Assembly (NCBI RefSeq): GCF_900104255.1
Contig: NZ_FNKZ01000001.1
Span: 1,518,001 to 1,582,000 of the forward strand
From: Pseudoxanthomonas sp. CF385
Lineage (GTDB): Bacteria; Pseudomonadota; Gammaproteobacteria; Xanthomonadales; Xanthomonadaceae
DNA length: 64,000 nt
Direction: 5' to 3'
The notes under the pieces were generated by a model. That model ran no database searches. It worked only from the letters and a program-made list of their open reading frames with translations, and was not told where the DNA came from. A program made the position numbers and the translations under genes. Of the stretch, positions 1 through 64,000 are shown piece after piece; the stretch's first letter is position 1; each line of letters starts with the position of its first letter.

Positions 1-1
1 C

Positions 2-184
2 ATGCAACGTGCGGCCGACACCGAACTCGCCCTCGGCAGTGACCTGATGGCCGCTTCGCTCGAGGTCTACGGCGTCATCAAGGTTGCGGGAAGAGACAAA
101 GGTGTGGATGAGGCTCGCCGCGAGCTGGCCTCGCGCTTCAGTCGACGCAGCGCGGCAAGCGCACCAGGCGGCGGTAACGGCTGA
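2..184 (+). CDS. C-terminal end of an unknown protein (cut by window start)
   Basis: An open frame runs from the first complete codon to a TGA at 182-184. It encodes about 60 residues, with a helical stretch (SLEVYGVIKVAGRDKGVDEA), a basic RRELASRFSRRS segment and a Gly/Ala/Ser-rich tail. No family was recognised. There is an ATG at position 2, but no upstream sequence is available to judge it, so this is probably the 3' end of a longer gene. A strong hairpin 20 bases after the stop ends the transcript, which supports this being a real gene end. Confidence 0.55.
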   Translation: MQRAADTELALGSDLMAASLEVYGVIKVAGRDKGVDEARRELASRFSRRSAASAPGGGNG

Positions 185-203
185 GTCCGCCTCTCGCTTG
201 CAC

Positions 204-230
204 AGAAGGCCCCGCATCACGGGGCCTTCT
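204..230 (+). terminator. Rho-independent-type terminator hairpin
   Basis: A perfect 10-bp stem (204-213 with 221-230, GAAGGCCCC core) closes a 7-nt loop. It lies 20 nt after the stop of the first gene. The stem ends in TTCT but no long T tract follows, so termination strength is uncertain. Confidence 0.7.
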
Positions 231-350
231 CATTGCTGACGGCGTTTCTGAACCGCAGCCGGGCTGCAACGCCCACCCCTGCCATGTTTCACAGGTGGCG
301 CACGTAGGCGGGCGATAAGGTGGCCCATCGCCATCAGATTCCCCGCTTTC

Positions 351-1739
351 ATGGACCGCTCCTTGATGGCAGGCGCGCACGCCCCCGCAGAGCAGCGCGT
401 CCGTCTGTACGAAACCCTGCTGCGCACCACGCCCGATCTGGTCTACATGTGGGACCTGCAGCACCGCTTCACCTACGCCAATGCCGCACTGCTGGCGATG
501 TGGGGCAAGACCTGGGACGAAGCCATCGGCAAGACCTGCCTCGAACTCGGCTACGAACCCTGGCACGCCGCCCTGCACGGCCGCGAGATCGACCAGGTCG
601 TCGCCACCCGTGCCCCCGTGCGCGGCGACGTCCCCTTCAACGGCACCAACGGCCGCCGCATCTACGACTACCTGCTGGTCCCGGTGATCGGCCCCAGTGG
701 CGACGTGGAAGCCGTCGCCGGCACCACCCGCGACGTCACCGAGCGCAAACAGCACGAAGAAGCCCGCCGCAAGAGCGAAGAACGCCTGGCCGCCATGGTC
801 GACGCCACCTCCGACCTGGTCTACCGCACCAACCACGACTGGAGCGAAGTGGATATCGTCGGCGGCAACCTGCTGTTCGGGCGCCACGGCTCGCTGACCC
901 CCGACTGGCTGGACGTGCTGGTCCACCCCGACGACCGCGACCGGGTGGCCGAGGCCATCACCCGCGCACGCGCCACCCAGACCACCTTCAACGCCGAACA
1001 CCGCCTGCGCAGCGAGGACGGCAGCTGGGCGTGGGTGTCCTCGCGCGCCGTGCCGATCCGCCCCATCGGCGGCGAGGTGACCGAATGGTTCGGCGCCGCC
1101 ACCGACATCACCGCGCCCAAGCAGCACGAAGAACACCAGCGCTTGCTGCTGAACGAACTCAACCACCGGGTGAAGAACACCTTGGCCATCGTCCAGTCGC
1201 TCGCCCTGCAGACCCTGCGTGGCGCGGACGACATCGACCTGGCCTGCGACCGCTTCGAATCGCGCCTGCACGCGCTGGCGTTGGCACACGACGTGCTGAC
1301 CCGCCAGCAGTGGGACCACGCACCGCTGCAGGACCTCGTGCGCACGGCCATCGCCCCCTGCCTGCTGGACGCGGACGACCGCTTCGACATCGACGGCCCG
1401 GATATGCAGTTGGACCCGCAGCGTGCGCTGGCCCTGTCGATGGCATTGCACGAGCTGTGCACCAACGCGATGAAGTACGGCGCGCTGTCCGCGCGGCAGG
1501 GGAGGGTGCGCATCCACTGGCATGCCGAAACCGCGCAGGGCCGCCGCATCCTGGTGCTGTCGTGGGAAGAACGGGACGGCCCGCCGGTCACCGCCCCCGC
1601 GCACCGGGGCTTCGGTTCGCGCCTGATCGAACGCGGCCTGGGCCGCGACCTGGGCGGCGAAGTCGCGCTCGATTTCGACCGCGCCGGCGTCCGCTGCCGG
1701 ATCACCGCCCCCATGCCCGACCTGGAGGTGGCCGCATGA
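351..1739 (+). CDS. PAS-PAS HWE-family sensor histidine kinase
   Basis: This is a cytoplasmic 462-residue signalling kinase; no membrane segment or signal peptide is visible. Two PAS domains are apparent, at about residues 17-130 and 141-256; each ends in a PAC-like segment (AGTTRDVTERK, AATDITAPK). The phosphoacceptor block is LNELNHRVKNTLAIVQSLA, with His272. The ATP-binding half has the N-box HELCTNAMKYG, the WEE motif that marks HWE kinases, and the G-box FGSRLIERGL. The stop overlaps the start of a receiver-only response regulator (ATGA), so the two are translationally coupled and probably partners. The PAS ligand (light, redox or small molecule) cannot be read from the sequence. Confidence 0.93.
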   Translation: MDRSLMAGAHAPAEQRVRLYETLLRTTPDLVYMWDLQHRFTYANAALLAMWGKTWDEAIGKTCLELGYEPWHAALHGREIDQVVATRAPVRGDVPFNGTNGRRIYDYLLVPVIGPSGDVEAVAGTTRDVTERKQHEEARRKSEERLAAMVDATSDLVYRTNHDWSEVDIVGGNLLFGRHGSLTPDWLDVLVHPDDRDRVAEAITRARATQTTFNAEHRLRSEDGSWAWVSSRAVPIRPIGGEVTEWFGAATDITAPKQHEEHQRLLLNELNHRVKNTLAIVQSLALQTLRGADDIDLACDRFESRLHALALAHDVLTRQQWDHAPLQDLVRTAIAPCLLDADDRFDIDGPDMQLDPQRALALSMALHELCTNAMKYGALSARQGRVRIHWHAETAQGRRILVLSWEERDGPPVTAPAHRGFGSRLIERGLGRDLGGEVALDFDRAGVRCRITAPMPDLEVAA

Positions 1740-2104
1740 GCCCGCCCGAGCGCAGCCCGCGTGTCTTCATCGTCGAAGACGAATCCCTGCTGGTGATGCT
1801 GCTGGAAGACCTGCTGCCCACGCTGGGCTACGACGTGGCCGGCAGCGCCGGATCGGTGGATCAGGCGCTGACCGATCTCGCCGATGCGCAGATCGACGTG
1901 GCCGTCATCGACATCAACCTGGCGGGCACGCCATCGTTCCCCGTCGCCGACGCGCTGCACGCGCGCGGCGTGCCGTTTCTGTTCACCACCGGCTACGGCC
2001 CGCAGGGGCTGCCTGAGCGGTTCGCCGATGCGCAGGTGCTGGCCAAGCCGTACCGCAGGCAGGACATCGAATCCGCGCTGACCCGCATGTGCCCGAGGGC
2101 GTAA
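1736..2104 (+). CDS. single-domain response regulator (receiver only)
   Basis: A 122-residue CheY-like receiver with no output domain. Visible features are the acidic pair in FIVEDESLL (residues 14-15), the phosphoacceptor Asp59 in VAVIDINLAG, the Thr/Ser switch region FLFTTGYG and the conserved Lys in LAKPYRR. The start ATG overlaps the TGA of the kinase gene, which implies coupled translation and makes the HWE kinase its likely phosphodonor. Receiver-only partners of HWE kinases usually act as phosphate sinks or relay proteins; which applies here is unknown. Confidence 0.92.
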   Translation: MSPPERSPRVFIVEDESLLVMLLEDLLPTLGYDVAGSAGSVDQALTDLADAQIDVAVIDINLAGTPSFPVADALHARGVPFLFTTGYGPQGLPERFADAQVLAKPYRRQDIESALTRMCPRA

Positions 2105-2133
2105 GCACGGCCGCTGCCTGCGTGGGCGAAGGC

Positions 2134-2493
<360 letters not shown>

Positions 2494-2550
2494 CACGCAT
2501 CTCGAACATTGCGGCCGCCACGCTGGACGCTCGCAAGCGAGGACTCCGCC

Positions 2551-2895
2551 ATGGCTTCCACCTATCCAGGCGCCACGCCCGTGGCCCCCGATCTGGCCGG
2601 ACACACGCGTTCGGACATGCGCGCCGCCGCGCACGGCACGCCCGGACCTGCCGAGCCGACGCCGCCCGGCAGACCGACCGAGCCCGGCAAGCCGAGCACG
2701 CCCGGCACGCCGTCCGAACCCGGCAAACCGAGCACGCCGGGGACGCCCAGCGATCCGTATCGCCCCGAGGATCCGGACACGCCGCCGATGCCGCGCGATC
2801 CGGCCGATCCGGACGACGTACCCGTGGGTCCCGACCCGCCGGAGACGCCGCCGCACATCGACGATCCCCGTGATCCCCGCAGCCTTGCCGATTGA
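2551..2895 (+). CDS. proline-rich low-complexity protein
   Basis: A 114-residue protein dominated by Pro, Thr, Gly, Asp and Glu. Residues about 28-70 contain near-repeats such as PGRPTEPGKPSTPGTPSEPG, and the C-terminal third is Pro/Asp-rich (PEDPDTPPMPRDPADPDD). The ATG at 2551 has an AGCGAGGA ribosome-binding site just upstream. No signal peptide or membrane segment is evident, so it is probably a disordered cytoplasmic protein. It lies 77 bp upstream of an orphan histidine kinase on the same strand. Strong codon-phase GC bias makes it likely to be translated. No family can be named for such a composition. Confidence 0.6.
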   Translation: MASTYPGATPVAPDLAGHTRSDMRAAAHGTPGPAEPTPPGRPTEPGKPSTPGTPSEPGKPSTPGTPSDPYRPEDPDTPPMPRDPADPDDVPVGPDPPETPPHIDDPRDPRSLAD

Positions 2896-2972
2896 CGCGC
2901 GACCGTACACACGCCCAGGGGGAACCGATCGATACCGCCATCACGACACCATGCCAATGCCAGGAAATGCCT

Positions 2973-4124
2973 ATGCGACTTGCCGACTTCATTGAAGCCC
3001 ATACGCAACGGATCCTCGACGACGCCGTGGAATTCGCGCTCACCCAGGCGCCGAGCGGCGCGAAGCTCAACATGAAGCGCCTGCGCAACGACATCCCGCA
3101 CATCCTGCAGGAGATCGTGAAGGATCTGCGCACGCCGCAGAGCCCGGCGCAGCAGCGTGCGAAGTCGCTGGGTCGCGCACCGGTGCACACCGGGCCGGAA
3201 TCGGCCGCCAGCAGCCACGGCCGCAGCCGCGCCGACGATGGCTTCGGCGTCAACCAGATGATCGCCGAGTACCGCGCCTTGCGCGCCTCGGTGCTGCGCC
3301 TGTGGGCGGCCGACGAAGCGCTGGTCGCCGACGCCGTCGACGACATGATCCGCTTCAACGAAGCCATCGACCAGGCGGTGGCCGAATCGCTGGTGGAGTT
3401 CTCCCGCACCGTGGAATCGTGGCGCAACGTGTTCCTCGGCGCGCTCGGCCACGACCTGCGCGGGCCGCTTACCGCCGTCGTGGGCACCGCGGAAATGCTG
3501 ACGGAGAGCACCAAGGACACACCGCACGCGCGGCCCGCCGAGCGCATCCTCAACGGTGGGCTGCAGCTGAGTCGCCTCGTGGACGGATTGCTGGACTACA
3601 GCAAGAGCACGCTGGGCGCGGGCATGACGCTGCAATGCGCGGCCTGCGACCTGTCCGCGGCCGTGGCCGAGGAGGTCGACCTGCTGCGGTCGACCCTGCC
3701 GGACGCGCGGATCGCCTTCCATGCGCAAGGCGCGACGCATGCGCACGCCGACGACACCCGCGTCCGCGAGGCCGTGCACAACCTGGTGACCAATGCCGCG
3801 AAGTACGGCGAACCGGCGACGGAGATCCGCGTCTCGCTGAGCGGCGACGCCGAGCAGGTGCGCATCGCGGTGAGCAATGCGGGCGCACCGCTGTCGGCGG
3901 ACGCGCTCAACACCTTGTTCGATCCCTTGCGGCGCGGCTCGACGACCGCCAACAAGGGCGAACACTCCAGCCTGGGCCTGGGCTTGTTCATCGTGCGCGA
4001 GATCGCCCGCGCGCACGGCGGTGTGGTCGCAGCGGAGGTGGAAGAGGGGCGCACGACCTTCGTCATGACGCTTCCCATGCAGGCGGATCGCGGCGGGGAC
4101 GGGGCGCGACACGTCGCGATGTGA
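2973..4124 (+). CDS. orphan cytoplasmic sensor histidine kinase
   Basis: A 383-residue kinase. The N-terminal 140 residues form a helical sensor region without membrane spans (DFIEAHTQRILDDAVEFA onward), resembling RsbRD-type globin-fold or stress-sensor domains, though this is only a resemblance. The HisKA domain has GALGHDLRGPLTAVVG with His160. The ATPase domain has an N-box (NLVTNAAKYG) and G-box (SLGLGLFIVREIARAHGG). The ATG at 2973 has AGGAA six bases upstream, which favours it over the ATG at 2967. No response regulator gene adjoins it, so its partner is elsewhere. Confidence 0.9.
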   Translation: MRLADFIEAHTQRILDDAVEFALTQAPSGAKLNMKRLRNDIPHILQEIVKDLRTPQSPAQQRAKSLGRAPVHTGPESAASSHGRSRADDGFGVNQMIAEYRALRASVLRLWAADEALVADAVDDMIRFNEAIDQAVAESLVEFSRTVESWRNVFLGALGHDLRGPLTAVVGTAEMLTESTKDTPHARPAERILNGGLQLSRLVDGLLDYSKSTLGAGMTLQCAACDLSAAVAEEVDLLRSTLPDARIAFHAQGATHAHADDTRVREAVHNLVTNAAKYGEPATEIRVSLSGDAEQVRIAVSNAGAPLSADALNTLFDPLRRGSTTANKGEHSSLGLGLFIVREIARAHGGVVAAEVEEGRTTFVMTLPMQADRGGDGARHVAM

Positions 4125-4187
4125 GGGCGCTGATGGGGGCGTGCCGTGTGCGCACGCGATCGCGGTCGACACCGGTCTGAATCGGGC

Positions 4188-4225
4188 AAAAGAAAGGCGC
4201 CTGCGGCCTCGTCGCCGCAGGCGCC
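4188..4225 (-). terminator. Rho-independent terminator of the glycine-zipper gene
   Basis: A perfect 12-bp GC-rich stem (4196-4207 with 4214-4225) closes a 6-nt loop. On the minus strand it is followed by TTTCTTTT (4195-4188). It lies 29 bp after the stop of the glycine-zipper gene and is a textbook intrinsic terminator. Confidence 0.88.
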
Positions 4226-4254
4226 TGGGGCACCTGTCCCGGGGAGCAGGTGCG

Positions 4255-4620
4255 TTAGCGGTACACGCGCTCGCAGCGGCGCTCGACGATGCGGTCGCCC
4301 TTGCTTTCCTGGCTGTTGCCCTGGACCTTGCGGCCGATCGCACCGCCGGCCACGGCGCCGCCCACGGTGGCGACCTTCTTGCCGTTGCCGCTGCCGACCT
4401 GGTTGCCCAGCAGGCCACCGACCACCGCACCGATCGCCGTGCCGGCCACGCGGTTCGGGTCGCGGGTGTTCTTCTGCACTTCCACGTTGCGGCATTCGAC
4501 CTTGCTGCCGTCGCTGAAGCGGCGACCCTCATCTTCCGGGCCGTAGTAGGACGACTGCGCGGCGGCCGCCGACATCACCGACAGCAGGCCCAGCGACAGC
4601 ACGAGACGTGAGGTGTTCAT
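4255..4620 (-). CDS. glycine-zipper 2TM-type envelope protein
   Basis: A 121-residue exported protein. The first 22 residues (MNTSRLVLSLGLLSVMSAAAAQ) are a Sec signal peptide with an AAA-Q cleavage region. The core carries two small-residue zipper helices (GTAIGAVVGGLLGNQVGSG and KVATVGGAVAGGAIGRKV), the hallmark of the Rick_17kDa/glycine-zipper 2TM family of outer-membrane-associated proteins. Two cysteines (VECRNVE, RRCERVY) could form a disulfide. The ATG at 4620 has a good AAGGAGAAGC site upstream. The gene stands alone, with its own terminator. The family is linked to envelope integrity, but no specific function is assigned. Confidence 0.85.
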   Translation of the reverse strand: MNTSRLVLSLGLLSVMSAAAAQSSYYGPEDEGRRFSDGSKVECRNVEVQKNTRDPNRVAGTAIGAVVGGLLGNQVGSGNGKKVATVGGAVAGGAIGRKVQGNSQESKGDRIVERRCERVYR

Positions 4621-4772
4621 GCGCTTCTCCTTAGGTGGGTATCGCGGGGTCACCTTGCGCGCGCCGTTGCGAATCCCAGGTGAAAGACGCACCCGCATGT
4701 TCACCCGCCAGTGCGGTTGCCCGTGACGCGCGCGCGACAAACATGACCGTGGACTGACGATTCCACGCCGCG

Positions 4773-4805
4773 TTGACATCCGCGCCACAGGCACGCGCCT
4801 ACGGT
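4773..4805 (+). promoter_or_regulatory. candidate promoter of the PPOX-like gene
   Basis: A consensus -35 TTGACA (4773-4778) is followed by TACGGT (4800-4805) and a GGCGCC discriminator-like stretch. The spacing between the two boxes (21 nt) is too long for a standard sigma70 promoter, so the real -10 may be the preceding CCTACG. This is tentative. Confidence 0.3.
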
Positions 4806-4834
4806 GGCGCCATCCACCGACGAGGCACGCACCC

Positions 4835-5326
4835 ATGCACACCCCCGAAGAACTCGAGAAGAAACTCTGGAAGGCGCTGAAGTCCGACCGCACCCTGATG
4901 CTCGGCCTGGAAGGCGCCGAGGACGGCCACACCCGTCCGATGACCGCGCTGCTCGAACACGAAGGCCGCGGGCCGCTGTGGATCTTCACCGCGACCGACA
5001 ACCTGCTCGCCCAGCGGGCGACCACGCCGCAGCGCGCCATCGCCACGTTCGCCTCGATGGGTCACGACCTGTTCGCCAGCCTGCAGGGCGCGCTGGTGCG
5101 CGATGACGACCGCGCGGTGATCGACCGCCTGTGGAACCCCTTCGTCGCCGCCTGGTACGAAGAGGGCAAGGACGACCCCAAGCTCGCCCTGCTGCGCTTC
5201 GACCCCGAGCACGCCGAGATCTGGCTCAACGAGCACAGCCTGTGGGCCGGCATGAAACTGCTGTTCGGCGTGGACCCCAAGGAGGACTACGACGACAAGG
5301 TGGCCGAGGTGAACCTGCGCGGATGA
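4835..5326 (+). CDS. pyridoxamine 5'-phosphate oxidase-fold (general stress protein 26-like) protein
   Basis: A 163-residue single-domain split-barrel protein of the PPOX/general-stress FMN-binding family. Visible landmarks are RTLMLGLEGAEDGHTRPMTA, the core strand GPLWIFTATDNLLAQ, the helix and loop RDDDRAVIDRLWNPFVAAWY, and LLRFDPEHAEIWL, which are characteristic of YdaG/GS26-type proteins. Members bind flavin or F420 and act in redox or stress roles; the substrate is unknown here. The length is normal for the family. The gene appears monocistronic. Confidence 0.85.
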   Translation: MHTPEELEKKLWKALKSDRTLMLGLEGAEDGHTRPMTALLEHEGRGPLWIFTATDNLLAQRATTPQRAIATFASMGHDLFASLQGALVRDDDRAVIDRLWNPFVAAWYEEGKDDPKLALLRFDPEHAEIWLNEHSLWAGMKLLFGVDPKEDYDDKVAEVNLRG

Positions 5327-5479
5327 CGCGCAGGCCTACGGTGTAGGCCGGAAGTCACGACTTCCCCAACGGTGCCTGACTCCGGCCGCCCAACGGTGGC
5401 CGGATGCCGGGGCACGGCCCGTGAGAGAGGAAAACCGACGCGCTGGAACAGGGGCCAGGCCGCGGTGATCACGCACCGG

Positions 5480-5797
5480 ATGCCATGCCCCATGTTGCTG
5501 TACTCGCAAACCCACCTGCACAACCTGCTCGATCGCCTGGAAACCAGCGACGCGCGCACCACCGGCCAGCTGGAAGCCCTCACCGTATGGGTGGCGGCCC
5601 TGGTCCAGACCCATCCCGACGGCGACCAGCTGCGCGCCACCGCGCAGGCGCTCTCCGCCCGCAATCCCTTCCGCGCCCTCTGCCAGTACCAGGAAGAAGT
5701 GGCCGCCTACGACGCCACCTTCTGCCAGCTGCAATCGTTGGCCTCGCTGGCCGAACCGTTGCCGCGCGTCCGCCTGTCGCCGCCGCCGAACGTATGA
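5480..5797 (+). CDS. small unknown helical protein
   Basis: A 105-residue protein predicted to be largely helical (HLHNLLDRLETSDARTTGQL, GDQLRATAQALSARNPF, YQEEVAAYDATFCQLQSLAS), with no signal peptide. ATGs at 5480 and 5492 are both possible and neither has a strong ribosome-binding site; starting at 5492 would give MLLYSQTHLHN. Its stop overlaps the next small gene by ATGA, so the two form a coupled pair. No family was recognised. Confidence 0.6.
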   Translation: MPCPMLLYSQTHLHNLLDRLETSDARTTGQLEALTVWVAALVQTHPDGDQLRATAQALSARNPFRALCQYQEEVAAYDATFCQLQSLASLAEPLPRVRLSPPPNV

Positions 5798-6030
5798 AGC
5801 GCCGCTCGCCCGACGCCGGGCGCCGCCGCGTGCTGCGCGCCCGCCGCGCCTGCGAAGGCTGCACGCCCGGCATCGCCCCGCTGTCCACCGCCGGCCTGCT
5901 GGCCGTGGCGGTGATGGCAGTGGGCGCGGCGACCGCGCCGGCATCGCTGCTCGCCCTGCAGGGAACGGGGTGGGATGCCGATGCGCGCCGCTGCGCCGCG
6001 ACGTTCGACGACGACACGACCTGCGCCTGA
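5794..6030 (+). CDS. small unknown single-TM protein, coupled to upstream gene
   Basis: A 78-residue protein whose ATG overlaps the stop of the preceding gene (ATGA). It has a very basic N-terminus (MKRRSPDAGRRRVLRARRA), one hydrophobic segment (LSTAGLLAVAVMAVGAATAPASLLAL, about residues 31-55) and a short Asp-rich tail with two cysteines. This composition suggests a single-pass inner-membrane protein with the basic end in the cytoplasm. No family was recognised. The coupling suggests a joint role with its 105-residue neighbour. Confidence 0.55.
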   Translation: MKRRSPDAGRRRVLRARRACEGCTPGIAPLSTAGLLAVAVMAVGAATAPASLLALQGTGWDADARRCAATFDDDTTCA

Positions 6031-6394
6031 CGCACGCAGCGCGTTGCGTCCCTCCATGCGAACGCCCTCTTCTCCCACGCGGGGGAGAAGAGGGCGACCT
6101 GCATCGCAGGGAAGAAAGAGGACACCGCGCCAGCGATCCTATCGACGGGGACGCAATGCAGCCGAGCTGGACGAAGCTAGGGCTTCGCACAACGGTGTCC
6201 TTGTGGTCGCCGTGGCTGTTCACCTGGATCCGGTTGGCCGCGGAGCGCGGCACCGACCACGCCTGCAGTGTCGCGTGGGGTTTGCGAACGCCGCGTCAAC
6301 GCAGGCGCACACGGCGCCGCAAACTGCGCCGTCGATCACACGGGGGCGTGAACATCCGCTGTCTTGACTCGTGCGTCCGCTGCGGCGGCGCGCG
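6031..6394. other. gene-free stretch (about 360 bp)
   Basis: Apart from the hairpin at 6063-6096 no gene, RNA or mobile-element signature was seen. Frames that cross this stretch have Arg/Pro/Ser-rich, shadow-like translations. It separates the plus-strand small-gene pair from the long minus-strand block. Confidence 0.6.
6063..6096. repeat. REP-like hairpin (solo copy)
   Basis: A perfect 14-bp inverted repeat (6063-6076 with 6083-6096) has a CTTCTCCC core and a 6-nt loop. The core resembles the stems of the two units at 19400-19449 and 19504-19552. It could also terminate the small-gene pair, 30 bp upstream. Confidence 0.65.
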
Positions 6395-7240
6395 TCATGC
6401 GCGCGCGATCACGATTTCCAGGTATTCCGAGGGCACCACCAGCGAGCGGTGGCCGCCGATGTTCCAGCGCTTGAGCAGCTCCGTCATCGCCGCATCCAGC
6501 ACCTGCCGACCGTCCTTGTCCAACGCTTCGAATGCCTGGTGCGTGGGGCCGTAGTACGTGCGGAACACATGCATGAAATGCGCGATCGACGCGTAGCGGA
6601 AGTTGAAGACGCGGCGCGTGCAGCGGATCTCGCGCGCATGGCCGCCGAACAGGCGCGTGATGTGCGCCTCCGTCCCCCACAGCGCGGGCGAGGCCACGCC
6701 CGCCGGTGGCGGCAATTGGCGGCCGATCACCTGGAACAGTTCGCCGATGAAGCCCTGCGGCGTCCAGTTCGCCAGACCGATGCGGCCGCCGGCACGCGTC
6801 ACCCGCAGCAGCTCGCGCGCGACGCGCGCATGGTCGGGCGCGAACATCGCGCCGAACGTGGACAGCACCACGTCGAAGCCCGCATCGGCATACGGCAGTG
6901 CTTCGGCGTCGGCGACCTCGAAACGCACGTCGAGTCCTTCGGCCTGCGCGCGCGCCGCGCCCTTGTCGAGCAGCGCAGGCACGTAGTCGGTGGAGGTGAC
7001 CCGGGCGAAGCGGCGCGCGGCGGCCAGCGTGGCGTTGCCGTTGCCGGCGGCGACGTCGAGCACCTTCTCGCCGGCGCGCACGTCGGCGGCTTCGGCCAGC
7101 GATTCGCCGACGATCTGCAGGGTGGTGCCGACGACGGCGAAATCGCCGCTGGCCCAGGTGGCCTGCTGGCGCGCCTTGAGCGCATCGAAATCGACGGAGG
7201 AAGGCGGGTGGGACGTACGGGCGAGGGCAGCGGATGACAT
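6395..7240 (-). CDS. class I SAM-dependent methyltransferase
   Basis: A 281-residue cytoplasmic methyltransferase with a UbiE/Methyltransf_11-type Rossmann domain. SAM-binding motif I is KVLDVAAGNGNATLAAA (from residue 59), followed by the acidic STDYVPALLDKG and the motif FEVADAEALPYADAGFDVVL. The C-terminal part includes RYASIAHFMHVFRTYYGPTH, which probably shapes the substrate pocket; the substrate is unknown. The start at 7240 gives an N-terminal extension typical of the family. It is the last gene of a long minus-strand run but is separated by 204 bp from the phosphoesterase upstream, so it may have its own promoter. Confidence 0.88.
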   Translation of the reverse strand: MSSAALARTSHPPSSVDFDALKARQQATWASGDFAVVGTTLQIVGESLAEAADVRAGEKVLDVAAGNGNATLAAARRFARVTSTDYVPALLDKGAARAQAEGLDVRFEVADAEALPYADAGFDVVLSTFGAMFAPDHARVARELLRVTRAGGRIGLANWTPQGFIGELFQVIGRQLPPPAGVASPALWGTEAHITRLFGGHAREIRCTRRVFNFRYASIAHFMHVFRTYYGPTHQAFEALDKDGRQVLDAAMTELLKRWNIGGHRSLVVPSEYLEIVIARA

Positions 7241-7444
7241 GCGGAGTCCAGGGGTCTCGGGGGAGTGCGCATTCTTCGCGCTCGTCCGCGTGCGTACCTG
7301 TCCCGTCGTCCGTGCGACCTGTCAGCGCGTCCGTGCGCCCGGCGGGGTTGCCGCGCCTTCAGGTTCGCGCGCAGCGCGGCGCCGTCCGTCGGCGCGCTGG
7401 CCGCATCGGCGCCGCAGTGCCGTAAGGAAGCGGGCGCGCCACGC

Positions 7445-8821
7445 CTAGCGCACCGGCGCGGCGTCGACGAAGACCGGATTGGTATAGAACCCGAGATCGC
7501 GCCACGGATCCTCGCCGCGCACATCGGCCAGCGGCGTGGGCTCCTGAGTGCTGCTGCCGCGCGCGCGCACGAATCCGCCGCCTGCCGGTACCGGCAGGTC
7601 CCAGCGCACGACATGCCAGGCGCCTTCGCGCCGCCACGTGCCGGCGCTCCAGCGGCGTGTCTGCATGCGCGGGGCGTCGCCGGTGCCGGCATGGCCGACG
7701 ATCAGCTCCAACTGCGCCAGCGCGGGACGCTGGCCGTGCGCGTTCGGCGTGGTGGGCTGGCGCACCTTCAGTTCGATGTGCATCGTGGCGCCGGCCGGCA
7801 GCACCAGGGTTTCGCCGAGGGTGGCGGCGGGCGTGCTGCCGTCGGCGGCGCGCACGGTCAGCTCCAGCGTGTCGATCAGGTCGCCGGTGACCGCGAACAT
7901 GCGGCCGTGGCGCAGGCCGTCGAGGATGTCGTGCGCATCGCGGCGCGCCCACACGTAGGTCTTGCTGTATTCGCCCGGGTCGTAATCGCGGCCGCCATCG
8001 CGCAGGTTGTGGTGCGAATCCGAGGTCGCGGTGATCCAGAAGCGCCGGCCCTCGGCCAGCAACGCATCCCACACGCCGCCGACCTGGGTGGTCATCTGGT
8101 CGAACCCGCCGAACGTGGGCGCGGAGGCATTGCGGTACAGGCCGCGCTCGCTGCGGATCGCCTGGTGGCCGGGCGCGCCCTCCATGCCGACCAGCACGCG
8201 CGGTGCGGTGTCGTGCCAGGCGCGCAGCTCGGCGGGCTCCACGTCGCCCCACCGGCCCACGCCGGTGGCGGTGCGCGAGGGATGGTTGACGAACATCAGC
8301 GGCGGCGCGGGCAGGGCGCGCATGTGCGCCAGCGCGTCGAGCATGGTCTGCAGGTCGTCGCGCTGCACGCCGTCCACGCGTTCGTTGCGGCTGAAACGGC
8401 GCTCGATCTCGACCAGTTCGTCGCGCTCGCGCGCACTGGGCGCGATGATCAGCGAGGCGTGCTCCGCGGCGGGCACGTCGAACTCCATGCCGTTGAACTG
8501 GATCAGTGCGGGCACGTCGCGGCGCGCCTGTTCCAGCGCGGGCCACGCCCGGTCGCGGGTCACCGCCGAATGGCCGGGGCCGCCGTGGTCAGTGTGGACC
8601 ATCCAGGTGAGGCCGTAGTGCAGCGCCTGCCGTGCGTTACGGCTGCGCGTGTACGGCGAATCGCCGCCTGGCACCGGCGTGGGCGGGGTGGTGGAGCGGT
8701 CCCAGTCCACGCTCCACTCGCTGTGCACATGGTGGTCGCCGGCTTGCCAGGCGCGATCGTGGTCGGCCGCGCAGGCGGACAGGGGCGCGGCCAGCACGGC
8801 CAGCAGCAGGAAGGGACGCAT
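7445..8821 (-). CDS. PHP-domain metallo-phosphoesterase lipoprotein
   Basis: A 458-residue exported protein. The N-terminus has a lipobox (PLSAC, Cys17 with Ala at +2), so it is predicted to be a periplasmic or outer-membrane lipoprotein. PHP metal-binding motifs are present in order: GDHHVHSEWS, VHTDHGG, a buried Glu in FNGMEFD, MFVNHPS and TATSDSHH. PHP enzymes hydrolyse phosphoester bonds using two or three metals. The C-terminal part looks like beta-rich accessory sequence. It lies directly downstream of a TonB receptor, sigma factor and FecR, suggesting it cleaves a phosphorylated nutrient before or after uptake; this role is inference. Confidence 0.85.
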   Translation of the reverse strand: MRPFLLLAVLAAPLSACAADHDRAWQAGDHHVHSEWSVDWDRSTTPPTPVPGGDSPYTRSRNARQALHYGLTWMVHTDHGGPGHSAVTRDRAWPALEQARRDVPALIQFNGMEFDVPAAEHASLIIAPSARERDELVEIERRFSRNERVDGVQRDDLQTMLDALAHMRALPAPPLMFVNHPSRTATGVGRWGDVEPAELRAWHDTAPRVLVGMEGAPGHQAIRSERGLYRNASAPTFGGFDQMTTQVGGVWDALLAEGRRFWITATSDSHHNLRDGGRDYDPGEYSKTYVWARRDAHDILDGLRHGRMFAVTGDLIDTLELTVRAADGSTPAATLGETLVLPAGATMHIELKVRQPTTPNAHGQRPALAQLELIVGHAGTGDAPRMQTRRWSAGTWRREGAWHVVRWDLPVPAGGGFVRARGSSTQEPTPLADVRGEDPWRDLGFYTNPVFVDAAPVR

Positions 8822-8880
8822 CGATAACCTCGCAAGGCACGGCGATGCCGCCGCGGGCGCGGCGGATCGCAGAAGAAGTG

Positions 8881-8908
8881 GCGCGCCGCGGCATCGGCCG
8901 CGGCGCGC
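8881..8908 (-). terminator. hairpin between TonB receptor and phosphoesterase genes
   Basis: A perfect 11-bp GC stem (8881-8891 with 8898-8908) has a 6-nt loop and is followed on the minus strand by CACTTCTTCT. It sits 7 bp after the receptor stop. It may terminate or attenuate transcription into the phosphoesterase gene, or stabilise the receptor mRNA. Confidence 0.5.
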
Positions 8909-8914
8909 AGGGGC

Positions 8915-11900
8915 TCAGAAGTCGGCGCGCAGGCCCAGGCTGATGCGGCGGCCCGACTTCTCGTACATGGTCGGGAACGACGGATCCATCGTGTAGCCGC
9001 TGGTCGCCTCGTCCGTCAGGTTGATGCCCTTCAGGCTGAGCTTGAGGTGGTCGCTGATGCGGTAGCCGATCGACACGTCGAGCTGGCCATAGGCATCGCG
9101 CCAGATCGGATACATGTTGTAGCCGATCGACTCCACGTACTCGTCCTTGTGGTTGTACGACACGCGGGCGTCGAAGCGCGCGTTCTCGTAGTACGCGGTG
9201 AAGTTCCAGGTCTGCTCGGCCAGGCCCGGCATCGGCGTGCGGATGCCCAGGTCGGACTCACCGGCCAGCGAGCTGTCCAGCATCGTGAAATTGGCGTTGA
9301 TGCCGAAGCCGTCCAGCGCCTCGTGGAAGGTGCGCAGCGGCAGGTTGGCGATCAGTTCGATGCCGTCCACGTCGTACGAACCCTTCGCGTTCACCGGCTG
9401 GTAGACGTCGAAGTCGTAGTAGCCGTTGAGCGTGCCGTTGGCGTTGTAGACGGCCACATCCTCGACCACGCCGGTGAGCGCGTTCACCACCACGCCATCG
9501 ATGCGCTTGCGGAAGTACGACGCCGCCAGCAGGCCGCCGTTGGACAGGTATTTCTCCAGGCCGACTTCCCACTGTTTGGCGTAGGTGGGCTTCAGGTCCG
9601 GGTTGCCGTCGGTGAAGCGGAACGAGCTCCAGCTGGCGGTGCGCTTGTAGGCCACGTCGGTGAGCGCCGGACGGATCAGCGTCTCGGAGGCGGCGGCACG
9701 CAACAACAGGCCGTCGGCGAGTTCGGCGGTGAGGTTCAGGCTGGGCAGCACATCGGTGTAGCCGCCGTCCTTGGACACCGGCGTGTCAGTGTAGCCGGTG
9801 GAGCCGTCGGGGTTCTGCACCGGGTGATAGCCGAACGACACCACCTGCGTATCGACGTAGCGGGCGCCGGCGTTCACCGTCACCGGTACGCGGCCGAGGT
9901 TGAAGCCGAGGTTGGCCATCGCGTACAGGCTGGTGACTTCTTCATCCACGCGGTAGTACTGCGCGTCGTCGAACGGGGTGCGGAAGCCGGGATAGCGGAA
10001 GTAGCCGCGGGCGAAGTCGTTGGAGACCTGCTGCCAGTCGATGTCCTTCACCGTGTAGGCGCCGCCGGGGACGATGTCGCCGATCCATTCCAGCGGGCTG
10101 TCGGCCAGCGTGCGCGTGTTGACCCAGGAGGTGTCGCCTGGCCCGGGCCCGGTGATCTTGAGCTCGCCGTAGTTCCGTTCCTTGGACTTGTCGGTGTAGC
10201 GGCCGCCGAACTGGATGTTGTGCAGCGCCGGCAGGAAGGGCAGGTCCAGGGTGCGGGTCACGTTGACCTGCGCGGCGTACTTGTCGTCGCTGATCTTCTC
10301 CAGCGTGGTCTCGTACGCTTCGAACAGGTAGCGCGACGGCGAGGCGTACATGTCGAAGCCGGCGGAACTGGTGCTGGGAATCGTCTCGCCGCTGCGGCCG
10401 GTCCAGCGCGTGCGCGAGGGCGCGTAGGCCACGTGCTTCAGGTTGGAATAGTCCAGGGTCTTCTCGGCGCCGGAGTAGCCGGCCATCGCATCCACCGCCC
10501 AGACATCGTTCTTCCAGTCCAGGGCCAGGCTGTATTGCGCGTAGTCGGTCTCGTTGATGCGTTCCTTGCTGAGGAACTCGTGCTGGGTGGCGGTGTAGGA
10601 GACATCGCGCAGCACCAGCATGCCGTACTCGGACAGGGTAGTGTCGTCGTATTCGTGGATCGTTTCCAGCGTGCTGCGGCTGGAGGCCGAGTAGGCCGCG
10701 GCGTCGTACTCGTCCTCGGTGGTGTCGTAGCCGCCGAGCATCGCGTCGAAGGTCAGGCTGAAGGTATTGCTGGGCTTGTACTGCAGCGAGGCGGTGGCGC
10801 CCCACTTCTCCTGGTCGTTGAGGTAGACGCGGTCGCCCACCTTGTCCTGGAACACGATCAGGTTGCTCTCGGCGGTGTTGGCGCGGTTGTTGATCACCCA
10901 GCCGGTGTCGCGTTCGATCACCGCCTCGGCCTGCGAGCCGCGCGTGCCGGAGACGCCGAGGAAGCGCGACATCGGGCGGAAGTTGATGCCGGAGGTGGAA
11001 TCGGTGCGGTTGGTGCGCTCGGCGTGCGAGAACGACACCAGCGCGCCCCAGTCGCCCCAGGTGTCGCTGGCGAGGAGGGCGAACTTCGGGTCGGTCTCTT
11101 CGGAGATCGAGTTGTGCGCGCCCTCGGCCGAAGCCACCAGCTTGCGGCCGGTGTAGTCGAACGGACGCGCGGTGGAGATCTTCACCGAACCGGCGATGCC
11201 GCCTTCTTCGTCGGCCGCCGTCGGCGATTTCTGCACGGTCACCTGCTGGATGATCTCCGAGGCGAACAGGTCGAACTCCACGTCGCGGCCGCCGCTGCCG
11301 GAGGCGGTGGCCAGGTCGTTGATCGACACGTGGGTGTACTCGGAGGGCAGGCCGCGCACGTTGACCTTGCTGCCCATGCCCTTGTTGCGCTCGATGGTCA
11401 CGCCCGGCATGCGCTGCAGCGCTTCGGCCAGGTTCTGCTCGGGAAAGTCGGCCACGTCGGTGGCGACGATGGAGTCGGAGAAGCCCACGGTGTAGCGCTT
11501 GATGTCGACGGCCTGTTCCAGGCTGCGGCTGTAGCTGCCGACCACCTCGATGCTCTCCAGCTCCTGCGCCTGCGCCTGCGGCGCTTCGGCCGCGGCGGTC
11601 GGCGCGGTGGCCGGCGTCGCGGGGGCGGGCGCCGGTGCGGGCGTCGCCGGCGGGTGGGCCGTGTCGGGTTCGATCGTCACGGTGCCGGCATTGAGGTAGC
11701 GGTAGCGCAGGCCGGTGCCGTCGAGCAGTTGCGCGAGCGCCTGGTCGGAGGAGAGGCCCGCCGGAATGGCGCGCGTGCGCGGATTGCCGGCCTGTGCGTG
11801 GTAGACGAACTGCAGGCCGGTCTGGCGCGACAGTGCGTTGAGCGCGCTGTCGAGCGACTGCGAGGGAATGGCGTCGGTCGCGGGTTTCGCCGATTGCGCG

Positions 11901-11962
11901 GCGACGGTGGCGGTCGCGGCCTGCAGGGCAAGCGCGATGGAAAGGACGAGGATTCGGCGCAT
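8915..11962 (-). CDS. TonB-dependent outer-membrane receptor with N-terminal STN signalling domain
   Basis: A 1015-residue transducer-type receptor. Residues 1-22 are a signal peptide. An STN secretin/TonB short domain follows (IPSQSLDSALNALSRQTGLQ to about residue 98), then an Ala/Pro linker, a TonB-box-like segment (IEVVGSYSRS) and a plug domain (FPEQNLAEALQRMPGVTIER). The rest is a 22-strand-type barrel ending in the aromatic terminus LGLRADF. The sigma and FecR genes lie immediately upstream, so ligand binding is expected to signal through STN-FecR to the ECF factor. The ATG at 11962 (MRRILVLS) is chosen because a signal peptide starts there. The ligand is not evident; an organophosphate is suggested only by the downstream PHP gene. 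Confidence 0.95.
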   Translation of the reverse strand: MRRILVLSIALALQAATATVAAQSAKPATDAIPSQSLDSALNALSRQTGLQFVYHAQAGNPRTRAIPAGLSSDQALAQLLDGTGLRYRYLNAGTVTIEPDTAHPPATPAPAPAPATPATAPTAAAEAPQAQAQELESIEVVGSYSRSLEQAVDIKRYTVGFSDSIVATDVADFPEQNLAEALQRMPGVTIERNKGMGSKVNVRGLPSEYTHVSINDLATASGSGGRDVEFDLFASEIIQQVTVQKSPTAADEEGGIAGSVKISTARPFDYTGRKLVASAEGAHNSISEETDPKFALLASDTWGDWGALVSFSHAERTNRTDSTSGINFRPMSRFLGVSGTRGSQAEAVIERDTGWVINNRANTAESNLIVFQDKVGDRVYLNDQEKWGATASLQYKPSNTFSLTFDAMLGGYDTTEDEYDAAAYSASSRSTLETIHEYDDTTLSEYGMLVLRDVSYTATQHEFLSKERINETDYAQYSLALDWKNDVWAVDAMAGYSGAEKTLDYSNLKHVAYAPSRTRWTGRSGETIPSTSSAGFDMYASPSRYLFEAYETTLEKISDDKYAAQVNVTRTLDLPFLPALHNIQFGGRYTDKSKERNYGELKITGPGPGDTSWVNTRTLADSPLEWIGDIVPGGAYTVKDIDWQQVSNDFARGYFRYPGFRTPFDDAQYYRVDEEVTSLYAMANLGFNLGRVPVTVNAGARYVDTQVVSFGYHPVQNPDGSTGYTDTPVSKDGGYTDVLPSLNLTAELADGLLLRAAASETLIRPALTDVAYKRTASWSSFRFTDGNPDLKPTYAKQWEVGLEKYLSNGGLLAASYFRKRIDGVVVNALTGVVEDVAVYNANGTLNGYYDFDVYQPVNAKGSYDVDGIELIANLPLRTFHEALDGFGINANFTMLDSSLAGESDLGIRTPMPGLAEQTWNFTAYYENARFDARVSYNHKDEYVESIGYNMYPIWRDAYGQLDVSIGYRISDHLKLSLKGINLTDEATSGYTMDPSFPTMYEKSGRRISLGLRADF

Positions 11963-12033
11963 CGTGGGATCCGGTGGTGTGGGGTGGTGGCGTGCGATCA
12001 CTCGCGCGCACCCTGACTACGAGGGCGCACGGC

Positions 12034-12054
12034 GACGATCGGGCACCGGTTTCC
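12034..12054 (-). promoter_or_regulatory. possible FecI-type ECF promoter for the receptor gene
   Basis: On the minus strand GGAAACC (12054-12048) is followed after 10 nt by CGTC (12037-12034), about 70 bp upstream of the receptor start. The boxes resemble ECF -35 (GGAAA) and -10 (CGTC) elements, but the spacing is shorter than usual. Low confidence. Confidence 0.28.
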
Positions 12055-12082
12055 CCGTGAATTTTTTCTTACAGCGCCCGGA

Positions 12083-13117
12083 TCACCACGGGCCGTGCAC
12101 CGGCGCGTGGCGCGAACGCACGCGGATCTCGTGCGCGTCGGCGCTGATGGCGAGCGCAGGCTGTTCGTCGAGGAAGGCGCGCAGCGAGGCCACGTCGTCC
12201 GCGCGCAGGTTGCCGGTCAGGCGCAACGCGCCGGCTTCGCTGTCGTCCACGCGCAGCCGCACGGCGTTCATGCGGTTGAAGCGGTCGGCGATGTCGCGCA
12301 GCGGTTCGTCGCGGAACACGACGCGCCGCTGCCACCAGGCCGTCATGGCCTCGACATCTTCCTGCACGACACTCACCTGGTGGTCGGCGTAGGCCACGCG
12401 CGCGGACTGTCCGGCCGCCAGGTCGGCGAGCAGGCGACCCTTGCCCGCGCGGTCGACCACGTGGATGCGCCCTTCGGCGACGCCGAAGCGGGCCTGGTCG
12501 CGTTGCAACGACACGTCGAAGGTGGTGCCGATGTCGCGCACCTCCAGACCCGCGGCGTGCACGCTGAAAGGACGGCGATCCTCGGCGACGACGAAACTCG
12601 CCTGGCCTTGCGCCAGGTCCACGCGCCGGCGCAGCAGGCCGACCGTCGCGGTGACTTCGCTCTCGGCATTGAGGTGCATCACCGTGCCGTCTTCCAGCGT
12701 GACCATGCGCGGTGCGCCCTGCAGGGCGACGTAGTGGCGCGTGCTGGGCAGTGCCGCGTGCACGGCCACGCCGATGCCCAGCAGCACCGCCGCGGCGGCG
12801 GCGACGCGCGGCAGGCGGCGGGGCGTCGTGCGTGCCACCGGTGCGCGCGCGGGCCGCAGGGGGAGCGCCACCACGTTGCCGCGGTCTTCCGGGTCGGCCG
12901 CATCCGCTGGCAACGCGCGCACGGCATCGCCGATCTCGGCGGCGACGCTGGCGATGGCCAGGTATTCGCGCAGGTGCACGGGCGAGGCCACCAGCCAGTC
13001 CATGAAACGCTGCTGGTCGGCGGGGCTCAGCGCGCCTTCGCGCTGCATCACGTGCCAGTAGGCGGCTTCGCGGGTGGCGGTCGCGGCCGCACCGGGCGGG
13101 AACAGGGACGTACCCAT
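12083..13117 (-). CDS. FecR-family anti-sigma factor / sigma regulator
   Basis: A 344-residue inner-membrane regulator. The N-terminal cytoplasmic DUF4880 segment (YWHVMQREGALSPADQQRFMDW) binds the sigma factor. One membrane helix lies around residues 105-125 (VAAAAAVLLGIGVAVHAA). The periplasmic FecR domain (YVALQGAPRMVTLEDGTVMHL onward) is followed by the C-terminal DUF4974 segment (FRDEPLRDIADRFNR) that meets the receptor STN domain. Its ATG shares a base with the TGA of the ECF sigma gene (TGATG), showing coupled translation. Length and order match FecR family proteins. Confidence 0.93.
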   Translation of the reverse strand: MGTSLFPPGAAATATREAAYWHVMQREGALSPADQQRFMDWLVASPVHLREYLAIASVAAEIGDAVRALPADAADPEDRGNVVALPLRPARAPVARTTPRRLPRVAAAAAVLLGIGVAVHAALPSTRHYVALQGAPRMVTLEDGTVMHLNAESEVTATVGLLRRRVDLAQGQASFVVAEDRRPFSVHAAGLEVRDIGTTFDVSLQRDQARFGVAEGRIHVVDRAGKGRLLADLAAGQSARVAYADHQVSVVQEDVEAMTAWWQRRVVFRDEPLRDIADRFNRMNAVRLRVDDSEAGALRLTGNLRADDVASLRAFLDEQPALAISADAHEIRVRSRHAPVHGPW

Positions 13118-13647
13118 CACGCCGCTCCCATCGCACGACGGCATACGGCCAGGCCGCGGACCACGTGCTTCTTCACCATGTGCGGCGACACGCCCAGGCG
13201 TTCGCCGATCTGGCGGTAGGTCAGGCCGTCGCGGTACTGCATGACCAGCACAGCGCGCGTGCGGGCCGGCAGGCTGGCGAGCAGGGCCTGCATGTGCTGG
13301 CGGCGCTGCGCGCGCTCGGTGGCGTCTTCCACGCCTTCCGCATGGGTGACCAGGGCGGCGATCTGTTCGACGTCTTCCATCGGGACGGGCGTCCGTTGCC
13401 GGCGCGCGGCCTGTTCGCGGGCGAGGTTCAGCGCGACGGTGAAGAGGTAGGCCTCGGGATTGACGATCTGCTCGCCCTGGCCCTGGTGCGCGCGCAGCAG
13501 GCGCAGGTAGGTTTCCTGGACGAGGTCTTCGGCTTCGTCGTTGGCGCCGCGGCGGGCGAAGAAGCCACGCAGCGCGGGCGCCTGGTCGGTGAACACGCGC
13601 GTGAGCGCGCGGATCGCGTGTTCGGCCAAGGTCCTGTCCCGCCCCAT
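13117..13647 (-). CDS. FecI-type ECF sigma factor
   Basis: A 176-residue ECF sigma factor with region 2 (ANDEAEDLVQETYLRLLRAH) and region 4 (LPARTRAVLVMQYRDGLTYRQIGERLGVSPHMVKKHV). Gene order sigma-FecR-STN receptor is the classical cell-surface-signalling arrangement, so the receptor gene is its expected target. The ATG at 13647 (MGRDRTLAEHA) is preferred; a TTG at 13662 would add five residues. The stop overlaps the fecR start. Confidence 0.93.
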   Translation of the reverse strand: MGRDRTLAEHAIRALTRVFTDQAPALRGFFARRGANDEAEDLVQETYLRLLRAHQGQGEQIVNPEAYLFTVALNLAREQAARRQRTPVPMEDVEQIAALVTHAEGVEDATERAQRRQHMQALLASLPARTRAVLVMQYRDGLTYRQIGERLGVSPHMVKKHVVRGLAVCRRAMGAA

Positions 13648-13710
13648 CGGAAAGGGCGGCAAGGTACGCGGCGCGGATGACGGTTCGGTGACACGCCGCC
13701 GCGCGGGCGA

Positions 13711-13917
13711 TCACAGGCGGTTGAGGGCGCGCAGGCGGATCGCACCGACGTCGACGTCCTGCTGGTCGGCCGCGCACGCGCGCGCCGCCTGCATGGCGGT
13801 ATCCGGCGTGCTCGACAGCGTCACCTGGCCCCAGGCGATGCAATGCCCGCCGTCGTAGACCTCGTAGTCGGCGAAATAGGGGTGCGCGGTGGCGTCCTCA
13901 GGTGCCGACGTGCACAT
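13711..13917 (-). CDS. small unknown acidic protein
   Basis: A 68-residue frame whose ATG at 13917 lies inside the last codons of the pseudo-dehydroquinase gene (20-bp overlap). The translation (AHPYFADYEVYDGGHCIAWG, then a helical DTAMQAARACAADQQ and VDVGAIRLRAL) looks like a compact alpha/beta protein rather than a shadow. No family was recognised. Overlap and orientation suggest it is co-expressed with the two dehydroquinase-like genes. Confidence 0.5.
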   Translation of the reverse strand: MCTSAPEDATAHPYFADYEVYDGGHCIAWGQVTLSSTPDTAMQAARACAADQQDVDVGAIRLRALNRL

Positions 13918-14341
13918 CGCATTCGCATTCGCTGCAGCCGAGCTTTTCCAGAGCGATCTCCAGCGCCAGCGCGTAGCTGCGCGCGCCGTAGCCCTCGACC
14001 ACGGCCAGGCGGTGGCCGGTGGCGGCGGGCAGCGCGGCGTGCTCACCGGGGTCGTCGTGCACTTCCACATAAGGATGGCTGAGGCCCTGCACGGCGCGCT
14101 GCAGCAGCGGGTGATCGGTGAGCGCGCCCGGGTCCAGCAGGGTGGCGCGCACGCCCCATGCGTTGGCCAGGCGCAGCGCGGTCAGCACTTCGGTGGTGGA
14201 GCCGCAGCTGCGCACGGCCAGGGTCTGCCCGGCGCAGCCGGCGCGCTGCACCAGCGCACCGAGCACCGAGGGCGGCAACGGCGACGGCGGCGTGGTGAAC
14301 GCGTCGTGGCGCTCAGGGCCGCGGATGACGAGGATGGACAT
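13898..14341 (-). CDS. degenerate type II 3-dehydroquinase-like protein, copy 2
   Basis: A 147-residue protein with the overall layout of type II dehydroquinase (AroQ): start strand MSILVIRGPER (AroQ: ...GPNLN), LLDPGALTDHPLL (AroQ: NPGAxTHTS), HPYVEVHDDPGEH (AroQ: PFVEVHLSN) and C-terminal helix YGARSYALALEIALEKL. The catalytic-loop Tyr and Arg (AroQ REPxxYG) are absent, the Asn of the NPGA motif is Asp, and the second catalytic Arg after the EVH motif is not seen; the EVH histidine remains. It is therefore probably not an active dehydratase. A tandem homologue lies 14 bp upstream. The C-terminus is Cys-rich (CSECECDVHV). The function is unknown. Confidence 0.72.
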   Translation of the reverse strand: MSILVIRGPERHDAFTTPPSPLPPSVLGALVQRAGCAGQTLAVRSCGSTTEVLTALRLANAWGVRATLLDPGALTDHPLLQRAVQGLSHPYVEVHDDPGEHAALPAATGHRLAVVEGYGARSYALALEIALEKLGCSECECDVHVGT

Positions 14342-14354
14342 GAGGGGCTCCGGC

Positions 14355-14795
14355 TCAGGCATGGACGGTCTCCGCCGCGGCAGAGGGACGCAGGCGGCGC
14401 AGCGCGATGTCCAGCGCCATCGCATAGGCGCGCGGCAGGTCGTCGCGCAGGATCACGGTGACCAGCGGTGCGTGTTGGGGCTGCACGCGCGGTTCCAGTG
14501 CGTGCGCGGCATCGTCGTGTACTTCGATGTAGGGCGAGGGCAGGCCGTCGAGCGCGTCGCGCACGGCGTGGGTCTGGGATGCATCGTGAATCGCCAGCTC
14601 ACCGACATCGAGCAGCAGCAGGTCGGCGCGTTCGCGGCGCGCGCGGCGCAGGCCGGCCACCAGATCAAGGACGCTGGCGAAGGCGCGACAGTGCAGCGAC
14701 TGGCCGGCGGCGCTCGCACGCTCACGCAGCGGGCGGTCGAGGAAGGGAGTGTCGGTAAGCGCGGCATGCGGGCCGCGCAGGATCAGGATGGACAT
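14355..14795 (-). CDS. degenerate type II 3-dehydroquinase-like protein, copy 1
   Basis: A 146-residue paralogue of the adjacent downstream gene, with the same start (MSILILRGPHAAL), central LLLLDVGELAIHDASQTHAV, SPYIEVHDDAAHAL and C-terminal YAMALDIALRRLRP. As in copy 2 the AroQ catalytic Tyr/Arg loop is missing and the NPGA Asn is Asp, while the EVH His is kept. Both copies share the unusual EVHDD in place of EVHxSN. The ATG at 14795 is chosen because it aligns with copy 2. This looks like a family of non-catalytic AroQ-fold proteins, an inference from motif alignment by eye. Confidence 0.7.
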   Translation of the reverse strand: MSILILRGPHAALTDTPFLDRPLRERASAAGQSLHCRAFASVLDLVAGLRRARRERADLLLLDVGELAIHDASQTHAVRDALDGLPSPYIEVHDDAAHALEPRVQPQHAPLVTVILRDDLPRAYAMALDIALRRLRPSAAAETVHA

Positions 14796-14903
14796 GGATC
14801 GCGGTGTGGCGCACGAGGTGTGCGGTGTGGCCACGATAGGTCGCGATGGCGTAAAGCCGCCATGCCGTCGCGCCCGCGTCGGCGTAAAGAACGCGTAGCG
14901 TTT

Positions 14904-15518
14904 TCAGCGCAGCACGATCAATGCCACGCCCGTCAGCGCGAACAGCGGCGTCCATGCGGCATCCGTCGGAAAGGCGCGATGGCGGACCCCGCGGAAGACA
15001 CCGCGGGCGATGAGCTGGGTGGTGGCGAGCATCGCCAGCAGATGCAGCGCCACGGCCGCCAGCATCAACGCGAACGAGCCGGTCGCAGTGATCGCACCGG
15101 CGGGTCCGTTCGTCATGCACAGCGGCAGCAGCGCGGGCACCAGCATCAGGCCGCTGCCGTGCGCGGTGCCCATCAGGCATGACCATGCGGCCAGGCTTGC
15201 ATGCGATCGATACGTGATCGATGAACGCGGCCGTCGCAGGCATCGCCATGCGGCCAGCGCGAGCAGCCCTCCGCCCGCCACAACGTAGATGTGCTGAGGC
15301 GCCCGCCCGACACCCTGCATTACCAGCGCCACGACCAGGATCACCGACACCGCGTGGCCCACGGCAATCGGCAGCAGTGCGCGTCGTGTTTCGCGCGCAT
15401 CGCCGCTGCGTGTGGCCCGTGATGCGGCGAATAGCCAGCCGTTCGCCGGGTTCAGGCCATGCAGCGCACCAAGGCCGGCGACGGCGAGCCACGGCCACGC
15501 CGCATCGGGCAGCGGCAT
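14904..15518 (-). CDS. six-TM membrane protein of unknown function
   Basis: A 204-residue polytopic protein with about six hydrophobic segments: WPWLAVAGLGALHGLN, LLPIAVGHAVSVILVVALVM, IYVVAGGGLLALAAW, GLMLVPALLPLC, FALMLAAVALHLLAMLATTQ and PLFALTGVALIVL. Histidines at GALHGLNP, VGHAVS and GTAHGSG recall NicO/UreH-type metal transporters, but this is resemblance only. The ATG is 11 bp after the stop of the DUF899 gene, so the two share a transcript. Confidence 0.75.
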   Translation of the reverse strand: MPLPDAAWPWLAVAGLGALHGLNPANGWLFAASRATRSGDARETRRALLPIAVGHAVSVILVVALVMQGVGRAPQHIYVVAGGGLLALAAWRCLRRPRSSITYRSHASLAAWSCLMGTAHGSGLMLVPALLPLCMTNGPAGAITATGSFALMLAAVALHLLAMLATTQLIARGVFRGVRHRAFPTDAAWTPLFALTGVALIVLR

Positions 15519-15529
15519 GACGGCGGGCC

Positions 15530-16294
15530 TCAGGGCTTGGTCGCGCAACAGCCGCCCGGCGTGGCGACCGGCGAGGTGTCGTAGCGGTCGTGGTGGCGCA
15601 CCCACGCCATCGGGTAGTCCTCTTCGTCTTCGTCGCGGCCGCGCGGGGTGAGGTCCAGCAGCGCGTAGGTATGCATCATCGTTTCGACGCCACGGCCGTA
15701 GCGCGAGTAGGTATGGAAGACCTGGCCGGCGTCGTCGCGCACGAACACGCTGATGCCGGGCGCTTCCTCGTGCGGGAACGGCTGGCGCACGTAGTTGTAG
15801 TCCACTGCGCCGCGCGACATCTCCTCCTGGGTGAAGTTGACGCCGAAGTCGTGGTTGAACGAGGTGCCCTGCGAGGACACCCACGGGAAGGTCCAGCCCA
15901 TGCGGCGGCGGAACGCCTCGATATCCGCCAGCGGTGCGCGCGACACGGCGATCAGGGTGAGGTCGCGCTGGGCGAGGTGGGTGAGCGCGCCGGCATGGTG
16001 GTCGGCCATGAAGGAGCAGCTCTTGCAGCCCTGTTCCCACCCGGGCGCGAACATGAAGTGCTGGACCATCAACTGGCGACGGCCGTCGAACAGCTCTGCC
16101 AGCGTGCGCGTGCCTTGCGGTGTGTCGAAGGTGTACGGCGTCTCGACCGGCACCCAGGGCAGGGCGCGGCGCTCGCGTGCGATCGCATCGTGCAGGCGGG
16201 TGAGTTCCTTCTCGCGCGTGAGCAGGGCGAGGCGGGCCGTGCGCCACGCGTCGTGGGACACGAGGGCGGGTGCGTCATGGGCAAGCATGTTCAT
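15530..16294 (-). CDS. DUF899 family thioredoxin-like protein
   Basis: A 254-residue cytoplasmic protein typical of DUF899: an N-terminal helix with LLTREKELTRLHDAIARERR, the signature LPWVPVETPYTF, LFDGRRQLMVQHFMFAPGWE, a Cys pair in EQGCKSCSFMADH, and SRAPLADIEAFRRRMGW. The fold is thioredoxin-like and the CKSC segment sits where the peroxiredoxin or thioredoxin active site would be. The C-terminal tail ends in GGCCATKP, adding a vicinal Cys pair. The biochemical role of the family is not established. It sits in an apparent operon with a regulator, a propeller protein and a membrane protein. Confidence 0.9.
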   Translation of the reverse strand: MNMLAHDAPALVSHDAWRTARLALLTREKELTRLHDAIARERRALPWVPVETPYTFDTPQGTRTLAELFDGRRQLMVQHFMFAPGWEQGCKSCSFMADHHAGALTHLAQRDLTLIAVSRAPLADIEAFRRRMGWTFPWVSSQGTSFNHDFGVNFTQEEMSRGAVDYNYVRQPFPHEEAPGISVFVRDDAGQVFHTYSRYGRGVETMMHTYALLDLTPRGRDEDEEDYPMAWVRHHDRYDTSPVATPGGCCATKP

Positions 16295-16407
16295 CGTGGA
16301 CTCCGGGTCGTTGGGAAAGGCGGGCAACACAGGCAGGCGTCGCCCGTACCGATGCCGTGGGGCACCGGGAATGCAGAAGAAACAGGGGCCGCGCGAGCGG
16401 CGGGCGA

Positions 16408-17073
16408 TCAGCCGGTGCGCGCGGGACGGCGCACGGCGCGGACCAGGCCGCTGCGGCCACCGCCGCAGTAGAAGAGGCCGGCGCCGTCGGATTCGAGACC
16501 GCTGACGTGGATGCCGGCCGGCATGTCCAGGCGTTCCAGCACACGGCCGTCCTGCGGATCGATGTGGCGAAGATCGCAGTCGTCGCCTTCCCAGGTGCCG
16601 TGCCAGAGTTCGCCGTCGACCCAGCTGACGCCGGTGACGAAACGGTCGGATTCGATCGTGCGCAACACCGCGCCCGTGGCGGGATCGATCTGCACGATGC
16701 GGCGTTCGCGGTACTGGCCGACCCACAGGCTGCCGTCGGCCCAGGCCATGCCCGAATCGCCGCCTTGGCCGGGCGCGGGAATCGAAGCGACCACGGCGCC
16801 GGTGGCGGGATCGATCTTGTCGATGCGCGCCTCCGCAAGCTGGTAAAGATGGGTGCCGTCGAACGCGGTGCCGGCGTCGGCCGGACGCGGCAGGCTGCGG
16901 GCGATGTCGCCGCTGTCCGGGTCGATCGCGATCAGCCGCTCGCCGGTGGCGGCCCAGACGTGGGTGCCGTCGTGAGTCACGCCCGCGATGCCGCTGCTGG
17001 TCTCGAACGGGCCGTATTCGCGGGCGATCTCGGCGGTGCTGACGGCGGTGCCGTGGTGCGGGGTGTCGTTCAT
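16408..17073 (-). CDS. beta-propeller (Vgb/glutamine-cyclotransferase-like) protein
   Basis: A 221-residue protein built of repeated propeller blades: SSGIAGVTHDGTHVWAATG, LIAIDPDSGDIARSL, KIDPATGAVVASI, GGDSGMAWADGSLWVGQYR, QIDPATGAVLRTI and VTGVSWVDGELWHGTWEG. The repeated [KQ]IDPATG motif marks Vgb-like propellers. There is no signal peptide, so it is predicted to be cytosolic. Its stop is 114 bp upstream of the DUF899 start, and its start is 33 bp after the stop of the winged-helix regulator. The ligand is unknown. Confidence 0.82.
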   Translation of the reverse strand: MNDTPHHGTAVSTAEIAREYGPFETSSGIAGVTHDGTHVWAATGERLIAIDPDSGDIARSLPRPADAGTAFDGTHLYQLAEARIDKIDPATGAVVASIPAPGQGGDSGMAWADGSLWVGQYRERRIVQIDPATGAVLRTIESDRFVTGVSWVDGELWHGTWEGDDCDLRHIDPQDGRVLERLDMPAGIHVSGLESDGAGLFYCGGGRSGLVRAVRRPARTG

Positions 17074-17106
17074 GGCGTGCTCCGGTGCGCGGGGATGGGG
17101 GCCAAT

Positions 17107-18327
17107 CTACGCAGGCGAAGGCGCGGCGGGGAGTAACAAGATCGTCGTGAATTCCGCCAGCGGCGGCGCGACCCAGCGCTGCGCGCGGGCGCGGCCGATC
17201 GCGCGGACCTGGCCGGCGGCTTCCATGAGCGCGAGTGCGCGCTGCACCGAGCGCTGGCTGTCGCCGGTGGCCAGCGCAAGCGCGGAGGTGGACCACGCCA
17301 TGCCGTCGGCCAGCAAGCCGCGCAATGCGCCTTGTTCGCCTTCGACGGGTGGCGCCAGCACCACGACGCCGCGCTGGCCATGCGGCGACAGCCGGAACCC
17401 CTGCGCGGTGGCGCTGACCTCGGCGAAGGGGGACAACAGGCGCCGCAGCCGGCCGATTTCCACGCGCAGTCGGGCGCGGTGCGTCTCGTCCGGATCGCGC
17501 GTGCGGAAGACGCGCGCGATCAGCGCCGTGCGCTCGACATCGCCCGGCCAGCCGAGGGCGAGCGCCCGCAGCAGTGCGAACAGCACCGGCCGTCGCGCGA
17601 GCGACGCCACGCCGGTGGCATCGCGCACCGCATGGCGCACGGCGTCGACGACCAGCGCGCCGGAGGCAAGCAGGGCTTCCACCTCGTCCAGCGTGACCGG
17701 CTGTTCGTGACCGGCATGCAGGATGCGCGCGGCAGGGCGCTGCAGCAGGGATTCGAGCTGTGCGATCTCGGCCGTCAGCGCCGGAATGCGGGCCTGCGCC
17801 GCGGCGGCCTGCGCGCGTTGCAGCGCCAGGCGCGCCTCACGCGTGCGCAGCGAGCGCATCGCCAGCTCCGCCGCCGCGAGCCCGGCCAAGGCATGGTGCG
17901 CGGCGGGCGCGCCTTCGAGATCCAGCGCATCCACCGCGGCGCGCGCGGCGTCCAGGCGGCCCAGCAGCAGATGCCGGCGCAGGGCGATGAGCTGCGCATG
18001 CCGCGCGTTGGCACGATCGCCACGCACGGCCAGTGCCCGCGCGGCTTCGTCCAGGCGCTGCGGCGCGGTGCCGAAATCGCGCAGGGCGAGCGCGACCTCC
18101 GCTTCGGCGACCACGCAGCGTGCGCGGGCGAGCGGTTCCTTCGGGCCGAAACCGCGCGCGGCGCGACGCAGCAGATCGCGCGCGCGCGGATAGTCGCCGA
18201 GCTGCGCCATGGCGATGCCGCGCAAGGCCAACGCCGCGGGATCGTCGCGCCAGCCGACGTGCTTGAGTGCGCCCAGGACATCGCCGGACGTCAGGGCCCG
18301 GCCGGCGGCGGCGATCAGGGAATCCAT
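17107..18327 (-). CDS. TPR-containing winged-helix transcriptional regulator
   Basis: A 406-residue protein. The N-terminal half is tandem helical repeats like TPRs (ALALRGIAMAQLGDYPRARD, ARCVVAEAEVALALRDFGTA, LIALRRHLLLGRLDAARAA). The middle (PVLFALLRALALGWPGDVER to RLRVEIGRLRRLLSPFAEV) resembles an OmpR/SARP-like winged helix, and the C-terminal part (ALATGDSQRSVQRALALMEAAGQVRAIG) is a second helix-turn-helix with a wing. It starts a four-gene minus-strand cluster with propeller, DUF899 and six-TM genes, which it probably controls. The signal is unknown. Confidence 0.78.
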   Translation of the reverse strand: MDSLIAAAGRALTSGDVLGALKHVGWRDDPAALALRGIAMAQLGDYPRARDLLRRAARGFGPKEPLARARCVVAEAEVALALRDFGTAPQRLDEAARALAVRGDRANARHAQLIALRRHLLLGRLDAARAAVDALDLEGAPAAHHALAGLAAAELAMRSLRTREARLALQRAQAAAAQARIPALTAEIAQLESLLQRPAARILHAGHEQPVTLDEVEALLASGALVVDAVRHAVRDATGVASLARRPVLFALLRALALGWPGDVERTALIARVFRTRDPDETHRARLRVEIGRLRRLLSPFAEVSATAQGFRLSPHGQRGVVVLAPPVEGEQGALRGLLADGMAWSTSALALATGDSQRSVQRALALMEAAGQVRAIGRARAQRWVAPPLAEFTTILLLPAAPSPA

Positions 18328-18366
18328 GCCGGCAGCCTACCGCGTGTCGCCGTCACCGTCGCGGGG

Positions 18367-18825
18367 CTATTCCGCTTCCAGTTCCTTGCGCATGCGCGCG
18401 TAGTCGCGGCGGTACTGGCGGGCGAGCTGCGCTTTCTTGGTCGCGCCGAGGATGCGGCCGGAGACCTGGAAGAACTTCTTCTCTTCCTCGCGCAGATGGT
18501 GGTGCACCTTCTCCGACAGTTCGCGCGCCTTCTTCAGCCAGGCGACGTGCCGCGGGTCGAGGGCCTGGATGTCTTCGACCAGTTCGTCGATCTCGTGGTG
18601 TTCGTGCAGGGCGTGGCGCGAAGAATTCAGGCCGCGGTCGTCCATCAGGATGGGCACGTAGAGGAAACGCTCCTCGGCGGCGGCGTGCGCGGCCAGTTCG
18701 ATGCGCAGGGCGGTGAACAGATCCAGGCGCTCGCGCGTGCCGGGCTTGGAGCGCAGCAGGCGGCGGCACAGCGAACGCTGGGCTTCGTGGCTTTCGTGCA
18801 GGGCGTCGTAGATGGACTCGGGCAT
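18367..18825 (-). CDS. hemerythrin-like domain protein
   Basis: A 152-residue four-helix protein with the HHE pattern of hemerythrins: IYDALHESHEAQRSL, HAAAEERFLYVPIL, HALHEHHEIDELVEDI and KVHHHLREEEKKFFQVSG, which together supply His and Glu/Asp ligands for a di-iron site. Such proteins bind oxygen or NO or act in iron repair (YtfE/RIC-like). No signal peptide. The ATG at 18825 is chosen because the HHE motif begins eight residues later. The gene is divergent from the VOC gene. Confidence 0.87.
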   Translation of the reverse strand: MPESIYDALHESHEAQRSLCRRLLRSKPGTRERLDLFTALRIELAAHAAAEERFLYVPILMDDRGLNSSRHALHEHHEIDELVEDIQALDPRHVAWLKKARELSEKVHHHLREEEKKFFQVSGRILGATKKAQLARQYRRDYARMRKELEAE

Positions 18826-18958
18826 GGCGCGCTGGCGATGGCGGGCGGAACGCCAGACTCCCTCACGCGCTGTCGAGGCCGCGTTAACGGCGTATCGCGG
18901 ACACTCGCTGTCCACAATGCCCGCGGATACTGCCGCGACCATCACCGGAGGTCCTGCC

Positions 18959-19387
18959 ATGGAAACGAATGAACTGCATCGCGGTCGCCTGATCGACCAC
19001 ATCCAACTGGTCGTGCGCGACCTGGAGGCCAGCCGCACGTTCTATGCGGCGGTGTTCGACGTGCTCGGTATCCCGATGGCGGGCGAGGGTGGGAATTATT
19101 TCTGGGCCGACGAGCTCTTCGTCTCCACTGCCGACAGCGAAGCGGCACAGGGTGAACTCACCGGCCGCCACCACCTCGCGTTCCAGGCCCAGGACCGCGC
19201 GATGGTGGACCGCTTCCACGAAGTCGCCCTCGCGCACGGCGGCAAGGACAACGGCGCACCGGGCCTGCGCGATTACCACCCCGGCTACTACGGCGCGTTC
19301 GTGATCGACCCGGACGGCAACAACATCGAAGCCGTCTACCACGGCGAAGCCAAGCGCAGTGCGCCGTCGGTGAAGGTGGAGTTCTAG
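18959..19387 (+). CDS. VOC (glyoxalase/bleomycin-resistance fold) family protein
   Basis: A 142-residue vicinal-oxygen-chelate protein. The metal-site and fold landmarks are LIDHIQLVVRDLEASRTFYAAVF at the N-terminus, GRHHLAFQAQDRAMVDRFHEVA in the middle and YYGAFVIDPDGNNIEAVYHG at the end, the last carrying the typical Glu ligand. The ATG at 18959 has GGAGG seven bases upstream. The substrate is unknown; family members range from glyoxalases to resistance proteins. Confidence 0.88.
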   Translation: METNELHRGRLIDHIQLVVRDLEASRTFYAAVFDVLGIPMAGEGGNYFWADELFVSTADSEAAQGELTGRHHLAFQAQDRAMVDRFHEVALAHGGKDNGAPGLRDYHPGYYGAFVIDPDGNNIEAVYHGEAKRSAPSVKVEF

Positions 19388-19399
19388 CGCCTTCTGATG

Positions 19400-19449
19400 C
19401 CTTCTCCCCGCGCGGCGGGGAGAAGGTGCCCGGAGGGCGGATGAGGGGC
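19400..19449 (+). repeat. REP-like element, unit 1 of an inverted pair
   Basis: A 12-bp hairpin (19400-19411 with 19415-19426, CTTCTCCCC core) is followed by a tail reading GGAGGGCGGATGAGGGGC. The same stem-plus-tail, inverted, occurs at 19504-19552, so the two form a REPIN-like pair between convergent genes. Confidence 0.75.
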
Positions 19450-19503
19450 AAGCGCCGAACGCGGAAACATCATCGCGATGTTCCGTTCGCGCTGGTTCCG
19501 TTC

Positions 19504-19552
19504 GCCCCTCACCCGCCTTCGGCACCCTCTCCCCGCTGGCGCAGGGAGAGGG
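19504..19552 (-). repeat. REP-like element, unit 2 of an inverted pair
   Basis: The inverted counterpart of unit 1: on the minus strand a 9-bp hairpin (GGGAGAGGG core, 19544-19552 with 19525-19533) precedes a tail GCCGAAGGCGGGTGAGGGGC. About 54 bp separate the two units; that spacer has its own imperfect hairpin (GGAAACATC with GATGTTCC). Confidence 0.75.
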
Positions 19553-19571
19553 AAAGGCCACACACAACGGC

Positions 19572-20339
19572 TTACAGGAACATCCCGCCCGACGCTTCGA
19601 TGCGCTGCGCGTTGACCCAGCGGTTGGCCGGCGAGAGCAGTGAGGCGATCACGCCGCCGATGTCATCGGGCACGCCCACGCGGCCGAGTGCGGTCTGCGA
19701 GGCGACGAAGGCGTTGAGCTGCGCGTTGTCGCGCACGGCGCCGCCGCCGAAGTCGGTTTCGATCGCGCCGGGCGCGACGATATTGACCGCGATGCCGCGC
19801 GCGCCCAGTTCCTTGGCCTGGTAGCGCGTCAGCACTTCCATCGCGCCCTTCATCGCCGCATAGGCGGCGTAGCCGGGCAGGGCGAAGCGGGCCAGGCCCG
19901 AGGAGATGTTGATGATGCGGCCGCCATCGGCGATCAGCGGCAACAAGGCCTGGGTCAGGAAGAACGGTCCCTTGAGGTGCACGTCGACCAGCGCATCGAA
20001 CTGCGCACGCGTCGTTTCCGCGAAACCCGCATGCACGCCCATGCCGGCGTTGTTGACGAGGTGATCGAAGCGGTCGCGGTTCCAGACGGCAAGTTGCGCA
20101 CGCACGCCCTCGGCGAAGATATCGAAGGTGTCGCTCTGGCCGACATCCAGCGGCAGTGCCGCGGCGCGCTGGCCGAGGGCTTCGATCTCGGCGACGACGG
20201 CCGCGGCTTCGGCCTGCTGGCTGCGGTAGGTGATCAGCACGTCGTGGCCCTGGCGGGCGACGGCCAGCGCCATGTTGCGGCCCAGGCCGCGGCTGCCGCC
20301 GGTGATCAGGGTGAGGGGGGAGGAAGGGGTCGTGGTCAT
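19572..20339 (-). CDS. short-chain dehydrogenase/reductase (SDR)
   Basis: A 255-residue classical SDR. The NAD(P)-binding glycine motif is TGGSRGLGRNMA, the NNAG motif is LVNNAGMGVHAG, the catalytic Ser is in IINISSGLARF, and the catalytic Tyr-x-x-x-Lys is YAAYAAMKGAM. Length and C-terminal GG motif (IEASGGMFL) fit FabG-like SDRs. It is divergently transcribed from a LysR regulator with a 127-bp shared intergenic region, so it is the likely target of that regulator. The substrate is unknown. Confidence 0.93.
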   Translation of the reverse strand: MTTTPSSPLTLITGGSRGLGRNMALAVARQGHDVLITYRSQQAEAAAVVAEIEALGQRAAALPLDVGQSDTFDIFAEGVRAQLAVWNRDRFDHLVNNAGMGVHAGFAETTRAQFDALVDVHLKGPFFLTQALLPLIADGGRIINISSGLARFALPGYAAYAAMKGAMEVLTRYQAKELGARGIAVNIVAPGAIETDFGGGAVRDNAQLNAFVASQTALGRVGVPDDIGGVIASLLSPANRWVNAQRIEASGGMFL

Positions 20340-20396
20340 GGCAGGTCTCCAGTCGGGGAAGGCGGTGGATTCACCGTGAGGGCACTGTATTGGGTG

Positions 20397-20415
20397 GGAT
20401 TCTTTGGATAAATCC
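20397..20415. promoter_or_regulatory. interrupted palindrome, possible LysR-type binding site
   Basis: GGATT-N9-AATCC (20397-20401 and 20411-20415) fits the T-N11-A pattern bound by LysR-type regulators. It lies in the intergenic region shared by the SDR and LysR genes, 52 bp upstream of the LysR start. Confidence 0.4.
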
Positions 20416-20466
20416 GCTTAGACTGATTGGACCGTTCATCCAGGACGAACAATCGTCGGAGCCTCC

Positions 20467-21369
20467 ATGAACCGCCTCGACGCCATGCAGGCCTTCGTCC
20501 GGGTGGCCGAGATGGCCAGCTTCACCCGCGCCGCCGACAGCCTGGGCCTGCCCAAGGCCAGCGTCTCCACCGCCGTGCAGCAGCTGGAAGCCTGGCTGGG
20601 CACGCAGCTGTTGCACCGGACCACGCGGCGCGTTCAGCTGACCCAGGACGGCCAGGCCTTCTACGAGCGCTGCCAGGATCTGCTGGCGGACATGGACGAG
20701 GTGCAGCACCTGTTCGCGCGCTCGCCGCAGGCATTGCGCGGACGCCTGCGCGTGGACATGCCGGCGCGCTTCGCACGGCACTTCGTGCTGCCGCACCTGC
20801 CGGCGTTCCTGCACGACCATCCGCAACTGGCGCTGGAACTGAGCTGCACCGATCGTCGCGTGGACGTGGTGCGCGAGGGCTTCGACTGCGTGCTGCGCGT
20901 GGGTACGCTGGCCGACACCAGCCTGATCGCGCGGCCGCTCGGCCAGTTGCGCGTGGTGACCTGCGCCAGCCCCGGCTACCTGGAGCGGCACGGCGTGCCG
21001 CAGTCGCCGGAGGATCTGCACACGCATCGGCTGATCCACTACGCCAGCCAGTTCGGCGGCAAACCCGATGGCTGGGAATACTGGGACGGCGCGCGCTACG
21101 CGAGCGTGCCGATGGAAGGCGCGCTGACGGTGAACAGCTCCGACGCCTACGAAGCGGCCTGCATCGCCGGACTGGGGCTGATCCAGGCGCCGGTCGCCGG
21201 CCTGCGCACGCTGGTGGAGCAGGGGTTACTCGTGGAAGTGCTGCCGCAATACGCGGCCGAGCCGATGCCGGTGACGCTGCTGTACGCCCACCGCCGCCAC
21301 TTGCCGCAGCGCGTGCAGGCCTTCATGGCGTGGCTGACGGAGACGACGCGTCCTTATTTGGATGCGTGA
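20467..21369 (+). CDS. LysR-family transcriptional regulator
   Basis: A 300-residue LTTR. The N-terminal winged helix is MNRLDAMQAFVRVAEMASFT with a recognition helix around LGLPKASVSTAVQQLEAWLG. The C-terminal substrate-binding domain starts near residue 90 (LRGRLRVDMPARFARHFVLP) and includes RPLGQLRVVTCASPGYLERHG. It resembles the LTTRs commonly found divergent to SDR genes. GGAG lies six bases before the ATG. It probably autoregulates and controls the SDR. Confidence 0.93.
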   Translation: MNRLDAMQAFVRVAEMASFTRAADSLGLPKASVSTAVQQLEAWLGTQLLHRTTRRVQLTQDGQAFYERCQDLLADMDEVQHLFARSPQALRGRLRVDMPARFARHFVLPHLPAFLHDHPQLALELSCTDRRVDVVREGFDCVLRVGTLADTSLIARPLGQLRVVTCASPGYLERHGVPQSPEDLHTHRLIHYASQFGGKPDGWEYWDGARYASVPMEGALTVNSSDAYEAACIAGLGLIQAPVAGLRTLVEQGLLVEVLPQYAAEPMPVTLLYAHRRHLPQRVQAFMAWLTETTRPYLDA

Positions 21370-21401
21370 ACTGGATGCGTGAGCCGGACGCGTAGGCACG
21401 A

Positions 21402-22646
21402 TCACACGGCGTGGCGGCCGTGGGCGTCGGCGGTGACCCGGCGCTTCACCAGCGCACGGAAGAACGGGCCGGTAAGCAGCGTCGACAGCACGGCCAGGGT
21501 GACCAGCGCGGCGAACGCGTGTTCGGACAGCAGGCCCTTGTCGCGCAGGATGGTGGCCGCGACGATTTCCATCAGGCCCTTGCATTGCAGGAGCGCGCCG
21601 ACCGCCAGCGCATCGCGACGCGACAGCGTGGCCGACGGCGGGCAGGCGAGCACGGCGACGAGCTTGGCGGCCACCGCCACCACCAGCAGCGCCAGCGAGG
21701 CCTGCAGCGAGGCCCAGCCCAGCACGCTGCCGTCGATCTTCAGGCCGCTGTGGCCGAAGAACAGCGGCGCGATGCCAATCAGGGCGAACTGGCCGAGGCG
21801 TTCCACCGGCACGCGACGCGACCACGTGGAAGGCACCATCGCGCCGCCGAAGTAAGCGCCGAGCAACGCATGCAGACCGAGCTGCGAACTGGCCCAGGCA
21901 CCGGCGACGAGGAACACCGGCAAGGCGATCCACACCGCCCATGCCGGCGGTGCCGCCTGTGCGCGCTGCGCCAGCCGGCCGGCGAAGGCGAGGACGACGA
22001 GCACGCCCACCGCGACTGCGGTGAGCGGCGAGGCGCTGGCCAGCAACGAGCCGCCTTCGGCCGCGAGCAGCAGCAGCGCGAGGCCTGTCCAGAGCACGGC
22101 GTCATCGATCACCGCGATGCGCAGGGCGATCTGGGTGAGTGGGCGGTGCAGCGGGCCGAGCTCGCGGATGATGCCGATCAGCACGGGCAACGCGCTCACC
22201 GCGATGCACAGGCCGATCGCCAGCGAACCCATCCACGCGCCGCCCTTCGGCGCCTCCCAACCGGGCAGGCCGGTGAAGTAGTAATGCGCGGCCAGCGTGC
22301 CGGCGACGAAGGGCAGCAGCAGCGCCATGCCGGCGCTGGCGATGAAGCGCAGCGCCTGCGGACGCGGCAGCGGCGCGGCATTCGCTGCACTGGGCAGATG
22401 CGCGGACTGGCGGGTTTCCAGGCCGGCGGTGAAGGCGAGCAGCAGCACGCCGAGGAAGCCGATCTGGTCGCCGAGTTTCGACGGCACGCCCCAACTGGCC
22501 GGCAGCACGCCGGTGGCCGCCAGCAGCAGGCCGATGATGATCGGGATGACGGCGATGGGGATGGAGCGCTGCAGCACGCGCCAGGCCGTCCAGGCCAGGC
22601 CGATGAAGATCAGGGCATCGAGGGCGAGCGCGGTCAGGTCGGTCAT
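21402..22646 (-). CDS. CPA2-type cation:proton antiporter (KefB/NapA-like)
   Basis: A 414-residue polytopic protein with about 12-13 membrane segments of the Na+/H+ exchanger domain. Characteristic parts are IPIIIGLLLAATGVLPASWG, GFLGVLLLAFTAGLETRQ (TM with the extended unwound region), LRIAVIDDAVLWTGLALLLL (the Asp pair of the ion-binding TM) and LLGAYFGGAMVPSTW. There is no C-terminal RCK/TrkA domain, which KefB has. Its ATG overlaps the stop of an AraC regulator (ATGA), so that regulator is translated just before it. Confidence 0.9.
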   Translation of the reverse strand: MTDLTALALDALIFIGLAWTAWRVLQRSIPIAVIPIIIGLLLAATGVLPASWGVPSKLGDQIGFLGVLLLAFTAGLETRQSAHLPSAANAAPLPRPQALRFIASAGMALLLPFVAGTLAAHYYFTGLPGWEAPKGGAWMGSLAIGLCIAVSALPVLIGIIRELGPLHRPLTQIALRIAVIDDAVLWTGLALLLLAAEGGSLLASASPLTAVAVGVLVVLAFAGRLAQRAQAAPPAWAVWIALPVFLVAGAWASSQLGLHALLGAYFGGAMVPSTWSRRVPVERLGQFALIGIAPLFFGHSGLKIDGSVLGWASLQASLALLVVAVAAKLVAVLACPPSATLSRRDALAVGALLQCKGLMEIVAATILRDKGLLSEHAFAALVTLAVLSTLLTGPFFRALVKRRVTADAHGRHAV

Positions 22647-23578
22647 GGCGGCGATGATAGCCGCGCATCGCGGGGCGTGGCTTCGTGCTGGCGGGCGTAA
22701 CGCCGCGGGGGCAGGCCGATATGGCGATGGAAGGCCATGCTGAAGGTGCTCACCGAGCGGTAGCCCACCTGTTCGGCGGCTTCGGCCACGCTGGCGCGGC
22801 CCTCGCGCAGCAGCTCGCGGGCGAGCGCCATCCGCCACGCCAGCAGATAACCCATCGGAGCCACGCCCAGCGCACGGCTGAAGCGCTCGAAGTAAGCCGA
22901 GCGGGAGAGCGCGGCGCGCTCGGCCAACTGGTCGACGGTCCATGCATGCGCGGGGCGTGCATGCAGGTCGCGCAACGAGGGGGCCAGGCGCACGTCGGCC
23001 AGCCCGCGCAGCAGTCCGGGCGGCGCGGACGCGCCCGGCGTGGCGCGCAGGGATTCGACCAACAGCAGGTCCACCAGCCGCGACAGCACCACGGCGCGAC
23101 CTGGCCAGTCGTGGTCGGCCTCATCGCTCAACAGGGTTACCAGCTGCGACAGCCGCGGCACGCCGCGCACGTGCACCAGCGTGGGCAGCAGCGAAGCGAG
23201 CAACGTCGGCTCCTGCGGCTCGAAGCGGAACCAGCCGCCCAGCAACCGCACCTCCGGCGGACCGTCCTGGCGGCCGTGGCGGACCTCGCGGTCGGGCGAC
23301 GGGTCGCGGACGGGATCGATGTGAGTGGGCAGTCGGGTCAGGCCATCCGAGAGCAGGAAGCCCGGGGTCGCCGGCAGCAGCACGAAATCGCCGGCCTCGA
23401 GGGTGATCGCCTCCTCGCCGTCGACGGCCAGTACGCACCGGCCCTCCTGGACGATGCAGAAGCTGGGTTCGCCGAAGGTGGCGTAGCGCACGGCCCATCG
23501 CCCGGCGGCGCTGATGCCCTTGGAGAAAGCGGCGTGGGGCCGGAGCAGGCGGACGATATCGGAGAGGGGGTCGGACAT
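22643..23578 (-). CDS. AraC-family regulator (cupin_6 N-terminal domain)
   Basis: A 311-residue regulator. The N-terminal half is a cupin ligand domain (FCIVQEGRCVLAVDGEEAITLEAGDFVLLP) of the AraC/cupin_6 group. The C-terminal half has two HTH motifs: WTVDQLAERAALSRSAYFERF and VAEAAEQVGYRSVSTFSMAFHRHIGLPPRRY. The start at 23578 (MSDPLSDI) is the usual start for this subgroup. The stop overlaps the antiporter start, and it is divergent from an SDR gene 97 bp away; both are candidate targets. Confidence 0.92.
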   Translation of the reverse strand: MSDPLSDIVRLLRPHAAFSKGISAAGRWAVRYATFGEPSFCIVQEGRCVLAVDGEEAITLEAGDFVLLPATPGFLLSDGLTRLPTHIDPVRDPSPDREVRHGRQDGPPEVRLLGGWFRFEPQEPTLLASLLPTLVHVRGVPRLSQLVTLLSDEADHDWPGRAVVLSRLVDLLLVESLRATPGASAPPGLLRGLADVRLAPSLRDLHARPAHAWTVDQLAERAALSRSAYFERFSRALGVAPMGYLLAWRMALARELLREGRASVAEAAEQVGYRSVSTFSMAFHRHIGLPPRRYARQHEATPRDARLSSPP

Positions 23579-23674
23579 CCGGACGATCCGAGAAGAAAGG
23601 TGGACATATCGCAATGGAGCGTCCGGTGATGCTCGCCTATCGTGGCCTCCCGATCAACAACCCCGGAATCCCCG

Positions 23675-24421
23675 ATGAAGACTGTCCTCATCACCGGCTG
23701 CTCCTCCGGCTACGGCCTGCAGACCGCCCGCCACTTCCACGCCCAGGGCTGGCGCGTCATCGCCACGATGCGCACGCCGCGCGCCGACCTGCTGCCGAAC
23801 GACGAACGCCTCAGCGTGCTGGCGCTGGACGTCACCCGCCCGGACAGCATCGCCGCCGCGCTCGACGCCGCCGGTCCGCTGGACGCGCTGGTCAACAATG
23901 CGGGGCTCGGCCTGTTCGGTGCGTTCGAAGCCACGCCGATGGCCACGGTGCGCGAGATCTTCGAGACCAACACCTTCGGCACGATGGCGATGACGCAGGC
24001 GGTGATCCCGCAGTTCCGCGCGCGCCGTGCCGGCACCGTCGTCAACGTCACCTCCAGCGCGACGCTGGCGCCAATGCCGCTGGTGGCGGCGTACACCGCC
24101 AGCAAGACGGCGATCGAAGGCTTCACCGCCTCGCTCGCGCACGAGCTGGGCGCCTTCGACGTGGCGGTGCGTCTGGTCGAACCGGGGTACGCACCCACCA
24201 CGCGCTTCGCGGCCAATGGCGAAGAGCGCATGCGCGGCCTGGTACCCGAGGCCTATGCGCGCTATGCGCAGGATGTGTTCGCGCAGCTCACCGACGTCAG
24301 CGCCTTCACCCAGGAAACCGATGTCGCGCAAGCGGTCTGGGATGCGGTCCATGATGCGACGGGACAACTGCGGTTTCCCGCGGGCGCGGATGCGGTGGCG
24401 CTGGCGGCGGTCGCGCGCTGA
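23675..24421 (+). CDS. SDR family oxidoreductase
   Basis: A 248-residue SDR with glycine motif TGCSSGYGLQTA, NNAG motif LVNNAGLGLFGAF, catalytic Ser in VVNVTSSATL and YTASK (Tyr-x-x-x-Lys). The C-terminus RFPAGADAVALAA is typical of SDRs annotated as retinol-dehydrogenase-like. It is divergent from the AraC/antiporter pair, a frequent arrangement for AraC-controlled oxidoreductases. The substrate is unknown. A TATCGT followed by GGCC at 23638-23647 may be the -10. Confidence 0.92.
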   Translation: MKTVLITGCSSGYGLQTARHFHAQGWRVIATMRTPRADLLPNDERLSVLALDVTRPDSIAAALDAAGPLDALVNNAGLGLFGAFEATPMATVREIFETNTFGTMAMTQAVIPQFRARRAGTVVNVTSSATLAPMPLVAAYTASKTAIEGFTASLAHELGAFDVAVRLVEPGYAPTTRFAANGEERMRGLVPEAYARYAQDVFAQLTDVSAFTQETDVAQAVWDAVHDATGQLRFPAGADAVALAAVAR

Positions 24422-24430
24422 GCGCGTGCG

Positions 24431-25615
24431 TCAGAGGCCGTATGCCGGCAACGTCGCTTCGTCGTGGAAGTAGCGCCCCATCAGCAGTTTGGGAAATACG
24501 GGAAGCCGCATCAGCAGCGTCGTGTAGTCGCGCAGGCACACCCCCAGCGCCGTTCTGGGGACGAACGACGCTGCCAGGCTTTCTGCGAGTTTCTGTTTGC
24601 GCGCAACGGCGGCATGCAGTCGTGCCTGGTAAGCGGCCAACGCGGCGCCCGTATCGTCGCCATGGCGGTGCAGTTCTCCGGCGAGCACGTACGCTTCCGC
24701 CAGCGCGAAGCCCGCGCCCTCGCCTGCGATGAGGGAAGGGCAGGCCGCGGCATCGCCGATCAGCGCCACGTTGCCCCGGAACCAGGTGTCCATGCGGATC
24801 TGGCTGATGCTGTCGAAGTAGATGTCGTCCGCCTGCGCGATGGCCGAGGCGATGGCGTCGGATTCCCATCCGATGCCGTCGAGCGCGCGGATCAACGTGG
24901 CCTTGCGTCCTGCATGGTCGTTGGGCGCTCCGCCCGCGAGGTGCTCGTCCCGCAACAGGACGAAGAAGAGCATCCGATCGTCGCGCATCGGAAAGCGCGC
25001 GACGTACCGGCCGGGCGCCGTATACGCCACGTAGGCGTTCCCGTTGCGGGGCCGGTAGCCGGCCACTTCGAACGAGGCGACGTGGCAGCCCATCGGGTAC
25101 TCGAACCGCGCGTCGGGACCGAACACGTGGTGGCGGACACGCGAATGCAGGCCGTCGGCCCCGATCACGAGATCTGCTTCCTGCGGTGCCGCATGTTCGA
25201 AGTGGACCTGCACGCGTGTGCCGTCGTCCTCGACGGCCGCGACGCTGTCGTCGAACCGGGTTTCGACGCGGCCATCGAGGGACGCGTAGATCGTGGCGGC
25301 AATGTCGGATCTCGCCAGCGTGGCCATGCGTCCCCGGGCGAGCTTCAGCAGTACGCTGGACGGATAACCGCCGCGCGTGCGGCCGGCCCGGTCCACCATG
25401 CGCAACTCGTCGGCGGTGTGTTGCATGTCCAGCAGGGTGGGCAGCAGGCCCATATACTCCACTGCGTCGTAGCCGATACCCCAGAGGTTGACCACGAAAC
25501 CGCCCGTCCGCAGTGCGGGCGCGCGCTCCACCAGGGTCACGTCGTGGCCGAGCCTGCCCAGCCAGTAGGCCAGCGCGGTTCCCGCGATGCCGGCTCCGTT
25601 GATGACGACTTTCAT
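24431..25615 (-). CDS. FAD-dependent monooxygenase (PHBH/UbiH-type)
   Basis: A 394-residue class A flavoprotein hydroxylase. The N-terminal Rossmann fingerprint is MKVVINGAGIAGTALAYWLG followed by an acidic VTLVERAP. The DG motif is ADLVIGADGLHSRVRHH and the GD motif is RGNVALIGDAAACPSLIAGEGAG. It resembles TetX-like and 2-polyprenyl-6-methoxyphenol hydroxylase relatives. It converges on the SDR, with 9 bp between the stops. The substrate is unknown; antibiotic modification is possible but cannot be claimed. Confidence 0.9.
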   Translation of the reverse strand: MKVVINGAGIAGTALAYWLGRLGHDVTLVERAPALRTGGFVVNLWGIGYDAVEYMGLLPTLLDMQHTADELRMVDRAGRTRGGYPSSVLLKLARGRMATLARSDIAATIYASLDGRVETRFDDSVAAVEDDGTRVQVHFEHAAPQEADLVIGADGLHSRVRHHVFGPDARFEYPMGCHVASFEVAGYRPRNGNAYVAYTAPGRYVARFPMRDDRMLFFVLLRDEHLAGGAPNDHAGRKATLIRALDGIGWESDAIASAIAQADDIYFDSISQIRMDTWFRGNVALIGDAAACPSLIAGEGAGFALAEAYVLAGELHRHGDDTGAALAAYQARLHAAVARKQKLAESLAASFVPRTALGVCLRDYTTLLMRLPVFPKLLMGRYFHDEATLPAYGL

Positions 25616-25690
25616 CGACGCGTCTCCCCAGGGGTCGAATCCAAGCATGCCCAGTATCGGGCGCGCGCGCACCTTGTCCCGGTGGCGCAA

Positions 25691-25716
25691 GAAAAAGCCC
25701 CGCATCGGCGGGGCTT
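25691..25716 (-). terminator. Rho-independent terminator of gcvP
   Basis: A 9-bp stem (25695-25703 with 25708-25716, AAGCCCCGC) with a 4-nt loop is followed on the minus strand by TTTTTC. It lies 23 bp after the gcvP stop. Confidence 0.88.
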
Positions 25717-25739
25717 CTTCGTCATCCGTGGTACCGCAC

Positions 25740-28634
25740 TCAGGCGTCCACTTCGTCCTTGTACGCATCCACCGGGATGCAGGCGCACATGACGTTCTTG
25801 TCACCGTAGACGTTGTCCACGCGCGCGACCGGCGGCCAGTACTTCTGCAGCTTCAGCGTGGCCAGCGGGAACGCGGCCAGTTCGCGCGGATACGCATGGG
25901 TCCACTCGCTGGCCATCACCATCGTGGCGGTGTGCGGCGCGTTCTTCAGCGGGTTGTCCTCGCGGTCCAGGCGACCGTCTTCGACCGCGCGGATCTCTTC
26001 GCGGATCTCGATCATCGCGTCGATGAAGCGGTCCAGTTCGTGCTGCGATTCGCTTTCGGTCGGTTCGACCATCAGCGTGCCGGCCACGGGGAAGCTCAGC
26101 GTGGGCGCGTGGAAGCCGAAGTCGATCAGGCGCTTGGCGACGTCCTCGGCGCTGATGCCGGTGGCGTCCTTGATCGGGCGCAGGTCGAGGATGCACTCGT
26201 GCGCCACCAGCCCGTTGCGACCGGTGTACAGCGTCTCGTAGTGCGCTTCCAGGCGCTTGGCGATGTAGTTGGCGTTGAGCAACGCCACCTGGGTGGCCTT
26301 GCGCAGGCCGGAGGCGCCCATCAGGGTGACGTACATCCAGCTGATCGGCAGGATGCTGGCGCTGCCGAAGCTGGCCGCGCTGACCATGCCGACGTCGCCT
26401 TCGCCGCCGAGCTTCTTCGGCAGGTAGGGCGCCAGGTGCGCCTTCACCGCGCACGGGCCGACGCCCGGGCCGCCGCCGCCGTGCGGAATGCAGAAGGTCT
26501 TGTGCAGGTTGAGGTGCGAGACGTCCGAGCCCCACTTGCCGGGCTTGGCCACGCCGACCAGCGCATTCATGTTGGCGCCATCGGTGTACACCTGGCCGCC
26601 GTGCTGGTGGACGATGTCGCAGATGGCGACCACGTCTTCCTCGAACACGCCGTGCGTGGACGGGTAGGTGATCATGATCGCGGCCAGGCGGTCGCTGTAC
26701 TTCTCGGCGGCGCGGCGGATATCTTCGACATCGACGTTGCCGTTGGCGTCGCATTTGGTGACCACCACGGTCATGCCGCACATCTGCGCGCTGGCCGGGT
26801 TGGTGCCGTGCGCGGATTCGGGGATCAGGCAGATGTCGCGGTGGGCGTCGCCGCGCGCGCGGTGGTAGGCGCGGATCGCCAGCAGGCCGGCGTACTCGCC
26901 CTGCGCACCGGAGTTCGGCTGCAGGCTGACGGCGTCGTAACCAGTGCACTCGACCAGCATGGCTTCCAGCTCATCGATCAGCTGGGTGTAGCCCTGCGAC
27001 TGCTCGGCCGGCGCGAAAGGATGGATGTTGCCGAATTCCGGCCACGTCACCGGGATCATCTCGGCGGTGGCATTGAGCTTCATGGTGCAGCTGCCCAGCG
27101 GGATCATGGTGCGGTCCAGCGCCAGGTCCTTGTCCGACAGCGCACGCATGTAGCGCAGCAGTTCGTGCTCGCTATGGTGGGTGTTGAACACCGGGTGAGT
27201 CAGGAATTCGCTGGTGCGGCGCAGGGCGGCCGGGATCAGCGAGGGCGCGCTGGCGTCCAGCGCATCGATCGACGGCAGCGTGACGCCGTCACCGGCGAAC
27301 ACGCCCCACAGCGCTTCGACTTCGGCGCGCGTGGTGGTTTCGTCCAGCGACACGCACAGCGAACCGTTGCCGCGCACGCGCAGGTTGATGCGGGCAGCGC
27401 GGGCACGGGCGAGGATGGCGTCGCGCGCGTCGCCCGGCTCGATGCACAGGGTGTCGAACGCGCTGGCGTGCACGGCCGGGTAACCCAGCGTGCGCAGGCC
27501 TTCGGCGAGGATGGCGGTGAGGCGCGCGACACGGCCGGCGATGCGCTTCAGCCCTTCGGGGCCATGGTAGACGGCGTACATGCTGGCCATCACCGCCAGC
27601 AGCACTTGCGCGGTGCAGATGTTGGAGGTGGCCTTCTCGCGGCGGATGTGCTGCTCGCGCGTCTGCAGTGTGAGGCGGTACGCGGCCTTGCCTTCGGCAT
27701 CGACCGATACGCCGATCAAACGGCCCGGCATGCTGCGCTTGTAGGCGTCGCGGCAGGCCATGAAGCCGGCGTGCGGGCCGCCGAAACCGAACGGCACGCC
27801 GAAGCGCTGCGAATTGCCGACCACGATGTCGGCGCCCATCTCGCCCGGCGACTTCAGCAGGGTGAGCGCGAGCAGGTCGGTGGCGACGACGAACAGGGCG
27901 TTGTTCGTGTGGATGGTCTCGGCATCCTTCGTCCATTCCTCGACCCAACCGCTGGAGGCCGGGTACTGCACGAGCACGCCGAAGTAGTCGCCGGCGGCGA
28001 GCTTTTCGTGGAAGGCGTCGGTGGAGCGCACGACATCGACGGTGATGCCCAGCGGTTCGGCGCGGGTGGCCAGCACTTCCAGCGTCTGCGGGTGGGTATC
28101 GCCGGCGACCAGGAAGGTGTTCGACTTCGATTTGGCCGAGCGCTTGGCCAGCGTCATCGCCTCGGCGGCGGCGGTGCCTTCGTCCAGCAGCGAGGCGTTG
28201 GCGATCTCCATGCCGGTCAGGTCGGCGACCATGGTCTGGAAGTTGATCAGCGCTTCCATGCGGCCCTGCGAGATCTCCGCCTGGTAGGGCGTGTAGGCCG
28301 TGTACCAGGCCGGGTTCTCGAGGATGTTGCGCAGGATGACCTTCGGCGTATGGGTGCCGTAATAACCCTGGCCGATGAAGCTGCGGAAGACCTGGTTGCG
28401 GTCGGCGACGGCGCGGATCTTCGCCAGCGCTTCTTCTTCGTTGATCGGCGAAGGCAGGGCCAGCGGCTGCGCGGACTTGATGTTGGTCGGCACGATGGCG
28501 TCGGTCATCGCGTCCAGCGAGTCGTGGCCGACGATGCGCAGCATGTGCGCGATCTCGGCGTCGTTGGGGCCGATGTGGCGTTCGAGGAACGCGCCGTGGT
28601 GCTCGAGCTCGCGCAGGGTGGGGGTGTTCGACAT
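25740..28634 (-). CDS. gcvP: glycine dehydrogenase (decarboxylating), P protein of the glycine cleavage system
   Basis: A 964-residue PLP enzyme of the full-length (fused alpha-beta) type. It decarboxylates glycine and passes the aminomethyl group to lipoyl-GcvH. The N-terminus [28 protein letters not shown] is typical of GcvP. The PLP lysine lies in [18 protein letters not shown]. Other hallmarks are [40 protein letters not shown] and NEHEYGN-free glycine-rich segments. gcvT and gcvH are not adjacent. A tandem glycine riboswitch in the leader, 56 bp upstream of the start, should switch expression on when glycine is high. A terminator follows the gene. Confidence 0.97.
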
Positions 28635-28690
28635 GGCAGGCATCCGGGAAGGGCAAAGAGGACCGGCGCGCGGAGAACGCACGTGGGATG

Positions 28691-28890
28691 CCCCTCTGTC
28701 CTTTTGCCTGAGAGTTTGGAAGCGCGGCGGACGAGGTCGCGTGCTTCGTGCCCCTTCGGCGCCGGCGCTGCCGCGAGGCGGCCGGTCTCTCCAGAGTGTC
28801 TGCTGCAGTGGTGGTATCGGGCCTGAGCGATTACGGGCGTTTGCGCCTTCGGCAGCCGGTCGCGTGCGACGGGCTTCTCCCACCGGGTGT
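28691..28890 (-). promoter_or_regulatory. tandem glycine riboswitch upstream of gcvP
   Basis: Read on the minus strand, aptamer 1 (28890-about 28801) has GTGGGAGAAGCCCG, GCCGAAGGCGCAA (28853-28841) and CGCTCAGGCC (28829-28820). Aptamer 2 (about 28800-28691) has CTCTGGAGAGACC, GCCGAAGGGGCAC (28760-28748) and AACTCTCAGGCAAAAGGACAG (28715-28696). These are the conserved blocks of the two glycine aptamers, joined by a short linker (CACTGCAGCAGACA). Location before gcvP matches the known use. No terminator-like T run lies between it and the start, so control may be translational. Confidence 0.93.
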
Positions 28891-28899
28891 TGCCGGCCA

Positions 28900-28905
28900 A
28901 GTATA
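28900..28905 (-). promoter_or_regulatory. -10 box of the gcvP riboswitch transcript
   Basis: TATACT on the minus strand lies about 10 bp before the first conserved bases of aptamer 1, where a -10 element would be expected. No good -35 was seen 16-18 bp further upstream. Confidence 0.5.
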
Positions 28906-29025
28906 GCCCGGGATAGCCCGCCGATGGCCCCGTGGCGGGGCCGCCGGCGGTTTCGGCGTACCATGTGCCGCCCGGCGCGGCCTGTTCATGGTGGACCGCC
29001 GCGCCCGTCCGGAGCGTCCCCCGCA

Positions 29026-30279
29026 ATGAGTGCCCCCCACGCCATCTCCAACCGCCGCCTGGCCCTGCTGCTGGGCGGGCTGGCGATGTTCGGCCCGTTC
29101 TCGATCGACACCATCTTCCCGGCCTTCCCGGCGATGGGCGCGCAGCTGGGCGCGGACAAGGTGGCGATGCAGCAGACCATCAGCGCGTACCTGCTGACCT
29201 ATGCGCTGATGAGCCTGGTGCACGGTCCGCTGTCGGACGCGTTCGGGCGCAAGCGGGTGATCCAGGGCGGCCTGTTCGTGTTCCTGCTGGCTTCGGCCGG
29301 CTGCGCGCTGGCCACCGACATGGGCACGCTGCTGCTGTTCCGCGCGCTGCAGGGCCTCTCGGCCGGCGTGGGCTTCATCGTCGGCCGCGCGGTGATCCGC
29401 GATGCGCGCCACGGCGACGACGCGCAGCGGCTGATGAGCCAGGTCTCGATGATCTTCGGCATCGCCCCGGCGATCGCGCCGATCGTCGGCGGCTGGATCC
29501 TGGGCTGGAGCGCCTGGCCGATGATCTTCTGGTTCCTGGCCGCGTTCTCGCTGCTGTTGCTGGTCGCGGTGGCCGTGTGGCTGCCCGAGACCCATCCGGC
29601 CGAAGTGCGCCTGAAGGTGTCGCCGCGCCACCTGCTGCGCGACTACGTCGGCATCGTGCGCAATCGCCGTTTCCTGCGCCTGGCGCTGGCCGGTTCGCTG
29701 AGCTTCGGCGGCCTGTTCCTGTACATCGCCTCCGCGCCCGCGTTCGTGATGGACCTGCTGCACCTCAACGAGCAGCAGTTCGCGTGGCTGTTCCTGCCGA
29801 CCATCGGGGGCATGGTGCTGGGCGCGTTCCTCTCGGGGCGCGCGGCCGGCCGGATGGAGGGCGCGCGCCTGGTGAAGATCGGCTACGCCTGCATGGCGTT
29901 GGCGATGGTGGCTAACGTGGGCTACAACGCCTGGGCCGGCGCGGACATCCGGGTGCCGTGGGCCGTGCTGCCGATGATGCTGGCCGCCTTGGGCGTGGCG
30001 CTGGTGTTCCCGATCCTCACCCTGGCCATCCTCGACATGTATCCGCGCCAGCGCGGCGCGGCGTCCTCGCTGCAGGCCTTCAGCAACCTGGTGGTCAATG
30101 CCATCATCGCCGGTGTGCTGTCGCCGCTGCTGAGCCATCATGGCCTGCATCTGGCGCTGGGCATGGCCGGCTTCGTGCTGGTCGGCTGGCTGATGTGGCA
30201 ATGGGAATCGCACGCCAGCCGTCGCCAGCCCGCGTGTCCGCGCGCGCCGGCCGCGCTCGAGCCCACCGACCAACTCTGA
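29026..30279 (+). CDS. MFS transporter, Bcr/CflA drug-resistance type
   Basis: A 417-residue 12-TM major facilitator. TM1 is LALLLGGLAMFGPFSIDTIFPAFP, the MFS loop 2-3 motif A is GPLSDAFGRKRVIQGG, and TM5 carries GIAPAIAPIVGGWILG (motif C-like). The pattern FSIDTIFPAFP is typical of Bcr/CflA multidrug exporters (DHA1 family). The ATG at 29026 follows TACCAT-GTGCCGCC at 28959, a possible promoter. The gene is divergent from gcvP. The substrate is not predictable from the sequence. Confidence 0.92.
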   Translation: MSAPHAISNRRLALLLGGLAMFGPFSIDTIFPAFPAMGAQLGADKVAMQQTISAYLLTYALMSLVHGPLSDAFGRKRVIQGGLFVFLLASAGCALATDMGTLLLFRALQGLSAGVGFIVGRAVIRDARHGDDAQRLMSQVSMIFGIAPAIAPIVGGWILGWSAWPMIFWFLAAFSLLLLVAVAVWLPETHPAEVRLKVSPRHLLRDYVGIVRNRRFLRLALAGSLSFGGLFLYIASAPAFVMDLLHLNEQQFAWLFLPTIGGMVLGAFLSGRAAGRMEGARLVKIGYACMALAMVANVGYNAWAGADIRVPWAVLPMMLAALGVALVFPILTLAILDMYPRQRGAASSLQAFSNLVVNAIIAGVLSPLLSHHGLHLALGMAGFVLVGWLMWQWESHASRRQPACPRAPAALEPTDQL

Positions 30280-30298
30280 CCTGCAACGAGATCTCCCC

Positions 30299-30709
30299 AT
30301 GTCCATCCAGTCCAAGGCCCGCCGCGAAGCGAAGAAGCGCAAGGTCACCAAGGAGCGCAACCAGGCACGCGCCAACGCGCCGGCGATCGAGCCGCACGCC
30401 GAGTTGCGCAATCCGCAGGGCGAACTGCTCGCGGGCATCGTGCGCCAAGCGGGCGTCTGGGTGCTGGGCATGGACGGCCGCATCGCCGGCAGTTCCGACA
30501 GCGCGGCGGAAGTGTTGGCGATGATCAAGCAGGCCGCCGCGCTCCACGAAGCGCAGGGCAACGCGGTGCGCCTGGTGTACTCCGACGAGCTGCGCGACAC
30601 CGCCGTCATCGAAGCGGCCGCGCAGGGACTGACGCTGGAACAGTTCGAGCAGCAGATGGCCGAACAGATGAAGGCGAACAAGCCGGAATCGGCGCCGGAC
30701 ATCAACTGA
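30299..30709 (+). CDS. conserved unknown protein with basic N-terminus
   Basis: A 136-residue soluble protein that starts 19 bp after the transporter stop, so it is probably cotranscribed. The first 25 residues are strongly basic (SKARREAKKRKVTKERNQAR), which might bind nucleic acid or ribosomes. The rest has a beta-rich part (LLAGIVRQAGVWVLGMDGRI) and a helical C-terminus (AAQGLTLEQFEQQMAEQMKA). No family was recognised. Confidence 0.75.
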   Translation: MSIQSKARREAKKRKVTKERNQARANAPAIEPHAELRNPQGELLAGIVRQAGVWVLGMDGRIAGSSDSAAEVLAMIKQAAALHEAQGNAVRLVYSDELRDTAVIEAAAQGLTLEQFEQQMAEQMKANKPESAPDIN

Positions 30710-30844
30710 CGCTTCGAGCGGTCCCGGTGCTCTTGGTGTAGGCGCGAGGTCAGTCGCGACCGCCCGACGTGGATGGGGAATACTCCCGGAAACGCTGGCA
30801 GGACTTCAACGCATCCTCGTCACAGGCCGCATGGACGCGTCATT

Positions 30845-31396
30845 TCACGGACGCGACTGACATCGCCCCTCCTGTGGCGCGCAGCGGCGGCGCCATGCGA
30901 TCGCGCCCGCGACCACAACCGTCGGCAGCCACACCCAGCGCAGCTCCGACCACAGCACTTCCGCACCGCGCGCGCTGAAGAAGCGGTTCGCGAACGGCGA
31001 CACCTCGACCACCCGCCAGGGCGCGAAATGACGCGCGTCGGACCACGGCCAGAACAGCGCCACGCCCAGTCCACCATCGGTCAGCATGTCGAGCAGGGGA
31101 TGGGACGCGGCCGACAACGCGACGAAGGCCAGGGCACCGATCGCGCGCGCCCGCAGTGATCGTGCAAGGAGGGCCGCCAGGGCGCCGCAGGCGAGTGCGA
31201 ACACCAACGAGTGGCTCGCGCCGCGGTGACCCCAGGCATGCGCGTAGTCGATGCCGAGCGCGAACATCGCGACATCGGCATCGGGCAGCACCGCGGCCGC
31301 CATGCCGGCGAGGGCCAGCCGTGGCGGGAGGCGGGTGCGGCCGAGCGCGACAGCGGCGGCAAGCGGGAGCAGGGCGTGGGTCAGGATCGTGGGCAT
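30845..31396 (-). CDS. YdjM/DUF457-type membrane-bound metal-dependent hydrolase
   Basis: A 183-residue polytopic protein. It has the YdjM signature: MPTILTHALLPLAAA at the N-terminus, MAAAVLPDADVAMF (the Asp pair), AWGHRGASHSLVFALACG (the HRGxxHS motif) and SHPLLDMLTDGG (the HxxxD motif), all in or beside membrane segments. Such proteins are predicted membrane-embedded metallohydrolases; the substrate is unknown and in E. coli ydjM is LexA-regulated. No LexA box was looked for successfully here. Confidence 0.88.
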   Translation of the reverse strand: MPTILTHALLPLAAAVALGRTRLPPRLALAGMAAAVLPDADVAMFALGIDYAHAWGHRGASHSLVFALACGALAALLARSLRARAIGALAFVALSAASHPLLDMLTDGGLGVALFWPWSDARHFAPWRVVEVSPFANRFFSARGAEVLWSELRWVWLPTVVVAGAIAWRRRCAPQEGRCQSRP

Positions 31397-31471
31397 GCGC
31401 GAGCGGGACTGCCGGGGCGACCAGCATCCGGCGCCTGCGTGGGCGGTCGATGAAGTCGGTGCGTACCCAAG

Positions 31472-31499
31472 AAAAAGGCCGGCATATGCCGGCCTTTTT
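31472..31499 (-). terminator. strong bidirectional terminator
   Basis: A perfect 28-bp palindrome (14 bp each side, AAAAAGGCCGGCAT half-site) gives a GC stem flanked by A and T runs on both strands. It lies 21 bp after the stop of the serine protease gene. Confidence 0.92.
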
Positions 31500-31520
31500 T
31501 TCGCACCCCGTCGGCAGCGT

Positions 31521-33074
31521 TCAGCGTTCGCGCTGCGTGCGCGTCGGCTTCAACGAGCGAGGGCCTTCGATGATGGCCGGGCGCGTGCGGAGCGCCGGAG
31601 TCTCCGGCGTGCTCGCGGTGCGCGCGCCCTGACCCTGGGCTGTTGCGCCGGCACTCCGGACCAGAGGCTGCGAGCCGTTCTCACGCACCGGATCCGCGGC
31701 GATCCACTGCTTGATCTGCGGGAAGATCAGGTCCAGGCGGGAGTAGAAATCGCGGTTCTGCGCGTTGTTGAGGTTGCCGGAATTCGCGCAGGTCGCCCAG
31801 CCGCCGTACAGACCGCCCCGCAGGCGATACGAGTTGTCGGTGTAGCGGGTGAAGAGCCCCGAGCCGCTGCTGCCGCCTTCGGTCGTGCCTTCGAGCCAGC
31901 CTGCCGCAAACCGCTCCGGATAGGGGCTGCCGGTGACCGATTTGCCGAACGACACCTTTTTCGCGTCGCCCGCCGGATGGTGGATGGCCATGACGTCGGC
32001 ATCCAGCGCAACGGGGCTGGCGTCCCACCCTGCGAACGTCGCACCGGCGGGGGCCGGGTTCCTGAGGCGCAGCAGGAGGGCGTCACTCGCGGCGTCGACG
32101 AAGAGCAGGTCGGCGCCGCCCGTCAGCGGATTCCCCCTGACGGCGTTGGTGACCGTGCACCCGGTGTTCTCGTACGCCCAGTAGGTGTTGAGCGTGTTCG
32201 CGACGGTCTGGTCGCCGATGCAGTGGGCGGCCGAGTAGAAGTAGGGCACCTGGGTGGCAGCGGTGGTGTCGTTGATGAGCGTCCCGGTGCACACATAGCT
32301 CTTGCCGCCGGTGGAGAACACCATGTGCGCCACCGCGTTCTTGGCCTGCACATAAGCAGGACCCAACGCGTCGACGCGGCAGACGGCGTTGATGTTGCAC
32401 GCGCCGGAGTCGCCCAGTGCCTTCACGATCTTGAAATCGTTGCGGCTGTTGGTGAGCAGGTGCGAGATTTCCGGCGCCTGCAGCCTCGCCTGGAGCACCT
32501 TGACGTGGGCAGGGCGGTAGACCTCGATGATCTGCGCCGCGCCATCGGTGGCGGGCGTCCAGTACAGCCCCTGGGCATCGGCCAGCGACTGCGCTTCCGC
32601 GGCAGTGACCATGGCCACGACGCGTCCCGGATCGTCGGCGCCGGCGAAACGCAGTTCCACGTGGGGATGCAGTCCTTTCACCTGCAGGCCGACACGCAGA
32701 CCGAGCGCATCCGGAGAGCCGATCTGCAGGCGCGCGACCGCGCCTCCCGTGCGGAGCGGCACCCAGCGCAACGCGGGCGTGGTGCGTCCGATGCCTTCGC
32801 TTGCGAGCTTCCGGCCGATGCCGATCTGGGTGGCCTTGATGCGCTGGCTGGCATTGCGTTGTTCGAGTTCGACCAGCCGCTCGAGCGCGAGTTCGCGGTA
32901 ACCCTGGCCGATGGTGGTGCTCGCGGGAAACGGCGCCAGCTTCCACGCGGGCGCGGCCTGTGCGGGCGTGCGGCTGGCTTCACCGGCCACCTGGGTCACG
33001 CCCGCGCTGGCGGCCAGGGGCGTGGCGACCAGCATCAGGCTGGCCAGGCATCGCAGGGTGTTCGATCGCGTCAT
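31521..33074 (-). CDS. secreted trypsin-like serine endopeptidase (lysyl-endopeptidase-like)
   Basis: A 517-residue secreted S1-fold protease. Residues 1-25 are a signal peptide (SLMLVATPLAASAG). A propeptide of about 190 residues follows. The catalytic domain has the His in YFYSAAHCIGD, a candidate Asp in GGADLLFVDAASDALLLRL and the Ser in GTTEGGSSGSGLF. Cys pairs (GACNINAVCRVD, YVCTGTL, TGCTV, WATCANSG) match disulfide-rich lysyl endopeptidases of Lysobacter and Achromobacter. The C-terminal Pro/Arg/Thr tail is low in complexity. GGAGG lies upstream of the ATG at 33074. Specificity for Lys is inference from family resemblance. Confidence 0.87.
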   Translation of the reverse strand: MTRSNTLRCLASLMLVATPLAASAGVTQVAGEASRTPAQAAPAWKLAPFPASTTIGQGYRELALERLVELEQRNASQRIKATQIGIGRKLASEGIGRTTPALRWVPLRTGGAVARLQIGSPDALGLRVGLQVKGLHPHVELRFAGADDPGRVVAMVTAAEAQSLADAQGLYWTPATDGAAQIIEVYRPAHVKVLQARLQAPEISHLLTNSRNDFKIVKALGDSGACNINAVCRVDALGPAYVQAKNAVAHMVFSTGGKSYVCTGTLINDTTAATQVPYFYSAAHCIGDQTVANTLNTYWAYENTGCTVTNAVRGNPLTGGADLLFVDAASDALLLRLRNPAPAGATFAGWDASPVALDADVMAIHHPAGDAKKVSFGKSVTGSPYPERFAAGWLEGTTEGGSSGSGLFTRYTDNSYRLRGGLYGGWATCANSGNLNNAQNRDFYSRLDLIFPQIKQWIAADPVRENGSQPLVRSAGATAQGQGARTASTPETPALRTRPAIIEGPRSLKPTRTQRER

Positions 33075-33145
33075 TCTTCGGACCTCCATGTCGGAGCGTG
33101 GGATTGGAACGGGCGGGCCTCACGCGGCCCGCCCATGCGTGCAAC

Positions 33146-35122
33146 TCAGGGCTTGGCCGGCGCCGCCGCAGCGGCGGGCGCGGTGGCCGGCCATCCGCAG
33201 GTCTGGCCTTCGTTCTGCTGCTTCAGCCAGTCCTGCAGCGGAGCGAAGTACTCCAGCACCGGGCCGGCGTCCATCTTCTCGCCGCCGGTGAGCTCCTTCA
33301 GCGTGGCCTGCCACGGCTGGCCGGCGCCCTTCTCGAGCATCGCCCAGAACTTCTGGCCCGCGGCCTTGTTGCCGTAGAAGCTGCAGTTGTACAGCGGGCC
33401 CTTGTAGCCGGCCGCGTCGCACAGGCCCTTGTAGAACTGGAACTGCAGCACGTGCGAGAGGAAGTAGCGCGTATACGGCGTGTTGCCCGGCACGTGGTAC
33501 TTCGCACCCGGATCGAAGAAGTCTTCGCCGCGCGCGGTCGCAGGCGCCACGCCCTGGTACTTCGCCTTCAGGTCCCACCAGGCCTTGTTGTAGTCGGCCG
33601 GCTTGATCGAACCGTCGAACACGCCCCAGCGCCAGCGGTCGATCATCAGCCCGAACGGCATGAAGGACACCTTCGCCAGCGCCATGCGCATCTGCGCATT
33701 GATCAGCGCTTCGTTGGTCTGCTGCTGTTCGCCGACCATGCCGATCGACTTCAGGTAATCCGGCGTCATCGCCAGCACCATCGTGTCGCCGATCGCCTCG
33801 TGGAAGCCATCGTGCGCGCCGGTCTGGAACAGCGGCGGCAGCTTGTTGTAGGCCAGGTAGTAATACACGTGGCCCAGCTCGTGGTAGATGGTGGTGAAGT
33901 CTTCCTCGTTGGGCTTGATGCACATCTTGGTGCGCACGTCGCCGGCCATGTTCATGTCCCACGCGCTGGCGTGGCAGACGACGTCACGGTCGATCGGCTT
34001 GATGAACTGGGTCTTGGTCCAGTAGCTCTCGGGCAGCTTGGGCATGCCGAGGCTGTTGTAGAAATCCTGCGCGCGCTCGGTCATCTGCTTGGCGACCTGC
34101 AGCTGCGCCTCGCGCTCGGCCTGGAAGAGCGCGTCCGTGCCCGGGCCGGGACCGGCCTTGGCCAGCGCCGCCTGGTAATCGGCCTGGTACTGCTTCTCCA
34201 GCGCGCCGGTGATGTCGAGGCTGCCGGCGCCCTTGTACGGCTCCAGCATGTCCCACAGGTTGCCCCAGTCCTGCTGCCACATGTTGCCCATCAGGTGGGC
34301 GGGCAGCAGGCCGTTGACCTGGCCCTTCTCCACGCCGTAGGTGGCCTGCAGCTTGGTGCGGGTGTAGCAGTGCAATTGCTCGTAGAGCGGCTTGACCTGG
34401 CCCCACAGGCGATCGGTTTCGGCGGCGATCTCGGCCGGCGTCATGTCGTAGCCGCTGCGCCACATTTCGCCGGTGTCGGCGAAGCCCATTTCCTTGGAGC
34501 CTTCGTTCACCAGTTCGACGAAGCGCGTGTAGTCCTTGCGCATCGGCTGGGCGATCGTGTGCCAACCCTGCCAGGCATCGAGCTGCGCGTCGTAGTCGCG
34601 GCTGCTGCGCAGCACGTCCTCGAGTTCGCCCAGCTGGCGGCACTTCTTTGCCTCTCCCTCACCCGTGCAGTACTCGCCTGCGCCATAGGCGCCTTCCATC
34701 TTGGTGGCGATCTGGGTCAGCTCGGCCAGCTTGGCCGGATCCTTCGGCGCGGGCATCGCGGTGGCCAGCTTCAGCAGCTGGATGGCGCGGGCCGTCTCCG
34801 GCGACATCTTCTGGCCTTCGAACTTCTTCGCCTGCTCGATCCAGGTGTTGAGCTGGGTCAGGTAACGTTCGTTGCCCTTGGCGGCCAGCAGCTGGCTGTC
34901 GTCGTTGATGTAGGTGCTCGACAGCCACTGGGCGGCGGTGAGCTCCGGGTACATCTTCTTGAACTCGTCGTTGACGCGCGCGATGAACTGGTCGGCGGTC
35001 TCGCCCTGCGGCGCGGCGGGTGCGGCGGTCGTATCCGCGGCGGGTTCGTCCTTCTTGCAGGCGGCGAGCGTGGCGACGCCGGCGCCGATGGCGAGGGCGA
35101 GCAGGAGGTGACGGTGCTTCAC
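33146..35122 (-). CDS. M2-family peptidyl-dipeptidase (ACE-like) lipoprotein
   Basis: A 658-residue zinc peptidase. The lipobox is TLAAC (Cys22), so it is predicted to be a periplasmic lipoprotein. The zinc site is HELGHVYYYLAYNKLPPLF with the downstream Glu in GFHEAIGD. Other M2 landmarks are QQDWGNLWDMLEPY and RYFLSHVLQFQFYKGLC. Bacterial homologues such as XcACE release C-terminal dipeptides. The start is GTG at 35122. Substrate is not known; neighbouring genes include a secreted endopeptidase 72 bp away, which might feed it peptides. Confidence 0.93.
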   Translation of the reverse strand: MKHRHLLLALAIGAGVATLAACKKDEPAADTTAAPAAPQGETADQFIARVNDEFKKMYPELTAAQWLSSTYINDDSQLLAAKGNERYLTQLNTWIEQAKKFEGQKMSPETARAIQLLKLATAMPAPKDPAKLAELTQIATKMEGAYGAGEYCTGEGEAKKCRQLGELEDVLRSSRDYDAQLDAWQGWHTIAQPMRKDYTRFVELVNEGSKEMGFADTGEMWRSGYDMTPAEIAAETDRLWGQVKPLYEQLHCYTRTKLQATYGVEKGQVNGLLPAHLMGNMWQQDWGNLWDMLEPYKGAGSLDITGALEKQYQADYQAALAKAGPGPGTDALFQAEREAQLQVAKQMTERAQDFYNSLGMPKLPESYWTKTQFIKPIDRDVVCHASAWDMNMAGDVRTKMCIKPNEEDFTTIYHELGHVYYYLAYNKLPPLFQTGAHDGFHEAIGDTMVLAMTPDYLKSIGMVGEQQQTNEALINAQMRMALAKVSFMPFGLMIDRWRWGVFDGSIKPADYNKAWWDLKAKYQGVAPATARGEDFFDPGAKYHVPGNTPYTRYFLSHVLQFQFYKGLCDAAGYKGPLYNCSFYGNKAAGQKFWAMLEKGAGQPWQATLKELTGGEKMDAGPVLEYFAPLQDWLKQQNEGQTCGWPATAPAAAAAPAKP

Positions 35123-35223
35123 GGGACGTCCTTCGGGGTGCGGCTGGCACGGGAACCCGAAGGGTAGTGAGACGCGGAGGGGGCGGCAAGTCCGACGTCA
35201 CGCCGCCTTGCGGGAAGGTGCTG

Positions 35224-35556
35224 TCAGCGGTGCGGCAGGCCCCGATCCTTCAGGAACGCGCGGGCGTCGTCGGCGTCGTGTTCGAACCGCGCCCACGGGA
35301 ATGGCGGGCGCCGCGACAGATCGCGCGCCGCAGCGCGCCCGGGTGTCACCGCCGGGTCAGCGGAAGGGTAGCCCGCGCTGCTGCAGGAACGCGCGGGCGT
35401 CGTCGGCGTCGTGTTCGAACCGCGCCCACGGGAATGGCGGGCGCCGCGACAGATCGCGCGCCGCAGCGCGCCCGGGTGTCACCGCCGGGTCAGCGGAAGG
35501 GTAGCCCGCGCTGCTGCAGGAACGCGCGGGCGTCGTCGGCGTCGTGTTCGAACCAC
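35224..35556. repeat. three tandem copies of a 133-bp unit at a gene 3' end
   Basis: Units start at 35224, 35357 and 35490, each with a TCA that is a minus-strand stop codon, exactly 133 bp apart. The second and third copies are identical up to about 35556, where unique gene sequence begins. The first copy differs only in about 20 bases (35231-35252), changing LQQRGLPFR to LKDRGLPHR. Each unit encodes the end FEHDADDARAFL...RGLP-R. The period is not a multiple of three. No other gene is in 35123-35489. Confidence 0.92.
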
Positions 35557-35975
35557 GCCTGTGTCGACCCCAGCCGGTACGTGTACCCCCAGGCATCCAT
35601 GTCGGCCATCAGCCGTTCGCGCCCCACGCCGGGTAGCGCATCGGCCAGGATGATCTGCAGGCAGCAGGTGGCGTCTTCCTCGATCACCGAGTCGGTGGCG
35701 TCGGTGTGCACCTGCGCGCGGCGCTCATCCGGCAGCACGATCAGGTGGCAGGCTTCGTGCAGCATCGAGTGCACGGGCGTGTCGTCGCGCACGTAGACGT
35801 TGTGGGCGATCACGCCGGCCTCCGGTTCGCCCCAGAAACTGCCGGGGATCGGTGCGCCCGGGTCCACGTGGTGCAGGACCAGGCCATACCCGGCCAGCAG
35901 CGAGGCCGCGTCCGCGAAGGGCAGGCGGCCGACCCGCATCACGGAGGCTTCGGCGTCGGTCAGGGGCGCGTCCAT
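35490..35975 (-). CDS. unknown protein with an HExxH zinc-peptidase motif
   Basis: A 161-residue soluble protein. PVHSMLHEACHLIVLPDERR carries an HExxH motif inside a helix, as in zinc peptidases such as ImmA-like proteins; a later Glu/Asp (VIEEDATCC) might be the third ligand. The remainder includes RVGRLPFADAASLLAGYG and MADMDAWGYTYRLG. The ATG at 35975 is preferred; a GTG at 35984 would add three residues. The C-terminal end lies in the 133-bp repeat array. It starts 40 bp after minE on the same strand and may be cotranscribed. Family not recognised. Confidence 0.75.
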   Translation of the reverse strand: MDAPLTDAEASVMRVGRLPFADAASLLAGYGLVLHHVDPGAPIPGSFWGEPEAGVIAHNVYVRDDTPVHSMLHEACHLIVLPDERRAQVHTDATDSVIEEDATCCLQIILADALPGVGRERLMADMDAWGYTYRLGSTQAWFEHDADDARAFLQQRGLPFR

Positions 35976-36014
35976 CGGGAACACGGGCGGAGCAGGGCGC
36001 CGCCCGTCACAGCG

Positions 36015-36269
36015 TCAGGTGTTGCCTTCCGGCAGCGCCACGGAGATGTCGAGCACGTCGTGGTCGCCGTCCTTGATCAGGTCCACCTTGACCGCGTCGA
36101 CGTCGACGTTGACGTACTTCTTGATCACTTCCAGCAGTTCGCGGCGCAGCAGCGGCAGGTAGTCGGGCGCGCCGCGCGAGCTGCGCTCCTGCGCGATGAT
36201 GATCTGCAGGCGGTTCTTCGCGGTCTCGGCGGTGTTCTTCTTCGCCTTGAGGAAATCGAACAGGCCCAT
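36015..36269 (-). CDS. minE: cell division topological specificity factor MinE
   Basis: An 84-residue MinE. The N-terminal anti-MinCD region is [20 protein letters not shown] with [10 protein letters not shown], and the C-terminal topological domain is [20 protein letters not shown]. MinE stimulates MinD ATPase and drives its pole-to-pole oscillation. The ATG at 36269 has GGAGG six bases upstream; a TTG at 36275 would add two residues. It follows minD by 2 bp, in the usual C-D-E order. Confidence 0.97.
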
Positions 36270-36271
36270 GC

Positions 36272-37081
36272 TCAACCTCCGAACAACTTGCTGAAGAAAC
36301 CCTTCTTCTCCAGGGTGGTGAAGCGCAGCGGGCGGTCTTCGCCCAGCAGGCGCGCAACGGTGTCGTCATAGGCCTGGCCGGCCGGCGATTCCAGGTCGAG
36401 GATGACCGGTTCGCCCTTGTTGGAGGCGTTCAGCACGTCGCCGGACTCCGGGATCACGCCGAGCGTCTTCAGGCCCAGCACGTCCTCCACGTCCTTGATG
36501 CTGAGCATCTCGCCGCCTTCGACGCGCGCGGGGTTGTAGCGGGTCAGCAGCAGGTTGGCCTTCAGCGGCTCGCCGTTCTCGGCGCGGCGGGTCTTGGAAT
36601 CCAGCAGGCCCAGGATGCGGTCGGAGTCGCGCACGGAGGAGACTTCCGGGTTGACCACCACGATGGCCTGGTCGGCGAAGTACATCGCCAGGAAGGCGCC
36701 CTTCTCGATGCCGGCGGGCGAATCGCACACGACGAACTCGAAGCCGTCGTCGGACAGGTCCTTCAGCACTTTTTCCACGCCTTCTTTCGTCAGCGCGTCC
36801 TTGTCGCGCGTCTGCGAGGCGGCCAGCACGTACAGCGTCTCGAAGCGCTTGTCCTTGATGAGGGCCTGCTTCAGCGTGGCCTCGCCCTGGGTGACGTTGA
36901 CGAAGTCGTACACCACGCGGCGCTCGCAGCCCATGATGAGATCGAGGTTGCGCAGGCCGACGTCGAAGTCGATGACCGCGACCTTCTTGCCGCGACGCGC
37001 CAGTCCGCAGGCGATGCTCGCGCTGGTGGTGGTCTTGCCGACGCCGCCCTTGCCGGACGTGACTACGATGATTTCAGCCAA
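36272..37081 (-). CDS. minD: septum site-determining ATPase MinD
   Basis: A 269-residue ParA/MinD ATPase with deviant Walker [14 protein letters not shown] near the N-terminus, [16 protein letters not shown] (switch I region), and [15 protein letters not shown] (Walker B-like). The amphipathic membrane-targeting sequence is the C-terminal [13 protein letters not shown]. The start codon is TTG at 37081 with AAGGAG seven bases upstream, giving [16 protein letters not shown]. It recruits MinC to the membrane to block polar division. Confidence 0.97.
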
Positions 37082-37124
37082 TGGTGTTCTCCTTGGTCGT
37101 TCTTATGTGCGTGGGCGTCGCGCA

Positions 37125-37901
37125 TCAGTCCTGCGCGACGATCTTGAGTTGGTCCTGGTCCAGCCAGATCTGCACGGCCTTGCCACGCAGTTCCTTGGGT
37201 ACTTCCTCCATCACCTTGTAGTGGCCGGCGACGGCGACCAGTTCGGCATGGAATTCACGGCAGAAGATGCGCGCATCGGCGTTGCCGCGCGCGCCGGCGA
37301 GGGCGCGGCCGCGCAGCGCGCCGTAGATATGGATGGAGCCGTCGGAGATGACCTCCGCGCCGGCGCCGACGGTGCTGAGCACGGTCAGGTCCCGGTTCTC
37401 GGCGTACAGCTGCTGGCCCGAGCGGACCGGCGTCTTCTGGACCAGGCCCGGCTTGGTCTCGACCGCCTTGGCGGCAGGCGCGGCCTTCGCCGGCGCGGGC
37501 TCGGCGGCGGCCGGTCGCGGGGGCGCGGCAGACGCGGGCGCTGGCGAGCCGGATTCGTACTGCGCGCGGAACTTGGCCAGCAGCGGCAGGCCGAGCTGCT
37601 CGGCGAGCACCTCGGTCTCACGCGAACCATACGCCAGCGCCACCGGAAGCACTCCGGCGCCGCGCAGGCCATCGATCAGCGACTGCGCCGTCGCCGTGTC
37701 GGGCATGCGCGCCAGGCCGCCGAAGTCGACGATGACGGCCGCACGGCCGAACAGCTTCGGCGCGCGCTCGACGCGCTCGCGCATCTCGCGGACGAGCTGG
37801 TCGACATCGAGGGTGCGGATGCGGAGGTTGGCGATGCCCACCTGGCCGATCTTCAGTTCGCCGGCCTGTTCGTAGTCCATATGCGTCCGGGTCACGCTCA
37901 T
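37125..37901 (-). CDS. minC: septum site-determining protein MinC
   Basis: A 258-residue FtsZ-inhibitor. The N-terminal domain (AGELKIGQVGIANLRIRTLD to about residue 115) binds FtsZ, followed by an Ala/Pro-rich linker (SGSPAPASAAPPRPAAAEPA) and the C-terminal beta-helix (VRSGQQLYAENRDLTVLSTV onward) with the MinD-binding GALRGRALAGARG. The ATG at 37901 overlaps the stop of a GNAT gene (ATGA), so translation is coupled to it. Confidence 0.96.
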   Translation of the reverse strand: MSVTRTHMDYEQAGELKIGQVGIANLRIRTLDVDQLVREMRERVERAPKLFGRAAVIVDFGGLARMPDTATAQSLIDGLRGAGVLPVALAYGSRETEVLAEQLGLPLLAKFRAQYESGSPAPASAAPPRPAAAEPAPAKAAPAAKAVETKPGLVQKTPVRSGQQLYAENRDLTVLSTVGAGAEVISDGSIHIYGALRGRALAGARGNADARIFCREFHAELVAVAGHYKVMEEVPKELRGKAVQIWLDQDQLKIVAQD

Positions 37902-38494
37902 GTTCCCGTCGGGCGCTGTGCGCCTGCGTCCGCCAGCAGGCGCGTGCGGGTCCAGGGGGTGTCCGGCAGGGCATCGCGGTAGGTGTCGCGCACCCAGGGA
38001 TAGCTGCACAGTTCCTTCATGAGCATGCTCGCGCGGACGTTCGCTTCGGCCATCACGTGCTGACCGACTTCGCGGAAACCGAAGCTGCCATGGAACAGCA
38101 GGGCCGGATCGGCCCCGTGGTCGAGGAAGACCTCGCACGCCAGCTGCGGGTAGCGCAGTTCGGCGAAGCTCTGGACATCGGCATAGAAGGCGCGGCCCAC
38201 GCCGCCGCCACGCCGGCGGCTGGCGACCACGATGCGGTCGATGTAGAAGAACTGCGGATAGCGCTCGCCGAACCAGGCAAAGTTGCTGCTGTCGTGCCCG
38301 GCGCTCGAGCCGAAGCCGACGAGGAAACCGGCGAGGTTGCCGTCGCGCTCGGCGACGCGGAAATACTCGGCCGTCTCGTAGAAGCGACGGACCTTCGCCG
38401 AATCCAGCGGCAGGATGGCCAGTCCGGCATTGTTGTTGAGGGCTAGGACGGAATCCAGCTCGTGCTCGCGCACGTCGCGGATGACGATCGACAT
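37898..38494 (-). CDS. GNAT-family N-acetyltransferase, coupled to minC
   Basis: A 198-residue acetyltransferase. The acetyl-CoA loop is [19 protein letters not shown] (the R/Q-x-x-G-x-G/A motif) and motif B includes LACEVFLDHGADPALLFHGSFGFREVG. The N-terminus IRDVREHELDSVLALNN is typical. Its stop overlaps the minC start, so a cotranscribed group GNAT-minC-minD-minE is expected. The substrate is unknown; a link with division is suggested only by position. Confidence 0.9.
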   Translation of the reverse strand: MSIVIRDVREHELDSVLALNNNAGLAILPLDSAKVRRFYETAEYFRVAERDGNLAGFLVGFGSSAGHDSSNFAWFGERYPQFFYIDRIVVASRRRGGGVGRAFYADVQSFAELRYPQLACEVFLDHGADPALLFHGSFGFREVGQHVMAEANVRASMLMKELCSYPWVRDTYRDALPDTPWTRTRLLADAGAQRPTGT

Positions 38495-38676
38495 TACCTG
38501 ACTCCGTACGGGTCTTGCGGGGTGGCACGCGGCCAAGCGGGGATTATCGCATGGTGGCCCCGAAGCCGGCGAGGCAGCGGGTGAGCGGGGCATGAACCCG
38601 GCAGATGCACGCGCGCCGCGGCCGCCATGACTTTAGTTGGGGCATGGCCGCCGGGGATTCCGCCTACTATGCCCGG

Positions 38677-39918
38677 ATGTTGGGACGACTCAGCCATACC
38701 CGCCTGCTGCGTGCCGCCGGCCTCTACACATGGGCCCTGGTGGGGATTCCCATCATCCTGAATGTGTGGGTGTTGCCGCCGTCCAGCGGGACCGACGGGC
38801 AGGGCGTGAACCTGCCGCTGACCGCGCTGAGCTACTTCGCGTTCGGTGCGGTGTACTGGCTGGCGACCCGGGCACTGGACGGGCGCCGGGACAGCCTGCC
38901 GGTGGCCTGGAACGTCCCGTTGGCCATGGTGCTGACGGCGACATCCATCGGGGTGGGCTTCTATACCCAGACCGGCCTGGGGGCCGTGCTGCTGCTGATC
39001 ATGGCCGGCGTGCTGCCCTGGCTGCTGGAGTTGCGCTTCGCCGTGGCCTGGTTGCTGGCGGCCCACGTGCTGCTCGTGCCGTCGTTCATGGCGCGCGACG
39101 ATTTCAACTTCTGGGAAGCCCTGTTCCAGTCGATGTTCTACGTGGGCTTCGCCGCGTTCGTGCTGATCACCACCTACGTGGCGCGCCAGCAGGCGCAGGC
39201 CCGCGAGGAACAGCGGCGGCTCAATGCGGAACTGCGCGCCACCCGGGTCCTGCTGGCCGAAAGCGCCCGCGTCAACGAGCGCACCCGCATCTCCCGCGAG
39301 CTGCACGACCTGCTGGGCCACCACCTGACCGCCCTCAGCCTGAACCTCGAGGTGGCTGGCCACATCACCGAAGGACGGGCACAGGAGCACGTCCGCCAGG
39401 CCCATACGCTGGCCCGCCTGCTCCTGACCGACGTGCGCGAAGCGGTCAGCCAGCTGCGCGACAGCGGGGCCATCGACCTGGGTGCTGCGCTGGTGCCGCT
39501 GGCCGAGAAGGTCCCGTCGCTGTCCATCCACATGGACATCGAGGAGCCGCTGACCCTGGAAGACCCGCATCGCGCCCACGTGTTGCTGCGATGCACCCAG
39601 GAAATCATCACCAATGCCGTACGCCATGCCGCGGCGCGGAACCTCTGGCTGCACTGCCGACGGGACGGGGCCCGGATACTGATCGATGCGCGCGACGATG
39701 GCGCCGGCAGCCCGCAGGTGGTCGCCGGCAACGGCCTGACCGGCATGCGCGAGCGCCTGGTCCAGTACGGCGGTGAGCTGCGCATCGAGACCCAGCCGGG
39801 GCAGGGCTTCTGCCTGCATATCGCCTTGCCCGTCAGCGAAGCCCCGCCGGCCCTCGCGCCGCTTCCCGTTTCCCCACCCGAACCCACACCCGAGCTCAGC
39901 TCAGGAGGAACCCTGTGA
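38677..39918 (+). CDS. membrane sensor histidine kinase, NarL/DesK type
   Basis: A 413-residue kinase with about six N-terminal membrane segments (LYTWALVGIPIILNVWVL, LTALSYFAFGAVYWLATRAL, VPLAMVLTATSIGVGFY, AVLLLIMAGVLPWLLELRFA, WLLAAHVLLVPSFM, FYVGFAAFVLITTYVA), a coiled-coil linker and the HisKA_3 block ERTRISRELHDLLGHHLTAL. ATP-binding motifs are QEIITNAVRHA and GNGLTGMRERL. The start is uncertain: ATGs at 38644 and 38677 are in frame, and 38677 puts the first TM near the N-terminus. It is coupled to the next gene by GTGA overlap. The signal may be a membrane property, as in DesK. Confidence 0.9.
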   Translation: MLGRLSHTRLLRAAGLYTWALVGIPIILNVWVLPPSSGTDGQGVNLPLTALSYFAFGAVYWLATRALDGRRDSLPVAWNVPLAMVLTATSIGVGFYTQTGLGAVLLLIMAGVLPWLLELRFAVAWLLAAHVLLVPSFMARDDFNFWEALFQSMFYVGFAAFVLITTYVARQQAQAREEQRRLNAELRATRVLLAESARVNERTRISRELHDLLGHHLTALSLNLEVAGHITEGRAQEHVRQAHTLARLLLTDVREAVSQLRDSGAIDLGAALVPLAEKVPSLSIHMDIEEPLTLEDPHRAHVLLRCTQEIITNAVRHAAARNLWLHCRRDGARILIDARDDGAGSPQVVAGNGLTGMRERLVQYGGELRIETQPGQGFCLHIALPVSEAPPALAPLPVSPPEPTPELSSGGTL

Positions 39919-40556
39919 TCCGTGTCTGCCTGGTCGACGACCAAACCCTGGTACGCCAGGGCATCCGCTCCCTGCTGGCGCTGGACGACGGCATCGAGGT
40001 CGTGGCCGAGGCCGCGGACGGCAAGCAGGCCGTGGAGCTCGTGCCCCAGATCAAGCCCGACGTGGTGCTGATGGACATGCGGATGCCGGTGATGTCCGGC
40101 CTGGAAGCCCTGCAGGCGCTGGCGCGCTCCGGCCAGTTGCCGCCGACCATCATCCTGACCACGTTCGATGACGACCAGCTCGTGCTCGCCGGCCTGAAAG
40201 CGGGGGCCAAGGGCTACCTGCTGAAGGACGTCTCGCTGGAACAGCTGGTCGGTGCGATCCGGACCGTCGCCGACGGCGGCTCCCTCGTCCAGCCGGCAGT
40301 GACCCAGCGCCTGCTGTCGGGACTGGAACACATGCGCAACGAATTCGTCAGCCTCGACCGCCCGGATCCGCTGACCGACCGCGAGACCGAGATCCTGCGG
40401 CTGATGGCCAGCGGCTTCTCCAACAAGGAGATCGCCAACTCGCTGGGCGTGGCCGAGGGCACGATCAAGAACCACGTGTCCAACATCCTGTCGAAACTGG
40501 GCGTGCGCGACCGCACCCGGGCCGTCCTGAAGGCCTTCGAGTTGCAGCTCGTGTGA
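39915..40556 (+). CDS. NarL/FixJ-type response regulator with LuxR HTH
   Basis: A 213-residue regulator. The receiver has the phosphoacceptor in DVVLMDMRMP, acidic VCLVDDQTLV and Lys in YLLKDVSLE. The LuxR-type helix-turn-helix is LTDRETEILRLMASGFSNKE with NSLGVAEGTIKNHVSNIL. The start is GTG at 39915, overlapping the TGA of the kinase gene, with AGGAGG six bases upstream. It is the cognate partner of the upstream kinase. Its target genes are unknown. Confidence 0.95.
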   Translation: MIRVCLVDDQTLVRQGIRSLLALDDGIEVVAEAADGKQAVELVPQIKPDVVLMDMRMPVMSGLEALQALARSGQLPPTIILTTFDDDQLVLAGLKAGAKGYLLKDVSLEQLVGAIRTVADGGSLVQPAVTQRLLSGLEHMRNEFVSLDRPDPLTDRETEILRLMASGFSNKEIANSLGVAEGTIKNHVSNILSKLGVRDRTRAVLKAFELQLV

Positions 40557-40733
40557 AGGCGGCCGGATGGCCGCCGCCGACGGCCCCGACACGACGCGGC
40601 GGGGCCGCTCCATACGCCCCGGAATAGGGCTGCCAACCGGTGTCAGGTGGGCTGCCCGAAGCCCGGCAACCCTGCTAGGATGCGCGGTGCATTTTTTTCA
40701 CGGCCGTGGCACCGGCCCCCGGAGACTTCCTGA

Positions 40734-41897
40734 ATGACCCGTTTGATCGAGTTCGTGATTGCGTTGGCGCTGGTTCTGGCGCTGTTCCTGGTGATTGGCC
40801 TGGTTCTGCCGTCCTCGCGCGAGCTGCAGGAAAGCGTTGAAACCAACCGTCGCATGACCATCGTGTTCGACACGCTGAACAACGTGCGCCGACTGAAGGA
40901 CTGGAACCCGCTGATCCCGAGCGCCGCCAACGAGCTGAGCTACTCCGGTGGCGAGAATGACTCCGGCGTCGGCGCCAAGGTCGATTTCAATTCCGCCAAT
41001 GCCGCCTGGGGCCAGGGCAGCTGGGAAATCGTCGAGAGCGAGCGCCCCGCGCCGTCCGGCGGCCCCGGCAAGATCGTCTACGCGATCACCGACAAGCGCA
41101 TGGGCACCGACAAGCGCAGCGTCTTCTCGCTGGAGCCGTCGGGCAAGAACAACCGCAACGTCAAGATCACCCAGCAGTACGAAGTGAAGTACGGCTGGAA
41201 CCTGATCGGCCGCTACGCGGGCATGTACGTCAGCCGCCATGTGGGCGACAGCGTGAAGGCCGGCCTCTCCAAGCTGACCAACATGCTGGCCACCGTGCCG
41301 AACTTCGACTACCGCACCGAAGGCAGCCCGCTGACCGACCTGAAGATCGTCGACGTGCCCGCCGAGGACCTGCTGGTCGTCAACGCAGGCAACATCGACC
41401 GCACCAACGACGCGATCAAGGCGTCGATCAAGGGCAACCAGGAGTGGATCAAGCGCGTCATGGACGCCAATGGTCTGGTCGCCGCCGGTCCGGTGCGCAT
41501 CATCACCACCGACTTCGGCACCGAGAAGTACGCCTTCGACGTCGCCCAGCCGGTCCGCAAGGGCAGCGCCGCACCGAAGCCCGATGCCGCGGCCGCCGAG
41601 GGCGAAGCCCCGATCGCGGTGCCTGCCGCGCCGGTCGCCTCGACGGGCGAGCTGAAGGTCACGATCCCCTCGGGCGCGCCGGTGACGTACGTCCACGTGG
41701 ACGCGCGCAAGTCCGCCTTCGCCAGCTACACCGGCTACATGGCCGAACTCGACAACCAGCGCAATGCGTTGCGCGCCTGGGCGGTGACCGCCGGCCACGA
41801 AGTCGTGGATCGTCCGTACGAGTCGTGGAAGTCGGGCGTCGACAATTCGTTCGAAGCCGACGGCAAGTTCGACATCTACTGGGCCGTCAAGCACTAA
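40734..41897 (+). CDS. SRPBCC-family protein with C-terminal GyrI-like domain
   Basis: A 387-residue protein. An N-terminal membrane helix (LIEFVIALALVLALFLVIGLVL) is followed by a polyketide-cyclase/SRPBCC lipid-pocket domain (VFDTLNNVRRLKDWNPLIPS to GRYAGMYVSRHVGD). The C-terminal half (VDVPAEDLLVVNAGNIDRTN through AWAVTAGHEVVDRPYESW) resembles the GyrI-like small-molecule domain. An Ala/Pro-rich linker (about residues 285-305) splits that half. The ATG at 40734 and a TAGGAT at 40676 may mark the promoter. The family is unassigned; it probably binds a hydrophobic ligand at the inner-membrane periphery. Confidence 0.83.
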   Translation: MTRLIEFVIALALVLALFLVIGLVLPSSRELQESVETNRRMTIVFDTLNNVRRLKDWNPLIPSAANELSYSGGENDSGVGAKVDFNSANAAWGQGSWEIVESERPAPSGGPGKIVYAITDKRMGTDKRSVFSLEPSGKNNRNVKITQQYEVKYGWNLIGRYAGMYVSRHVGDSVKAGLSKLTNMLATVPNFDYRTEGSPLTDLKIVDVPAEDLLVVNAGNIDRTNDAIKASIKGNQEWIKRVMDANGLVAAGPVRIITTDFGTEKYAFDVAQPVRKGSAAPKPDAAAAEGEAPIAVPAAPVASTGELKVTIPSGAPVTYVHVDARKSAFASYTGYMAELDNQRNALRAWAVTAGHEVVDRPYESWKSGVDNSFEADGKFDIYWAVKH

Positions 41898-41937
41898 GCC
41901 CTCCCGGACGACCGTTCCGGATGGTCAGCTCCACGCC

Positions 41938-41962
41938 AACGCGCCGCTTCATGCGGCGCGTT
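41938..41962 (+). terminator. Rho-independent-type terminator
   Basis: A perfect 10-bp stem (41938-41947 with 41953-41962, AACGCGCCGC) with a 5-nt loop is followed by GCGTTTGC, 40 bp after the SRPBCC gene stop. Confidence 0.75.
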
Positions 41963-42042
41963 GCGTTTGCGGGGTCGCCCTGCCGCAACGGTCCGTCCGC
42001 CGCTGGCAGGATGCCCGTCCGATACCGGGGACCCCGGAGCCG

Positions 42043-42411
42043 ATGAACTACGATCGACGTCAACGCAAACCCTCGTTCCTCGCGCTGGGCGGCGGCCTGC
42101 TCGCTGCAGGCGCCGTGGGCCTGTCCGCCTATGCCTCGCACGGGATCGCGCTCGCCCAGGCCCAATCGCACGTGCAGATGGCGGCCCTGTTCGCGTTCGG
42201 TCATGGCCTCGCGCTGGCCGCGCTGTCCCCCGGCACTACCCGACGCATGGGCAAGCTGGCGCTCGGCCTGCTGTTGCTGGGCACGCTGCTGTTCTCCGGC
42301 AGCCTCGTGGGGGGCGCGCTCGCCGGTCTGCCGACACGACTCGCGCCCGCGGGCGGCATCACCCTGATGCTGGGGTGGGTGCTGTGGGCCGTGGACGCGG
42401 TGCGTCGCTGA
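42043..42411 (+). CDS. DUF423 membrane protein
   Basis: A 122-residue protein of the DUF423/YgdD family. It has four hydrophobic segments: LALGGGLLAAGAVGLSAYASHG, QMAALFAFGHGLALAAL, KLALGLLLLGTLLFSGSLVGG and RLAPAGGITLMLGWVLWAVDAV. The LFSGS and APAGG motifs are family hallmarks. The family is widespread and of unknown function. It starts just 5 bp upstream of the glycosylase gene stop-start region and is probably cotranscribed with it. Confidence 0.9.
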   Translation: MNYDRRQRKPSFLALGGGLLAAGAVGLSAYASHGIALAQAQSHVQMAALFAFGHGLALAALSPGTTRRMGKLALGLLLLGTLLFSGSLVGGALAGLPTRLAPAGGITLMLGWVLWAVDAVRR

Positions 42412-42415
42412 CACC

Positions 42416-43090
42416 ATGCCCCGGCACGCGCGCGGCTTCGACACCGAGCAGGCCTGGGACCACCTGGCGCGACGCGACCGCAAGCTCGGCACCTGGATGA
42501 AGCGGATCGGTTACATCGAGCCGCAACCGACGTGGCGCAAGCCATTCGATCCCGTGGACGCGCTGGCACGCGCCATCCTCTACCAGCAGCTCAGCGGCAA
42601 GGCCGCCGGCACCATCGTCGGACGCGTGGAAAGCGCGATCGGCAGCACGCGCCTGCATTTCGACACGTTGGGCCGCATCGACGACACGGGGCTGCGCGCC
42701 TGTGGCGTGTCCGGCAACAAGACCCTCGCGCTGCGCGACCTGGCTGCGCGCGAACAACGGGGCGAGATCCCGACCCTGCGGCAGATGTCGGTGATGAGCG
42801 AGGACGATATCGTCGCTGCGCTCGTGCCCATTCGCGGCATCGGCCGCTGGACGGTGGAGATGATGCTGATGTTCCGCCTCGGCCGTCCCGACGTGCTGCC
42901 GATCGACGACCTGGGCGTGCGCAAGGGCGCCCAGTTCGTCGACAAGCAGGACGTCATGCCGACGCCGAAGGAGCTGCTCGCACGCGGCGAGAAGTGGGGC
43001 CCTTACCGCACCTATGCGGCGCAGTACCTGTGGCGGATCGCGGATTTCGGTACCGAGGCCAAGACGGCGACGAAGCGGTCGCAGGACTAG
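42416..43090 (+). CDS. HhH-GPD DNA glycosylase (AlkA-like, 3-methyladenine)
   Basis: A 224-residue base-excision repair enzyme. The helix-hairpin-helix is ALVPIRGIGRWTVEMMLMF and the catalytic Asp is in VLPIDDLGVRKGAQ. The upstream helical part (ALARAILYQQLSGKAAGTIV) is the usual AlkA/MAG core. It lacks the extra N-terminal domain of E. coli AlkA, as in MagI or Mag1-type short versions. It probably removes alkylated bases such as 3-methyladenine. It starts 5 bp after the DUF423 stop. Confidence 0.92.
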   Translation: MPRHARGFDTEQAWDHLARRDRKLGTWMKRIGYIEPQPTWRKPFDPVDALARAILYQQLSGKAAGTIVGRVESAIGSTRLHFDTLGRIDDTGLRACGVSGNKTLALRDLAAREQRGEIPTLRQMSVMSEDDIVAALVPIRGIGRWTVEMMLMFRLGRPDVLPIDDLGVRKGAQFVDKQDVMPTPKELLARGEKWGPYRTYAAQYLWRIADFGTEAKTATKRSQD

Positions 43091-43105
43091 GTTCGGAAGC
43101 CGGCG

Positions 43106-43828
43106 TCAGCCCGCGAGCGCCTGCAGGCGCTCGGTCTGGCGTTGCCACTGCATGCGGTGCACGCGCGTGATGATCAGCAAGAGGACGAGGCACAGAGGCA
43201 CATTGATCGCATCGCACGTGATGGAGGCGAGCGCAGCGTCCATTTCCGCCTCCGGCGTGTTGGCCCTCATGGAATTCCGGCCCGCGAAGTTGCTCGTGAT
43301 GCTGAAGGCCAACCAAAGGAACCACCAGAGTGGAAGCCAGCCGGGAACCTCGGCGTCGTCGACCTTCTCCGGACGAGCACTGGCGCGCCAGATCTCCTTC
43401 ATGGCCTGGTAGGGCTTCCATAAATTGGCGATGGGAAGGAAGTACCAGCCGACCGACCAGCCCGGTGTGAAATCCAGCTGCCGTGCACCCGCGAAGACGC
43501 GTCCGTTCCATGCCGCGCGATAGATCCACATGCCGATGAACACGAACGACGCCATCATGGTCACGAACTGCAGGAGCGTGGCCGCGAGGAACGTCAGGCC
43601 CGATTCCGCGTATACGTCGTCGACTGTCCAGCCATTGGCCGCAGCTTCCTCGAACAACGAATACTGTCGCGCCATCACGGCGATCATCAGCAGCGAAACC
43701 AGGGCACCGGCGACCAGGCAAGCGCGGCAGACCCAGGTCAGCCAGGTGGGATCCTTGAAGTGCCACGTCGTGTGCGTGGCAGGCGCAGCGATGACGTCCG
43801 CCGCGGGCGTTTGGTACGGATTCTCCAT
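43106..43828 (-). CDS. DUF4328 membrane protein
   Basis: A 240-residue membrane protein. The DUF4328 signature is GWSVGWYFLPIANLWKPYQAMKEIW split as FLPIANLWKPYQAMKEIW, with further TM segments CRACLVAGALVSLLMIAVMA, FLAATLLQFVTMMASFVFIG, GWLPLWWFLWLAFSI and INVPLCLVLLLIITRV. It starts with MENPYQTP. DUF4328 proteins are of unknown function, often with GAF/zinc-ribbon neighbours. It converges with the glycosylase gene. Confidence 0.88.
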   Translation of the reverse strand: MENPYQTPAADVIAAPATHTTWHFKDPTWLTWVCRACLVAGALVSLLMIAVMARQYSLFEEAAANGWTVDDVYAESGLTFLAATLLQFVTMMASFVFIGMWIYRAAWNGRVFAGARQLDFTPGWSVGWYFLPIANLWKPYQAMKEIWRASARPEKVDDAEVPGWLPLWWFLWLAFSITSNFAGRNSMRANTPEAEMDAALASITCDAINVPLCLVLLLIITRVHRMQWQRQTERLQALAG

Positions 43829-43863
43829 GCGATCCCCCTGGTGGCCGGCGTCCGGCCTTGGCT

Positions 43864-44700
43864 TCAGCGGTCCCCACCGCTGTCATGGCCCAGATAGTAC
43901 CAATGCCACGGTTCGTACACGATGCCGTGCGGATTGTCGCGCGGGTAACTCATGACGAAGCCGAACCCACCGGCATGGAGGGTGAGCCACGCAAAGGCGG
44001 GTGTGCGCTCGAAGGATTCCTCGGCCGGCGGTTCGCCCGGCGTGCCGATGTCGAGCGCGCGGCCGCTGTGGTGTTCGCTGTAGCCGGGCGCCGCGTTGAC
44101 GGTCAGGATCTGCTCGACGGTCTGTCCGCGCTCCAGTTTGCGTTCGAAGATACCGAGTTGGTAATCGTGGCTGCGATAGCCGGAGATGGCCTCGAGCACG
44201 ATCCCATCACGCGCAGCGGCCGCGCGCAGTGCCTGCCATCCGCGCGCCGCGGAACGCGTCAGCCAGAGCGGGCGGCGATAGCGGTCACGACCGGCGAAGG
44301 CGAGGGAAGCGGGCTCGGCGACCAGCGCCAGGCCCGTGCGCGTGCCATACGCGTCATCGAGCCCCAGCGCATGCAGGCGTTCCTGCAGCGCGTGCAAGGG
44401 CAGCAGGCCCTGGGTGTCGGCGTCGAATCCGCGCGCGGCGGCCTCGAACCGCTCCAGGGCGTCCCATGCTTCATCCAGACCGGGTTCGCGGGGCAGGCCC
44501 GTCACCAACGGGTGCACACCACGCGCAGACACCGCCGCGAGGTATCGGCCATCGGCCTTGCGGCGCAGGACCGTGTGCGCGCCGGCCAGCACGCGCGCAT
44601 CCGCATTGCTGCGCACGCGCAAGGTGTCGGCCGGCCACAGCTCGATCTGCGCGGTGTTGAGCAGGACGGATTTCAGCGGCTGGGCAGGCAGGCGGGGCAT
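43864..44700 (-). CDS. VanY/LAS-type D-alanyl-D-alanine carboxypeptidase
   Basis: A 278-residue peptidase. The LAS zinc site is APGYSEHHSGRALDIG (the SxHxxGxAxD motif) and EPWHWYYLG (ExWH). SGYRSHDYQLGIFERKLERG is the substrate-side signature. No signal peptide or TM is obvious, so it may be cytosolic or exported in another way. The N-terminal half (FELW AADTLRVRSNADARVLAG, DAWDALERFEAAARGF) is not known. It ends the SPFH operon, 10 bp after the PH-like gene. Role: probably trimming of peptidoglycan peptides or free muropeptides. Confidence 0.87.
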   Translation of the reverse strand: MPRLPAQPLKSVLLNTAQIELWPADTLRVRSNADARVLAGAHTVLRRKADGRYLAAVSARGVHPLVTGLPREPGLDEAWDALERFEAAARGFDADTQGLLPLHALQERLHALGLDDAYGTRTGLALVAEPASLAFAGRDRYRRPLWLTRSAARGWQALRAAAARDGIVLEAISGYRSHDYQLGIFERKLERGQTVEQILTVNAAPGYSEHHSGRALDIGTPGEPPAEESFERTPAFAWLTLHAGGFGFVMSYPRDNPHGIVYEPWHWYYLGHDSGGDR

Positions 44701-44709
44701 GCCCGCAGC

Positions 44710-45255
44710 TTAGCGACGCGGCGTGGGCGCCGCCAGTTCGCGCAGGCGGGCCAGCAGGTCGGCCGGGCGTGCCGGGCTGACCAGTACCAGGCTGCCGTCG
44801 CGCAACGGCAGCGTCAGCACGCGTGTGCGATCGGTGACCAGGCAGAACGCCTTCCCGAGGTTGCGCAGGCGGAAATGCCCGGCCTTGAAGCCCGGCAGGC
44901 TGAAGCCGTTGGTCTTCAGCATCGGCGAGAGCTCGGTGTGCTCCTCCAGGCTCACCACGCGGGCCTTGTCCAGGTCGATGGACTCCACCGCGAGCTTCTT
45001 CGTGTAGAACGTGGCGCGCACCTGCAGCTCGCGATTGTCCAGCACGATCGCGCGTCGCCGCAGCGCGAGCGCGAGGACTGCGCCGACGAGCAGGACGAAC
45101 GGCACCGTCGACCAGGCCGCGAGCGATGGCGGCGTCTTCGATGCCGTCGTCATCGCGGCGACGATGGCGACGATGGCGAGCACCAGCGGCAGCAACAGCC
45201 ACCAACCGACGTGGGCGGGTGGCGGGGCGACGGGGAAGTCCTGCGGGTGGTGCAT
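44710..45255 (-). CDS. two-TM protein with bacterial PH-like domain
   Basis: A 181-residue protein. Two membrane segments (HVGWWLLLPLVLAIVAIVAAM and LAAWSTVPFVLLVGAVLALAL) precede a beta-rich PH-like domain (RRAIVLDNRELQVRATFYTK to LPLRDGSLVLVSPARPADLL) that resembles bPH/YdbS-like proteins. It is 23 bp downstream of the DUF4177 gene and part of the SPFH operon. It is probably peripheral on the cytoplasmic face of the inner membrane. Family assignment by eye; the PH domain binds membranes or partners, unknown which. Confidence 0.75.
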   Translation of the reverse strand: MHHPQDFPVAPPPAHVGWWLLLPLVLAIVAIVAAMTTASKTPPSLAAWSTVPFVLLVGAVLALALRRRAIVLDNRELQVRATFYTKKLAVESIDLDKARVVSLEEHTELSPMLKTNGFSLPGFKAGHFRLRNLGKAFCLVTDRTRVLTLPLRDGSLVLVSPARPADLLARLRELAAPTPRR

Positions 45256-45277
45256 GCGGCGGCTCCGTGCGGAAGGG

Positions 45278-45457
45278 TCAGGCGGGCTTCTTGAAGAACA
45301 GGCGCACCGAGACTTCGTGTTCGATGAAGAGCGTGCTGACCAGCTCCCATCCCTGTGCGCTCATCTTGTCCAGTTCCTGCTGGATGCGATCGGTGAGCTT
45401 GCCCGCGAACATCTTGTACGGGACTTCGATGACCTTGTGGTTCCATCGGTGGTTCAT
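45278..45457 (-). CDS. DUF4177-like small protein
   Basis: A 59-residue frame found by reading the minus strand: [20 protein letters not shown] at the start, then an amphipathic helix ([19 protein letters not shown]), and a beta strand ending RLFFKKPA. The pattern, with a GWELV after a helix, is the DUF4177 signature. Its ATG overlaps the stop of the ribbon-helix-helix gene (ATGA), so translation is coupled. Function is unknown for the family. Confidence 0.87.
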
Positions 45458-45654
45458 GGCGAATCCTTCTTGTTGTCGTCCGGGTTGGAGCCGCTCTTCG
45501 GCAGCCGTCCCGCCTTGCGTAGCGCGTCGCGCAGCACGTACTCGATCTGCGCGTTGAGCGAGCGCAGCTCGTCGTCGGCCCAGCGCTGCGCTGCGGTCAG
45601 CACGTCGGCGCTGATGCGCAGCGGATAGGCCTTCTTGTCCTGCTTTTCGCTCAC
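45454..45654 (-). CDS. Arc-type ribbon-helix-helix protein
   Basis: A 66-residue protein with GTG start at 45654. The first strand [20 protein letters not shown] and helix [20 protein letters not shown] match the RHH fold of Arc/MetJ-type DNA-binding dimers; Ser/Asn residues on the strand would touch DNA bases. Both ends are coupled: GTG overlaps the stop of the 91-residue membrane gene and the stop overlaps the DUF4177 start. It is the only DNA-binding protein in the SPFH operon and the natural candidate to bind the palindrome in its promoter. Confidence 0.85.
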
Positions 45655-45926
45655 CGGCGCTTCCCGTGGCGGCGCAGCTGCAGCACCATCGAGACGATCA
45701 GCGCGTTGACCAGCACCACCATCGCGATCACGGCGCCCCGTGCCATGCGGTCGTCGTCGCCCGCCCAGTACAGACCGACCGCGCCGGCCTGGATGGCCAG
45801 GCCGATCAGCACCCAGTGCAGGGCCATGCCCCGGGAACGCGGGTCGCGTGCCCGGCTCACCCACGCGCCGATGAGCAGCGCGGGCAGGCCGGAGAGCGCG
45901 AGGATGAGCGGTGCGAGCGCGTGCAT
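45651..45926 (-). CDS. small three-TM membrane protein
   Basis: A 91-residue protein with three predicted membrane helices: [41 protein letters not shown] and [20 protein letters not shown]. It starts 13 bp after the SPFH stop and its own stop overlaps the RHH start (GTGA). No family was recognised. Tight spacing suggests it forms part of the SPFH membrane assembly. Confidence 0.78.
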
Positions 45927-45939
45927 GGCGTGGCGCCGG

Positions 45940-46803
45940 TCAGTAGATCGAGCCGGTGTTGACGATCGGCTGGGTGCCGCGTTCGCCGCAGAGCACGACC
46001 AGCAGGTTGCTGACCATCTGCGCCTTGCGTTCTTCGTCCAGCTTGACGACGTCGTTCTTCTGCAGCTCGGCCAGGGCCATTTCGACCATGCCCACCGCGC
46101 CGGCGACGATCCGCGTGCGCGCGGCGATCACCGCATTGGCCTGCTGGCGCTGCAGCATGGCCTGGGCGATCTCGGGCGCGTAGGCCAGATGGCTGATGCG
46201 CGCTTCGATCACGTCCACGCCCGCCTTGCCCAGGCGCTCGGCGATCTGCTCCTGCAGGTGCTGCGAGATCTCCTGCGGATGGCTGCGCAGCGCGATCTGG
46301 CCTTCCTCGTGCTGGTCGTACGGGTAGCTGGACGCCATCGCACGCAACGCGGATTCGGACTGGATGTGCACGAAGCTCTCGTAGTCGTCGACGTTGAACA
46401 CGGCTTCGGCCGAATCGACGACCTGCCAGACGATGACCGCGGCGATCTCGATCGGGCTGCCGTCCAGCTCGTTGACCTTCAGCCGGCTGCTTTCGAAGTT
46501 GCGGATGCGCAGCGAGATCTTGCGCTTGCTGAAGAAGGGGTTGTTCCAGCGCAAGCCGTTGTCCTTCACCGTACCGACGTACTTGCCGAACAGGCTGAGC
46601 ACGGCGGACTGGTTGGGCTCGAGCTTGTAGAGGCCGGCCATCAGGAACATGACGACGAAGCCCAGCACGACGGCCACCACCATGTAGGCGGGCTGCTTGT
46701 CGGCGGCGCCCGCGATGAACAACGCAATGACCCCCAGGCCCAGCACCAGCAGGCCGAGCAGGGTCGGGATTCCGGGCAGCGACGACGTGGCGTTCTCTTT
46801 CAT
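45940..46803 (-). CDS. SPFH/Band 7 domain membrane protein
   Basis: A 287-residue protein. Two N-terminal membrane segments ([17 protein letters not shown] and [20 protein letters not shown]) precede the SPFH domain ([60 protein letters not shown]). The C-terminal segment ([20 protein letters not shown]) is the coiled coil seen in stomatin/prohibitin relatives. SPFH proteins form large ring-like scaffolds in membranes and often guard proteases. It heads the operon after a 40-codon small ORF. In this operon it is probably the structural hub. Confidence 0.92.
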
Positions 46804-46824
46804 GGTCTTGGTCTCAGGACGGGA

Positions 46825-46947
46825 TCACAGCAGCGACAGGCCGGCACCCAGCGCGAGCAGGGCGACGGAGAGAAGGAGCAGGCCGGGGACGACCCTGTGC
46901 GCCTGGGAAGGCCAGCGGCGCTGGATCTGGTGGATCACATGGAGCAT
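46825..46947 (-). CDS. 40-residue single-TM small protein
   Basis: A short frame from ATG at 46947 to TGA at 46827-46825. It encodes a basic N-terminus ([19 protein letters not shown]) and a hydrophobic helix ([21 protein letters not shown]). It lies between the operator-promoter and the SPFH start, so it is the first translated frame of the operon, with GGGGACC upstream as a weak ribosome-binding site. Small TM proteins with SPFH partners are plausible, but no homologue is recognised. Confidence 0.6.
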
Positions 46948-46975
46948 GGTCGGTCCCCGGTCATTGATGGATTAA

Positions 46976-47003
46976 AAGATATCAATTTGATATCAGATGT
47001 CAA
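46976..47003 (-). promoter_or_regulatory. sigma70 promoter with a palindromic operator
   Basis: On the minus strand -35 TTGACA (47003-46998) and -10 TATCTT (46981-46976) are separated by 16 nt. A perfect 17-bp palindrome GATATCAAATTGATATC lies over 46978-46994, so it covers nearly all of the spacer and half of the -10. A repressor bound there would block the promoter. The region is strikingly AT-rich for this genome. It drives the small ORF-SPFH operon. Confidence 0.72.
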
Positions 47004-47070
47004 CAGCCCCGTGGCCGCCGTCCGTCGGGCCGACCGGTACACTGGCGCCCCCTTTCCAGGATCGTCCCCC

Positions 47071-48255
47071 ATGACCACGCTCGGCACCCCGTTGTCCCCC
47101 TACGCCACCCGTGTCCTGCTGTTGGGGTCGGGTGAGCTGGGCAAGGAGGTGGCCATCGAGCTGCAGCGGCTGGGGGTGGAAGTGATCGCGGCCGATCGCT
47201 ATGCCGATGCGCCGGCGATGCAGGTGGCGCATCGCGCGCACGTGCTGGACATGCTGGACCCGGCCGCGGTACGCGCCCTGATCGCGCAGGAACAACCGCA
47301 CCTGGTGGTGCCGGAAATCGAGGCGATCCATACCGAGACGCTGGTGGCACTGGAAGCGGAGGGCGCCGCCCGGGTGATCCCGACGGCGCGCGCCGCGCGG
47401 CTGACGATGGACCGCGAGGGCATCCGCCGGCTCGCGGCCGAAACGCTGGCCCTGCCCACCTCGCCTTACCGCTTCGTCGATACCCACGAGGAATACCGCG
47501 ATGCGGTGCGCGAGATCGGCCTGCCGTGCGTGGTGAAGCCGGTGATGTCGTCGTCCGGCAAGGGCCAGAGCACGCTGCGTGCCGAAGCGGACATCGACCC
47601 GGCTTGGGAGTACGCGCAGACCGGCGGTCGGGCCGGCGCCGGCCGCTGCATCGTCGAGGGCTTCATCGACTTCGAATACGAGATCACCCTGCTGACCGTG
47701 CGCCACGCCGACGGCACCTCGTACTGCGAACCGATCGGCCACTGGCAGAAGGACGGCGACTACCGCGAGAGCTGGCAGCCGCAACCGATGTCACCGCGTG
47801 CCCTGGAGCGTGCGCAGCAGATCGCCAAGGCGGTGACCGACGATCTCGGTGGCTGGGGCTTGTTCGGCGTGGAGCTGTTCGTGAAGGGCGACGAGGTGTG
47901 GTTCAGCGAAGTCTCGCCGCGTCCGCACGACACCGGCCTGGTGACGCTGGTCTCGCAGGAACTTTCAGAATTCGCGCTGCATGCGCGCGCCATCCTCGGC
48001 CTGCCGATCCCGGTGATCCGCCAGAGCGGTCCGTCCGCGTCGTGCGCGATGCTGGCGCACGGAACCGGCGTGCCGGTGTTCGGCAATGTGGAAGGCGCGC
48101 TGGAAGAACCCGACACGGCGTTGCGCCTGTTCGGCAAACCGCGCGTGGAAGGCCACCGCCGCGTCGGCGTGACGCTGGCACGCGGCGAGGACGTGGACGT
48201 CGCCCGTTCCAAGGCCCGGGCCGCCGCCGCGGCCATCACCATCGAACTCAAGTGA
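47071..48255 (+). CDS. purT: formate-dependent phosphoribosylglycinamide formyltransferase (GAR transformylase 2)
   Basis: A 394-residue ATP-grasp enzyme of purine synthesis that makes formyl-GAR from GAR, formate and ATP. The N-terminus [20 protein letters not shown] is the ATP-grasp preATP fold; [20 protein letters not shown] and the ATP-binding [14 protein letters not shown] follow, and [19 protein letters not shown] is a PurT hallmark. It is a folate-independent alternative to PurN. It is divergent from the SPFH operon. TACACT-GGCGCC at 47038 may be the -10. Confidence 0.97.
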
Positions 48256-48265
48256 GGCGCGCGCG

Positions 48266-48577
48266 ATGAACGGCCATGGCGGTTACGCGGTGTTCTTCTT
48301 CCCGCAGGCGCTGGAAGCGCTGGGCGAAGCGATCAAGCCCTATCTGACCAACCAGCCCGAAGGGCCGCATATCTTCTGCAGGGAGATCGACACCGGCGGC
48401 GCCTTCACCGAGATGACCCTGGTGGGCAAGGACGCCGAAGGCCACGACGTGCAGGTGGAACTGATGGTGCCCGGCAGCATGATCCGGATGATCGTGTCGG
48501 CGCAGAGCGAAGCGCTGTTCGGCTTCGGGCCGCGGCTGGCGACGCCGCCCGGAACATCGGCGCCGCCTACGGCGTAA
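48266..48577 (+). CDS. small unknown protein downstream of purT
   Basis: A 103-residue protein that starts 10 bp after purT and is probably cotranscribed. The sequence (YAVFFFPQALEALGEAIKPY, HIFCREIDTGGAFTEMTLVG, VELMVPGSMIRMIVSAQSEA) looks like a compact alpha/beta fold; the C-terminal 14 residues are Pro/Ala-rich. Its last 11 bp overlap the end of the convergent EEP gene. Family not recognised. Confidence 0.7.
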   Translation: MNGHGGYAVFFFPQALEALGEAIKPYLTNQPEGPHIFCREIDTGGAFTEMTLVGKDAEGHDVQVELMVPGSMIRMIVSAQSEALFGFGPRLATPPGTSAPPTA

Positions 48578-49769
48578 GGTCCACCCATACGAGGTGATGG
48601 TCGCTGCCGTCGGCGATGGCGGCGTCCGGATCGGCTTTCTTCGGCCAGTACACACCGCTGCCGACCAGGGCGAATCCGGTAGAGGGCAGCACGTAATCCA
48701 GCCGCATGGCGCCTGCGCGCGGACCGAAGTCGCCGGTCACGTGCGCCGGCGCACCGCGGCGCTGCAGGCCTTTCCCGGCGTAGGCGAGGGCGGTTTCCTC
48801 GCCGCCTTCGCTGCGCGGGGTGGCCATGCGCATCACGCGCGGGTGTTCGAGCAGTTCGAGGATGGCGTCGTGGTGGCCATCGCCGTCGACCGGATCGTTG
48901 TTGAGGTCGCCGGCGATGACGAAGCGCGCATCCGCCGCGAGGCCGCCGCAGCGCCCCTGGTCGTCGCACAGCCACGGCGTGTCGCCGGCCGAGAGGTATT
49001 CGCGCCACAGCCGGATCTCATCGGCATTGCGGTGTCCGTTGCGGTCTTCCGGACCGTCGAACACCGGCGGAGTGGGGTGAGACACGAGGAAATGCACGGT
49101 GCCCCGCGGTGTGCGTACCGGCACGTCCCAGTGCGACTTCGACGACAGGCGCAGCTGCGCCCACGTGGTGTCGGGGTAGAAACCGCGGCCCTTGGCCGGG
49201 TCGACGGGATTGGTCGCGTCCGGCAGCGTGCTCCAGCGCAGCAGCTGGAACGTGCGCACCTGCGCTTCGTCGATCGGGAACTTCGACAGCACCAGCATGC
49301 CGTACTGGCCGGGATGCAGACCGTAGCCCCACGCATCGTTGCCGCGGTCTCGGCCGGTGCCGCCGACAGTGCCGTTGCCGTCCAGGTCCAATCCGCTCGG
49401 TACGCCGGTATTGACCGGTGCCAGGTAACGGTACGGATAGCGGAGCGGCTCGCCGCCCGCGGGCTGGGCGACTTCGAGATAGCGCTGCTGGAACAGGTCC
49501 GCCGCGCGGTGCGCGTCGTCAAAATCGAATTCGTTCAGCAGCACCAGGTCCGGCCGCACCTTCTGCAGCACGGAGGCGATCTTGCGCGCATGCGCGCTGT
49601 CGCCCTGCAGTTCGCGGATCACGCCGCCGGCCTCGTCCGAATACAGCGAGGTGTTGTAGGTGGCCACGCGCAGCGAGCGACTTTCCGGCGCGGCGCCGTC
49701 GCGGTGCGGGGCGGCGCTGCAGGCGGCCAGGGCGAGGATCATCGGAAGCAGGGCGGCAAGGGTTCGCAT
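48567..49769 (-). CDS. endonuclease/exonuclease/phosphatase (EEP) family lipoprotein
   Basis: A 400-residue exported protein. The lipobox is ALAAC (Cys17), so it is a predicted periplasmic lipoprotein. EEP motifs are RVATYNTSLYS, VLLNEFDF (catalytic Glu), FVIAGDLNNDPVDG (Asp-Asn pair) and the C-terminal SDHHLVWVDL (His). These enzymes are metal-dependent phosphodiesterases acting on nucleic acids, phosphoinositides or sphingomyelin. The substrate is unknown. It overlaps the convergent small gene by 11 bp. Confidence 0.9.
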   Translation of the reverse strand: MRTLAALLPMILALAACSAAPHRDGAAPESRSLRVATYNTSLYSDEAGGVIRELQGDSAHARKIASVLQKVRPDLVLLNEFDFDDAHRAADLFQQRYLEVAQPAGGEPLRYPYRYLAPVNTGVPSGLDLDGNGTVGGTGRDRGNDAWGYGLHPGQYGMLVLSKFPIDEAQVRTFQLLRWSTLPDATNPVDPAKGRGFYPDTTWAQLRLSSKSHWDVPVRTPRGTVHFLVSHPTPPVFDGPEDRNGHRNADEIRLWREYLSAGDTPWLCDDQGRCGGLAADARFVIAGDLNNDPVDGDGHHDAILELLEHPRVMRMATPRSEGGEETALAYAGKGLQRRGAPAHVTGDFGPRAGAMRLDYVLPSTGFALVGSGVYWPKKADPDAAIADGSDHHLVWVDLTP

Positions 49770-49815
49770 GCGGCCATGATGCCACGCACGGATGACATCC
49801 TCGTGCCAGCGCCGC

Positions 49816-50541
49816 TCATTCGGCGCGGCGCCACTGGCGTCCGTCGAAGTGCTCCAGCGGCCGGAAGCGGCGCTTGTAGTCCATCTTGCGATGGCCATCG
49901 ATCCAGTAGCCGAGATAGAGGTGCGCATAGCCGTCGCGCTTCGCCCATTCGATCTGGCGGAGGATGGCGAGCGTGCCCAGGCCGCGTGCGTCCAGGTCCG
50001 GCTCGTAGAAGGTGTAGACGGCGGAGAGCGCGCCCGGGATGACGTCGGTGACCGCCACGGCGAGCAGGTGGCCGTCCTCGCGAAGTTCCACGAAACGGCC
50101 GCGCGACCAGCTGCCGACGAGGAACTGGTCGAACTCGGTCGCGCCGTGGTTGTCCATGCCGCCGAGGGGATGTCGCGCGGACAGGTAGCGTCGGTACAGC
50201 GCCAGGTGTTCCTCGCCGCGCAGCGCCGCGACGATGCGCGTCTCGACGCGTGCGTTGCGGGCCGCGCAACGGCGCTGGCTGCGGTCGGGGGCGAAATCCG
50301 CCACCGGGATGCGTACCGCCACGCACGCGCGGCACTGCCGGCAATGCGGGCGGTAGACGATGTCGCCGGAGCGGCGGAAGCCCCACGACAGGGCATCGGG
50401 ATACAGCTGCGGCAGGCGCGGATCGCGCGGGTCCAGCACCAGATCGCGCGCCACCCGATCGGGCCAGTAGCCGCATGGATGCTCGCCGGTGTGGAACAGC
50501 CGCAGATCGTCGATGGGGTGGGAGTTCTCGCCCATCGTCAT
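49816..50541 (-). CDS. bpt: aspartate/glutamate leucyltransferase (Bpt, N-end rule)
   Basis: A 241-residue aminoacyl-tRNA-protein transferase of the Ate/Bpt family. It adds Leu to N-terminal Asp or Glu for ClpS/ClpAP degradation. Signature parts are [35 protein letters not shown] (the Cys-rich element), [20 protein letters not shown] and [20 protein letters not shown]. The ATG at 50541 overlaps the PAP2 gene stop (ATGA) and is therefore preferred over the ATG at 50535. Translation is coupled to PAP2. Confidence 0.95.
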
Positions 50542-51122
50542 GGCATCCAGCGTGAGGCCAGCGGCCAGAAGGCGGCGCCCGCCACCGAGCCGGCGATCGC
50601 ACCGGCGACGAGGTCGCGGGGTTCGTGCCGGTGCAGCGCCAGTCGCGACCAGGCGACCGCCGCGGCGAACAGTAGGGCGACGAGCATCCAGACCGTGCCG
50701 AGTTCGCGCAGCAGCCAGGCAGCGAACACCGCGAACGCCAGGTGCAGCGACAGCTTGCACCACCGCGCCGTCAGCATCGCGACCAGGATCATCGCGGCCG
50801 ACAGCGCCATGCCCAGCGCGAACAGGGGCTGCGTGCCGCGCCATGCGACCAGCACGGCACCGGCGGCCAATGCGGCCAGCAGGAAACGGTTCAGATGGCC
50901 GCGTTCGTGCCGCGCGCTGGCATCCACGTGGTTCCAGCGCCCACGACGCACCTGCCAGCCCGAATAACCCATGACGAGGGCGGCGAACAGGCCGAAGCCC
51001 AGCGCCGACCACAGGGCCGCGGCGCGGTCGCCGCGCGCGAGGGCGATCACGACCACGGCCAGCGGCAGCACCAGCATCGGGTGGCCGAAGATCGAGAGCG
51101 CGCGGGCGAGGGCGTGGGACAT
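50538..51122 (-). CDS. PAP2-superfamily membrane phosphatase
   Basis: A 194-residue polytopic protein with the PAP2 C-terminal motif [21 protein letters not shown] (SR-x5-H-x3-D). Several TM segments are visible ([60 protein letters not shown]). The usual middle PSGH motif is replaced by KLSLHLAF, so catalysis needs testing. Such enzymes dephosphorylate lipid phosphates such as undecaprenyl-PP. It is coupled to bpt. Confidence 0.85.
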
Positions 51123-51266
51123 GCCCGCAGCATACTGCGGCGCCTCCGTCGCGTGGGCCGCGACCGTCCGCCGGCTGAACGCGTCCGTCAGCGCGTCAAC
51201 CGTGGTCGTGTGCAGGCGTTTTCCCTGCCAGTGGCGCAGCTCGCGCCGCGTCTTCAGGAGAACATG

Positions 51267-51989
51267 ATGAATCGCAAGACCCTGCTTTTCGTGGCCGTCC
51301 TGGCCGCCCTCGGCGCCGGTTCCGCGCTGGCCGCCACCCAGGCGGGCGACGCGCACAAGCCGGCGCGCGCGAGCCTGGACAAGAACAACGATGGCGTGAT
51401 CGACAAGGCCGAGGCCGCCGCGCACCCGCGCCTGGCCGAACGCTTCGCCGAGCTGGACAAGAACGGCGACGGCAAGCTCAGCGCCGAGGAACGTCCGCAT
51501 CGCAAGGGCATGCGCGGCCCCGGCCGGCATGGTGGCGGCGAGCGCGGCGGGATCGCCTTCAAGAAGCTGGACACCGATGGCGACGGCAAGGTCAGCCGCG
51601 CCGAAGCGGCGGCCGATCCGAAGTTCGCCGAGCGCTTCGACACGCTGGACGCGAACAAGGATGGCGCGATCGATCGCGTCGACCGTGACCTGCGCGGCAA
51701 GCAGCGCCGCGATGCATGGTTCGCCAAGGCCGACGCCGACAAGGACGGCAAGCTGACCCGCGCCGAGATCGACCAGGCCGATGCCGCGCGCCGTGCCGAA
51801 GCCCAGCAGCGCATGCAGGCGCGCATGGACGAGCGCTTCGCGACGGCGGACGCGAACAAGGACGGCCGCCTGTCGCGTGACGAAGTGAAGGACAGCCGTC
51901 TGGCCAGCCGCTTCGACGCGCTCGACACCAACAAGGACGGTTTCCTGTCCAAGGCCGAGTTGGCGGCAGGCAAGCCCGTCCGCCGCTGA
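51267..51989 (+). CDS. secreted EF-hand protein with seven calcium loops
   Basis: A 240-residue exported protein. Residues 1-22 are a signal peptide (LLFVAVLAALGAGSALA). Seven EF-hand loops follow: DKNNDGVIDKAE, DKNGDGKLSAEE, DTDGDGKVSRAE, DANKDGAIDRVD, DADKDGKLTRAE, DANKDGRLSRDE and DTNKDGFLSKAE. Between loops 2 and 3 is a Gly/Arg/His-rich segment (RKGMRGPGRHGGGERGG). The ATG at 51267 is chosen because AGGAG then lies six bases upstream, against three for 51264. Probably a periplasmic or extracellular calcium binder. The partner is unknown. Confidence 0.88.
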   Translation: MNRKTLLFVAVLAALGAGSALAATQAGDAHKPARASLDKNNDGVIDKAEAAAHPRLAERFAELDKNGDGKLSAEERPHRKGMRGPGRHGGGERGGIAFKKLDTDGDGKVSRAEAAADPKFAERFDTLDANKDGAIDRVDRDLRGKQRRDAWFAKADADKDGKLTRAEIDQADAARRAEAQQRMQARMDERFATADANKDGRLSRDEVKDSRLASRFDALDTNKDGFLSKAELAAGKPVRR

Positions 51990-51995
51990 GGGAAA

Positions 51996-52027
51996 CGACG
52001 TGCACCCGGCGTCCCGGGTGCACGTCG
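51996..52027. terminator. bidirectional terminator between convergent genes
   Basis: A perfect 14-bp stem (51996-52009 with 52014-52027, GCACCCGG core) with a 4-nt loop lies between the EF-hand gene (plus) and a membrane sigma gene (minus). On the minus strand it is followed by TTTCC. Confidence 0.78.
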
Positions 52028-52034
52028 CGTGGTT

Positions 52035-53180
52035 TCAGAATTGCAGCCGGCCCGACATCACCAGGCCGGCCAACAGGCCGGCGGTCGCCAGCGTGAATCC
52101 CAGTACGCAGCCCCACACGCGCCAGATGCGCTGGCGCCGCATGCGGCGGCGCTCGCCTTCGGGATCGCGCAACAGGTCACGGGCCTGCCGGCGTTGCAGG
52201 ATGCGCGGTAGCCAGCGGCCCGACGTCCAGCCGATGACGGCCATGTAGGCCAGGGTCAGCGCCATGTGCGGCATCCAGCCGGGCACCAGGGCCAGCGCGC
52301 TGATGCCGACGATGAAGAGCAGGATGGCGAGCGTGTTCACCGTGCCGTAGCGCAACAGCGCGTCGCGTTCGCGCGTGTCCAGCGGATCGCGCAGGTACTT
52401 GCGGATGCCGAACCACACCGCCCCGATACCCACCAGGGTGCCGAAGGCCGTCGCGCCGAGCGCGCCACCCAGCAGTTTGATCAGGCCCTTGCCGGCGACC
52501 GCACCGCCCGTGCCCAGCACCACCGCGCCCGCCGACGGCGGCGCCGTGATCGCGAGCATGCCGAGCACGCCACTGGCGAACGCGGCCGAGGGCGCCGACG
52601 TGCGCGCGAAGTCTCCGAAGCGCGTCATCAGTTCGTCGCGCACGTACTGGCGCGCGCGCGACAGGCGCTTGCGCACCGCGGCATCGGTGATGCCGAGCAG
52701 CGCGGCGACCTGCTGCGAGCGCTGGCCTTCGCGGTAGTACAGCAACAGCACTTCGCGGCTGTCCTCCGGCAGGGCGGCGATCACTTCGCGCGCTGCTGCT
52801 TCCTGTTCGGTCTGCAAGAGCGTTTCGGCCGGCGTGGGCGCGGTGTCGGCGGCCAGCGTCAATGCGATCTCGGCGGTTTCGCCCGTCATCGGCCTGCGCC
52901 GCTGCGCGCGCAGGTGGTCACGGGCCAGGTTGCGGGTGATCTCGCGCAACCAAGGCAGGAAGCTGTCCGGATTCTTCAGCGTCGACAGCTGCCGCCAGCC
53001 TTTCAGGAAGGCCTCCTGCGCGATGTCTTCGCTGGCCTGCACGTCGCGGGTGATCGCCAGGGCGATGCCGGTGACCGCGTTCTGGCACAGCGCGACCACG
53101 CGGCCGTAGGCGGCCTGGTCACCGCGCGCGGCAGCGGGCAGGGCATCCCGCAGGGAAAGTTCGATCGCCAGGGTGTCCAT
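52035..53180 (-). CDS. ECF-type sigma factor with C-terminal membrane domain (copy 2)
   Basis: A 381-residue fusion protein. The N-terminal 190 residues are an ECF sigma factor: region 2 (QASEDIAQEAFLKGWRQL) and region 4 (PEDSREVLLLYYREGQRSQQ, ITDAAVRKRLSRARQYV). The C-terminal part has four or five hydrophobic segments (FASGVLGMLAITAPP, LLGGALGATAFGTLVGIGAV, YGTVNTLAILLFIVGISALA, MALTLAYMAVIGWTSGRW, LGFTLATAGLLAGLVMSG). A tandem homologue lies 90 bp upstream. No separate anti-sigma gene is adjacent, so the membrane part may be the regulator. The ATG at 53180 has GGAG five bases upstream. Confidence 0.88.
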   Translation of the reverse strand: MDTLAIELSLRDALPAAARGDQAAYGRVVALCQNAVTGIALAITRDVQASEDIAQEAFLKGWRQLSTLKNPDSFLPWLREITRNLARDHLRAQRRRPMTGETAEIALTLAADTAPTPAETLLQTEQEAAAREVIAALPEDSREVLLLYYREGQRSQQVAALLGITDAAVRKRLSRARQYVRDELMTRFGDFARTSAPSAAFASGVLGMLAITAPPSAGAVVLGTGGAVAGKGLIKLLGGALGATAFGTLVGIGAVWFGIRKYLRDPLDTRERDALLRYGTVNTLAILLFIVGISALALVPGWMPHMALTLAYMAVIGWTSGRWLPRILQRRQARDLLRDPEGERRRMRRQRIWRVWGCVLGFTLATAGLLAGLVMSGRLQF

Positions 53181-53270
53181 CCGCTCTCCGTGTTCCGCCC
53201 GGTGCATCCGGGCCCGACAGGCACGACGACCGACGGACCGAAGTGTGACCCACCGCGGCGGGCCGCGGCA

Positions 53271-54488
53271 CTACAGCGGCAGGCGGCCGGTGCGCACCAG
53301 CACGAACAGGATCGCGCCGACCGCGAGCAGGCTGCTCAGTGCCACGGCCTTGCGGCCGATCACGTAGTCGTAGCCGCGCTTTCGCTTCGCGTTCGACGGA
53401 TGGGTCAGGATCGGGTCCATGATCCGCGGCAGCGTCACCAGGTACTGGTAGTTGAGCGCGCACATGCCCACGACCATGACCGTCGCGATCGCCACCCAGC
53501 CGCGGCCGAGCACCGTCGCCAGCATCAGGCAGAACAGCCAGGCCGAGCCGGTGATGGTGTTGAGCGCCATGAACCGGCGCACCTGCAACCGTTCCTGCGC
53601 GGTCTGGCAGAAGCGTGCGAGGTACCACCAGGTGAAGGCATAGCCGATCAGGCCGCCGACCACGCCGCCCATCGCGCCGCCGAGTGCGAACGGATGCTGG
53701 GTGATCTGTTCGAAGATCACGCCCAGCGAACCGCCGGCCACGCCGCCGGTGACGCCGCCGGTGGTCACGCCGCCGGTGCCCAGTTTGCCCAGGCCGATCC
53801 CGCTGCCCAGCACACCGCTGCCGATCACCGTCGCCGCACTCGCCGCCGGCATCGCGCCGACCAGTCCGCCCAGCACGATCATCGTGAACGCGGCGCCGGG
53901 CGCGGTAGTGCGGGCGAATTCGCCGAAGCGCTGCATCAACTCGTCGCGGACCATGCTGCGCGCGCGCGACAGGCGCTTGCGCACGGCGGCATCGCTCAAG
54001 CCGAGCAGCTCGGCGACCTGCTGCGAGCTCTGGCCCTCGCGGTAGTACAGCAACAGGGTTTCGCGGCTGTCCTCGGGCAGCGACGAAATGATCTCGGTGG
54101 CGACGATCTCTTCTTCGGTCTGCAGCAGATGTTCGGACGGCGTCGGGCCGGGATCGGCGGCCATGCCGATCGCGATCTCGGCCGCTTCGCCCGACATCGG
54201 ACGGCCGTGCTGCGCGCGCAGCCAGTCGCGGGCGAGGTTGCGGGTGATCTGGCGCAGCCAGGGCAGGAAGCTCGCGCTGTTCTTCAGCCGGTCCAGCTGC
54301 TGCCACGCCTTGAGGAAGGCTTCCTGCGCGATGTCCTCGCTGGCCTGCACGTCGCGCGTGATCGCCAAGGCAATCGCGGTGACCGTGTTCTGGCAAGCGT
54401 GGACGATGCGGCCGTAGGCCTCCTGGCTGCCGCGCGTGGCGGCGGGCAGTTCGGCTTGCAGCATCAGGTCCAGGGCAAGGGCGTTCAT
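53271..54488 (-). CDS. ECF-type sigma factor with C-terminal membrane domain (copy 1)
   Basis: A 405-residue paralogue of the downstream gene. The sigma half is conserved with copy 2 (QASEDIAQEAFLKAWQQLDR, PEDSRETLLLYYREGQSSQQ, SDAAVRKRLSRARSMVRDEL). The membrane half differs: a Gly/Thr-rich stretch (KLGTGGVTTGGVTGGVAGGS) precedes TM segments FALGGAMGGVVGGLIGYAFTW, ITGSAWLFCLMLATVLG, WVAIATVMVVGMCALNY and VALSSLLAVGAILFVLV. It is likely a membrane-tethered transcription factor. Target promoters are not evident in the window. Confidence 0.88.
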   Translation of the reverse strand: MNALALDLMLQAELPAATRGSQEAYGRIVHACQNTVTAIALAITRDVQASEDIAQEAFLKAWQQLDRLKNSASFLPWLRQITRNLARDWLRAQHGRPMSGEAAEIAIGMAADPGPTPSEHLLQTEEEIVATEIISSLPEDSRETLLLYYREGQSSQQVAELLGLSDAAVRKRLSRARSMVRDELMQRFGEFARTTAPGAAFTMIVLGGLVGAMPAASAATVIGSGVLGSGIGLGKLGTGGVTTGGVTGGVAGGSLGVIFEQITQHPFALGGAMGGVVGGLIGYAFTWWYLARFCQTAQERLQVRRFMALNTITGSAWLFCLMLATVLGRGWVAIATVMVVGMCALNYQYLVTLPRIMDPILTHPSNAKRKRGYDYVIGRKAVALSSLLAVGAILFVLVRTGRLPL

Positions 54489-54568
54489 GGCGTCAGGATC
54501 ATCGGGTGGGCTGATGACCCTGACGTGCCGGGAGGACGGATGTGACCGATCGTCCCGGACCCATGCCT

Positions 54569-55072
54569 TCAGCCGCCGGTGGCGGGCTGGATGCGGATGC
54601 GATCTTCTTCCGGTGCCTCATCCACGGGTGCCGGCGGCGCTTCCTGCTGCGGCACGGGAACAGGGACAGGGGCTGGCGGCGGAACCGGCCGCCGCATCCA
54701 CATGATGGCGGCGGCCAGCGCGATCAGCGCCAGCAGGATCAGGCGGATGCGCCAGGCCCAGGAACGCTGCGGCGTGGCAGCGGGTTCCTGGTCGCTGCGG
54801 AACGACAGCGAGGGGCCGTAGCCCGGGCGCGTGGTTTCCATCAGGCCGGCGTCGCGCAGCAGTTCGCGCGCGCGCGGCTGGTCTTCGGCATGGCGCACCC
54901 AGACCGCAGGCTGCAGCTGCGCCTTCACCGGCTCGGTGTAGCTGAACTGCCCGCCCCGCTTGCTGTGGTACGAGCGGCCGTTGCTGATGAAGACCGGAAT
55001 GCCCGCGTCATTCAGCAGCTTGGCCACGCCTTCGACGGTCTCGATGCGCTGGCTGGAGAACACTTGCCGCAT
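54569..55072 (-). CDS. DUF2007-domain 'pathogenicity-like' protein
   Basis: A 167-residue protein. The N-terminal DUF2007-like domain (RQVFSSQRIETVEGVAKLLN, GIPVFISNGRSYHSKRGGQF, AVWVRHAEDQPRARELLRDA) is followed by one membrane helix (RIRLILLALIALAAAIMWM) and a Pro/Glu-rich C-terminus. Proteins of this arrangement are annotated as pathogenicity-like proteins in Xanthomonas. Function is unestablished. It sits between tesB and the sigma pair. Confidence 0.8.
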   Translation of the reverse strand: MRQVFSSQRIETVEGVAKLLNDAGIPVFISNGRSYHSKRGGQFSYTEPVKAQLQPAVWVRHAEDQPRARELLRDAGLMETTRPGYGPSLSFRSDQEPAATPQRSWAWRIRLILLALIALAAAIMWMRRPVPPPAPVPVPVPQQEAPPAPVDEAPEEDRIRIQPATGG

Positions 55073-55082
55073 GCGTAAGCCC

Positions 55083-55997
55083 TCAGTCCTTCGCCGGCAC
55101 GGCGGAGGCCGCTTCGGCGTCCGGCACCACGCGGATCAGGCCTTCCTGCGCGGTGCTGGCGACCAGGCGACCCTGGCGGTCGAAGATCTGCCCGCGCGCC
55201 AGGCCACGCGAACCGCTCGCGCTCGGGCTGTCGATCGAATACAGCAGCCAGTCGTCGGCGCGGAATGGTCGGTGGAACCACAACGCATGATCGAGCGAGG
55301 CCATCTGCACGTTCGGTTGGTAGTAGCTGATGCCGTGCGGATACGTCGCCGTGCCCAGCAACTGGAAATCGGACGCGTAGGCGAGCAGGGCGCGATGCAG
55401 TTCGGGCGAATCGCCGACGGGCTCGCTCAGACGGAACCACACCTGCTGGAACGGCGGACGCTTGGGCGGGTTCAGTTCGTCGCGTGGGTACACGTGGCGG
55501 AACTCGAACGGGCCGCGCCGCGACAGCCAGCGCTGCACCTTCGGCGGCAGCGTCGCCATGACCTCGGCCGGCACCGGCGGCGCGGGCGGGATGTCTTCGG
55601 GCTGCGGCACTTCCGGCATCGACAGCTGGTGCTCGGCGCCTTCCTCTTCGGCCTGGAACGAGGCGGCGCAGAAGAAGATCACGCGGCCGTGCTGGATCGC
55701 GGTGACGCGGCGGACCGAGAAGCTGCCGCCGTCGCGCGTGCGGTCCACTTCGTAGACGATCGGTGCCTCGATGTTGCCGGCGCGGAGGAAATAGGCATGC
55801 AGCGAATGCGCGCGGCGTTCGTCGGCGCTGCCGCCCACCGTGGCCTGCGCGGCCGACAGGGCCTGGCCCAGCACCTGGCCGCCGAACACGTACTTGGTGC
55901 CGATGTCGCGGCTCTGGCCGCGGAACAGGTTGTCTTCCAGCCGCTCCAGCGACAGCAGTTCGATCAGCTCGGAGACGACGGGTTCGGGTGCGGGCAC
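55083..55997 (-). CDS. tesB: acyl-CoA thioesterase II
   Basis: A 304-residue double-hotdog thioesterase. Features include FRGQSRDIGTKYVFGGQVLG (N-terminal hotdog), SLHAYFLRAGNIEAPIVYEV, DGGSFSVRRVTAIQHGRVIF and the C-terminal catalytic Asp region QMASLDHALWFHRPF, matching TesB. It hydrolyses medium to long acyl-CoA. The start is GTG at 55997, giving MPAPEPVVSELIELLSLE; the N-terminus of TesB begins near LIELLSLERLED, so the start is plausible. Confidence 0.95.
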   Translation of the reverse strand: MPAPEPVVSELIELLSLERLEDNLFRGQSRDIGTKYVFGGQVLGQALSAAQATVGGSADERRAHSLHAYFLRAGNIEAPIVYEVDRTRDGGSFSVRRVTAIQHGRVIFFCAASFQAEEEGAEHQLSMPEVPQPEDIPPAPPVPAEVMATLPPKVQRWLSRRGPFEFRHVYPRDELNPPKRPPFQQVWFRLSEPVGDSPELHRALLAYASDFQLLGTATYPHGISYYQPNVQMASLDHALWFHRPFRADDWLLYSIDSPSASGSRGLARGQIFDRQGRLVASTAQEGLIRVVPDAEAASAVPAKD

Positions 55998-56054
55998 GGC
56001 AGGGCCTGGAGTCTTGGCGAAGACCGATTATACCGGCCGCCCGTGCGCGGCCCG

Positions 56055-56627
56055 TCAGGGCAGCAGCCGCTCCAGCGGGGTGGCGCGCATCACCGCATCC
56101 CACGGGAACAGCGGGCCGGGGTCCATCTTGCGCGGCACGGTGACGGTGGGGTCGTCGCTGGCGGGTTCGCGCGCGGTGTCCAGGTCTTCGTGCCCGGCGA
56201 TGTAACGCAGCGAGGGCAGCTCCCGCCTCAGCCGCTCCAGCAGCGCGGTCAGCGCAGCGATCTGCGCGTCGGTGTAGGGCTCGTCCATCGTCTGGCGGGC
56301 GGCCGACAGCCAGTCCGGATAACGGCCGGTGTTCACCAGCTCGATACCCACTGACCGTGGGTTGTAGCCGCGCACGTGGTGGGCGATGCGCTGCGGGCGC
56401 ACATAGACGTGCACGCTGCCGTCCCGGTCGATGTAGTAGTGGCCGCTGTTGCCGGTGCCGGACGCGTGCAGGATGCGTTCGCCGTACTGCCGCGCCAGCG
56501 CCATGTCCGGCAGTTCCGTGCAGTGGATGACGACCAGGTCGATCTGCTCCAGTGGGCGGGCTTCCAGCGCCTGCTCGTACGGCAGCAGGTCCACGTGCGG
56601 GGCGAAGACGGGCAGGTCGGTGCTCAT
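56055..56627 (-). CDS. ampD: N-acetylmuramoyl-L-alanine amidase, AmpD type
   Basis: A 190-residue Amidase_2 zinc enzyme without a signal peptide, so cytosolic as AmpD is. Zinc ligands lie in LVVIHCTELPD (His) and YIAGHEDLD/RKMDPGPLFPW (His, Asp). The core GTGNSGHYYIDRDGSVHVYV and NPRSVGIELVNTGRYPDW are typical. AmpD cleaves anhydro-muropeptides in recycling and controls beta-lactamase induction where ampR exists. The symbol is assigned from the fold and cytosolic location; a generic amidase is the alternative. Confidence 0.85.
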   Translation of the reverse strand: MSTDLPVFAPHVDLLPYEQALEARPLEQIDLVVIHCTELPDMALARQYGERILHASGTGNSGHYYIDRDGSVHVYVRPQRIAHHVRGYNPRSVGIELVNTGRYPDWLSAARQTMDEPYTDAQIAALTALLERLRRELPSLRYIAGHEDLDTAREPASDDPTVTVPRKMDPGPLFPWDAVMRATPLERLLP

Positions 56628-56714
56628 GCTTCGATGCTAGCAGGCGGGGTGGGGGACGGGCCGGGGATGGGCCGGTCCGGTAAACTGGCCGCCTTTCCGA
56701 CGCGCGGGTTTCCC

Positions 56715-57206
56715 ATGCCGCTCAACCCCGACTCCCCCCTGGCCAAGCTCATGGCCACCCTGCCGCGTGCCGGCAAGGTGGAGTGGATCGGCCTGCGGCC
56801 GGCCCGCGATGAGGTCATGGTGGCTACCGACGCGGTCGAAGCCGTCACCGGCGGCGGCCTGGTCGGCGACCGCTACAAGGGCGGCAGCGGCAAGCGCGGC
56901 ATCACCCTGATCCAGGCAGAGCACCTGCCGGCCATCGCCGCGCTCGCGCAGCGTCCGGACCTGGCGCCTTCGCTGCTGCGCCGTAACGTCGTGGTGTCCG
57001 GAATCCCGCTGATCGCCTTGAAGGAACGCCGCTTCCGAATCGGCACCGCGGTGTTCGAGGGAACGGAGGACTGCGATCCCTGTTCGCGGATGGAAGACGC
57101 GCTGGGCCCGGGCGGCTACAACGCGATGCGCGGCCATGGCGGCCTGTGCGCGCGCATCGTCGAAGGCGGCACGTTCCGCATAGGCGATCCGGTGGAGCCG
57201 CTCTGA
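56715..57206 (+). CDS. MOSC-domain protein
   Basis: A 163-residue MOSC (molybdenum cofactor sulfurase C-terminal) protein. Visible: VEWIGLRPARDEVMVATDAV, GLVGDRYKGGSGKRGITLIQ, the Cys in GTEDCDPCSRMEDALGPGG that would be the persulfide/molybdenum contact and GHGGLCARIVEGG. Standalone MOSC proteins are associated with detoxification or sulfur transfer. The stop overlaps the next gene start. TAAACT-GGCC at 56681 may be the -10. Confidence 0.9.
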   Translation: MPLNPDSPLAKLMATLPRAGKVEWIGLRPARDEVMVATDAVEAVTGGGLVGDRYKGGSGKRGITLIQAEHLPAIAALAQRPDLAPSLLRRNVVVSGIPLIALKERRFRIGTAVFEGTEDCDPCSRMEDALGPGGYNAMRGHGGLCARIVEGGTFRIGDPVEPL

Positions 57207-57730
57207 TGCGTGGCCACTGCATCCTGTCGCATGGCTTCGAGAGCGGCCCCGACGCCACCAAGGTCACCGCGCTGGCGGACGTGGCCGAGCGCCTGGGCTG
57301 GAGCCACGAACGGCCGGATTACACCGATCTCGATGCCCGCCGCGATGTCAGTTCGTTGGGCGATGTCGTCGCGCGCCTGGAGCGCCTGCGCATGCTGGCC
57401 CAGGCCGCCGCGTCGCGTGGGCCGGTGGTGCTGGCCGGTTCCAGTCTCGGCGCCTACATCGCCGGTCGCATTTCGCTGGAGGTGCCGGTGCGCGGACTGT
57501 TCCTGATGGCGCCGCCGATCAGCATGGGCCCGTTGCCGATGCTGGATGCCGCCGCGGTACCGATCTCGGTCATCCATGGCTGGGATGACGAACTGATTTC
57601 CGCGCAGGCCGTGGCCGATTGGGCGCATGCGCGTCGTGCCCGCCTGCTGTTGGTCAACGACGGGCATCGCCTGTCCGACCATGTCGCCGCTTCGGCGGAT
57701 GCATTCGGGCAATTGCTCGCCGCTCTCTGA
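57206..57730 (+). CDS. small alpha/beta hydrolase (YqiA-like)
   Basis: A 174-residue hydrolase. The nucleophile elbow is [16 protein letters not shown] (GxSxG), the oxyanion loop is [15 protein letters not shown], the Asp is in HGWDDELIS and the His in [10 protein letters not shown]. The size and SHGFESGP motif fit UPF0227/YqiA-type esterases. Its ATG overlaps the MOSC stop, so the two are translated together. The substrate is unknown. Confidence 0.88.
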
Positions 57731-57746
57731 CGTATCGAGGTTTTCT

Positions 57747-59882
<2,136 letters not shown>

Positions 59883-59891
59883 CGCCGCGGG

Positions 59892-60737
59892 TCAGCCGAC
59901 GATCAGGACGAAGTCGCCGCGCTGCGAGGCCATGGACAGCGCCAGCGTGCTGCCGGTGGCCGTCAGGTCCGCCGCCGAAAGCTGCGTGGACGGCGGCTGC
60001 GCGCGGTACGTCGCGTCATCGGGCAACGTGTCGCGGACGACGTAGCCCATCAGCACGTTGACCAGTTCGCCGAGCGCATCCAGGGCCAGCTCGTCATCGC
60101 ACTGCTCCGGCGTCAGCGAAAGCAGGGCGCAGGCCATCGCCTGCATGGTGGCGCGGCTGCAACCGACGCCGACCAGCAGCGATTGCGAGCCGGACGCGAT
60201 GCGCACGTGCGCGGTCACGTCGCAGGCCTCGAGCGCGGCGTCGTTGGCGATACCGGCCGCCTGGCACTGGCTGCCCACCAGGCGGGGGAACAGGCGGTTG
60301 CAGACGCGGATCGCGCTGGTGACCGCGTCGGCCAGGGTATGGCCGGCGATGCCCAGCGCCAGCGCGTGGTTGGCTTCATCGAGGTCCCGGCGGTGCGCGA
60401 CCAACTCGGTCTCCAACTGCTCGGCGCTCAGCACGCCCTGGTCGACCAGGATCTGGCCGAACAACTTGCGGCCCTTCTTCTGCGCCGCGAGCAGCACGTC
60501 GAGCTGGCCTTCGTTCAGCCAGCCCATCTCGAGCGCGATGTCGCCGAAGCGGCGGTCTTCCGCGCGCTGGCGTTCGTGGATGCGGCGCGCCTGCGTCGCG
60601 TCGAGCATGCCGTGGTGCATGGCGAGTTCGCCGAGCAGGGGGTTGGACGCGCGCTGCGCGTCGAGGGCGGCCAGAAGCTGCGCCGAGGTGATGGTGCCGC
60701 GTTCCAACAGGAACTGGCCCAGGAATTTCGCTGCCAT
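59892..60737 (-). CDS. MshEN-repeat plus CheX-domain protein
   Basis: A 281-residue cytosolic protein. Four consecutive MshEN-like motifs are recognisable: FLGQFLLERGTITSAQLLAA (about residue 5), LLGELAMHHGMLDATQARRI (34), FGDIALEMGWLNEGQLDVLL (64) and FGQILVDQGVLSAEQLETEL (93). MshEN motifs in MshE and PilF/GspE N-terminal domains bind c-di-GMP. The C-terminal part is a CheX-like domain whose signature is DALGELVN (Asp220, Glu224, Asn227), as in CheX/CheC phosphatases. The RLG arginine is mostly replaced. It is 43 bp downstream of a CheY-like gene, the likely target. Confidence 0.8.
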   Translation of the reverse strand: MAAKFLGQFLLERGTITSAQLLAALDAQRASNPLLGELAMHHGMLDATQARRIHERQRAEDRRFGDIALEMGWLNEGQLDVLLAAQKKGRKLFGQILVDQGVLSAEQLETELVAHRRDLDEANHALALGIAGHTLADAVTSAIRVCNRLFPRLVGSQCQAAGIANDAALEACDVTAHVRIASGSQSLLVGVGCSRATMQAMACALLSLTPEQCDDELALDALGELVNVLMGYVVRDTLPDDATYRAQPPSTQLSAADLTATGSTLALSMASQRGDFVLIVG

Positions 60738-60780
60738 GGTGGGTCGTCTCGTACGGAAGTGGGAAGGACGTGCGTGCCGG

Positions 60781-61149
60781 TCAGGCGACCGCTTCGTGCA
60801 GCACGCGATCCATCACCTCCGGATCGATGGGTTTCTGCAGGTAGGACCTGGCGCCCAGCTTCAGGCATTCCTCGATGTCGCTCTGCGCGCCCAGCGAGCT
60901 GAGGATCACCACGCGGGCATCGGGATCCTGCGCGAGGATCTGGCCGAGGGCCTGCTTGCCGTCGCACTCGGGCATCACCAGATCCATCAGCACCACGTCC
61001 GGCTTCAGCGCCTGGTACTGGCTGATGGCTTCGTGGCCGTTGCCGGCCTCGCCCACCACATGGAAACCGCAGTCGTCGAGCTGGCGTGCCGCCAGCATGC
61101 GCAACGCGCGCGAATCATCGCAAAGCAGAACCGTCGGACGTGACGTCAT
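60781..61149 (-). CDS. CheY-like single-domain response regulator
   Basis: A 122-residue receiver: acidic pair in LLCDDSRALR (residues 11-12), phosphoacceptor Asp56 in DVVLMDLVMPECDG, a Thr/Ser switch (VILSSLG) and the Lys in YLQKPIDPE. No output domain. Followed by the CheX-like gene on the same strand, which would be expected to dephosphorylate it. No kinase gene is nearby. Confidence 0.93.
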   Translation of the reverse strand: MTSRPTVLLCDDSRALRMLAARQLDDCGFHVVGEAGNGHEAISQYQALKPDVVLMDLVMPECDGKQALGQILAQDPDARVVILSSLGAQSDIEECLKLGARSYLQKPIDPEVMDRVLHEAVA

Positions 61150-61252
61150 TTCAAGATCCCCCTGTGGATCGTGTTGGCCGCGCGCGGATGCGACGCGGGG
61201 CGACATGTAGGCCGTATCGGCCGGCCCGGGGAGTTCTTGAGTCGTGCGTGGA

Positions 61253-62485
61253 TCAGCGCGGCGCTTCGTCCACCGGCGCGCCGTCCGCCAGGGTCTCCTC
61301 GATGCGGCTGAAGGCGGAATGCGCGCCGGGCGGCGAACCTCCGGCATCCGTCGCGAAGTACGCCACGCCGGTGCCCCCGTGCGGGTCCAGCCACAGGCCC
61401 GACCGCAGGCCATAGGCATCGCCGGAGTGGCCGACACGTGCGACGCCGTCGCCGAACGGATCGTCGCCGCAGCCCCGCATGGGCGTGGCCAATGTCTGCA
61501 CGGCCAGGCCATAACGGCAGAAGAACGCCTTCGCCGCGGCGCCGCCGGTGTCTTCCTCGTGGGTGATGCCGTTGTGGCCGTCGAAGGTCCACTGCGGCGT
61601 CGTCAGCGTCGCGACTGAGGTGGGCGCCAGCAGGCGCACACCATCCACCTCGCCGTTGTTCAGCAGCAGCCGGCCGATCTTCGCCAGCCCGTTGGCGGAA
61701 ATGCGCAGGCCGCCCTGGGGCGAGAACAGCGCGCCGTTCTGGCCGGGCGCCCAGCGCGTGAGATCGCAAGGCTCGCCGTCGGCGACCACCACGGGGCAGG
61801 GCGGTGTGCCTGCACGGTTGTCGTCGCGGACCACCGCGCCGTCGCGGTACAGGACGACGGCGCGCGTGGCGGTGGCGTCGTCGCAGCTCGCCCAGTTGAA
61901 GCAGGCGTCCAGCTTCAGCGGCGCCAATACCAGGCGGTGCATCAGCCGGTCGAAGCGCTCGCCGGTGGCGTTCTCCATCGCCATCGCCACCAGCGGGAAA
62001 TTGAGGTTCGTGTAGCGGAAGTGCGTGCCCGGCGCATGCGTGTCGTCCCACGCCTTCGGATCGTCGAGGATCGTCTTCAGCGGCGCACCCAGCGGCGTGG
62101 CGTAGTAGCCGGCGGCATCGGTCAGGCTGGAGCGGTGCGAGAGCAGCAGGCGCAGGGTGATCGGCGTGTCCGGATGGCGCGGATGGTGCAGCGTCCACCC
62201 CAGGTAGGTCGAGACGTCGGCATCGAGGTCGAGCGTGCCGGCTTCGACCAGCCGCATGACGCCGATCGACGTCACCAGCTTGGAGATCGAGGCAACGCGC
62301 ACGGGGTCGTCGGCGGTCACCTTGCGGCCGGTGGCGAGGTCGGCGAGGCCCTCGGCGCGGGTGGCGACGATGCCATCGCGATCGAAGGCGACGCGGACCT
62401 GGGCGACGGGCTCGCCCGCCGATGCGGCCGACGACGCGATCAGGCAGGCCAGCGAGGCGAAGACGCGGAGACGATGTGACGACAT
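61253..62485 (-). CDS. secreted serine hydrolase, class C beta-lactamase family
   Basis: A 410-residue exported enzyme. Residues 1-23 are a signal peptide ([13 protein letters not shown]). The catalytic SxxK is in [16 protein letters not shown], the Tyr-x-Asn is FRYTNLNF and the third motif is VGHSGDAYG (HxG). Loops with Cys ([25 protein letters not shown]) may be disulfide-bonded. It resembles penicillin-binding/EstB-like serine hydrolases; true beta-lactamase activity cannot be inferred. Confidence 0.9.
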
Positions 62486-62517
62486 GGGCCAGTACCGTGC
62501 GGGAGCCGGCCCCGACT

Positions 62518-64000
62518 TTACTTCATCGTCGGCATCACGAACTCGGCCGCGTGGGTCTCCGGCCAGCGGGCCGTGATGGTCTTCAGGCGCGTGTAGAAGC
62601 GCACGCCGTCGGGGCCGTGCACGTGCAGCGGGCCGAAGATCGAGCGTTTCCAGCCGCCGAAACTGTGGAAGGCCATCGGTACCGGGATCGGCACGTTGAT
62701 GCCGACCATGCCGGCCTGCACGCGATGCGCGAACTCGCGCGCGGCGCCGCCATCGCGGGTGAACACGGCGGTGCCGTTGCCGTACTCGTGCTCGTTGACC
62801 AGCTTCAGCGCGGCCTCGAGATCGGGCACGCGCATCACGCAGAGCACGGGCCCGAAGATTTCTTCGCGGTAGATGGTCATGCCCGGCGTCACCCGGTCGA
62901 ACAGGCAGCCGCCGAGGAAGAAACCGTCGGCGTGGCCGTCGACCACGTGCCCGCGACCATCGACGACGAGGTCCGCGCCCTCGGCCACGCCCGCATCGAC
63001 GTAGCCGCGCACCTTGTCGCGATGCGCGCCGGTCACCAGCGGGCCCATCTCGGGATCCTGGCAACCGGGACCGATCTTCAGCGCCGCCACCTTGGGCGCC
63101 AGCGTGGCCACCAGCGCATCGGCCGTGGCATCGCCCACGCAGACGGCGACGGAGATCGCCATGCAGCGCTCGCCGGCCGAGCCGTAGCCGGCGCCGAGCA
63201 GCGCGGAGACGGCGCCGTCGAGGTCGGCATCGGGCAGGACGACCATGTGGTTCTTCGCGCCACCCAGCGCCTGCACGCGCTTGCCGTTGGCGCTGCCGCG
63301 GGCGTAGATGTATTGGGCGATCGGGGTGGAACCGACAAAGCTCAGCGCCTGCACGCGCGGTTCGTCCAGCAGCGCATCCACGGCGTCCTTGTCGCCATGG
63401 ACGACGTTGAAGACGCCGTCCGGCAATCCCGCCCGCTTCAGCAGGTCGGCCATGAACAAGGCCGCGGACGGATCGCGCTCGGAGGGTTTCAAAACGAACG
63501 TGTTGCCGCAGGCCAGCGCCACCGGGAACATCCACAGCGGCACCATCGCGGGGAAGTTGAACGGCGTGATGCCGGCCACGACGCCCAGGGGCGCGTATTC
63601 GCTCCACGAATCGACGTCGCGGCCGACGTTCATCGAATGCTCGCCCTTGAGCAGGTGCGGGATGCCGCAGGCGAACTCCACGACTTCCAGGCCGCGGGTC
63701 ACTTCGCCACGCGCATCGGACAGCACCTTGCCGTGTTCGGACGTGATGATCTTCGCCAACTCGCCGGCGTGCGTCTCCAGCAGCTCCTTGAAGCGGAACA
63801 TCACCCGCGCGCGATTCAGCGGCGTGGTGGCGGCCCAGGCGGGAAAGGCGACGGACGCGGCGTCCACTGCCTGTTCCACGTCATCGGCCGAGGCCAGCGG
63901 CACGCGCGCGCTGACGGTTCCGGTGGCCGGGTCGAACACATCGCCATGGCGGCCGCTGCCGCCTTCCACCCGCTGTCCGTTGAAGAAATGGTGCAGCGCT
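62518..64000 (-). CDS. mmsA: methylmalonate-semialdehyde dehydrogenase (5' end beyond window)
   Basis: The C-terminal 493 residues of an aldehyde dehydrogenase; the frame is open through the right edge (about 500 residues are usual, so only a few are missing). NAD-binding parts [20 protein letters not shown] and [20 protein letters not shown], glycine-rich and catalytic [17 protein letters not shown] (Cys) are typical of CoA-acylating MMSDH, with [19 protein letters not shown] near the end. It converts methylmalonate semialdehyde to propionyl-CoA in valine and inositol breakdown. Confidence 0.93.

Follow-up and report, generated by a model that had tools for sequence, protein, structure and literature searches.

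A CheY-type receiver and an MshEN-CheX protein are a conserved gene pair behind a sigma-28-type promoter in Pseudoxanthomonas

Results and discussion

A receiver gene and an MshEN-CheX gene lie side by side

The window analysed here, a 64-kb stretch of a Pseudoxanthomonas genome, contains two genes on the same strand which are separated by a gap of 43 bp. The upstream gene, termed Y, codes for a CheY-type receiver, the downstream gene, X, for a protein in which four MshEN motifs precede a CheX-type domain. The features are listed from the genes to their parts and the promoter.

59892..60737, minus strand: gene X, four-motif MshEN domain plus CheX-type domain, 281 aa (NF053729, Pfam CheX, AlphaFold2 model, homologs)
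60781..61149, minus strand: gene Y, stand-alone CheY-type receiver, 122 aa (Pfam Response_reg, 92.9 bits)
60654..60725, minus strand: MshEN motif 1, X residues 5-28 (F-L-G ... Q28); G7 and Q28 invariant in 37/37 family loci
60567..60638, minus strand: MshEN motif 2, X residues 34-57 (L-L-G ... A50 ... H/N54 ... Q57); aligns with MshE motif I in the model
60480..60551, minus strand: MshEN motif 3, X residues 63-86 (R63-F-G ... L79 ... L83 ... Q86); aligns with MshE motif II in the model
60393..60464, minus strand: MshEN motif 4, X residues 92-115 (L-F-G ... L108 ... L112 ... H115)
59895..60347, minus strand: CheX domain, X residues 131-281
60057..60080, minus strand: DxxxExxN signature, D220-A-L-G-E224-L-V-N227; invariant in 37/37 family loci, 5/5 distant loci and the fusion L143
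61215..61240, minus strand: sigma-28 (FliA)-type promoter TCAAG-N14-GCCGATA, ending 65 nt 5' of the ATG of Y

The coordinates, strand and residues which the original prediction had given for X and Y were correct when the sequence was rechecked. The same holds for its description of four tandem MshEN-like motifs in X, of the CheX-type residues D220, E224 and N227, and of D56 in Y; these four residues are invariant in all 37 family loci. The AlphaFold2 model of X has a mean pLDDT of 93.5.

X and Y are linked across genomes

Y adjoins X on the same strand and in the same order in all 37 family loci, i.e. eight named loci and 29 from family genomes; these come from related genomes and do not represent independent events. 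The locus L010 from the genus of the window has 84-92% DNA identity to the eight named loci and is thus no duplicate of them. X was found in at least 29 of 198 family genomes, corresponding to 11 of 54 genera; in the window's genus at least two of the nine genomes listed carry it. Throughout, carrier counts are lower bounds and the genome sets are draws. At a threshold of E ≤ 1e-28, which was our choice, Y was detected in exactly those (at least 29) genomes of the 198 that contain X.

A draw of 369 genomes from the class contained at least five outside the family which hold a full-length relative of X. They belong to three families, their proteins are 26-32% identical to X, and a CheY gene lies beside each of the five. 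One of these CheY frames (L042:2212-2529, minus strand) is interrupted near its start, either by a real lesion or by a sequencing error. The linkage among relatives that the original prediction had named as a check extends beyond the family. The neighbours beyond Y vary between loci. When 398 genomes of the phylum were drawn, no further full-length relative of X appeared at E ≤ 1e-10 among the matches listed. This draw gave stand-alone four-motif proteins and a degenerate fused homolog (L089:1063-1923, minus strand) which had no match to CheX, and its locus had no match to Y. By eye, L089 sits between MoxR-like and DUF58-like genes and provides a natural contrast to the intact pair.

In another phylum, the Bacillota, both proteins are united in one chain. 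Lachnospira eligens encodes a 435-aa protein (L143:4001-5308, NC_012780.1), annotated only as 'response regulator', in which an MshEN part is followed by a CheX-like middle and a CheY domain; the order is X-like, then Y-like. The MshEN part is 29% identical to X 1-118 and scored 46 bits with NF053729, above the cut-off, with its best stretch at 40-86. The middle carries D-A-I-G-E-F-T-N and reached 19.2 bits with the CheX and 19.3 bits with the CheC profile, each below cut-off. The CheY domain is 35% identical to Y. At the level of sequence, adjacency, co-occurrence in genomes and natural fusion strongly support the view that X and Y constitute a two-gene module.

The CheX-type domain and its receiver

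The Pfam CheX profile (PF13690), to which the original prediction had pointed, matched X with 30.8 bits at a cut-off of 27, and this was the sole CheX match in the genome. Four relatives which keep the signature were scanned as well: L035, L039 and L040 were over the cut-off, L038 was just under it (26.6 bits). The predicted structure of X has the CheX fold, and structure comparison related it to FliM, FliY and CheC. D220, E224 and N227 are present in 43 of 43 sequences (37 family loci, five distant loci and L143). Profile, modelled fold and invariant signature support the assignment of a CheX-type phosphatase domain to X.

In Y the residues D11, D12, D56, S84, Y103 and K106 are invariant in the 37 family loci. 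Y has the acidic pair, the phosphorylatable Asp, the Ser/Thr and the Lys of a CheY protein and carries no output domain. Its best matches in the PDB were the CheY chains 6er7, 1tmy, 4iga and 1u0s (98-93 bits), which we take to be of the archaeal and Thermotoga type; CheY proteins of this kind are served by CheC/CheX. A 126-aa receiver at L139:9171-9551 is 43% identical to Y, which is more than the canonical-looking CheY of the same genome. Its neighbours, identified by eye, are a sigma-54-like gene on one side and a FleQ-like activator on the other, and we presume that it may be VemR. Compared with the CheX/CheC/FliY phosphatases (T. maritima CheX, 1xko/1squ; Borrelia CheX-CheY3, 3hzh), X has an additional N-terminal four-motif MshEN domain, and the cell that carries X also has CheZ.

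Does X actually dephosphorylate Y? Linkage by itself is no proof of enzyme action, and the relation of the CheX fold to FliM, FliY and CheC makes a binding role thinkable. X might then be a c-di-GMP-regulated adaptor which sequesters phosphorylated Y or brings it to the motor. We consider this improbable because the three signature residues are invariant even in the distant relatives with 26-32% identity, and because the degenerate homolog L089, which has no CheX match, likewise has no Y-like neighbour. The reading of X as a phosphatase of Y is preferred here.

A sigma-28-type promoter and the flagellar context

The sequence TCAAG-N14-GCCGATA before Y is a perfect match to the pattern TMAAG-N14-GCCGATA, which we take to be the sigma-28 (FliA) consensus. 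The motif is conserved in position: at 38-78 nt from the start of Y at least 10 of its 12 letters are matched in 34 of the 37 family loci (12/12 in 16 loci, 11/12 in 14 and 10/12 in four). Of 1,332 control windows taken from these loci, 12 attained 10 or more (10 with ten matches, two with eleven). L035, L036 and L037, from the two most divergent genera of the family (g22 and g33), keep the gene pair, and the motif was not found upstream of Y. Of the distant loci, L038 matched 10/12 and L039 9/12; L040-L042 had none.

The window's genome contains 16 exact matches to the pattern. Expected were 0.16-0.25 from the composition of the window, or about 0.9 when scaled from a control with the reversed pattern. 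With one mismatch allowed, 47 matches compared with 39 in the reversed-pattern control; therefore, only the exact sites are informative. Seven of them are located within a single 26-kb stretch (P = 7e-12, the stretch having been delimited after the matches were seen). Apart from the site before Y, 12 of 15 exact sites lie before the genes for a YcgR protein, four GGDEF proteins and two MCPs, and before flgM (two sites), motA, cheV and a STAS-cheY-cheA group. Two of these are poorly placed, as the cheV site overlaps the cheV start and the motA site is 9 nt away. The remaining three precede L109 (CHASE/PAS), L113 (HAMP, below cut-off) and L114 (98 aa). The 98-aa frame (L114:1177-1470, minus strand) had no match in Pfam; in its first part it looks like a flagellar rod protein. 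With exact matches in excess of expectation, the genome supports the reading of the pattern as the sigma-28 consensus. The four GGDEF proteins and the YcgR protein are found at L110, L112, L118, L123 and L124, and the FliA regulon of this genome looks rich in c-di-GMP genes. Judged by the motif and its conserved position, the Y-X unit appears to be transcribed by FliA together with the flagellar genes. The promoter and the link to the flagellar regulon were absent from the original prediction. The link indicates the pathway to which the module belongs, and the promoter indicates when, and with which partners, the pair is probably made.

Co-occurrence agrees with a flagellar role. CheZ was found in 102 of the 198 family genomes; of the 29 which contain X, 27 have it (Fisher p = 4e-7, a value that ignores kinship). 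Counted by hand at the level of genera, CheZ is present in 11 of 11 genera with X versus 30 of 54 genera (p = 6e-4). The two genomes with X and without CheZ, G094 and G143, are 75% and 91% complete, and flagellin was found in both. The five X genomes outside the family all have flagellin, and three have CheZ.

Could the pair nevertheless serve type IV pili or another non-flagellar output? A neighbour in the distant locus L038 reads by eye like a PilY1-type protein, the pair of L035-L037 lacks the promoter motif, and the MshEN domain is familiar mainly from ATPases of pilus and secretion systems (Wang et al., 2016; PMC5013675). Such an output is very doubtful to us given a sigma-28-type promoter in 34 of 37 loci, and given that every genome with X, 29 in the family and five outside it, has CheZ or flagellin.

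In the window's genome a sigma factor, a canonical-looking cheY, cheZ, cheA and motA are arranged in a row. The cheY-cheZ pair is at L140:7065-8062; a sigma-70-family factor at L140:6204-6953 was taken for FliA because it lies next to cheY-cheZ-cheA. Like Y and X, this is a CheY-type receiver beside its phosphatase, here in a flagellar gene cluster; however, CheZ is from another protein family (PF04344), and the identity between the two receivers is only 25%. Because the genome has CheY/CheZ and a distinct Y with a CheX, two CheY-phosphatase pairs exist side by side. YcgR links c-di-GMP to the motor, acting on the motor itself. In this genome the YcgR brake (PilZN-PilZ; L124) is, like the Y-X unit, behind a sigma-28-type motif, whereas X would act via the phosphate of CheY.

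The MshEN-type domain and a candidate c-di-GMP pocket

With first residues at 5, 34, 63 and 92, the motifs of X follow each other at exact intervals of 29 residues (24 plus a 5-residue spacer). The NCBIfam profile NF053729 ('c-di-GMP_motif, MshE-related') gave 83.3 bits at a cut-off of 38. In the whole genome X alone surpassed the cut-off; its match comprises two stretches, which scored 49.4 and 44.5 bits, and the next-best match was a 578-aa frame with 21.2 bits. Pfam T2SSE_N, also named in the original prediction, did not match X at E ≤ 1. In the model, motifs 2 and 3 superpose on MshE as a four-helix unit (1.4 Å over 58 residues); X thus has the two 24-residue motifs, joined by a 5-residue spacer into a four-helix bundle, of an MshEN domain (NF053729).

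Each motif of MshE stacks its Arg on a guanine, to which Gly and the next residue bond via backbone amides; Gln forms bonds with the ribose and the phosphate, and each base is held by three leucines (Wang et al., 2016; PMC5013675). Changing single conserved hydrophobic residues costs more than tenfold in affinity for c-di-GMP, changing Arg9 up to fivefold (PMC5013675); a different assay put the loss upon the Arg9 change at 83% of binding (PMC4624772). X shares with the MshEN domain of Vibrio MshE (5htl) the 24 + 5 periodicity, the Gly and Gln contacts and the four-helix unit. It differs by having four motifs instead of two, with the central pair fitting in the model, and in some ligand-contacting positions. 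G7, G36, G65, G94, Q28, Q57 and Q86 are invariant in the 37 family loci; position 115 is His in 33 and Gln in four. The leading residues are F5, L34, R63 and L92. Hence, Arg is restricted to motif 3, as the original prediction had cautioned when it described the Arg of RLGxxL as replaced in most repeats. R63 is found in 36 of 37 loci, and the sole other leading Arg is at position 92 in two loci. In the Leu positions of motif 2 there is A50 in 37/37 loci and, at position 54, Asn (33), His (2) or Gln (2). The relaxed published motif of Wang et al. is matched by motif 3 in 23 of 37 loci and by motifs 1, 2 and 4 in none. A pair in which both motifs have Arg and LxxxLxxQ, as in a canonical c-di-GMP-binding MshEN, is absent from X.

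From its sequence, then, the domain is classed as MshEN-type and not as an established c-di-GMP receptor; in the predicted pair of motifs 2 and 3, the leucines through which MshE contacts its ligand are replaced in motif 2 by a conserved Ala and Asn. Since the Bacillota fusion has this Ala/Asn pair again, the change appears to be a product of selection and not of decay; in that fusion motifs 2 and 3 alone keep both Gly and Gln. From the module with a c-di-GMP input that was originally proposed, the two genes and the CheX-type domain stand. Its ligand fares less well, with three of four motifs lacking the stacking Arg and the leucines of motif 2 replaced. Direct gating of the CheX domain by c-di-GMP is plausible.

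Alternatively, X may be an active CheX phosphatase of Y whose MshEN-type domain senses no c-di-GMP. The domain would then bind another ligand or a protein, e.g. a component of the pole, the pilus or the motor, and place the phosphatase in the cell. This is rather unlikely in our opinion: no family locus deviates in any of the four Gly or in the Gln of motifs 1-3, and X has the genome's highest NF053729 score, the sole one over the cut-off. Further, perfect conservation of the motif may be unnecessary, and a c-di-GMP screen also picked up proteins whose sites are less conserved (Wang et al., 2016; PMC5013675).

A proposed accessory branch of chemotaxis

With moderate confidence we propose that X and Y are a FliA-controlled accessory CheY-phosphatase pair, tuned by c-di-GMP, in which the phosphatase has an input domain of the cyclic-dinucleotide type. 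The proposal builds on the domains, the modelled fold and the catalytic residues, which do not vary, on the linkage and fusion of the two genes, on the conserved promoter and on the co-occurrence of the pair with flagella. FliA (sigma-28) would produce a joint transcript of Y and X at a late stage of flagellar gene expression. Y, as a CheY of the CheC/CheX-served kind, would probably receive its phosphate from one of the CheA kinases in the cell, and the CheX domain of X would take the phosphate off via Glu224 and Asn227, an activity predicted from membership in the CheX family. The input of X would be the MshEN four-helix unit, mainly motifs 2 and 3. Binding of c-di-GMP may alter the activity of the CheX domain or the dimer state such that the phosphorylated fraction of Y follows c-di-GMP. 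Phosphorylated Y may act on the motor or as a sink in the phosphate flow from CheA, beside the ordinary CheY/CheZ.

c-di-GMP acts on motility via motor brakes and gene regulation. A c-di-GMP-reading phosphatase acting on CheY would join the second messenger and chemotaxis at the phosphate, and swimming may be tuned by c-di-GMP through the Y-X unit. The domain pair of X is that of the MshEN-CheX fusions of Wang et al., who name CheX in a single sentence among the domains joined to MshEN (PMC5013675, section 12). CheY does not occur in the main text of that paper. Its sections 4 part 1, 12 and 13 part 1, to which our statement is confined, contain nothing on promoter or sigma-28 control, distribution of the pair, coexistence with CheZ, geometry of the central pair or the three-domain fusion.

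More tentatively, and with somewhat less than even confidence, we suggest that flagellated bacteria from Pseudomonadota to Bacillota possess a second chemotaxis branch of CheY and MshEN-CheX; in this branch, the speed at which CheY loses its phosphate would be under direct control of a cyclic dinucleotide. The CheX-linked pocket would be asymmetric, with a near-canonical motif 3 and Ala/Asn in motif 2, perhaps retuned in affinity or in ligand, e.g. to a mixed cyclic dinucleotide. X and Y are two small proteins, conserved and simple enough for testing in vitro. Four-motif MshEN domains also exist on their own: L081, L083, L084, L085 and L086, all in the family f207 outside the class, encode stand-alone proteins of 124-151 aa which have the four motifs and no CheX domain.
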